Shown piece after piece: positions 1-33,577 of a stretch of DNA of 33,577 bases. The notes beneath the pieces are model-generated. The model had not been told where the DNA came from. It worked only from the letters and a program-made list of their open reading frames with translations, and ran no database searches. The translations under genes were made by a program, and so were the position numbers. The stretch is from Nitrospirota bacterium (GTDB lineage: Bacteria > Nitrospirota > Leptospirillia > Leptospirillales > Leptospirillaceae). Position 1 is the stretch's first letter; every line of letters starts with the position of its first letter. Location of the stretch: the NCBI GenBank assembly GCA_023481175.1, contig JAMCWM010000017.1, positions 1 to 33,577 on the forward strand. The letters run 5' to 3'.

Positions 1-166
1 TGATGTGCCCGAAGTTCAGGTACGGTGTTCCCGAAAGAACATCCGGGTAGGACAGTTTCAGCGAGGTCACGAACCCGAGGGTCGTCCCCATCGCCAGCCA
101 GAAGACGGAGGAGATGATCGCCGTCTTCGCTGCGGTTCCGTTTGGAATTTCCTTGTTGGAAGCCAT
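1..166 (-). CDS. Heme-copper (cbb3-like) oxidase subunit I, N-terminal fragment
   Basis: The first 55 codons of a gene that runs off the left edge. It starts at ATG (164-166) behind a strong AAGGAGGG ribosome binding site (about 169-177). The protein opens with a short polar stretch, then a membrane segment at about residues 15-37 (AIISSVFWLAMG...), then LSYPDVLSGTPYLNFGHI. The pattern of a first helix followed by PYLNFGHI resembles the helix I to helix II region of cbb3/NOR-type heme-copper oxidase catalytic subunits, where a (T/N)(Y/F)GRLRPxH motif follows. The heme-ligating histidines lie outside the window, so the exact class (cbb3 oxidase or NO reductase) cannot be fixed. It would be an integral membrane terminal oxidase subunit. 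It has its own promoter and is separated from the mla operon by a terminator. Confidence 0.6.
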   Translation of the reverse strand, partial: MASNKEIPNGTAAKTAIISSVFWLAMGTTLGFVTSLKLSYPDVLSGTPYLNFGHI

Positions 167-250
167 ACCCCCTCCTTAAATTGGCACCGATAGATGAAAC
201 GCTGACTTGCAACAACCCGTCCCGGACCGCTGCATTTCAGCCCACGGATC

Positions 251-279
251 AGTATACAAAACGACTTTTCAATTGGCAA
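251..279 (-). promoter_or_regulatory. Sigma70-type promoter for the oxidase gene
   Basis: On the minus strand, TTGCCA (274-279) and TATACT (251-256) are separated by exactly 17 bp. The predicted start is near 244, giving a leader of about 78 nt before the oxidase ATG at 166. The surrounding 170-350 region is unusually AT-rich for this window. Confidence 0.55.
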
Positions 280-349
280 GCAAAGGGCCAAACTTTTTTC
301 ATGCTCATAACACATCTTCATATATTGATATTGTGATATTGCTTTTTCG

Positions 350-374
350 AAAAAAAGAATCTTCCCGAAAATTC
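350..374 (-). terminator. Rho-independent terminator of the mla/metallophosphoesterase operon
   Basis: Read on the minus strand, GAATTTT and AAGATTC (357-374) form a 7-bp stem with one G-U pair and a four-base loop. Seven T follow immediately (350-356). It starts 4 bp after the stop codon of the metallophosphoesterase gene. Confidence 0.75.
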
Positions 375-377
375 CTT

Positions 378-1613
378 TCATGGCGGGGAGGCCGATCCGG
401 GACCGGGGGAGGGAGAAGGGAAAGAGACTCCGGGGGCGGCCGAGAGGGTGAGGAGGGTCATCTCCGGAGCCATCCCGAGGCGCACCGGAATGCCATAGTA
501 ACCCAACCCCGTGCTGACATGAAGGAGGTGGCCCCGAAGCGCAGGGGAATCGCCTTCGAAAAGTCCCGCATCGTAGCGGAAGAAGATCCGGGCCAGATTC
601 CAGAACGGCCGGCGTCCCCCGATCTGACCTCCGTGGGTATGGCCGGAGAGGGTGAGATCCGCACGGGTCTTGAGCTCACCCTCCCAGAGGGTCGGCTGGT
701 GGACAAGGGCCAGAACGAATTCTCGGGCCCTGACATCCCGAAGACCTCGGGCCAGGTCCGGACCGCATCCTTGACACACCCCTTCCCCGGCCGGGTCGTC
801 GATCCCGACCACCCGGATCCGCCCTTCCCCTTTTTGAATGAGCCGGCTTTCGTTCTGAAGAACGGGAACCCCATGGGACTTCATGAAGGCCGGAGCGCCT
901 TCACCCAGCGTCCAGTATTCATGGTTTCCCAGGACGGCAAAGGTCCCCAGGCGCCCTTTGAGTGACCCGAAGATCCTTTCGAAAATCCGGGCTTCGTCAG
1001 GGCGGTAGTCGATCATATCCCCCGTGTAGACCAGAATGTCGGGAGAGAGGCTTCGGGCAGTCTCGCATATTCTCTTGAGGGAGGCTTCCCCCTGCCATGC
1101 GCCGACGTGGAGGTCGCTCAGGTGAAGGATGGTCGTTCCCGACAGGTCGGGAGAAAGGCAGGGAAAGAAGAGGGTTTTCCGGATGACCCGGGGGGGCCGG
1201 ACCCGTTCGAACAGGGCCATTCCGAAGAGGGCCAGGAGAAGCAGACCCCCCGTCGTCTCGGCGGAGGTCCAGCGGACGGCTCCCCTGATGACCGATCCGG
1301 GAAACAAAAAGTTGTGAACGGCAATGATCCCCTCGGAGAGGAGAAGCCCGGTCAGAAAGACGCCGGCGAAAAAATAGAAAAGGAAAAACAGGACATTGAG
1401 AGAGCGGCGTCTCGGGAGAAAGCCCCGGAAGGACAAGACAAGATAGAGCGGAAGAAGAGTCGCCAGAAGAAAGGTCCCTGCCAGAAGCCCCGGAAGCGGA
1501 GGAGAAAGGAAGGAAGGCGAGTGGTCCCGGATGATCCCGGCCAGAAAGAGGCAGAAAATTTCATAGAGGATCAGGGAAGACCAGAAGATTCTGAGAAACC
1601 GCTGCCGGATCAA
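378..1613 (-). CDS. Membrane-anchored metallophosphoesterase (YkuE/YaeI type)
   Basis: A 411-residue calcineurin-like phosphoesterase. The N-terminal 140 residues are hydrophobic with about four membrane segments. The catalytic domain carries the family metal-binding blocks in order: SDLHVG (166-171), TGDMID (197-202), GNHEYW (229-234) and GHTHGG (324-329), so all dinuclear-metal ligands appear present. Family members hydrolyse phosphoesters at the membrane face; YaeI/LpxG-like relatives act on lipid A precursors, but nothing here fixes the substrate. The start is TTG at 1611-1613, overlapping the mlaD stop (TTGA), with GAGG about 10 nt upstream. This points to translational coupling. It is the last gene of the nfo-mlaEFD operon and is followed by a clear terminator, so a role in envelope lipid metabolism is a reasonable inference. 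Confidence 0.85.
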   Translation of the reverse strand: MIRQRFLRIFWSSLILYEIFCLFLAGIIRDHSPSFLSPPLPGLLAGTFLLATLLPLYLVLSFRGFLPRRRSLNVLFFLFYFFAGVFLTGLLLSEGIIAVHNFLFPGSVIRGAVRWTSAETTGGLLLLALFGMALFERVRPPRVIRKTLFFPCLSPDLSGTTILHLSDLHVGAWQGEASLKRICETARSLSPDILVYTGDMIDYRPDEARIFERIFGSLKGRLGTFAVLGNHEYWTLGEGAPAFMKSHGVPVLQNESRLIQKGEGRIRVVGIDDPAGEGVCQGCGPDLARGLRDVRAREFVLALVHQPTLWEGELKTRADLTLSGHTHGGQIGGRRPFWNLARIFFRYDAGLFEGDSPALRGHLLHVSTGLGYYGIPVRLGMAPEMTLLTLSAAPGVSFPSPSPGPGSASPP

Positions 1614-2581
1614 AAGATATGGACCTCGACGGTGAAGTACTTTTTCGGATTCTTCTTCATGTCGTCCAAAAGACCGTTGACCCTGTCCAGGACTCCGTTG
1701 ACCCGTCCCGCCATTTTCGGGTCATAGAGAATCGATCCGGCCGTTCCCTGCCCGCTCTGGATCTGCGCGAGGATTGCGTCGAGGCGGGAGAGGCTGTCCT
1801 TGAAAGAAGCGGCCGTTCCCGGATCGTTCAGGAGGTTGCCGGCCAGCCCCGGCCCTCGAGAGGCGGTCTTTACGAACTGATCGAGATCGCGCAGAGATCG
1901 GTCCAGATTGTCGTAGAGAGCGGAGGACCCGATCAGTTTCGAGACCGTTCCGGGACCGTGGTCGATCCTTTCGGCCAGGACCGAGAGGTCGGTCGCCGCC
2001 CGATTCACACTTTTATAGAGAGTCGGGTCCCCCAGAAGCCGCCCGACGGTCCCTTGGCCACTCTGGGCCTGCCGGGCGAGCTGCGAAAGGGAGACCGAGA
2101 GGGATTTGAGGTTCGTGACGACATCCTGTCCGGACTTCATCACCGTGCCCAGGGAGCCCGACTCCACCCCGATGATGGGAAGGGAGGAATTGAGGGGTCC
2201 TTCCCGGGCATCTCCCGGAATGAGTTCAAGGTACTTGATCCCCATGAGTCCCTGCGTGTGGATCGAGGCGGTCGCTCCGGCCGAAAGATCCTCGAAGCGC
2301 TTTCGGGTGATGCGCATCGCCACACGAACATACCTCTTCCCCTGGAAACGGACGAAATGCACGGAGGAAACATAGCCGCTGTCGATCCCGAGAAGGCGGA
2401 CCGGGGCCCCCTGGGTCAGTCCCTGGACATTCCGGAAGAGGGCGACGATCTCCACCTGCCGGGAAAAGATGTTGATGATCTTTCCATAGGCGATGATGAC
2501 CAGGGCCCCGACCAGGAAGCTTGCGCCCACGATCAGGCCGACACGCATTTCGGAGAGGGGAAGATTGCTGCTGCGTTTCAT
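1610..2581 (-). CDS. mlaD: MlaD-like MCE-domain substrate-binding protein
   Basis: A 323-residue protein with one N-terminal membrane anchor (about residues 13-33, VGLIVGASFLVGALVIIAYG) followed by an MCE domain (about 40-115, including GLTQGAPVRLLGIDSGYV). The long C-terminal tail (about 140-320) has repeated helical segments containing GQGTVGRLLGDP, GPGTVSKLIGSS, GPGLAGNLLNDP and GQGTAGSILYDP. Such repeats are typical of longer MCE proteins and probably form the periplasmic helical part. MlaD is the periplasmic lipid-binding subunit of the MlaFEDB phospholipid transporter. The start is ATG, 13 bp after the mlaF stop. The stop overlaps the next start by 4 bp. Confidence 0.9.
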   Translation of the reverse strand: MKRSSNLPLSEMRVGLIVGASFLVGALVIIAYGKIINIFSRQVEIVALFRNVQGLTQGAPVRLLGIDSGYVSSVHFVRFQGKRYVRVAMRITRKRFEDLSAGATASIHTQGLMGIKYLELIPGDAREGPLNSSLPIIGVESGSLGTVMKSGQDVVTNLKSLSVSLSQLARQAQSGQGTVGRLLGDPTLYKSVNRAATDLSVLAERIDHGPGTVSKLIGSSALYDNLDRSLRDLDQFVKTASRGPGLAGNLLNDPGTAASFKDSLSRLDAILAQIQSGQGTAGSILYDPKMAGRVNGVLDRVNGLLDDMKKNPKKYFTVEVHIF

Positions 2582-2594
2582 GAGGGGCCCCTTT

Positions 2595-3323
2595 TCATGA
2601 ATCGAGGGAGAGAAAGGTTCGGATAAAGGAATCGTCGGAGTGTTCGATCTCCTGACGGGTTCCTGTGGCGATCACCCGGGCATCCTTGATAAAGGTAAAA
2701 AGATCTCCGACCCGATAGGCATCCGTCAGGTCATGGGTCACGACGATATTGGTGCTTCTGAACTCCCGCTGGACCCGACGCATCAGGTCGCAGATCGATT
2801 TTGACGTAAAGGGGTCGAGTCCCGTCGTCGGCTCGTCGTAGAGCATGAAGGCCGGATCCTCGGCGGCCATGGCCCGGGCGATCGCCACCCGGCGCCGCAT
2901 TCCTCCCGAAAGGTCGGAGGGCTTCTGGTCGATCGAAGACTCGAGCCCCACGAATCGAAGAAGGGTCCGCACCCGCTCTTCGACCTTGTCGTCGGAAAGG
3001 GTGGTGTGCTCCCAGAGCCAGAAGGCCACATTTTCCCCCACCGTCAGGGAGTCGAAGAGGGCTCCCTCCTGGAACACCATCCCCATTCTCTGGCGGAATC
3101 GGAGAAGTTCGTCTTCGGTCAGCTTTCCGACCTCCAGATCATTGGCCAGAACGCGGCCGGAGACGGGATGAAGGGTCCCGAGGACGCATTTCAGGATCGT
3201 GGTCTTGCCCGATCCGCTCTCTCCCAGAATGACCATGGTCTTCCCGGTCGGAATCTCAAGATCGATCCTGTCGAGCACAAGCTTGTCTTCGTAGGCGACC
3301 GTCACCTTCTCGAGGCGGATCAC
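2595..3323 (-). CDS. mlaF: MlaF-like ABC transporter ATPase
   Basis: A 242-residue ATPase with Walker A GESGSGKTT, a Q-loop in the FQEGALFDSLTV segment, signature LSGGMRRRVAIARA, Walker B FMLYDEPTTGLD and a switch histidine in VVTHDL. It is the cytoplasmic motor of an MCE lipid transporter. The reading frame is open further upstream, but the sensible start is GTG at 3321-3323. That start overlaps the mlaE stop as GTGA and begins VIRLEKVTVAYEDK, the usual ABC N-terminus. The 48 upstream residues are an antisense-like extension inside mlaE. The size agrees with MlaF. It is translationally coupled to mlaE. Confidence 0.92.
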   Translation of the reverse strand: MIRLEKVTVAYEDKLVLDRIDLEIPTGKTMVILGESGSGKTTILKCVLGTLHPVSGRVLANDLEVGKLTEDELLRFRQRMGMVFQEGALFDSLTVGENVAFWLWEHTTLSDDKVEERVRTLLRFVGLESSIDQKPSDLSGGMRRRVAIARAMAAEDPAFMLYDEPTTGLDPFTSKSICDLMRRVQREFRSTNIVVTHDLTDAYRVGDLFTFIKDARVIATGTRQEIEHSDDSFIRTFLSLDS

Positions 3324-4102
3324 AGCTTCCACCCCCAGACATCGATCAGGAACTTGCTGATCAGGAAGTTCGCAATCAGGATCCAGATGGCGGCCGAGAC
3401 CACCGCCTTTGTGGTGGCGCGGCCGACCCCCTGGGCTCCCCCCGTCGTGCGAAGCCCGTAAAAACAACCGACGGCGACAAGAATGAAACCGAAGACGAAG
3501 GGTTTGAGCATCCCGTTCACCAGGTTCGGAAGGGTCAGGGCCGACCGGACCCCCGACCAGTAGAGGGGGCCGGGAACATGGGCTCCCAGCTTGGCCACCA
3601 TCAAGCCGGCCAGAACTCCCAGAAGATCCCCGACCACCGAAAGGGCGGGAAGCATGACCATACCCGCCAGGATCTTGGGGGCGATCAGCCTGTCGACCGG
3701 GTCGACGCCCATGACCAGAAGGGCCTCGATCTGCTGGGTGGTGGCCATCATGCCAAGTTCCGAGGTGATCCCGGCCGTCACCCGGGCCGACATCACCAAA
3801 GACGCTAGGACCGGGCCCATGTCCCGGATGATGGAGGTGGCGACGACCCTTCCCAGAAGATTCGAGGCTCCATAGGGAGCCATGACCACGCTGAACTGGA
3901 GGGCCATGTCGAGACCCGCGAAAAGATTCGCGAGAAAGACGATCGGAATCGACCCGACCCCCAGACGGTCCATTTCGAGGAGGCTCTCCCTCAGACGGAA
4001 ATGGAAGAAAAGGTAGCGGAAGGATTTCACGATCATCATCGTGAAGTCCTGAACCGAGAACAAAAGTCCTGCCAGAAACCAGAAGGACTTCCTAACCGGC
4101 AT
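3320..4102 (-). CDS. mlaE: MlaE-like ABC transporter permease
   Basis: About 260 residues of the MlaE/YrbE permease family, with five to six membrane segments. The conserved core is recognisable: an amphipathic N-terminus, then GVGSIPIVFLANLFAGLDMA, then RDMGPVLASLVMSARVTAGITSELGMM with the family E-L-G signature, and QIEALLVMGVDPVDRLIAPK. It forms the inner-membrane channel with MlaF and MlaD for phospholipid movement across the envelope. Start: ATG at 4100-4102; a GTG one codon upstream (4105) is an alternative, and no strong ribosome binding site separates the two. The gene start lies inside the 3' end of nfo (overlap about 11 bp). mlaB and mlaC are not in this cluster. Confidence 0.9.
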   Translation of the reverse strand: MPVRKSFWFLAGLLFSVQDFTMMIVKSFRYLFFHFRLRESLLEMDRLGVGSIPIVFLANLFAGLDMALQFSVVMAPYGASNLLGRVVATSIIRDMGPVLASLVMSARVTAGITSELGMMATTQQIEALLVMGVDPVDRLIAPKILAGMVMLPALSVVGDLLGVLAGLMVAKLGAHVPGPLYWSGVRSALTLPNLVNGMLKPFVFGFILVAVGCFYGLRTTGGAQGVGRATTKAVVSAAIWILIANFLISKFLIDVWGWKL

Positions 4103-5012
4103 CACGCAGGAGTTCCGGAAGGGGGAGGCCGGCGAAGGAGTGAAGACTTCGGAGATTCAGGCGGTCGAGTGTTTCCCCCTCCCCTTTCGGCGTCTCGAGG
4201 ATCAGGGGGACTCCCGTCGAGATCGCCATTCTGACGATCCGGGAAAGAGCCGGAGTTCCGATGTGTCCTTCTCCCAGTCCGGCATGGCGGTCGCGTCCGG
4301 AGCCAAGTCCGAACAGGGCGTCGTTCAAATGCCAGAGGGAGAGTTGTCCGGAGAGCGTTCCCGCGAGGAAGTCCTCCACGACACGCTCGAGTCCCTCCCG
4401 GGTGGAGAGGTCGAAGCCGGCGGCAAACAGATGGCAGGAATCGAGACAGAGTCCCAGGTGGTCGGGACGGTCGATGGCTTTGATGATCATGGCCATCTCC
4501 TCCGGCCGTGATCCCAGCATGGATCCCGCACCGGCCGTGTTTTCTAGAAGAAGCGGTGTCCGGAGTCCGGGGAGGCTGTCCAGGACTTCCCTCAAGATTC
4601 CGGCCGCCCGAGCGATGGCAGAAGAGCGGTTCCCGCCCCGGGCGGAGCCAGGATGGAGGACAAGGCCTTCGGCCCCGAGAAGATCCGCGGTCTGAAGCTC
4701 CTTCCGGAGAGTGATCCGGGACTTCTCGGCCACGGCCGGGTCATCGGACGCGATATTGATCAGGTAGCTGGCGTGGATGAAAACGCGGGAGACAGAGGAG
4801 GCCTCCCGTTCGCGATGATACAAAGCGAGCGTCTCGTCGGGAGGAAGATCGAATTCCCAGCTCCGGGAAGAGTGGGAAAAGATCTGGACGGCGTTGACGC
4901 CGAGCGCCTCCCCCCGCCCGAAGATCCGTTCGAGACCTCCCGCCGCCGAGACGTGAAGGCCGAACCGGAAAGGATCCTTTCCGGTTCGGCCGATTTTGGA
5001 ATCAGGATTCAA
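4092..5012 (-). CDS. nfo: Endonuclease IV (AP endonuclease)
   Basis: A 306-residue zinc-dependent TIM-barrel AP endonuclease of base-excision repair. Family blocks seen in order: GLHVSAAGG near the N-terminus, VQIFSHSSRSW, HASYLINIAS, LVLHPGSA, LLLENTAGAGSMLG, LGLCLDSCHLFAAGFDL, LWHLNDALFGLGSGRDRHAGLG cut over two motifs, GEGHIG and LILETPKGEG. The His, Asp and Glu metal ligands are all present. The only plausible start is TTG at 5010-5012: no other start codon lies between it and GLHVSAAGG, and GAGG lies about 7 nt upstream. It is the first gene of the mla operon and begins 7 bp after the preceding Spy-like gene, so it may also be read from that promoter. Pairing a DNA-repair gene with lipid transport is probably incidental co-transcription. 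Confidence 0.94.
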   Translation of the reverse strand: MNPDSKIGRTGKDPFRFGLHVSAAGGLERIFGRGEALGVNAVQIFSHSSRSWEFDLPPDETLALYHREREASSVSRVFIHASYLINIASDDPAVAEKSRITLRKELQTADLLGAEGLVLHPGSARGGNRSSAIARAAGILREVLDSLPGLRTPLLLENTAGAGSMLGSRPEEMAMIIKAIDRPDHLGLCLDSCHLFAAGFDLSTREGLERVVEDFLAGTLSGQLSLWHLNDALFGLGSGRDRHAGLGEGHIGTPALSRIVRMAISTGVPLILETPKGEGETLDRLNLRSLHSFAGLPLPELLRDAG

Positions 5013-5019
5013 GCAGGCC

Positions 5020-5514
5020 TCACATGCCCGGGTGAGGCGCCATCGGATGCGGCATCGTCATCCCGTGATGCATCATCATCATCTGTCGCCACAGCTTCTT
5101 GGCGGTCGCGAACTGGTCCGCGGTCAGGACCCGATGGGCCCCGGAGATCATGGTCAGATAGGCGTGCATGATCGTCCGTTTGTGTTTCAGGATGGCATCC
5201 ATGTTGGAGCTTGCCTTGTTCACATCGATGCGGTGGTGCATCATGAGCGCCATCGTCTCCATGTGAAGGACGTGAATGCGGGCCTTCTCCATGATCATCG
5301 TCTTCATGAAGTCCATTTTGAGAGAGGAGAGTTTTTTCACTTGATCCGGCGTCAACCCCAGCCGGTCCTGGTTCATCAGGTAGAAGGCGATCGGGCCGCC
5401 GTGATGGACCATTCCATGATGATACATGTTGGCCCGGGCCGTCCCGGGAGAGAGGAGCCCGAAGGAGAGAAGCAAAGCCAGTGCCAGAGTCCAAAAAGCC
5501 AATCCCTTTTTCAT
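5020..5514 (-). CDS. Spy/CpxP-like Met/His-rich periplasmic protein
   Basis: A 164-residue exported protein. The start ATG at 5512-5514 has a perfect AAGGAGGT site; a longer open frame upstream lacks support. The signal peptide is about residues 1-29 (MKKGLAFWTLALALLLSFG..., predicted cleavage after TARA). The mature part is helical and holds two LTxxQ-type repeats, LGLTPDQVKKLSSLK and LTADQFATAKKLW, the hallmark of the Spy/CpxP/ZraP family. These are periplasmic chaperones or metal-responsive sensors. Methionine and histidine are very enriched; the last 20 residues contain 8 Met and 4 His, suggesting soft-metal (copper/silver) or zinc binding. It lies downstream of an RND metal-efflux operon on the same strand, which supports a metal-stress role. 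Its exact function is unknown. Confidence 0.7.
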   Translation of the reverse strand: MKKGLAFWTLALALLLSFGLLSPGTARANMYHHGMVHHGGPIAFYLMNQDRLGLTPDQVKKLSSLKMDFMKTMIMEKARIHVLHMETMALMMHHRIDVNKASSNMDAILKHKRTIMHAYLTMISGAHRVLTADQFATAKKLWRQMMMMHHGMTMPHPMAPHPGM

Positions 5515-5592
5515 GGTGACCTCCTTTTTGAAACGAGCGGAACCGGATCTTCCCGAGATCGCGTGATCCGGGGAAATCCCGGTCATCCTTTC

Positions 5593-5622
5593 ATTCTACC
5601 CGGAGTCTCTCCTGTTTGGGAA
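5593..5622 (-). promoter_or_regulatory. Possible sigma70 promoter of the Spy-like gene
   Basis: On the minus strand, TTCCCA (5617-5622) and TAGAAT (5593-5598) are spaced 18 bp, about 80 bp before the start codon. The -35 match is weak. Confidence 0.3.
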
Positions 5623-5975
5623 GGACCCTCGGACGGTCAGATCGGCCGGCAATCCGGGGAAGGGAGGCCTGTCCGAGAGGTCAGGAATCAGGGGAAATCC
5701 CGAACCCGGCGATCTTCGTCAAGCCCGGACCCGTGAAAGGGCACGAGAAGGGGCGAAGACGGAGCTTCCGGGAGCGCTTTCCCCGATTCCCGCACCAATC
5801 ATGGGCGGGCCATGGGTCGGGGTGGGCAGGAAGACCGAATATCGAGGCTGAACACGGAACGAGCCGGCTCCCGGGAGATTCTCCGGCTTCAGGCGGTCGA
5901 CCGGGAAAGGCGGAAAGCCTCCCCTCCGCCAATCATGGCGGGAAGAGAGTCGGCGATCCGGATCCCTGAGGCTTG
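5623..5975 (-). other. Gene-free gap between the RND pump and the Spy-like gene
   Basis: GC-rich DNA with open frames on both strands but no recognisable protein, no ribosome binding sites and no clear terminator. On the plus strand the 10-mer CCAATCATGG occurs twice (near 5795 and 5930). The second copy is within a small CGCCA/TGGCG hairpin about 40 bp after the pump stop codon. Confidence 0.4.
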
Positions 5976-8900
5976 TCAGGACCCTCCGGGCCGGAACTCC
6001 GGTTCGTGACGGGCGATATTCGGGGGAGAGGGAGGACGGTCCCGGAAGACCAGAATATAGACGGCCGGAAGGACCAGCAGGGTCATGGCGGTCGAGCTGA
6101 TCAGCCCCCCGACCACCACCGCCGCCAAAGGCCTCTGGATATTGGCGCCCGTTCCCGACGACAGAAGAAGAGGAAGAATGCCGATGGCTCCCACCAGAGC
6201 GGTCATCAACACCGGCCGGATCCGCCGGAGGGCGGCCGACCGGATCGCCTCCCGGGGCAATTGCCCCTTGTTCCCCTCCTCCATGGCGAATGAAAGAAGA
6301 AGAACCCCGTTCTGGATCGCCACCCCGAACAGGGCAATGAATCCCACCGAGGCGGGAATGCTCAGATATTCCCCGAAGGACTTGAGGGCCACCACCCCGC
6401 CCACCAGGGAAAAGGGAATGTTGAGCAGGATGAGGAGCGTGTAGGAAAGAGATCCGAAGTTCCACATCAACAGAAGGAAGATCACCAGGAGGACCACCGG
6501 CACCAGAAGCCCGAGGCGGGCCATGGTCAGGTTGGTGTTCTCGAATTCGCCACCGACCGTCAGGTGGAGCCCCAGGGGCGGGGGAAGCCGGGTGTGGACC
6601 AGACGTTCCACATCCGCCACGACATGGCTCGTGGCCCGGTCGCCGATATTGAACTGGACCATGATCAGGCGGCTGCCCCCTTCATGGTAGATCCGGAAAG
6701 GTCCTGTCTCCTGCGAAAAACGGGCGAGCTGGCCCAGGGGAACGGAGTTCCCCCGGGGCGTGGTCAGAAGGATCGTCTTCATCCGGGCGACCGAATCCCG
6801 GATCCCTCGGGGGAATCGGACATGGAGGTGGATCCGGCGGACCCCTTTCAGGATCGTCGTCGTGAGCCCCTCCGGACCGATCCCCATCCGGATGACCCGA
6901 AGCACGTCCGAAACGTTGAGCCCATATTGGCTGATCGCCTGGCGGTCGATCCGGATATCGATGTAGGGCTGGCCGGTGATCCTCTGGACGGTCACGTCCC
7001 GGGTCCCGCGGACATGGCGGATGAGGGAGGCCAGCCGATCGGAATAGGAGGTCAGCTGGGCGATATCGTCCGAAAAAACCTTGGCCGCGACCTGGGCCTT
7101 TGCCCCCGAGACCATCTCGTCGATCCGTTCCTCGATGGGCTGGCTGAAATCGAAGGAGACGGAGGGGAGGGTCGCGTTGAGGCGCCGGCTCATCTCGTCC
7201 ACCAAGCGTCTCTTGCTCATTCCCTTCGGCCAGAATTTCCGCTCTTTCAGAAGGACATAGATTTCCATATGGCTTGTGACGTCGGTGTCGGTCCCCGACT
7301 GGGCACGGCCGATCCGGGACTGGGTGAGGAGAACCTCAGGATAGCTCCGAAGGATCCGGTCGATCACCCGGCTGGCCTCCGTCGTTTCCGACAGAGACGC
7401 GGACGGCCAGAGGTCGGCGATGATCAGCATCGATCCCTCGTCCAGGACGGGAATGAATTCCGTTCCTGTCCGGGATAGAAGAACGGCGGCGAGCGTGATG
7501 GCCGCCACTCCCGACAGAAGAACGCCTGTCCTGTGGGCCAGGATCCAGTCCAGAACGGGAGTGTAAACCCTTTCGAGCCAGAGGGTCAGACGTTCGCCGT
7601 GGGAAGACGGTCCCCTCGAGGGATCAAGGGACATCATGGAGGGGACGAAGGTCAGGGCAACCACCAGGGAAAGCAGGAGGGCCACGATGATCGAGGTGGC
7701 CATCGGGGCGAACATCTTTCCGGGCATCCCGGGAAGAAGGAGAATCGGAACGAAGACGACGACGATGATCATGATGGCGAAGAAGACGGGCCTTACAATT
7801 TCTCCGGCCGCCAGGACGATGCGCTCCTGCCGGGAGAGTTCCGGCATGAGGAGGGAGAGGCGCTCGATGTTTTCGGCCATGACGATCGAGGCGTCCACCA
7901 TCATGCCGATGCCGATGACGATTCCGCCCAGACTCATGAGATCGGCCGTCAAATGGATCCCGCGCATCACGAGAAAGGTCAGGAGAATGGAGAGAGGAAG
8001 GCCCGCCGCCACGACAAAGGAGGCCCAGAACCGTCCCAGGAAGAGTCCCAGGACCAGAATCACCAGAATTCCTCCCTCGACCAGGGAATGGACCACCGTC
8101 CGGAAGGCATGCCGGATGAGGGGGCCTGCATTGTAGAAGGGAACGATCCGGATCCCGGGAGGAAGAAGGGTGCGATTGATTTCGGCGACCTTCTTTTCGA
8201 CCCGGGACAGGGTTTTCAGGGCATTTTCCCCCCGCAGCATGACGACCGTCCCCTTCACGACCTCCCGGTCGTCGAGGAGGGCATTGCCGCGCCGGACCTC
8301 CGGCCGGACCTCCACATCGGCCACATCCCGGACCAGGACCGGAACCCCCTTCCGTTCGGCCACCACCACCGATTCGATGTCCCGCCGTCCGGAAATTCGC
8401 CCCAGGCCCCGGATCAGGTAATACTCCCCTCCCCTGTCGAGATAGCCCCCGCCCACGTTTTCGTTGTTGCTGGCCAGGGCCCGGGTCACATCCTGGAGCG
8501 AGAGATGAAATCCGTCGAGGCGGTAAGGGTCGACAATCACATAGTAGGATTTGACATACCCCCCGTAGGAGAGGACAGAAGCCACTCCCCGTGTGGAGAG
8601 GATCGCCCTTTTCACCGTCCAGTCCTGGAGGGTCCGAAGCTTCATGAGGTCGTCGGATCCCGCCAGGGTATAGCGGAAGATGTTGCCGGTGGGGGTCGAG
8701 ACCGCCCCCATGACCGGTCGGGCTCCCGCCGGAAGAAGGCCCTGGAGGGTTCCCAGACGTTCGGCCACCATCGTCCTCGCCCGATAGACCTCGCTCCCCC
8801 CGTCGAAGACCACCGTCACGGCCGACAGGCCGAAGAGGGTTTTCGAACGGACCTTCCGGACACCCGGAAGTCCGTTCATCGCGGTCTCGATGGTGTAGGT

Positions 8901-9095
8901 GATCTGTTGTTCGACCTCCAGGGGGGAGAGACCGGGGGCTTCGGTCAGAATCGTGACCGAAACGGGAGAGACATCGGGAAAGGCATCCACCGAGATCCGG
9001 AAGACAGAGTAGACGCCCCCCGCGGCCAGGAGGGCAAAGATCATCAGGATGACGAGTCGGCGATAAAGGAGCCAGCGGAAAAAGGCCTTGGCCAC
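5976..9095 (-). CDS. Heavy-metal efflux RND pump (CzcA/CusA family)
   Basis: A 1039-residue RND transporter with the full-length architecture: one N-terminal membrane helix (about 12-32), a large periplasmic loop, a helix cluster (about 340-500), a second periplasmic loop and a C-terminal helix cluster (about 860-1020). TM4 carries GIGMMVDASIVMAEN with D401 and E408, the proton-relay pattern of heavy-metal RND pumps, of the 'GAMVDAAIVMIEN' rather than the 'DFGLIVDGAVV' subtype. The segment RIDEMVSGAKAQ aligns with the CusA region that carries M573, but Glu replaces Met there. The position matching M672 also appears not to be Met, so copper/silver specificity is doubtful. GTG start at 9093-9095, 6 bp after the membrane-fusion gene. 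It exports metal ions across the envelope. Confidence 0.92.
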   Translation of the reverse strand: MAKAFFRWLLYRRLVILMIFALLAAGGVYSVFRISVDAFPDVSPVSVTILTEAPGLSPLEVEQQITYTIETAMNGLPGVRKVRSKTLFGLSAVTVVFDGGSEVYRARTMVAERLGTLQGLLPAGARPVMGAVSTPTGNIFRYTLAGSDDLMKLRTLQDWTVKRAILSTRGVASVLSYGGYVKSYYVIVDPYRLDGFHLSLQDVTRALASNNENVGGGYLDRGGEYYLIRGLGRISGRRDIESVVVAERKGVPVLVRDVADVEVRPEVRRGNALLDDREVVKGTVVMLRGENALKTLSRVEKKVAEINRTLLPPGIRIVPFYNAGPLIRHAFRTVVHSLVEGGILVILVLGLFLGRFWASFVVAAGLPLSILLTFLVMRGIHLTADLMSLGGIVIGIGMMVDASIVMAENIERLSLLMPELSRQERIVLAAGEIVRPVFFAIMIIVVVFVPILLLPGMPGKMFAPMATSIIVALLLSLVVALTFVPSMMSLDPSRGPSSHGERLTLWLERVYTPVLDWILAHRTGVLLSGVAAITLAAVLLSRTGTEFIPVLDEGSMLIIADLWPSASLSETTEASRVIDRILRSYPEVLLTQSRIGRAQSGTDTDVTSHMEIYVLLKERKFWPKGMSKRRLVDEMSRRLNATLPSVSFDFSQPIEERIDEMVSGAKAQVAAKVFSDDIAQLTSYSDRLASLIRHVRGTRDVTVQRITGQPYIDIRIDRQAISQYGLNVSDVLRVIRMGIGPEGLTTTILKGVRRIHLHVRFPRGIRDSVARMKTILLTTPRGNSVPLGQLARFSQETGPFRIYHEGGSRLIMVQFNIGDRATSHVVADVERLVHTRLPPPLGLHLTVGGEFENTNLTMARLGLLVPVVLLVIFLLLMWNFGSLSYTLLILLNIPFSLVGGVVALKSFGEYLSIPASVGFIALFGVAIQNGVLLLSFAMEEGNKGQLPREAIRSAALRRIRPVLMTALVGAIGILPLLLSSGTGANIQRPLAAVVVGGLISSTAMTLLVLPAVYILVFRDRPPSPPNIARHEPEFRPGGS

Positions 9096-9101
9096 GGTCG
9101 G

Positions 9102-10181
9102 CTACTTCCCGCGTTCGAACTGGGCCTTGACCCAGAAGCCGTTTCGGACCACGAGGCGCTCACCCGGATGGAGCCCCGAGGTCACGGGAACGAGCCCTCC
9201 CTCCGAGGCCCCCACGCTCACCCGCCGGATCCGGAAAAGATCCTTTTGCTCCTGGAGGAAGACCACAGGATGGCCTCCGGCCAGAAAAACGGCCTTCTTC
9301 GGAATCCAGAGCCCCGTTCCTCCGGCCGGAACCAGGACCCGGACCGGAAGGAACATCCCGGGTCGAAGCCTCAACGGTTTGTTGAAAAAGATTCCGCGGA
9401 CGGTGACGGTCCGGGTCTTCGGGTCGGTCACCGGACTGATGTAGATCACCCGCCCGGAAAGGGTCAGACCGGTGTCGGGAAGCCGCACCTTCATCGTCTG
9501 GCCCAGCCCCAGAAACGGAACGTCCTGCTGGTAGACCTGGGCATTGATCCGGACCCAGTCGAGGTTCGCAATCACAAAAAGCCGGTCCCCCGAGTTGATC
9601 GCCTGGCCGGAGACGGCCATCTTTGTAAGGACATACCCCGAAATGGGGGAGCGTATCTTGAGGTTTTTATGAACGATGCCCGTCTTTTCCAGAAGGGCAA
9701 TCTCCCGATCGACCACTCCGAGATTCTTGAGACGAGCCAGGGCCGCCTCCCGGATTTTCGGGGAAAAGGGGCGGGTCGAGGGACTCCGGTCGCTGATTCT
9801 TTCGAGACGGATGGACTGGAGGTATTCCTGCTGAGCCTCGATGTAGTCCGGGGAAAAGACTGTCACCAGAACCTGTCCCCTGGTTACGAGGTCCCCCGTA
9901 TCGGCGTAGACCCGGCGGACATAGCCGAAAATGGCGAGCCGGTGGATCGAACGGGGCGTCACATACCGCATCCGGTCGTCGATCATCGCCACGACCCCGT
10001 TTGTCCGGATGACGCGGACTCCTCGTCCGGGGCTGACGACCATGGTTCCGATGCCCAGAGTGCGAACGACATCGGGAGGAATGCGCACCTGGTCGGGAAG
10101 GGCGTCGGCTGGACGGGGATCGGGGAGGAGGAGGCCGGCCAGAATCAGGCAGAAGAGGGTCCTTGAAAGACAGAGGGACAT
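9102..10181 (-). CDS. RND efflux periplasmic adaptor (CusB/CzcB-like membrane-fusion protein)
   Basis: A 359-residue adaptor with an N-terminal signal peptide (about 1-27, ending ADA). Order of blocks: beta-barrel strand with GYVRRVYADTGDLVTRGQ (the first half-lipoyl motif), VTVFSPDYIEAQQEYL leading into the alpha-hairpin, IRSPISGYVLTKMAVSGQ (second half-lipoyl motif), then VFAIANLDWV-like FVIANLDWVRINAQVYQQD, and a membrane-proximal domain ending in GLHPGERLVVRNGFWVKA. This is the CusB/CzcB layout. It links the inner-membrane pump to an outer-membrane channel. It has no His-rich N-terminus of the CzcB type. The gene abuts the preceding permease stop codon with no gap and is 6 bp from the pump gene. 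Confidence 0.9.
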   Translation of the reverse strand: MSLCLSRTLFCLILAGLLLPDPRPADALPDQVRIPPDVVRTLGIGTMVVSPGRGVRVIRTNGVVAMIDDRMRYVTPRSIHRLAIFGYVRRVYADTGDLVTRGQVLVTVFSPDYIEAQQEYLQSIRLERISDRSPSTRPFSPKIREAALARLKNLGVVDREIALLEKTGIVHKNLKIRSPISGYVLTKMAVSGQAINSGDRLFVIANLDWVRINAQVYQQDVPFLGLGQTMKVRLPDTGLTLSGRVIYISPVTDPKTRTVTVRGIFFNKPLRLRPGMFLPVRVLVPAGGTGLWIPKKAVFLAGGHPVVFLQEQKDLFRIRRVSVGASEGGLVPVTSGLHPGERLVVRNGFWVKAQFERGK

Positions 10182-11072
10182 CTAGGCCGCTCCCTGAAGA
10201 GACGGGGGCGTGGACTCCTTACGGCACCGGAGGACTTTCCAGATCGAGTAGACCAGGACGGGAAGGGCGACTCCCGCCATGATGATGCCGATCATCCAGT
10301 TTTCGAGATCGATCTCCCGCCCGGAGAGATGGAGCGCTTCCTGGAAAAGTCCTCCGACCACGAAAACGACCCCGCCCCCCAGAAGGGTCAGGCTTCCGGT
10401 CCGGAGACCGATGGCGGCGATCTCGTGGTCGTCAAATTTGCGGGTAGTTTTGAGAGAGGCCCCGAAGATCCCGCCCAGGATCATGAGCATGACGGTCGTC
10501 CCCAGTCCGAACAGGAGCCCCGGAAGGAAGCCGAGCCAAGGCGATCCCATCTGGGGGGCGGCCACCGTATAGACAAACATCGCGAAAGGGCCGACACCGA
10601 AGCCGGCCACAAAGCCATGAATCATCGCCCAGCGAACCGGAAAGGGCTCGGAAGCCGTCCCGACCGGCTTCTCCGCGACCTCGTCGGACTTGTGCTGATG
10701 GCCGAAAAGGGCCGGGGAACGCTCGACTCCCTCGTCGGGTTCATGATGGTGTCCCAGCAGGTGGAAATGAAGATAACGTCCCCTCTTGTGGATCTGCCAT
10801 CCCGCCCAGAGCATGACGGTGCCGACAACCATATTCACGAAGGAGTTGATCGACTCCTTGGTGAACCAGGAAAAAAGAAGCAGATAGGAGATTTCCGAGC
10901 CGATCGAGCGCTGGAGAGTGAAGGCGAGCGAGAAGAGAAGTCCCGACTTCAGGCCTTTTTTTCCGGAAGCGTTCCCGATGGCATAACTGAATGTGATCGG
11001 CCACGTATGTTCGTCCGGAAGGATGCCGTGAAGAAGTCCATATCCGAAGGATTGCAGGAGCAAGGAAAGCAT
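10182..11072 (-). CDS. NicO/UreH-like divalent-metal permease
   Basis: A 296-residue membrane protein with about six to seven hydrophobic segments. The N-terminal helix contains H-G-I-L-P-D-E-H (residues 15-22), resembling the H-x4-D-H or HxxxPDH signature of NiCoT/NicO/UreH nickel-cobalt transporters. A cytoplasmic or periplasmic loop (about 100-135) is rich in histidine (LGHHHEP, FGHQHKSDE), as in RcnA-type exporters. Further conserved-looking parts are MIHGFVAGFGVGPFA and GLGTTVMLMILGGIFGASL. It is the first gene of the operon with the adaptor and RND pump. It may hand metal ions to the periplasm for RND export, as RcnA or NcrB-type proteins do. Direction and metal are inferred. The ribosome binding site is weak. 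Confidence 0.7.
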   Translation of the reverse strand: MLSLLLQSFGYGLLHGILPDEHTWPITFSYAIGNASGKKGLKSGLLFSLAFTLQRSIGSEISYLLLFSWFTKESINSFVNMVVGTVMLWAGWQIHKRGRYLHFHLLGHHHEPDEGVERSPALFGHQHKSDEVAEKPVGTASEPFPVRWAMIHGFVAGFGVGPFAMFVYTVAAPQMGSPWLGFLPGLLFGLGTTVMLMILGGIFGASLKTTRKFDDHEIAAIGLRTGSLTLLGGGVVFVVGGLFQEALHLSGREIDLENWMIGIIMAGVALPVLVYSIWKVLRCRKESTPPSLQGAA

Positions 11073-11123
11073 GGGACCGCCGTTATGAGGGTTAACCGGA
11101 AGGGAGCTTGAGACTCCCGGCTA

Positions 11124-11135
11124 ATGATACATCAT
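11124..11135 (-). promoter_or_regulatory. Palindrome upstream of the metal-efflux operon
   Basis: ATGATACATCAT is a 12-bp palindrome (ATGAT/ATCAT arms) about 52 bp before the permease start codon, in the only leader of the three-gene efflux operon. A second short inverted repeat, GGGAG/CTCCC (11102-11118), lies between it and the gene. It could be an operator for a metalloregulator; no regulator gene is adjacent. Confidence 0.27.
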
Positions 11136-11181
11136 CTCAACTGGCGCGATCAAGGGAAGGCTTAAACGCAGGAGGAGACGG

Positions 11182-11206
11182 CCCCTCCGAGACCCGTCCG
11201 GAGGGG
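11182..11206 (-). terminator. Probable accA terminator
   Basis: An 8-bp perfect stem, CCCCTCCG (11182-11189) with CGGAGGGG (11199-11206), and a nine-base loop, 7 bp after the accA stop codon. There is no U-tract, so it may be a weak terminator or an mRNA 3'-end stabiliser. Confidence 0.45.
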
Positions 11207-11212
11207 GAGGAG

Positions 11213-12061
11213 TCAGGTCAGAAGACGATAGCGGACCATCCCGTGAAATTTCTCGTAGCGCCTTGAGAGAAGGTCTTCACGCGGAAGATCCTCGATTTCG
11301 GAGAGCGCCTTCAGGAGTGCGGCCTTCAAGGACTGGCTCATCTTCGCCACATCCTTCTGGGCGCCGCCTTCCGGCTCGGGGATGATCTCGTCAACGATTC
11401 CCAAACCATGGAGATGGCGCGCTGTCATGCGAAGCTGGGAGGCCGCCTCGGCCGACATGGAAGGATCGTTCCAGAGGATGGCGGCACAGGCTTCGGGGGA
11501 GATGACCGAATAGATGGAGTTTTCCATCATGAGAACTCGGTCCCCCACACCAAGCGCAAGGGCTCCGCCGCTTCCCCCCTCCCCGATGACGGTGGCGACG
11601 ATCGGAACGGTGATCTCGAACATCTCCTGAATGTTCCGGGCAATGGCTTCGACCTGTCCGCGCTCCTCGGCCTCGATGCCGGGATAGGCTCCCGGAGTGT
11701 CGATCAGGGAGATGACCGGGAGTCCGAACTGCTCGGCCAGGCGCATGACCCGAAGGGCCTTCCTGTATCCTTCGGGATGGGCCATCCCGAAGTTCCGCTG
11801 GACCCTGTCCTTGAAGGATTTTCCCTTGAAGTGGGCCACAATGGCGACGCTTCGGCCATCCAGGGAGGCCAGGCCCGCCAGGACCGACGGATCGTCCCGG
11901 AAGGAGCGGTCGCCGTGGAGTTCGACGAAATTTGAAAAAATCCTCTGGACATAATCCCATGCCGTTGGACGATCGTTGGCGCGAGCGAGCAGGACCCTGT
12001 TCCAGGTTTCGGAGACGGGTTCGGTCCTGTCTAGCACCACCAAGGCTTCTTTACGCGTCAT
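11213..12061 (-). CDS. accA: Acetyl-CoA carboxylase carboxyltransferase subunit alpha
   Basis: Alpha subunit of the carboxyltransferase that moves CO2 from carboxybiotin to acetyl-CoA in fatty-acid synthesis. Family blocks: DYVQRIFSNFVELHGDRSF, GKSFKDRVQRNFGMAHPEGY, LPVISLIDTPGAYPGIEAEE, RGQVEAIARNI, VIGEGGSGGALALGVGDRV and SVISPEACAAILW. With the ATG at 12059-12061 the protein is 282 residues. This start has GGGAG at a spacing of 6. ATG at 12079 and GTG at 12136 (307 residues) are in-frame alternatives with poorer sites. In all versions the usual N-terminal coiled segment of AccA (about 60-75 residues before the catalytic core) is shortened. accD is not nearby. Confidence 0.92.
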   Translation of the reverse strand: MTRKEALVVLDRTEPVSETWNRVLLARANDRPTAWDYVQRIFSNFVELHGDRSFRDDPSVLAGLASLDGRSVAIVAHFKGKSFKDRVQRNFGMAHPEGYRKALRVMRLAEQFGLPVISLIDTPGAYPGIEAEERGQVEAIARNIQEMFEITVPIVATVIGEGGSGGALALGVGDRVLMMENSIYSVISPEACAAILWNDPSMSAEAASQLRMTARHLHGLGIVDEIIPEPEGGAQKDVAKMSQSLKAALLKALSEIEDLPREDLLSRRYEKFHGMVRYRLLT

Positions 12062-12162
12062 GAAGGGCTCCCGGAACATGAGAAAACCGCTGGCCTGGCA
12101 GGGGCCGGGCCAGGAACGGGGGTCGTCGTATGACACGGACGAAGAGCCCCCTTTTCCAAATT

Positions 12163-12191
12163 AGAATAGTCCGGAGAGAAAGGGATGTCAA
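12163..12191 (-). promoter_or_regulatory. Near-consensus sigma70 promoter of accA
   Basis: On the minus strand TTGACA (12186-12191) and TATTCT (12163-12168) are separated by exactly 17 bp. The predicted start near 12156 gives a leader of about 95 nt to the ATG at 12061, or 20 nt to the GTG at 12136. Confidence 0.75.
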
Positions 12192-12262
12192 AATATGATT
12201 CTTACTACAACCATAAGGGGTGACTTTCCGGGACCTTTCCGGACGGCCAGGCTTGATCCAAA

Positions 12263-13030
12263 TCAGAAAGACAGAAGAAGGAGGGTGGCGACCTCTCCCG
12301 ATTCGATCAAAAAACCGGCCAGGTCTCCCGAAAGTCCGTCACTCCGTTTCAGAAGGAAATTTCCGACCAGGGTGAGGCCTCCGAGGAGAAGGAGGGAGGC
12401 GGCGGCGGCCCGAAGCCCTCCCGCCCCCAGGGCGATCAGGAGAGAGAGGAAAGCGGAGACCAGGGCGGGTCCCCGGGATTCGCCCAGAAGCAGACGCCCC
12501 AACCCTCCGGAAGGCTCGGATCGCCCCCGGGCAAGGGCGCGGAAAACAAGGGGAAGGAAGCCGCGGGACAGGAGGGGTGCGAGAAAGAGGGCCACCATCC
12601 CGGGCCTTGCCAGCAGGAGACCGGTCCATTTTCCGAGGATAAGAAGATTCAGGGCCACGATGGCGTAGACCCCCTTGCGAGGGTCTTTCCGGATCCGTCG
12701 TTTTTCCTCCGGAGAGACCGGGGCCAGGGCCGATTCCGTCATGTCGGCCACACCATCGAGATGGAGACCTCCCGTCAGGGCGATCCAGAGGAACAGGAGA
12801 AGGAGAGCCCGCAGGAAGGGAGAGGGCGGCCGGGGAAGAAATGTGGGAAGCCAGGAGACGAGGGCGAGGGTCCCCCCCAGAAAAAGGCCCGAAAGAAGAA
12901 GGGGGATGGCCCCCAGGAAGGAGGGCATTCCGGCTTCGTGGATCCGGGCCGGGACAGGCAATCGCGTCAGAAAGGCGAGGGCGAAGAGAAGACGGTCGAC
13001 AAACCGGTCCCGTCCCTCCGGAGCCCTCAC
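12263..13030 (-). CDS. cobS: Adenosylcobinamide-GDP ribazoletransferase (cobalamin synthase)
   Basis: A 255-residue integral membrane enzyme that joins adenosylcobinamide-GDP with alpha-ribazole (phosphate), the last step of cobalamin nucleotide-loop assembly. Near the N-terminus ALAFLTRLPVP matches the family opening. GGLHLDGVADMTESAL (about 88-103) is the Asp-rich catalytic motif, and KDPRKGVYAIVALNLL follows. Most of the rest is hydrophobic helices. GTG start at 13028-13030 overlaps the cobT stop as GTGA, so the two are translationally coupled. The family usually has 'DP.GxxG' where this has DPRKGVYA. The C-terminus ends LSF after a helix. No terminator is evident behind it. Confidence 0.92.
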   Translation of the reverse strand: MRAPEGRDRFVDRLLFALAFLTRLPVPARIHEAGMPSFLGAIPLLLSGLFLGGTLALVSWLPTFLPRPPSPFLRALLLLFLWIALTGGLHLDGVADMTESALAPVSPEEKRRIRKDPRKGVYAIVALNLLILGKWTGLLLARPGMVALFLAPLLSRGFLPLVFRALARGRSEPSGGLGRLLLGESRGPALVSAFLSLLIALGAGGLRAAAASLLLLGGLTLVGNFLLKRSDGLSGDLAGFLIESGEVATLLLLSF

Positions 13031-14154
13031 CCCTCTCCGGCCTGGGAGACCCGGGCCTCCTCGAAGGTGGCCATGTCATTGTAGAGCGAGACGGCCGAAA
13101 CCACCAGGGGATAGGCCAGGGCCGCGCCCGATCCCTCTCCCAGGCGAAGATCGAGGGCGAGGAGGGGCGAGAGCCCCAGATGTTCGAGAATGCGGCGATG
13201 TCCCGGCTCCATGCTCATGTGGCTTGCCATAAGCCATGGGCGAACCTCCGGGATCAGGGTGACGGCGGCCAGGGCGGCGGTCCCGGTGATGAATCCGTCC
13301 AGAACCACCGGTATGCGCCGAACGGCGCCTCCGATGATGAATCCGGCCAGGGCCGCGATCTCGAGTCCGCCGACGGCGAACAGCCAGTCCAGGGGCGATG
13401 CCAGGAGAGGGCGGTAGGAGGCCAGGGCCTGATCGATGACCCGGATCTTCCTGAGCTTCCCCTCCGGGGTGAGCCCGGTTCCCGATCCCGTCAAATCCTC
13501 CGGCGGGTGCCTGAGAAGGGCTGCGGCCAGGGCGGAGGCGGACGTGGTGTTGCCGATCCCCATCTCCCCGGTCAGAAGAAGGGTGGCCCCGGACTCCGCG
13601 GCCAGGACGGCCAACTCCATGCCGGCTTCCATGGCCCGAAGTCCTTCCTCGGGCATCATGGCCGGTTCGACGGCAAAGTTCCGGGTTCCATGTCTCACCT
13701 TCCGGTGAAGGAGGGAGGGATGCCCCGCCAGATCTCCGTTGACCCCCACATCCACGATCTTCAGATCAAAGCCATGGACGCGGGAGAGAACGCTGATGGC
13801 CGCCCCTCCCGCCAGATAATTCAGGACCATCTGCCGGGTCACCGACTGGGGGTAGGCCGACACGCCCTCCGCCGTCACGCCGTGGTCTGCCGCAAAGACC
13901 GCGCAGAATCCCTTCGGAGCGGGAGGGCGGTCCGAACCGTGAAGGCTGGCATACCAGAAGGCCACCTCCTCGATCCTGCCCAGGCTTCCCAGGGGTTTCG
14001 TCAGGTGGTCGATCCGGTAGCGGATGGCGGCGTCGAACCCGCTGTCCACCGGCCTGATCTCCCGGGCCCACCACGAGAGGGGAGGATGAAGGCCGGGAGA
14101 GGCGGTCCCGGAATCGTCTCCCGGAGCCGGAGGCTGGGTCATTTTCTTTGTCAC
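13027..14154 (-). CDS. cobT: Nicotinate-nucleotide:dimethylbenzimidazole phosphoribosyltransferase
   Basis: A 375-residue CobT that activates the lower ligand base to alpha-ribazole phosphate. Blocks seen: DHLTKPLGSLGRIEEVA, VFAADHGVTAEGVSAYPQ, TRQMVLNYLAGGAAISVL, LLTGEMGIGNTTSASAL, LTGSGTGLTPEGKLRK, FAVGGLEIAALAGFIIG, VLDGFITGTAAL, SMEPGHRRILEHLGL and LGEGSGAALAYPLV, with the conserved catalytic Glu region. GTG start at 14152-14154 is chosen because GGGAGG lies 8 nt upstream; ATG four codons later lacks a site. It has a 42-bp gap to cobU upstream and a 4-bp overlap with cobS downstream. Confidence 0.94.
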   Translation of the reverse strand: MTKKMTQPPAPGDDSGTASPGLHPPLSWWAREIRPVDSGFDAAIRYRIDHLTKPLGSLGRIEEVAFWYASLHGSDRPPAPKGFCAVFAADHGVTAEGVSAYPQSVTRQMVLNYLAGGAAISVLSRVHGFDLKIVDVGVNGDLAGHPSLLHRKVRHGTRNFAVEPAMMPEEGLRAMEAGMELAVLAAESGATLLLTGEMGIGNTTSASALAAALLRHPPEDLTGSGTGLTPEGKLRKIRVIDQALASYRPLLASPLDWLFAVGGLEIAALAGFIIGGAVRRIPVVLDGFITGTAALAAVTLIPEVRPWLMASHMSMEPGHRRILEHLGLSPLLALDLRLGEGSGAALAYPLVVSAVSLYNDMATFEEARVSQAGEG

Positions 14155-14196
14155 CGTCGAAACCTCCCGTTAAATCGTGGATTGCGGGCTGCCGGT

Positions 14197-14715
14197 CTAC
14201 CTGAGCCTCAGGGGACATCCCATCATGACGGCCCAGACCTGGGCAGCTTCCCGGGAGAGACGCTGGTTCCAGAGCCCGATGCGGTCGGCAAATCGGCGTC
14301 CGAGGGCCGATCCGGCAACGCCTCCCAGGCCCACCTCGTCGGTCACGATCACCGTCATGGCCCTCCGGCCGGAAAGAACCGCGGAGAAGCGATCGATCCA
14401 GGGCTCGATCTCCTCCTCAAGAAGCTCCAGAACACAAAAACCAAGACTGTCGATCAGCAGGGGCTTCTCCCGGAGATCCCCTTCCTCCGCGAGCCGCCCC
14501 GAGGCCAGAAGGTCCCGAAACCCCTCTTCGATCGTCACCACGCCCGGAGGGCGACATTTCTTGTGGGCGGCGATCCGGGATTCCATCTCGGAATCCAGTG
14601 CCCGTCCCGTGGCCCAGTAGAACCAGGACTCCTGATGGCGGTGACGGAGGAGGGATTCGGCATAGGCCGTCTTTCCCGAACGGACGCCGCCCGAGACGAG
14701 AACCAGATCCTGCAT
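14197..14715 (-). CDS. cobU: Adenosylcobinamide kinase / guanylyltransferase
   Basis: A 172-residue CobU, which phosphorylates adenosylcobinamide and transfers GMP to it. The P-loop GGVRSGKT is at residues 9-16. LLIDSLGFCVLELL is the Walker B region, followed by VTDEVGLGGVAGSALGRRF and DRIGLWNQRLS, the family C-terminal signature; the usual E-V-G-L-G is intact. It starts at ATG 14713-14715, 4 bp after the stop of the upstream methyltransferase gene, and precedes cobT and cobS. Together these genes cover base activation, GDP loading and final joining. Confidence 0.93.
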   Translation of the reverse strand: MQDLVLVSGGVRSGKTAYAESLLRHRHQESWFYWATGRALDSEMESRIAAHKKCRPPGVVTIEEGFRDLLASGRLAEEGDLREKPLLIDSLGFCVLELLEEEIEPWIDRFSAVLSGRRAMTVIVTDEVGLGGVAGSALGRRFADRIGLWNQRLSREAAQVWAVMMGCPLRLR

Positions 14716-14719
14716 CCGG

Positions 14720-15316
14720 TCAGGGCCTTCTTCTCAGCCGGGCCAGGATCTCCTCGCCTTTCCGGGAGTCGACGGAATGTTCGGAGACGGCAAACTCGAC
14801 AAAGTCGAACCGGGAACGGAAAAGATCCCGGACCTCTTCGGCCGTCGTGGTCCAGGGAGGCCCCCCTTCCCTTCCGTGGACATAGAAGAGTCCTGCCAGT
14901 TCCCCTCCCGGCCGGATCATGCGGATCGCCATGCGAACGTATTCGGGCCGGCGGACGGGATCGATCGCGCAAAAACAGGTCTGTTCGAGCAAATAGTCGT
15001 AAACCCCGTGGCGCCTCGGATCAAGTTCGAAGAGGTCTTCCTGGAGGTAGGTCACCTTGACTCCCTCCTTTTCCGAGAGCAGCCGGGCAGAGGCGATGGC
15101 TTCGGGAGCGAAGTCGACACAGGTCACCTCGTACCCCTTCCGGGCCAGATAGATGGCCTCCCAGCCACGACCGGCACCGGGGATCAGAATTGTCGAGTAC
15201 GGGGCGATCTTTCCCGATTCGACAAGATGGACGAAGGGCGGAGAGACCCGTCCGAGATCCCATCCGAGATTGTTTTCGATATAGCGGCTGTTCCAGAAGT
15301 TCACATCGGGCATCAT
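14720..15316 (-). CDS. SAM-dependent methyltransferase, thiopurine/thiol methyltransferase-like
   Basis: A 198-residue class I methyltransferase. The opening VNFWNSRYIENNLGWDLG followed by PPF is typical of the TPMT-like family ('W..RY..G.t.WDlg...P'). Motif I is ILIPGAGRGWEAIYLA, the post-I acidic residue is in VTCVDFAPEAI, and motif IV is in DLFELD/DYLLEQTCFCAI. The family methylates thiols, selenium or tellurium species; the substrate here is unknown. Two ATGs are adjacent (15316 and 15313); GGAG spacing favours the second. It is directly coupled to cobU (4 bp), yet no known cobalamin step needs it, so its link may be positional. Confidence 0.82.
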   Translation of the reverse strand: MMPDVNFWNSRYIENNLGWDLGRVSPPFVHLVESGKIAPYSTILIPGAGRGWEAIYLARKGYEVTCVDFAPEAIASARLLSEKEGVKVTYLQEDLFELDPRRHGVYDYLLEQTCFCAIDPVRRPEYVRMAIRMIRPGGELAGLFYVHGREGGPPWTTTAEEVRDLFRSRFDFVEFAVSEHSVDSRKGEEILARLRRRP

Positions 15317-15335
15317 GCGCTCCGGAAAAATGAGA

Positions 15336-15357
15336 CGGTGTTGTCATAGACGCACCG
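15336..15357 (-). terminator. Weak hairpin behind the enhancer-binding protein gene
   Basis: On the minus strand CGGTG and CACCG (15336-15340, 15353-15357) pair with a 12-base loop. A short gap and ATTTTT follow, the latter overlapping the next gene's leader. It is at best a weak terminator between the regulator and the methyltransferase-cob genes. Confidence 0.28.
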
Positions 15358-15378
15358 ATCTTACCAGAAAATCCTCTC

Positions 15379-16725
<1,347 letters not shown>

Positions 16726-16745
16726 GGGAAACTCCCGTCTTATTT

Positions 16746-16791
16746 TGTCATTTATGTCAATTATTCTATTCCGAGCCTGACACGGATGACA
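16746..16791. promoter_or_regulatory. Symmetric four-half-site array, likely activator binding site
   Basis: TGTCA at 16746-16750 and 16755-16759, then TGACA at 16778-16782 and 16787-16791. Within each pair the half-sites start 9 bp apart, and the two pairs are exact inverted copies around a centre near 16768. The array ends 63 bp before the sigma54 promoter, a usual distance for enhancer-binding protein sites. Confidence 0.6.
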
Positions 16792-16792
16792 A
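16763..16792 (-). promoter_or_regulatory. Sigma70 promoter of the enhancer-binding protein gene
   Basis: On the minus strand TTGTCA (16787-16792) and TAGAAT (16763-16768) are 18 bp apart. The -35 box coincides with the outer TGACA half-site and the -10 box lies between the inner ones, so occupation of the array would block this promoter. Confidence 0.5.
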
Positions 16793-16853
16793 GAAATCCA
16801 GGCCCGTTTTTCATGAATTCTTACAAGGAAGACACTTGCGAGAATCTTCCCTC

Positions 16854-16868
16854 TGGCACATCCCTTGC
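16854..16868 (+). promoter_or_regulatory. Sigma54 (-24/-12) promoter of cydABX
   Basis: TGGCACATCCCTTGC matches the sigma54 consensus TGGCAC-N5-TTGC at every defined base, with the correct GG-to-GC spacing. The predicted start is near 16880, about 40 nt before cydA. Confidence 0.8.
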
Positions 16869-16920
16869 GTTTCCAAGGGAATCCTGTCTTGCCACTCTCC
16901 CAGACGTGAAGGAGTCCTTC

Positions 16921-18501
16921 ATGGTTTCCAGCAGCCTCGTCGATCTCTCAAGGCTTCAGTTCGCGGTGACCGCTCTCTACCACTTCCTTTTCGTTCCCCT
17001 CACCCTCGGGCTGACCTATCTCCTCGTGATCATGGAGACGGTCTATGTCATGACCGGCAAGGTGATCTACAAGGACATGACCCGTTTCTGGGGAAAGCTT
17101 TTCGGGATCAATTTCGCCCTGGGGGTCACCACGGGGCTGACCATGGAGTTCGAATTCGGGACGAACTGGTCCTACTATTCCCATTATGTGGGAGACATCT
17201 TCGGAGCCCCCCTGGCCATCGAAGGACTGATGGCCTTCTTCCTCGAATCGACCTTCGTGGGACTTTTCTTCTTCGGATGGGACCGGCTTTCGAAGCCGGC
17301 CCATCTCGCGGTCACCTTTCTCACCGCGACGGGGACCAACCTGTCCGCACTCTGGATCCTGGTCGCCAACGGCTGGATGCAGCGCCCGGTGGGCGCCCAC
17401 TTCGACCCCGACACCATGCGGATGGAGATGACCAGCTTCTGGGAGGTCTTCCTCAATCCCGTCGCCCAGGCGAAATTCGTCCATACCGTCTGCGCGGGAT
17501 ACGTGACCGCCTCGCTCTTCGTCCTGGGCATCAGCTCCTGGTATCTTCTCAAGGGACGAAACGTCGAGTTTGCCAAGCGTTCCTTCAGAATCGCGGCCGC
17601 CTTCGGTCTCGCCACCACCATAGGCGTCATCATCCTGGGAGACGAGTCCGGCTATCTCGACGACCTCGGCCAGAAGACCAAGATCGCGGCCATCGAGGCC
17701 ATGTGGAAGACCGAGCCCGCTCCGGCCTCCTTCAACATCATCTCCGTCCCCGACCAGAAGAACATGAAGAACGACTTTTCCATCAAGATCCCCTATGTCC
17801 TGGGACTGATCGCCACCCGCTCCTTCGACACTCCCATCCCCGGACTCCGGGAGATCGAAAAGCACAACGAGACCCGGATCTCACACGGGATCCAGGCCGT
17901 GCTGGCCCTGGACCGGTACCGGGCCAACCGCGCAGACAAGGCCGCCCTCGACATCTTCGAAAAAAACGCCGACGACCTGGGATTCGGACTCCTGATGAAG
18001 CAATATGTACCGGACATCGCCAAGGCCACGCCGGCCGACATCCACCGGGCGGCCGTGGAGAGTCTTCCCCGGGTCACCCCTCTTTTCTGGACCTTCCGCT
18101 TCATGGTGGGTCTGGGATTTTCCTTCCTGGCCCTCTTCGCCCTGGCCTTCTATGTCTCAAGCCGGAACGAGTGCGAGAAGAAGCGATGGCTTCTCCGCTG
18201 GGCGCTCTATTTCATTCCCATGCCCTACCTCGCAAGCGAACTGGGATGGTTCGTCGCCGAATACGGCCGTCAACCCTGGTCGATCTACGGCATCCTTCCC
18301 ACCTCGGACTCCGTCTCGACCCTGTCGAGCCGAAGCCTGATCTTTTCCCTGACCGGATTCACTCTCTTCTACACCGGTCTTCTGGCCGTCGAGCTATACC
18401 TCATGTTCAAGTATGCCAGATTGGGCCCCGCAAGCCTTTATACCGGCCGCTATGAGGGGGAAGAGCGGGTTGTTCCGGCCCAGGTCCTTACGAAATCCTA
18501 G
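16921..18501 (+). CDS. cydA: Cytochrome bd quinol oxidase subunit I
   Basis: A 526-residue CydA, the heme-bearing subunit of the proton-motive, high-affinity quinol:O2 oxidoreductase. Start ATG 16921 has AAGGAG 7 nt upstream; the much longer open frame before it is spurious. H21 in [12 protein letters not shown] matches the heme b595/d ligand region (E. coli H19). [40 protein letters not shown] is the conserved helix block, here described by its ends. A methionine and histidine ligand region follows in the C-terminal half. [14 protein letters not shown] and [13 protein letters not shown] are near the end. The Q-loop between about residues 250 and 380 is of the short type. First gene of cydA-cydB-cydX. 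Confidence 0.95.
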
Positions 18502-18515
18502 GAAGGAGCCGCCTC

Positions 18516-19655
18516 ATGTTCGATTACGCCACCCTCAAATTTCTCTGGTGGGTTCTGGTCGTCGTTCTTCTCATCGGCTTTGCCGTCATGGACGGTTTCG
18601 ATATGGGAGTCGGCGCCCTCCTGCCCTTCCTCGGACGAAACGACACCGAACGCCGGGTCCTCCTGAACAGCATCGGGGCCCACTGGGAAGGGAACCAGGT
18701 CTGGTTCATCACGGCCGGAGGCGCTGTCTTCGCCGCCTGGCCGATGGTCTACGCCACGGCCTTTTCCGGCTTCTACGTCGCCATGCTCCTCGTCCTCTGG
18801 TCGCTGTTCTTCCGGCCGGTGGGCTTCGACTACCGGAGCAAGCTGGCGAATCCCTCCTGGAGGAGCTTCTGGGACTGGGGCCTCTTTGCGGGGGGGGCCG
18901 TGCCACCCCTGGTCTTCGGGGTGGCCTTCGGCAACCTTTTCGAAGGAACGGGATTTCGCTTCGATCCCGAGCTCCATTCCTCCTTTTCCTTCACCGTCCT
19001 GGACCTCTTCACCCCCTTTACCCTGGCCTCCGGAGTGATCAGCCTCCTGATGATCCTGTTCCATGGGGCCACCTACCTGAATCTCCGGACGGAAGGCCTT
19101 CTCCAGGCGCGCGCCAGGACGGCAGCCACGGCGACCGGAGGACTTCTGGCCGTCCTCTTTCCCGCCGTGGGCCTCGCCATCGCACGCGGCGTCCCGGGAT
19201 ACCGGATCGTCTCGGGCGATGATCCCGGGGCCCTCCCCAACCCCCTGGCCAAGACCGTGGTCCGGACCGCAGGCGGATGGCTCCGGAACTACGAGGCCCG
19301 CCCTATCCTGTGGATCATTCCCTTCCTCGTCATCGCCGGCATTTTTCTGGCCCTTCTGGCCATGCGGCGAGGAAAACCCCTGGTGGCCTTCATCGGGTCG
19401 GCCCTGGCGAATGGGGCGGTGATCCTGACGGCCGCAGTCTCCCTCTTTCCCTTCATTCTCACCTCGAGCCTGGACCCCTCCAGCAGCCTGACGGTCTGGG
19501 ACGGCACATCGAGCCGCCTCACCCTTCTCGTCATGTTCTGGGCGGCGCTCCTCCTCACCCCGGTGGTCCTGGCCTACACCGGGTGGTGCTACCGCGTCAT
19601 GCGCGGGAAAGTCACCGAACAGCAGGTCCACGAGCAGGATCACACCCTGTACTGA
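18516..19655 (+). CDS. cydB: Cytochrome bd quinol oxidase subunit II
   Basis: A 379-residue CydB with eight to nine membrane helices. The N-terminal family signature is present: [23 protein letters not shown], then [26 protein letters not shown] and [11 protein letters not shown]. It forms the heterodimer with CydA. AAGGAG lies 9 nt before the ATG. The gap to cydA is 14 bp and to cydX 26 bp, so the three form one transcript from the sigma54 promoter. Confidence 0.95.
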
Positions 19656-19681
19656 TCCCGACAACGACAGGAGGCGCCCCA

Positions 19682-19813
19682 ATGTGGTATTTCACGTGGT
19701 TCATCGGAATCACCATGGCCGTTCTTCTCGCCGTGATGCATGCCCTCTGGTATGAGGTCCAGGAGGACGAGGCCATCCTCAGGAAACAGTCGGACACGCG
19801 CCCCGAACCATGA
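19682..19813 (+). CDS. cydX: Small cytochrome bd subunit CydX
   Basis: A 43-residue single-helix protein beginning MWYFTWFIG, the hallmark of CydX (YbgT), followed by one membrane helix (about 5-23) and a charged tail EVQEDEAILRKQ. GGAGG lies 8 nt upstream. CydX stabilises the CydAB complex and its hemes. Confidence 0.9.
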   Translation: MWYFTWFIGITMAVLLAVMHALWYEVQEDEAILRKQSDTRPEP

Positions 19814-19888
19814 CGCACGCCCATTCGGCCCGGGAGTGTTCCGGCAGTGTTGCGATCTTATATCCTGGCAATGAAAAAGGAGCCCGTT

Positions 19889-20405
19889 ACGAAAGAGGTT
19901 GTCGACCTTGGGGTCGGACCCGGTGGAATGCGCCGCCTATGAACTCGACTCGGAACCGGGCGACAAGGTCCATGTGAGCGTGCTCAACCCGGCCGAATAT
20001 CTCCAGCGCGTTCCTTCGAATCCCGGGTCGCGGTCGGATGGCGCACACGCAAGGAAACGACCTTCCCGATCCGGCCCTGTCTCAAAAAAGGGGCATCGCC
20101 CTCATCGCCAAGAAGGCCGATGCCATCGATCCCAAGACCAACACCCTGAGATTCATGGACAAGTCGACTCACACCTGTGACGGTCTGCTCATCACCACCG
20201 GGCCCCGTCCGGCCTTCGACCTGATCGAGGGGGTCGACCCCGTCCATGGATACACCCGGTCGGCCTGCACCGTCGACCACGCACAAACCGCCCGCGAAAA
20301 TCCGGAAGACTCCTTGATTTTTTTCAACCTCCCCCCCGCCACATGGCCCGACAGATGCGCGAAGTTGATCTTCGCCGAGAGAGGAGTGTCCCGCATAAAA
20401 ACTGT
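19889..20405 (+). pseudogene. Decayed sulfide:quinone oxidoreductase (SQR-like flavoprotein)
   Basis: A relic of an SQR/type II NADH-dehydrogenase-like flavoprotein spread over three frames. The nucleotide-binding start reads EVVDLGVGPGGM, then a shift leads to AAYELDSEPGDKVHVSVLNP and EYLQRVPSNP. A further shift gives VAVGWRTRKETTFPIRPCLKK, and a third gives GIALIAKKADAIDPKTNTLRF, LLITTGPRPAFDLIEGV and GYTRSACTVDHA, all in family order. After about 20310 only a degenerate PPAT.../LIFAERGV segment can be recognised; the C-terminal half, with the second redox Cys and membrane-binding region, is gone. AAAGGAG stands 6 nt before an ACG codon (19889-19891) where the ATG should be, suggesting a lost start codon. 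It directly follows cydX. Confidence 0.75.
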
Positions 20406-20457
20406 CGGACCTCTTCATGATCAGGATTCCGGGAGATTTTTCCTGACTAGCCCGACA
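20403..20457 (+). promoter_or_regulatory. Nested inverted repeat just before the NCS1 permease start
   Basis: TGTCGG (20403-20408) pairs with CCGACA (20452-20457), and inside it TCAGGA (20421-20426) pairs with TCCTGA (20441-20446). It ends 5 bp before the ATG, where no normal ribosome binding site is visible. It may be a leader RNA structure or an operator. Confidence 0.3.
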
Positions 20458-20462
20458 AGACG

Positions 20463-21989
20463 ATGGTAGAATCGGAAAAAGTGCCCATTTCGGCCATGAA
20501 AGTCCGATCGTATCCACTGGAGGGCGGAAGGGTGGGATTTTTTTCGTCATGGTCCCCCGACCACGCGGGAATCCGTCCGCTGTCGTCCCGGGAGCGGATC
20601 TACGGATTTTTCGACCTGTTCTGGAACTGGTTCGGAGACAGCGCCAATGCCTCGAGCTGGTACTTCGGCGGCCTCTTGGCCATGGCCGGGCTCCCGGTCC
20701 TTCTCTGGAACACCTTCCTCTGGACGCCCCTGATCATTCTTCCCTGGGCCCTTCTGGGCCTCATCGCCCGAAGGACGGGGGCCACGACGGTTCTCCTGGC
20801 GATTCCGGCGCTCGGTGTCAGAGGGGGAACCCTCTTTCTGGGGGTTGCCGAAACCTTTGTCCAAATCGGATGGACCACCGTCACGACCTACATCGGGGCG
20901 GTCTCCCTCGTCCGGATCTGGGAGGGGAATTCCCAGGACTCCCTCTCCGGCCATTCCCTTCCCCTGGTGCTCTTTCTCCTTCTCATCGCCCTGGTCCAGG
21001 GGATCACCGCCTCCCTCGGGGCCGGGGCGATCCGGTGGCTCAAATGGATCGCCTCCCTCCTCCTGCTTTTTTTCGGAGGAATCGAGACCTGGCAGCTCCT
21101 CTCCCAATGGAGGCTCAGGGATCTCCTGGCTTTTCACGCGAAGGGGGCGCCCCCCCTGAGTCCCGTCCGTCTCTTCGACATCTCCTTCGTCAATATCTGG
21201 ACCTGGCTCCAGATCGGGGATTTCTCCCGGTTTTCTAAAACGGGACGGGGGGCCTTTCTGGGATCCTGGCTCGGGCTGTGGATCGGTCAGGCCTGGTTTG
21301 TCCTGGTGGGGGCCGCGGCAGTGGCCGGCCTGGCTCTTCTGACCGGACACCTCTCTGCCGAGGACAGCGATCCCTCCCGCCTGATGGCACGGCTGGGGTT
21401 GTCCTGGGTCGCCCTCTCCGTCATCTTTCTCTCTTGCGTCAGCGTGAGTTCGAGCAACCTCTACGGAGCAGGACTGGCCCTTCTCTCCCTGCGGGGAGAG
21501 AAAGTGCGCCGGGAGGGGCCGGGCTCATCCCTGATCATTGTCTCCCTCCTTTCTGTGGGAACGGCCTTCCTTCCTCTTCTCTTTTCGAGTTTCATCGGAT
21601 ACTTCACAGACTTTCTCACGATGATCGGAGGGCTCTTCCTTCCCCTGTGGAGCCTCGTTTTGACGGACTTTCTCTTTGTCCGGAAGGGCAAGCTCAAAGG
21701 GGAGGCGCTTTTCGATCCCACGGCCTCCTCCCCTTACTGGGGTCGAGGCGGATTCAACCGGGCCGGAATTTCGGCCCTTCTCGCCGGGATTCTCTTCTAT
21801 TACGGATTTCCCCTGCTCTTCCCGGAGAAAGCCGGCCTGATCGGGGTGAGCCTCCCCGCGATCCTCTGGACGGGAGCCCTTTATGTTGTCCTAGGAAAAA
21901 TTTCGGAAAAGACGCCTGACAGGGAAAACAAAAAACGGGAGAAAGCCAGCCCGGGCGGGCCGCCTCCCTCCCGATATCCTGCAGGGTGA
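20463..21989 (+). CDS. NCS1-family nucleobase/cation symporter (CodB-like permease)
   Basis: A 508-residue membrane protein with about twelve helices, of the nucleobase:cation symporter-1 family that imports cytosine, purines, allantoin, hydantoin or thiamine-type substrates. Seen: FDLFWNWFGDSANASSWYFGG near helix 1, ARRTGATTVLLAIPALGVRGG (the usual 'R..FG..G..fp...R' region), FVNIWTWLQIGDFSRF and GYFTDFLTMIGGLFLPLWSLVLTDF in the C-terminal half. The substrate cannot be read from sequence. The start at ATG 20463 lacks a good ribosome binding site; ATG 20496 is an alternative. It stands alone between a pseudogene and the convergent hup gene 6 bp away, so the two genes share a 3' boundary. Confidence 0.82.
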   Translation: MVESEKVPISAMKVRSYPLEGGRVGFFSSWSPDHAGIRPLSSRERIYGFFDLFWNWFGDSANASSWYFGGLLAMAGLPVLLWNTFLWTPLIILPWALLGLIARRTGATTVLLAIPALGVRGGTLFLGVAETFVQIGWTTVTTYIGAVSLVRIWEGNSQDSLSGHSLPLVLFLLLIALVQGITASLGAGAIRWLKWIASLLLLFFGGIETWQLLSQWRLRDLLAFHAKGAPPLSPVRLFDISFVNIWTWLQIGDFSRFSKTGRGAFLGSWLGLWIGQAWFVLVGAAAVAGLALLTGHLSAEDSDPSRLMARLGLSWVALSVIFLSCVSVSSSNLYGAGLALLSLRGEKVRREGPGSSLIIVSLLSVGTAFLPLLFSSFIGYFTDFLTMIGGLFLPLWSLVLTDFLFVRKGKLKGEALFDPTASSPYWGRGGFNRAGISALLAGILFYYGFPLLFPEKAGLIGVSLPAILWTGALYVVLGKISEKTPDRENKKREKASPGGPPPSRYPAG

Positions 21990-21995
21990 AACGAC

Positions 21996-22289
21996 TTACT
22001 TTTTCTTTGCGACCTTGGTGTTCACCGATTCTCGGAGGGCCTTTCCCGGCGAGAACTTGGGAGCGGTCTTGGCGGCAATCCGGATCTCCTTGCCCGTCTT
22101 CGGGTTCCGGCCGGTACGGGCCTTTCTCTGGACGGTCCCGAAGGTTCCGAACCCGACGATGGTCACCTTTTCGCCCTTCTTCATGGAACCTTCGATCGCC
22201 TTTAAAAATCCGTCAACCACTGAATGCACATCCTTTTTGGACAGCTTTGATGATTTCGAGACCTTTTCGATGAGCTCCGTCTTGTTCAT
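21996..22289 (-). CDS. hup: HU-family DNA-binding protein
   Basis: A 97-residue nucleoid protein. N-terminal helices MNKTELIEKVSKSSKLSKK, then the beta-arm with GFGTFGTVQRKARTGRNPKTG (the conserved R-x-G-R-N-P tip) and the C-terminal APKFSPGKALRESVN. The C-terminus ends in extra lysines. AAGGAG lies 8 nt before the ATG. It bends DNA and, with sigma54 promoters nearby, could assist activator looping, though that is inference. It is convergent with the NCS1 permease. Confidence 0.95.
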   Translation of the reverse strand: MNKTELIEKVSKSSKLSKKDVHSVVDGFLKAIEGSMKKGEKVTIVGFGTFGTVQRKARTGRNPKTGKEIRIAAKTAPKFSPGKALRESVNTKVAKKK

Positions 22290-22450
22290 GAAGCATCTCC
22301 TTGAAGAAGGTGGGGGATAATCCTGTAATGACCACTCTCTGGTTAACCTGAAATCCCGAAAGAGACTTCAGGCAAAGAATAGAACAAGAATTTAAAAAAA
22401 GATAGTCCGTTCTTAATAGGAAATCCGGAATACGTGACCCCTGCCTCCTG

Positions 22451-22839
22451 TCATCTCCGGGGGAGAAGACGACGAAAGGCCCGGAGAGCCTCTTTCCGAG
22501 AGTACTCCAGATTTTCGATCGGCCTCGGATAGGAGGCGGGAAACCTCTCAGGATTTTTTCCGGATCCCTCCGAAACCCTCCAGGGTCGGGAGACAAACCG
22601 GTCCGGCGCCCGGGACCGCTCCGGAACAAATCGTCGGACATACTCCCCCCCCCGGGGATCGGAACGCTCCCCCTGGAGACCGGACTTAAGATCCGGAAGA
22701 AGGGGGCCCTATCGGCCCCGCACCCTGCCCCCCGACCGCCAGGAGACTCCGAGATTCTTGACCAGGACGCTTGCCTCCACCTTCCTGACCCGCTTCGGCA
22801 GGCGTCCTGTCAGGCGGATCTCCCCATCCCGACGCCAGC
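22451..22839 (-). pseudogene. Remnant of a deoxyribodipyrimidine photolyase, C-terminal part
   Basis: The 580-bp gap between hup and the AbrB-like gene holds photolyase/cryptochrome 3' coding relics on the minus strand. In order: EIRLTGRLPKRVRKVEASVL and VKNLGVSWRSG (the conserved 'TG..hNRvRm.vasFL.k.Ll..Wr.G' block), then an abrupt jump into GADRAPFFRILSPV ('GTD.aPyFRifNP'), then LQGERSDPRGGEYVRRFVPE, PDRFVSRPW and FPASYPRPIENLEYSRKEAL, ending RRLLPRR and a TGA at 22451-22453. About 30 residues (with the FAD/Trp-rich NNxGWQW segment) are deleted between the first two blocks, with a frame change. A 1-bp deletion splits SPV from LQG. The N-terminal half is missing. It cannot make a functional enzyme. 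Confidence 0.8.
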
Positions 22840-22870
22840 CAGGGGATCTCCGGTCGCTCCCGCGACGATC

Positions 22871-24025
22871 TCAGTCAAGTTCATCCTCATCCTCCCGAAT
22901 GCGTTCGAGAAGGGGATCGGGCCCGAGACTCTTTTCGAGACGGCGCGGGGGGGCCGGACCCATCCGGTCGGCCAGAAAACGGGAGAGGAGAGGGCCGGCC
23001 AGGAGGACGACCAGGAAACGGATCGTCTGGAGGGCCATGACGAAGGAGATGTCGACCCGGGGGCTTGAAGCAGAAATGATCGCCACCGAATCCATCCCGC
23101 CGGGACTCGTGGCCAGATAGGCGGTCAGGGGATCCATCCCCAGGAGGCCGACCAGGAGGAGGGCCAGGACTCCGGAGAAGAGCACAAGGGCAAGGATCGC
23201 CAGAAGGGTCCGGGGAAGGGCCCGAAGGGCATGGACCAGAATGGGGCGCGTAAACCCCAGACCGATCCCCCAGCCAAGAATGGTGTAGCTTGCGGCGAGA
23301 AGGGACGGAGGAAGGGTGATCGAAAGCCCACCCACGGCCTGGAGAAGGAACCCGAGACACAGCGGAACCAGCATGGCCCCGGCCGGGATCCGCGAGAGCT
23401 TTCCCAGAATCCCCCCCAGGACGATGAGAAGGAGCGTCTCCCCGAAGGAGGTCCAGGAGAGGGGCGCGAACCAGGGAAGAGGGCTTCCGGGGAGAACGGA
23501 TCCCGGGACAAAGACCCGGACGACCACGGAGGCCAACATCACGACGACCACCACCCGCAGGTACTGCATGAAGGCCACCAGCCTGGCGTCGGCTCCATAG
23601 GCTTCGGCCATCACCATCATGACGGAGGCAGCCCCCGGCGAGAGGCCCCAGATGGCGGTCGTCCCCGGAAGAATCCGGAGGCGACCCATCAGCCATCCCA
23701 GGCCGCTTGCCGCAGAGACCGTCGAAACCACCACGCCCAGCAAAACGGGCCAGTCCGAGCGGAAGGTTCCCAGAATGGACGGAGTCAGGATGCGGGCGAT
23801 CATCGTTCCGATGACAGCCTGGGAGACGAGGTGGAGGAGCGGCGGCACCCGAAGTGTGAGACCGCGGAGGGAGAGAAGGATCGCCGCCGCCATGGGACCC
23901 ATGAGAAGGGCCGCCGGAAGCCTTCCCAGGGCAAAGAGGCCGGAGAAAAGAAGAGAAAGGGCAAGGAGGAGGAACCATCGGCGACCCGGAGCGTCCCGGG
24001 TCAGAAGAAGGGATGAGAAGGGCAT
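22871..24025 (-). CDS. AbrB-family (duplication) membrane protein
   Basis: A 384-residue inner-membrane protein with about ten helices and the internally repeated AbrB family pattern: LPAALLMGPMAAAILL and a related segment in the second half (IPAGAMLVPLCLGFLLQ). GLSPGAASVMMVMAEAYGADARLVAFMQYLRVVVVV is the family hallmark region, described here by its ends. E. coli AbrB was reported to affect aidB expression, and the family is often labelled 'ammonia monooxygenase' in error. No transport substrate is established. ATG start at 24023-24025 with an AAAGGAT site. The upstream methyltransferase ends 53 bp away on the same strand, so the two may share a transcript. The C-terminus is acidic (EDEDELD). 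Confidence 0.85.
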   Translation of the reverse strand: MPFSSLLLTRDAPGRRWFLLLALSLLFSGLFALGRLPAALLMGPMAAAILLSLRGLTLRVPPLLHLVSQAVIGTMIARILTPSILGTFRSDWPVLLGVVVSTVSAASGLGWLMGRLRILPGTTAIWGLSPGAASVMMVMAEAYGADARLVAFMQYLRVVVVVMLASVVVRVFVPGSVLPGSPLPWFAPLSWTSFGETLLLIVLGGILGKLSRIPAGAMLVPLCLGFLLQAVGGLSITLPPSLLAASYTILGWGIGLGFTRPILVHALRALPRTLLAILALVLFSGVLALLLVGLLGMDPLTAYLATSPGGMDSVAIISASSPRVDISFVMALQTIRFLVVLLAGPLLSRFLADRMGPAPPRRLEKSLGPDPLLERIREDEDELD

Positions 24026-24078
24026 GATCCTTTCACCTTAATACGAAGCGGAGCCCGGGGCAACGGAAAATCGGGATA

Positions 24079-24909
24079 TCACGGCCTCCTTCGGGAAAGA
24101 AGGAAAAGGTGGTAGCGGTTGGCCACTTCGATCCGTCCCGTCTTCGGATCCCGGTGAGGCGCGAAGGCTCCCATGGCATGGGAGAGGAGCTCCTCCTCCA
24201 GCTCCTTGCGGCCTCCCAGAAGAAGGGCCAGTCGGCCGGTCCCCAGAATCGCCTTCGCCGCCGAAAAACTGTCATCGAAACGAAAGACAAGCCAGCGGGA
24301 GGAGACCTCGCGTATTTCGAAGCCCGACTCCCCGGCCACCCTGTCGATCCAAGCGCTATGGCCGGGAGAGAAGGGCGACTCAAGGGGGGGCACCGCGCCT
24401 TCGTAAGGGTGGGGCCAGCTTTCGACGATCCTTCGGGAGACAGCGCCCATGGCCGTTTCGGAGGGGGACCCCCAGGCCGAGAAGGCGAAGACGCCCCCGG
24501 GCTTCAGGAGGCGGGCGATCGCGTGAAGCTGGTCCTCGGGATTCCGTGAGAAGATCGTTCCCATGGAGGAGATCACCGTGCCGAAGCTCTCCGGGGCGAA
24601 GGGGAGAAGGTCCTGGTCCGCCACCACCCCGTGGCTACCCCGGATGCGTTCCCGGGCAAACCCCAGCATGCGGCGGGAGAAATCGCACCCCACGGAGGGC
24701 CGGGGACTGTGGCGTCGGTCCAGAGCCGCCATCGCCGTCCCCGGCCCGCAGGCCAGATCGAGGACCGGAGTCGGAAGGGGGGCCGGAAGAATCTCTGAGA
24801 GATGGCGGGAGATCTCCTCAAGGTGGAGGGCGAAACCCTCCCGGTAAGCCGGGGCCGCCTCCTCCCATCCCTTCCGGATGGACAGGACCTCGGTTTTCTT
24901 TTCCGGCAT
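24079..24909 (-). CDS. SAM-dependent methyltransferase (class I, Methyltransf_11-like)
   Basis: A 276-residue class I methyltransferase. Motif I is VLDLACGPGTAMAAL, the acidic loop is in VGCDFSRRMLGFAR, motif II in DLLPFAPESFGTVISSMG, and motif III in LLKPGGVFAFSAWG. The C-terminal third (FRFDDSFSAAKAILGTGRL...) resembles the substrate cap of UbiE/BioC-type enzymes. The substrate is unknown; small molecules such as quinone precursors are possible. The ATG at 24907-24909 has GGGAGG at 5 nt. It is divergent from the Sir2 gene and probably heads a two-gene unit with the AbrB-like gene. Confidence 0.82.
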   Translation of the reverse strand: MPEKKTEVLSIRKGWEEAAPAYREGFALHLEEISRHLSEILPAPLPTPVLDLACGPGTAMAALDRRHSPRPSVGCDFSRRMLGFARERIRGSHGVVADQDLLPFAPESFGTVISSMGTIFSRNPEDQLHAIARLLKPGGVFAFSAWGSPSETAMGAVSRRIVESWPHPYEGAVPPLESPFSPGHSAWIDRVAGESGFEIREVSSRWLVFRFDDSFSAAKAILGTGRLALLLGGRKELEEELLSHAMGAFAPHRDPKTGRIEVANRYHLFLLSRRRP

Positions 24910-24941
24910 CTAGCCTCCCTTCCTTTTCTTCTCTCAAGTTC

Positions 24942-24947
24942 TATAAT
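24942..24947 (+). promoter_or_regulatory. TATAAT -10 element before the Sir2 gene
   Basis: A perfect TATAAT on the plus strand about 130 bp before the Sir2 start. No good -35 box stands 16-18 bp upstream, so an activator or a longer leader would be needed. Confidence 0.3.
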
Positions 24948-25076
24948 CAGGCCGGAGGCGATGTCCCCGGAAAGGACCCCCACCGGCTCCCGGAGCTTAC
25001 GGGCCGGGCCTCATTCTTCCATCACGCACGAATTTTCGGCGGACAAGCCCCTCCCCCGGAGACGAAAGGGTTCCCC

Positions 25077-25907
25077 ATGACGAAGCCAGACGATCTTTTT
25101 CTCCTCGGACAAACGCTCAAAGAGGCCGATGGACTGATCGTGACAGCCGGGGCCGGCATGGGGGTCGATTCGGGACTTCCCGACTTTCGGGGACCCGAAG
25201 GCTTCTGGAACTCCTACCCGGCCCTGGGGCGCGCGGGAATCCGCTTCGAGGAGATCGCCAATCCTCGCAGCTTCGACCGCGACCCCGTCCTGGCCTGGGG
25301 ATTTTATGGCCACCGTCTCGCGCTCTACCGCCATACCCGGCCCCACGAGGGATTCGGACTTCTTTACGGGCTATCCGGCCGATACCCCCGCGGAGCCTTT
25401 GTCTTCACGAGCAATGTGGACGGACAGTTCGAACTCGCGGGATTCCCCGCAGACCGGATCGTCGAGTGCCACGGCTCGATCCATGTCCTGCAGTGTCTCG
25501 AGAACTGCCGAAATGCCCTCTGGAACGCAAGCGACATCGAGCCCGCCGTCGAGGCCGGGTCGGGACGCCTTCTCTCCCCGCTCCCCCGCTGCCCCCATTG
25601 CGGGGGGCTGGCCCGTCCCAACATCCTCATGTTCGGAGACTTTGGCTGGAACGACAGCCGGACGCGCGACCAGGAGCACCGCTTCCGGGCCTGGAGGCGG
25701 ACGGTATCACGCCCTGTGGTCATCGAAATCGGGGCGGGAACCGCCATTCCCACGGTCCGTCTCTTCGGGGAGGCCCAGCAGGCCCCCCTCGTCCGGATCA
25801 ATCCCCGGGACTGGCGGACCATCCGCCCGGGAGATTTCTCCCTTCCCCTGGGAGCCCTGGACGGGATACGACTCCTTCTCCGGGCCGTTGGGGAGGCGTC
25901 CTCCTGA
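25077..25907 (+). CDS. Sir2-family NAD-dependent protein deacylase
   Basis: A 276-residue sirtuin. Rossmann NAD-binding motif GAGMGVDSGLPDFRG (25-39), TSNVDGQFELAGF (111-123, family TxNxDxxxxxAG), catalytic H132 in ECHGSIHVLQC, zinc ligands C140/C144 and C172/C175, and RPNILMFGDFGW after the zinc finger. It cleaves NAD to remove acyl groups from lysine. The size fits small bacterial sirtuins, and the TSNVDG variant is typical of one bacterial branch. The start is ATG at 25077-25079, with AAAGG 9 nt upstream. The open frame extends far upstream, but that part is antisense to the methyltransferase. It has no obvious operon partner; a terminator lies 215 bp downstream. Confidence 0.9.
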   Translation: MTKPDDLFLLGQTLKEADGLIVTAGAGMGVDSGLPDFRGPEGFWNSYPALGRAGIRFEEIANPRSFDRDPVLAWGFYGHRLALYRHTRPHEGFGLLYGLSGRYPRGAFVFTSNVDGQFELAGFPADRIVECHGSIHVLQCLENCRNALWNASDIEPAVEAGSGRLLSPLPRCPHCGGLARPNILMFGDFGWNDSRTRDQEHRFRAWRRTVSRPVVIEIGAGTAIPTVRLFGEAQQAPLVRINPRDWRTIRPGDFSLPLGALDGIRLLLRAVGEASS

Positions 25908-26121
25908 GGAGAGGGCCATTGACGGACAACGGGCCGTCTCCTCCCCGGCCGTCCGCAAGGGACCCCTCAAAGCGAGGGAAATCGCCCGAACCCGGAGGGG
26001 AATCCGTTTCCGCAGTCCGAGACGGGGGCAGGCCACGCCTGCCGTGAGGAGCCGGTCGAGTGCCGTCTGGGACTCCGGCGGCCGGAAGACCCGGGAGGCC
26101 CGGACACTCCGGACCAGGAGA

Positions 26122-26145
26122 CCCCCGGAAAGCGGAGGTTTTTTT
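26122..26145 (+). terminator. Rho-independent terminator downstream of Sir2
   Basis: CCCCCG (26122-26127) pairs with CGGAGG (26133-26138) with one mismatch and a five-base loop, followed by seven T (26139-26145). Confidence 0.5.
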
Positions 26146-26212
26146 CGTCGGGAGCCTTTTCATTCTAACAGGGGCCGGAGGCGGGGGAAAGACGCCTCCG
26201 GTCCGGACCAGA

Positions 26213-26232
26213 CACTCTCGGGCACTCTCGGG
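26213..26232 (+). repeat. Tandem 10-bp repeat upstream of the aldolase promoter
   Basis: CACTCTCGGG occurs twice in perfect tandem, ending 18 bp before the -35 box. Helically phased direct repeats at this distance suit a transcription activator; no regulator is identified. Confidence 0.45.
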
Positions 26233-26250
26233 CTTGTGACTTTTTTTAGC

Positions 26251-26279
26251 TTGACAGCATCCGGACAACGGACTATAGG
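26251..26279 (+). promoter_or_regulatory. Sigma70 promoter of the aldolase gene
   Basis: TTGACA (26251-26256) and TATAGG (26274-26279) at exactly 17 bp. The predicted start is near 26286, giving a 270-nt leader. Confidence 0.6.
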
Positions 26280-26285
26280 TTCAAT

Positions 26286-26555
26286 AGATAAGATCTCGGG
26301 AAAGGACCCCGCGGGTTCCATGCTTCCCGTGCGACCCGGGGCGATGGGAAGAGGACGGTGATGCTTCTCACCGTCGTTTCCCCGGAGGTAATGACCGCCT
26401 CCGGCATCGGGGCGGGCCGGTTTGAAGACTTTTCTGAGTCTTCCGGCGAGAGCTGACGGGAGACGCCCCCATTCAGGTCCTTGCCGCCTGACCTCTCCCC
26501 CCCCCAAACCGGAGGCGTGTCGAGGGCGTTTTCCTTTTCAACCTGGGAGGATCGG
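26286..26555 (+). promoter_or_regulatory. Long hairpin-rich 5' leader of the class I aldolase mRNA
   Basis: Three perfect hairpins follow one another: GACGGTGA/TCACCGTC (26354-26375, 6-nt loop), CCGGAGG/CCTCCGG (26382-26404, 9-nt loop) and GAAGACT/AGTCTTC (26424-26443, 6-nt loop), the last extended by GCCG/CGGC (26416-26419, 26444-26447). Nearer the gene, ACGCCC (26463-26468) can pair with GGGCGT (26524-26529), which is followed by TTTCCTTTT like an attenuator; CGCCT (26485-26489) with AGGCG (26513-26517) is a competing pair. No open frame with a ribosome binding site occupies it. It does not match a riboswitch class known to me. Confidence 0.45.
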
Positions 26556-27473
26556 ATGGATGGAACGACCGTGAAGGCCCCTCTGGATGTCCCGGCGGAC
26601 CGCCGGAACACCTGGACCGAAAATTACCGGCTGATGACCCGAAACCGCGGACGTCTCTTTCTGATGGCGGGAGACCAGAAGGTCGAACACCTGAACGACG
26701 ACTTTTATGGCCAGGGGATCGATCCCGAGGACGCCTCCCCGGAGCATCTGTTCCGGATCGCCGCCGCCTCGCCGATCGGCTGTTTCGCCACCCAGCTCGG
26801 GCTGATTGCCCGTTACGGCGCGAGCTATCCCGATATCCCTTACCTGGTCAAGCTCAATTCAAAGAGCCATCTGGTCAAGACGGCCCAGCGCGACCCGGTT
26901 TCCCGCCAGTGGCAGACGATGGAGCAGGTCGCCGGATTCGTCCAGTCCTCCGGCCTCCGGATCGTGGGGGTGGGATACACGCTCTATCCCGGAAGCGACT
27001 TCGAGGCCGAAATGCTGACCGAGGCCTCCCGTCTGATCGTTGACGCCCACAGGATGGGGCTGACCACGGTCATCTGGTCCTATCCCCGCGGCAAGGCCGT
27101 CACCCGGGAGCAGGACCCCCATCTCGTGGCCGGGGCCGCCGGCGTCGCCGCCTGTCTCGGGGCGGATTTTGTGAAGGTCAATCCCCCCCTTTCCCCTGAA
27201 GGGACACCGGAGGGGCATCTTCTCTCGGAAGCCGTCAGGGCCGCCGGAAGGACGGGGGTAATCTGCGCCGGAGGACCGGAGACCACCCCGGAGGCTTTTC
27301 TCTCCCGGCTCCATGAGCAGATCCATGAGGGAGGAACCGTCGGGTGCGCGACCGGTCGCAATGTCCACCAGCGCTCCCTCGAGGAGGCCGTGAGCCTGTG
27401 CAAGGCCATCCATGCCGTGGCCATCGACAACGAAACTCCCCGGGATGCCCTGCGTTTTTTCCGGAAAAGCTGA
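26556..27473 (+). CDS. Class I fructose-bisphosphate aldolase (DhnA/archaeal type)
   Basis: A 305-residue (beta/alpha)8 aldolase of the DhnA/FbaB group. Features: RLFLMAGDQKVEHLNDDF near residue 35, PYLVKLNSKSHLV, GVGYTLYPGSDFEAEML, TTVIWSYPRGKAV, ADFVKVNPPLS (the KVN lysine is the likely Schiff-base residue) and GVICAGGPETTPEAF (phosphate-binding loop). It interconverts fructose-1,6-bisphosphate with DHAP and glyceraldehyde-3-phosphate. In archaea and related bacteria this group can also act in gluconeogenesis or in aromatic/sugar precursors, so the exact substrate is not certain. ATG at 26556 has GGGAGG at 5 nt; the longer upstream frame is leader. It is a single gene with its own promoter. 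Confidence 0.88.
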   Translation: MDGTTVKAPLDVPADRRNTWTENYRLMTRNRGRLFLMAGDQKVEHLNDDFYGQGIDPEDASPEHLFRIAAASPIGCFATQLGLIARYGASYPDIPYLVKLNSKSHLVKTAQRDPVSRQWQTMEQVAGFVQSSGLRIVGVGYTLYPGSDFEAEMLTEASRLIVDAHRMGLTTVIWSYPRGKAVTREQDPHLVAGAAGVAACLGADFVKVNPPLSPEGTPEGHLLSEAVRAAGRTGVICAGGPETTPEAFLSRLHEQIHEGGTVGCATGRNVHQRSLEEAVSLCKAIHAVAIDNETPRDALRFFRKS

Positions 27474-27594
27474 AGGGCCCGGAAAACGGCCTGCCATCCG
27501 CCCCGGAGACGGCTTCCGGTCCGGAACGTCGAAGGCCAAAGGGAGGCGGGCAGGAGGGATTCGCGGAATTACAAGAGAAAGGAAGGATTTTTTC

Positions 27595-27909
27595 ATGCCG
27601 ATCGGAAAGAGAAAAGCCTCGTTGGTTTTTTGTCTGCTGGTTGCCTGGCTTCTCGGGCTGGATACCCTCTCCTCCCCCCCGGCGTCCCAGGCTTCGGAAG
27701 ATTTTTCCGAGAAGGCCCAGGAGGCGGGAAAAAACCTGTCGAAGTCCGTCGAAAAGGGACTCCACAAGACGGGAGAGTACCTCAAAAGCGATGACTTTCA
27801 TCAGAAGGTCCAGCGGGTCACCGCCGGGGCGGCAGAGGCTATTCGGAAAAGCGGAGACTGGGTGGGAAAGAAACTGGACTCCCTCGGAAAAACGGGCTCC
27901 TCGAAATAA
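27595..27909 (+). CDS. Small exported amphipathic-helical protein
   Basis: A 104-residue protein of unknown function. A signal peptide (about 1-33, SLVFCLLVAWLLGLDTLSS..., cleavage probably after SQA) is followed by about 70 charged residues of amphipathic helix with repeating motifs: EKAQEAGKNLSKSVEKGLHK, KTGEYLKS, KVQRVTAGAAEAIRKSGDWV and GKKLDSLGK. Such Ala/Lys/Glu periodicity resembles apolipoprotein- or LEA-like periplasmic stress proteins. The ATG at 27595 has AAGGA 8 nt upstream; the open frame before it overlaps the aldolase stop region and is not needed. It stands 121 bp behind the aldolase gene and may be read through from it. No name can be given. Confidence 0.65.
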   Translation: MPIGKRKASLVFCLLVAWLLGLDTLSSPPASQASEDFSEKAQEAGKNLSKSVEKGLHKTGEYLKSDDFHQKVQRVTAGAAEAIRKSGDWVGKKLDSLGKTGSSK

Positions 27910-28046
27910 CGATTTCTGCTGGCAAGAGTCCGAAACAGGAAATCCTTTTTCATCCGCTTCTTTTGGTGTCTTCCTCTCCGACACTCTCTGATAGGACTTT
28001 CGGCTTTTCATTTTGATCGAAGTCCGTCAGACTGAAATTGTCGGAT

Positions 28047-28088
28047 TTCACGATTCTGACCCACCTACTTCACGATATTGACCCACCT
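28047..28088. repeat. Two 20-bp direct repeats, IS21-like terminal repeats
   Basis: TTCACGATTCTGACCCACCT (28047-28066) and TTCACGATATTGACCCACCT (28069-28088) are 18/20 identical with a 22-bp period. A TG lies at 28039-28040. Repeated 'TTTTGACCCACC'-like blocks near TG-ends are typical of IS21-family termini. No istA/istB is nearby, so this looks like a leftover end. Confidence 0.5.
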
Positions 28089-29141
28089 CTTTCATCAACT
28101 GCTAATTCTATGTTGCAATCAAAATAGTACCATTATACAATTGGACCATGAACCCTTCCGAAGGAGGAGCCATGGCCCGCACCGCAACCTACGAAGAACG
28201 CGAGATTGACGAAGCCCTCCGTCTTGTCAGCTCGGCCAAGACGATTCAGCAACTCCGGCAGGGACAGGCCCTCCTGATTCCGGCCCTGACCGGAGCCTCG
28301 ATGGAGACCACCGCCCGGATCCTGGGGATTGGGCGTAACCAGGTCTGTGTCATGCGCCGGGAGTTCCGGGAGCACGGAGGAACCACCTTCGCCGACAAAG
28401 ACCTTCGGGGCGGTCGGCATCGCGAACTCCTGAGTCTGGAAGAGGAGAAGTCCTTCCTGGCTCCCTGGCTTGAGCAGGCGAAAACCGGAGGGGTCCTGGT
28501 CGTCCCTCCCATTCATGCGGCCTACGAAGAACGGGTCGGAAAGACGGTTCCCCGTTCAACCGTTTACCGGCTTCTGAGCCGGCATGGATGGCGCAAGGTC
28601 ACACCCGATACCCGGCCTCCCAAGGCGAAGCCGGAAATACAAGAGGATTTTAAAAAAACTCCCGGAAATCCTCAAGGAAAAGCTGATTGGAAGAGACAAT
28701 AACCCTTTTTGCTTCTTTTCCAGGACGAAGCCCGATTCGGACGTATGAGCGATCCATCCCGATGCTGGGCTCCCCGCCCCTTCCGTCCCACGGTCCTGAA
28801 AGCCCTTGTCCGGGATTTCCGCTATGTCTGTGCCGCCCTTGGCCCTCAAGAGGGAACTCTGGACTGGATGGTCGCCGACGCCATGAATACCGACCTCATG
28901 GGAACATGTCTGGGTCAGGTGGGAGAGTCTCACCCGAACCGTGAGGTCGTCATGGTTCTCGATGGGGCGTCCCCCCATCGGGCCAAGGGGTTGGTCGTGC
29001 CAGACAACAATATCCAGCTGGTCTGCCTTCCCCCCTATTCGCCGGAACTCAACCCGACGGAGATTCTCTGGCACGAGCTCCGCGAGAAATTCTGTGCAAA
29101 CCGTGTGTTCGGCACGCTTGACGCGGTCGTCGATAAGGAGT

Positions 29142-30424
29142 CATAAATAAATAACGTGAACCTTTATCGGTTCGGCGAAATAACATAGTTCCACTCGCCA
29201 TGGAAGTCATCGCGGGCAATCCGGATGGTGGCGAATTCTGTGTCAGTCACCTTGACGCCCTTCGGATAAAGGGCCGAATCGATTTCGGCTTGCACCTTCA
29301 ACCCTTTGCGGGTTGTGGTGGCAGCGATCAAATTGACGATGACTTCGTGGCTTACCAAGGGTTGACCACGCCAATTCAGGCTGATGTACGAAAACAGGCG
29401 ATGCTCGATCTTGTTCCACTTGCTCGTGCCAGGCGGGAAGTGGCTCACCCGGATCGGCATATCCAGTTCATCGGCGAGTCGTTGCAACTCCAGCTTCCAC
29501 AGTCGCACCCGTGAGCCGTTGCTGCCGCCGCCATCAGCCATGATCATCAGCTCCCTGGCCGCAGGATAGACGGCCTGGCCCATGGCAAACCACCAGCGCC
29601 GAATCGTCGCCACGGCAAAGCTTGCGGTATCGTGATCGGTGCCCACGCTGACCCAGCCGGCGTTGTTTGCGAGATCGTAGACGCCATACGGATTGGCCCG
29701 CCCCAATTCTTCGTCTACAAAGTCATGGACCTTGACTGGTTCGGGCTCGCCTTGAGGGCGCCACTCCTTGCCGCCATTCTTGTAGGGACCGACCAGCTCC
29801 TTCTTCTTGGTGTCCACGGAAATCACGGGCTGCCCCGCACTCAAGGCCGCTTGTGTCTTGTCGTTGATGTATTCGAACTGGGCATTGCGGTCCGGGTGGC
29901 TCGCCCCCTCCAGCGTCTTGCGATTGCCTTGCAGGCTGTAGCCCATCTCCTTGAGCAAAACGCCCACCGAAACATGACTGATCGCATGCCCCTGCTCGCC
30001 CAGTTCACGTGCCAGTTGCATCAGGCTCTTGCACGTCCAGCGCAGCGGCGACTGCGGATCCCCTCTGGTTGCGGGCTCCACCAATCGTTCCAACGCCTCT
30101 CGCACGGCCGGATCCCGATCCGTCAGCTTCTTGCGCCCTGCGCCGGCCCGCCTGACCCGGCGCGGTTCCTCCGGCAATACCCGCTGTGGGGACTCGAGTT
30201 CCTTGATTCCGGCCAGGATGGACCCCCGCGCCACCCCGGTGGCCTGACTCACACGCTTGACGCCACCATGCCCCAGAAGCTTGGCTTCCACCGCCGCATG
30301 CAGTCGCCTTTGACGCTCGTCGAGAATCCCTTCGAGGGCTTGATGTCGGGCCGCAATCAATGCATCCGTTTCCATGCACCAAGGATATACCCACGTCTTA
30401 AATAGTTCAAGTAATTATTTTATG
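29142..30424 (-). mobile_element. ISAzo13-family insertion sequence
   Basis: About 1283 bp inserted inside the IS630 transposase gene. Imperfect terminal inverted repeats: 29142-29161 (CATAAATAAATAACGTGAAC) and 30405-30424 (its partner CATAAAATAATTACTTGAAC on the minus strand), 16/20 identical. It carries one transposase gene. A clean target duplication is not evident. Confidence 0.75.
29164..30375 (-). CDS. ISAzo13-family transposase
   Basis: A 403-residue intact transposase matching the ISAzo13 pattern: N-terminal helix-turn-helix region (VKRVSQATGVARGSILAGI), SVDTKKKELVGPYKNGGKEW, VYDLANNAGWVSVGTDHDTA, MIMADGGGSNGSRVRLWK, VSHFPPGTSKWNKIEHRLFS, and ending DDFHGEWNYVI. The acidic catalytic residues are in the SVDTKKK, MADGGGSNGS and KIEHRLF blocks. 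Start ATG 30373-30375. The length is standard for the family and there are no frameshifts, so the copy may be recently active; it disrupts the older IS630 copy. Confidence 0.92.
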   Translation of the reverse strand: METDALIAARHQALEGILDERQRRLHAAVEAKLLGHGGVKRVSQATGVARGSILAGIKELESPQRVLPEEPRRVRRAGAGRKKLTDRDPAVREALERLVEPATRGDPQSPLRWTCKSLMQLARELGEQGHAISHVSVGVLLKEMGYSLQGNRKTLEGASHPDRNAQFEYINDKTQAALSAGQPVISVDTKKKELVGPYKNGGKEWRPQGEPEPVKVHDFVDEELGRANPYGVYDLANNAGWVSVGTDHDTASFAVATIRRWWFAMGQAVYPAARELMIMADGGGSNGSRVRLWKLELQRLADELDMPIRVSHFPPGTSKWNKIEHRLFSYISLNWRGQPLVSHEVIVNLIAATTTRKGLKVQAEIDSALYPKGVKVTDTEFATIRIARDDFHGEWNYVISPNR

Positions 30425-30560
30425 CTTCCTAAAGTCAAGAAAGGACTGGAGATATTTTCAGAACAGCGTGAATCTGTTTCGCGCCTCTCTGGCTGGCCTT
30501 GGATTGTTAATAGTATCCTTTTGAATGCAAAAATAGAATTATAAGACCTTTCCTCTCCGA

Positions 30561-32888
<2,328 letters not shown>

Positions 32889-33005
32889 AGAGAGAAGCCT
32901 TACTGACTAGTAGTTTGTAACTAAAAAATATTTACATATATGTCTTCCCTTAGTACGATATCCGTGACAACCTTTGGTAAGATCACGGAATTGCAGGAGG
33001 GAAGG

Positions 33006-33383
33006 ATGGCCCGGACCACCCATCGCGCACCGTTGATTCTGAAACTTGACGAAAGGGAGCAGTTGGTGACCCTCTCCCAATCCCGGACAGCCCCGAAACG
33101 AGAAACTGAACGGGCGAAGATCCTGTTGCGCTATGCCGAGGGAAAGACGATCCAGGCCATCCATCAGGAACTGGGTCTGTCTCGTCCCACCATTTATAAA
33201 TGCCTCGACAAGGCGCTCGCGGCGGGAGTGGCGGTGGGGCTTCAGGACAAATTCCATCGGCCGAAGGCGCCCGAGATTACGGAGGAATATATGGTCCGGG
33301 TGAGAAGTCAAGCCCCCCTGGAGCGCGTGCCCTTTTTGTATCGGGGTGGCAAAATTCTCAATAAGCCAAGCGGCTTAGGATAG
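33006..33383 (+). pseudogene. IS630-type transposase, truncated
   Basis: A second IS630-family transposase N-terminal region, unlike the first copy: MARTTHRAPLILKLDEREQL, KRETERAKILLRYAEGKTIQ, AIHQELGLSRPTIYKCLDKA (helix-turn-helix) and GLQDKFHRPKAPEITEE. Start ATG 33006 has AGGAGG at 6 nt. After residue about 94 (near 33287) the family match stops and 30 unrelated residues follow before the stop. The DDE domain is missing, so the element was truncated or recombined here. Its left end is in the AT-rich 32890-32970 region. Confidence 0.75.
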
Positions 33384-33400
33384 CCATTTTTCCGTCGAGC

Positions 33401-33577
33401 TCAGATTGCCAGCCTCTCTGGAGTGGGACCCCCGCTCCCGATGCCGAGTTCCCGGGACAAGACTCTCCCGTGAATCTCCGACAGGAGTTCTTTTGTGTTC
33501 GTCTTCCTTGCGATCGGCTGTCCGCTATCCTGGCCTGTCTGCACTCTGATTCCTGGAAGGAATCGGATGCTCCAATA
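33401..33577 (-). other. Open frame running off the right edge, unknown
   Basis: A minus-strand frame of 58 codons with stop TGA at 33401-33403 (YWSIRFLPGIRVQTGQDSGQ ... TPERLAI). It may be the C-terminal end of a gene or mobile element lying beyond the window. I do not recognise it. Confidence 0.25.

Follow-up and report, generated by a model that had tools for sequence, protein, structure and literature searches.

Transcription of the cytochrome bd operon cydABX described here is probably governed by a sulfide- or persulfide-responsive σ54 switch for sulfide-resistant respiration, a reading to which we assign a probability of about 0.75 and in which the signal is inferred. The operon lies in the window, the whole 33,577-nucleotide stretch of DNA that was analysed, which comes from a 2.32-Mb genome assembly (G000; 55 contigs, completeness 89%). 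Its source appears to belong to the Leptospirillum family of acid-mine iron oxidisers. CydABX was recognised in the window by PF01654, PF02322 and a small subunit of the MWYF type, and a cydX homologue is present in 8/8 relatives searched. The gene for an enhancer-binding protein (EBP) is divergent to cydABX, and the intergenic gap of 195 bases holds TGTCATTTATGTCA, TGACACGGATGACA and TGGCACATCCCTTGC (Table 1).

Table 1. Positions and strands of the features of the cyd locus within the window
Feature	Positions	Strand	Basis or remark
EBP gene, FisR group, 448 aa	15379-16725	-	open frame; PAS / AAA+ (GAFTGA) / Fis-HTH
Putative upstream activator site 1, TGTCATTTATGTCA, TGNCA-N4-TGNCA	16746-16759		conserved in relatives
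Putative -10 (TAGAAT) of the regulator's σ70-type promoter	16763-16768	-	between the two sites
Putative upstream activator site 2, TGACACGGATGACA	16778-16791		start-to-start distance from site 1 of 32 bp
Putative -35 (TTGTCA) of the regulator gene	16787-16792	-	overlaps site 2
σ54 -24/-12 element of cydABX, TGGCACATCCCTTGC	16854-16868	+	10/10 to TGGCAC-N5-TTGC
cydA, cytochrome bd subunit I	16921-18501	+	ORF and PF01654 profile
cydB, cytochrome bd subunit II	18516-19655	+	ORF and PF02322 profile
cydX small subunit, 43 aa (MWYFTWF...)	19682-19813	+	ORF
sqr remnant	19874-20307	+	three frames, stops near residue 141 of 425; best match to L140 71% over 75 aa

The divergent EBP belongs, as judged from its sequence, to the FisR group of sulfane-sulfur sensors. 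It combines a regulatory domain, a GAFTGA AAA+ domain and a Fis-type helix-turn-helix (HTH) in one open frame, and is thus the complete divergent GAFTGA activator named in the original prediction. Specifically, the Pfam profiles PAS_4, Sigma54_activat and HTH_8 match the protein, HTH_8 at 21.6 bits and so just below its cut-off of 22, and no NCBIfam cut-off is reached among the best 25 of 28 matches. The EBP shares 47% identity over 414 aa with a protein of Cupriavidus metallidurans that is encoded beside genes for persulfide dioxygenase (PDO) and sulfide:quinone oxidoreductase (SQR), the kinship to Cupriavidus being measured on this protein as a stand-in for FisR of Cupriavidus pinatubonensis. 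A tblastn search of plasmids with the PAS part turned up Pseudoalteromonas xiamenensis along with two records from C. metallidurans. In the tree, the family clade stands next to a group that contains the C. metallidurans, Pseudoalteromonas and Hydrogenophaga proteins, with a support of 93/91 that is below the star limit of the tool and with several long branches, joins between which may be false. Seven single-SQR-flanking proteins stand apart from this neighbour group. Membership of the FisR group makes sulfide or sulfane sulfur a candidate signal.

The PAS domain of the window EBP carries the motif C62-x10-C73-x6-C80, and the three cysteines are invariant in 21/21 aligned rows. The available parts of a study on FisR report a tetrasulfide linking C53 and C64, which are spaced as C62 and C73 are here (PMC8614764). 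According to the accessible text of PMC7315123, FisR of Acinetobacter baumannii has none of the regulatory cysteines, and its targets nevertheless respond to sulfide; sensing therefore involves more than the motif. Among the 50 matches listed for the modelled EBP, the fold matches only σ54 activators and does so via the AAA+ domain, so the model says nothing on the sensor.

The genes found beside related regulators point in the same direction. A scan of named genomes yielded 80 loci; L043-L124 comprise 82 loci, and 25 of these 82 have a full-length orthologue of the EBP. cyd, SQR or PDO lies within the fetched DNA of 18/25 full-length orthologues, versus 0/55 of the other PAS hits (Fisher p = 1.4e-12, uncorrected for kinship, with seven of the 18 from the window's own family). 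Set aside from the orthologue count were L049, which has cyd and a regulator with the AAA+ domain deleted, and L062, which is cut by a contig end. In the C. metallidurans locus (L043), which is unannotated and was read from ORFs and profiles, the regulator is transcribed divergently from the gene of a 292-aa protein with the metallo-beta-lactamase fold, after which comes a 440-aa SQR frame. The 292-aa protein has its best NCBIfam match in the sulfur transferase/dioxygenase Blh, though under the cut-off, and its PDB relatives include the persulfide dioxygenase ETHE1 (3.9e-29); the 440-aa frame matches solved SQRs in the PDB at 7.8e-93. SQR also lies beside the regulator in L057, L060, L061, L063, L064, L067 and L068, in the same orientation in L057 and divergent in the other six, and the SQR of L064 has a PDB match at 2.8e-166. 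In P. xiamenensis (L044) the regulator is divergent to cydP-cydAB-cydX-ybgE, and in two Hydrogenophaga MAGs it is divergent to the gene of cytochrome bd subunit I. The annotated cydB of L044, 2712 bases long, spans both the cydA and the cydB match. The fetched DNA of 7/25 orthologues holds none of cyd, SQR and PDO. The flanks of L052, L054, L056, L059, L065, L066 and L069 contain no SQR, PDO or cyd by tblastn, supplemented for some ORFs by Pfam; L065 offers just 93 bases upstream.

Within the window's own family the partner gene is sqr. A protein search found close SQRs (58-63% identity, >600 bits) in 8/21 family genomes; in these eight, sqr lies directly after cydX in a contiguous cydABX-sqr arrangement, and the regulator is present in all. 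The SQR of L140 matches solved SQRs in the PDB at 8.3e-173. In the 16 family genomes with cydA, a whole sqr is found in 8/9 genomes with an intact EBP versus 0/7 without (p = 0.0014, kinship uncorrected). The exception among the nine is the window, where the EBP is intact and divergent to cydABX and the sulfide-oxidation partner is a frame-broken sqr remnant only; the sulfide link there accordingly comes from the relatives. G012 and G017 retain sqr traces. In the consulted portion of a chloride study on L. ferriphilum, sqr is up and two σ54-type regulators are down (PMC9053815). From the gene orders in the family, the ancestral unit was probably regulator // cydABX-sqr.

These neighbourhoods bear on a rival explanation, which accepts the σ54/EBP circuit as real and has the PAS domain sense oxygen, redox, NO or a cofactor (haem, Fe-S, metal) instead of sulfur. 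cyd operons are classically tied to oxygen. The cysteine/histidine cluster could bind metal, and a comparison of the PAS domain with PDB sequences gave nothing significant (best E 0.29), which leaves room for such a sensor. The excerpted text of PMC6695575 further reports higher cydAB transcript levels in L. ferriphilum at greater oxygen supply; this response is neither proof nor exclusion of sulfide control. We consider oxygen or cofactor sensing unlikely, because the regulator group adjoins SQR and PDO in other phyla, sqr is in the same operon in eight relatives, and the cysteine spacing equals that reported, in the parts available, for FisR.

What is conserved upstream of cydA is two palindromic TGNCA-N4-TGNCA 14-mers, three helical turns apart, a spacing that would suit two dimers on one DNA face. 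TGTCA-N4-TGTCA has only two matches in the window, both in this array; allowing up to one mismatch, 0.72 would be expected in the window, and two or more matches occur in 19/100 shuffles. The site pair, taken at 29-35 bp spacing, scores 16/16 in the window, and 0/1000 dinucleotide shuffles of the 220-base stretch ahead of cydA equal it. For comparison, sixteen family cydA loci were collected, oriented and scored, again with a spacing of 29-35 allowed (an earlier run fixed at 32 missed L015, L016 and L027). Both 14-mers score 15-16/16 in 9/9 PAS-keeping loci with readable upstream DNA (L013-L020 and L027; L021 was left out because of a run of N), and in each of the nine 0/1000 shuffles are as good as the real pair. 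The start-to-start spacing is 32 in most loci, 31 in L015 and L016, and 33 in L027. Although the EBP of L027 shares only 54% identity over 429 aa with the window EBP, its sites are kept, indicating that the sites outlived much sequence change. The conservation of the 14-mer pair across the PAS-keeping loci decides that the array is more than chance.

The original prediction had described a mirror-symmetric array of four half-sites lying 63 bp from the -24 element. The TGTCA/TGACA half-sites are exactly where it placed them, and the distance is 62 bases. The mirror symmetry is seen in the window and is not conserved, being broken in L014-L017, in which the left unit is TGTCA-N4-TGACA. A mirror-symmetric four-site device was thus rejected, since the symmetry is lost in these loci and the two palindromic units are kept.

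One TGNCA-N4-TGNCA unit is also found upstream beside related regulators of other phyla (L043, L044, L053 and L058; 0-4/500 shuffles equal). The SQR-flanking relatives L063, L064, L067 and L068 have TGTCATGACA instead of the N4 form, indicating that the binding code is not uniform across the regulator group; in L060 neither form is clear. The TGTCATGACA palindromes amount to the window's half-site minus the N4 spacer, possibly a change of dimer geometry inside one regulator group.

A perfect -24/-12 element had been claimed before cydABX, and a 10/10 match is indeed there (Table 1). Another exact TGGCAC-N5-TTGC match lies at 5472-5486 (-), near the start of ORFs 5020-5586/5009-5494 (-) and upstream of an AP_endonuc_2 gene; it probably arose by chance. 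At up to one mismatch the motif occurs 3 times in the window against 0.89 expected. The match alone was rejected as proof, given the second exact match in the window and a frequency near chance. The TGGCAC-N5-TTGC form is, in addition, conserved in orthologous loci carrying the activator. Specifically, the score is 10/10 in six family loci (L013-L017 and L027, the window's own among them), 9/10 in L020 and L021, and 8/10 in L019. Taken together, the nine intact-EBP loci score 8-10/10 versus 6-8/10 in the seven without (rank test p = 0.0006, kinship uncorrected; L021, where a run of N cuts the PAS region, is counted as intact). The proposed activation of cydABX from a σ54 promoter by an adjacent dedicated EBP is well supported by this comparison of family loci.

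Several relatives have lost parts of the circuit. The EBP of L018 (the same as L049, in G012) keeps its PAS and HTH parts and has the AAA+ domain deleted; the -24/-12 element there is degraded to 7/10. In L022 the EBP persists only as a 57-residue C-terminal stretch and the sites score 14/16, and in L023 it persists only as a 40% match to the HTH part. There is no EBP beside cydA in L024-L026 and L028. The site-pair scores are 9-11/16 in L023-L026; in L028 (G019) the pair scores 13/16, with one 14-mer kept and a weak -24/-12 element at 8/10. Upstream in L028, one frame looks transposase-like by eye, and the tested frame 140-679 (+) gave no Pfam match. A PAS profile run on 13 genomes gave no strong match elsewhere in the EBP-less genomes, and three marginal matches (E 1e-5 to 8e-4) lie in G018, G010 and G002. 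Sites and promoter thus weaken or vanish where the EBP is lost, indicating that both go with the regulator. Among regulator-bearing cydA loci, those with an intact EBP keep the site pair and the -24/-12 element, as the original prediction expected of other genomes; no intact-EBP locus was found to be devoid of array and element. Against the reading, L018 still has both sites at 15/16 despite the deleted AAA+ domain. The regulator of L020/L051 has GSFTGA in place of GAFTGA, with a promoter at 9/10.

The loss series also speaks to the identity of the binding protein. FNR boxes have a 5-N4-5 geometry, like the 14-mers here. The TGNCA-N4-TGNCA units might accordingly be sites of a Crp/Fnr-type protein and the -24/-12 match incidental, and G000 has three HTH_Crp_2 matches, obtained in a search that is permissive, its control being positive in all 14 genomes; some Crp/Fnr contribution is thus conceivable. 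We regard this as a long shot: sites and -24/-12 element weaken or vanish with the EBP while cydA stays, so that the boxes do not remain with cydA irrespective of the activator, and a TGNCA-N4-TGNCA unit also stands beside related regulators elsewhere, in the four loci named above.

rpoN was not found in the assemblies G000, G002, G009 and G018 with the PF04552 profile or, on G000, with a congener's RpoN protein; 11/13 further genomes within the genus carry it. A congener's 3.5-kb rpoN neighbourhood gives short matches only in G000 and G002 (32-111 bases, within query bases 172-282), no match in G009 and a full-length match in G012, with 40 out of 90-104 first-look candidates having been scored in the genomes that gave a negative result. 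Since its surroundings are missing too, rpoN most likely fell into an assembly gap. Loss of rpoN in the window's species was set aside on the same ground, a judgement short of proof.

The sqr remnant and the rpoN-less assembly would also fit a locus that is a relic in the window's species, with a promoter that may be out of use, and G002, G010, G012 and G017 have neither a working regulator gene beside cydA nor a whole sqr. That the window's locus is such a relic seems very improbable. The regulator frame is open, the sites score 16/16 and the -24/-12 element 10/10, and the rpoN neighbourhood is missing along with rpoN. In addition, the Sigma54_activat profile finds 14 matches in G000, of which at least five among the matches listed have E <1e-71 (the control was positive in all 14 genomes, and the weaker matches may be other AAA+ proteins).

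The regulator gene has a putative promoter of its own inside the array. Putative TTGNCR-N17/18-TANNAT boxes, read from the sequence, precede the EBP gene in L013-L020 and are not at that place in L027; in L019 the putative -10 is TATAAT. The outer half of site 2 doubles as the putative -35 hexamer. This overlap suggests autorepression through site 2, since bound regulator would limit its own synthesis.

The sulfide-responsive σ54 switch that we favour would work in four steps. Cytoplasmic sulfide or sulfane sulfur would modify the PAS cysteines C62/C73, and perhaps C80. Regulator dimers would then bind both 14-bp sites, which lie ~95 and ~127 bp ahead of the predicted start, and the AAA+ ring would open σ54 polymerase at the -24/-12 element. 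cydABX would be made, and in the eight intact-regulator relatives SQR too, from the next gene, so that sulfide electrons would enter the quinone pool via SQR and exit via the sulfide-insensitive bd-type oxidase. Finally, regulator bound at site 2 may limit its own synthesis. In the window's species, where sqr has decayed, cydABX would be left as the neighbouring target. Several bacteria induce their cyd operon in response to sulfide. According to the available parts of the respective reports, E. coli bd oxidases remain functional in the presence of sulfide that halts bo3 (PMC4815019), and A. baumannii cydAB is induced by sulfide (PMC7315123).

Among the closest known systems is the FisR-σ54 circuit for sulfide-oxidising genes of C. 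pinatubonensis JMP134, as conveyed by the accessible parts of PMC8614764, PMC7315123, PMC12170894 and PMC11211675. Like Cupriavidus FisR as presented there, the window EBP is a predicted σ54 activator with N-terminal regulatory cysteines at C-x10-C and sulfide-handling targets, and the C. metallidurans locus is also divergent, with a TGNCA-N4-TGNCA unit upstream. Unlike those of Cupriavidus FisR in these sources, the target here is cytochrome bd (plus SQR in relatives), the phylum is Nitrospirota, there are two sites a constant three turns apart, and the array overlaps a putative promoter of the regulator. FisR of A. baumannii is likewise σ54-dependent and divergent, and controls a PDO-SQR operon; in contrast to the window, cydAB (A1S_1433-1434) lies away from the FisR gene and the regulatory cysteines are not conserved, and the induction of cydAB by sulfide is given in the excerpt without a named direct regulator (PMC7315123). 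The P. xiamenensis and Hydrogenophaga loci have the same regulator group, the C-x10-C-x6-C motif (L044, L053) and one TGNCA-N4-TGNCA unit; unlike in the window's family, no sqr was found in their operons, and the -24/-12 element, read by eye, is weakly matched.

ArcA, FNR, CydR and Rex control cydAB by oxygen or redox signals and are not known to involve σ54; these systems share with the window a regulated cyd operon and differ from it in the σ54 promoter. Sulfide has been linked to cydAB expression in E. coli through YgaV, a sulfide-responsive regulator of the SqrR/BigR type, and cydAB read counts rise in a ygaV mutant (PMC9774250, available parts). Unlike the window EBP, YgaV is described there as a 99-aa SqrR/BigR homologue that is not a σ54 activator, and as a global regulator with cydAB as one of ~150 targets, not an adjacent dedicated one. 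Given YgaV, as far as its description goes, there is precedent for coupling cydAB to a sulfide-responsive regulator. A search of the open-access literature found no report of a σ54-driven cyd promoter or of a dedicated adjacent σ54-type sulfur sensor for cyd. What is new appears to be the combination of known parts (FisR-group sensor, σ54, cydABX, mostly with sqr), not a new system type.

The locus offers a concrete candidate sulfur sensor for cyd whose sites, promoter and sensor motif are defined; across relatives it also forms a natural series of joint losses of regulator, sites and sqr. If the reading is true, the acid-mine cydABX-sqr unit is a self-contained sulfide-to-oxygen electron path under one σ54 promoter. 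The locus also offers another frame for Leptospirillum cydAB not behaving as a low-oxygen oxidase, as the consulted text of PMC6695575 has it. A broader proposition has, in our view, even odds: that bd-type oxidases repeatedly became direct targets of the FisR group, in Nitrospirota, Pseudoalteromonas and Hydrogenophaga, that a sulfane-sulfur sensor and not oxygen is the primary cyd switch of these bacteria, and that the acid-mine oxidase and SQR form one operon with one σ54 promoter, now being lost piecemeal in some species.

Elsewhere in the window, an RND efflux pair (ACR_tran, 1039 aa, and HlyD_D23, 359 aa) lies at 5979-10181 (-). A transposase (DDE_Tnp_ISAZ013; 29167-30375 (-)) adjoins a 767-aa peroxidase-family gene (30564-32864 (-)), which has two matched stretches and would be catalase-peroxidase-like.
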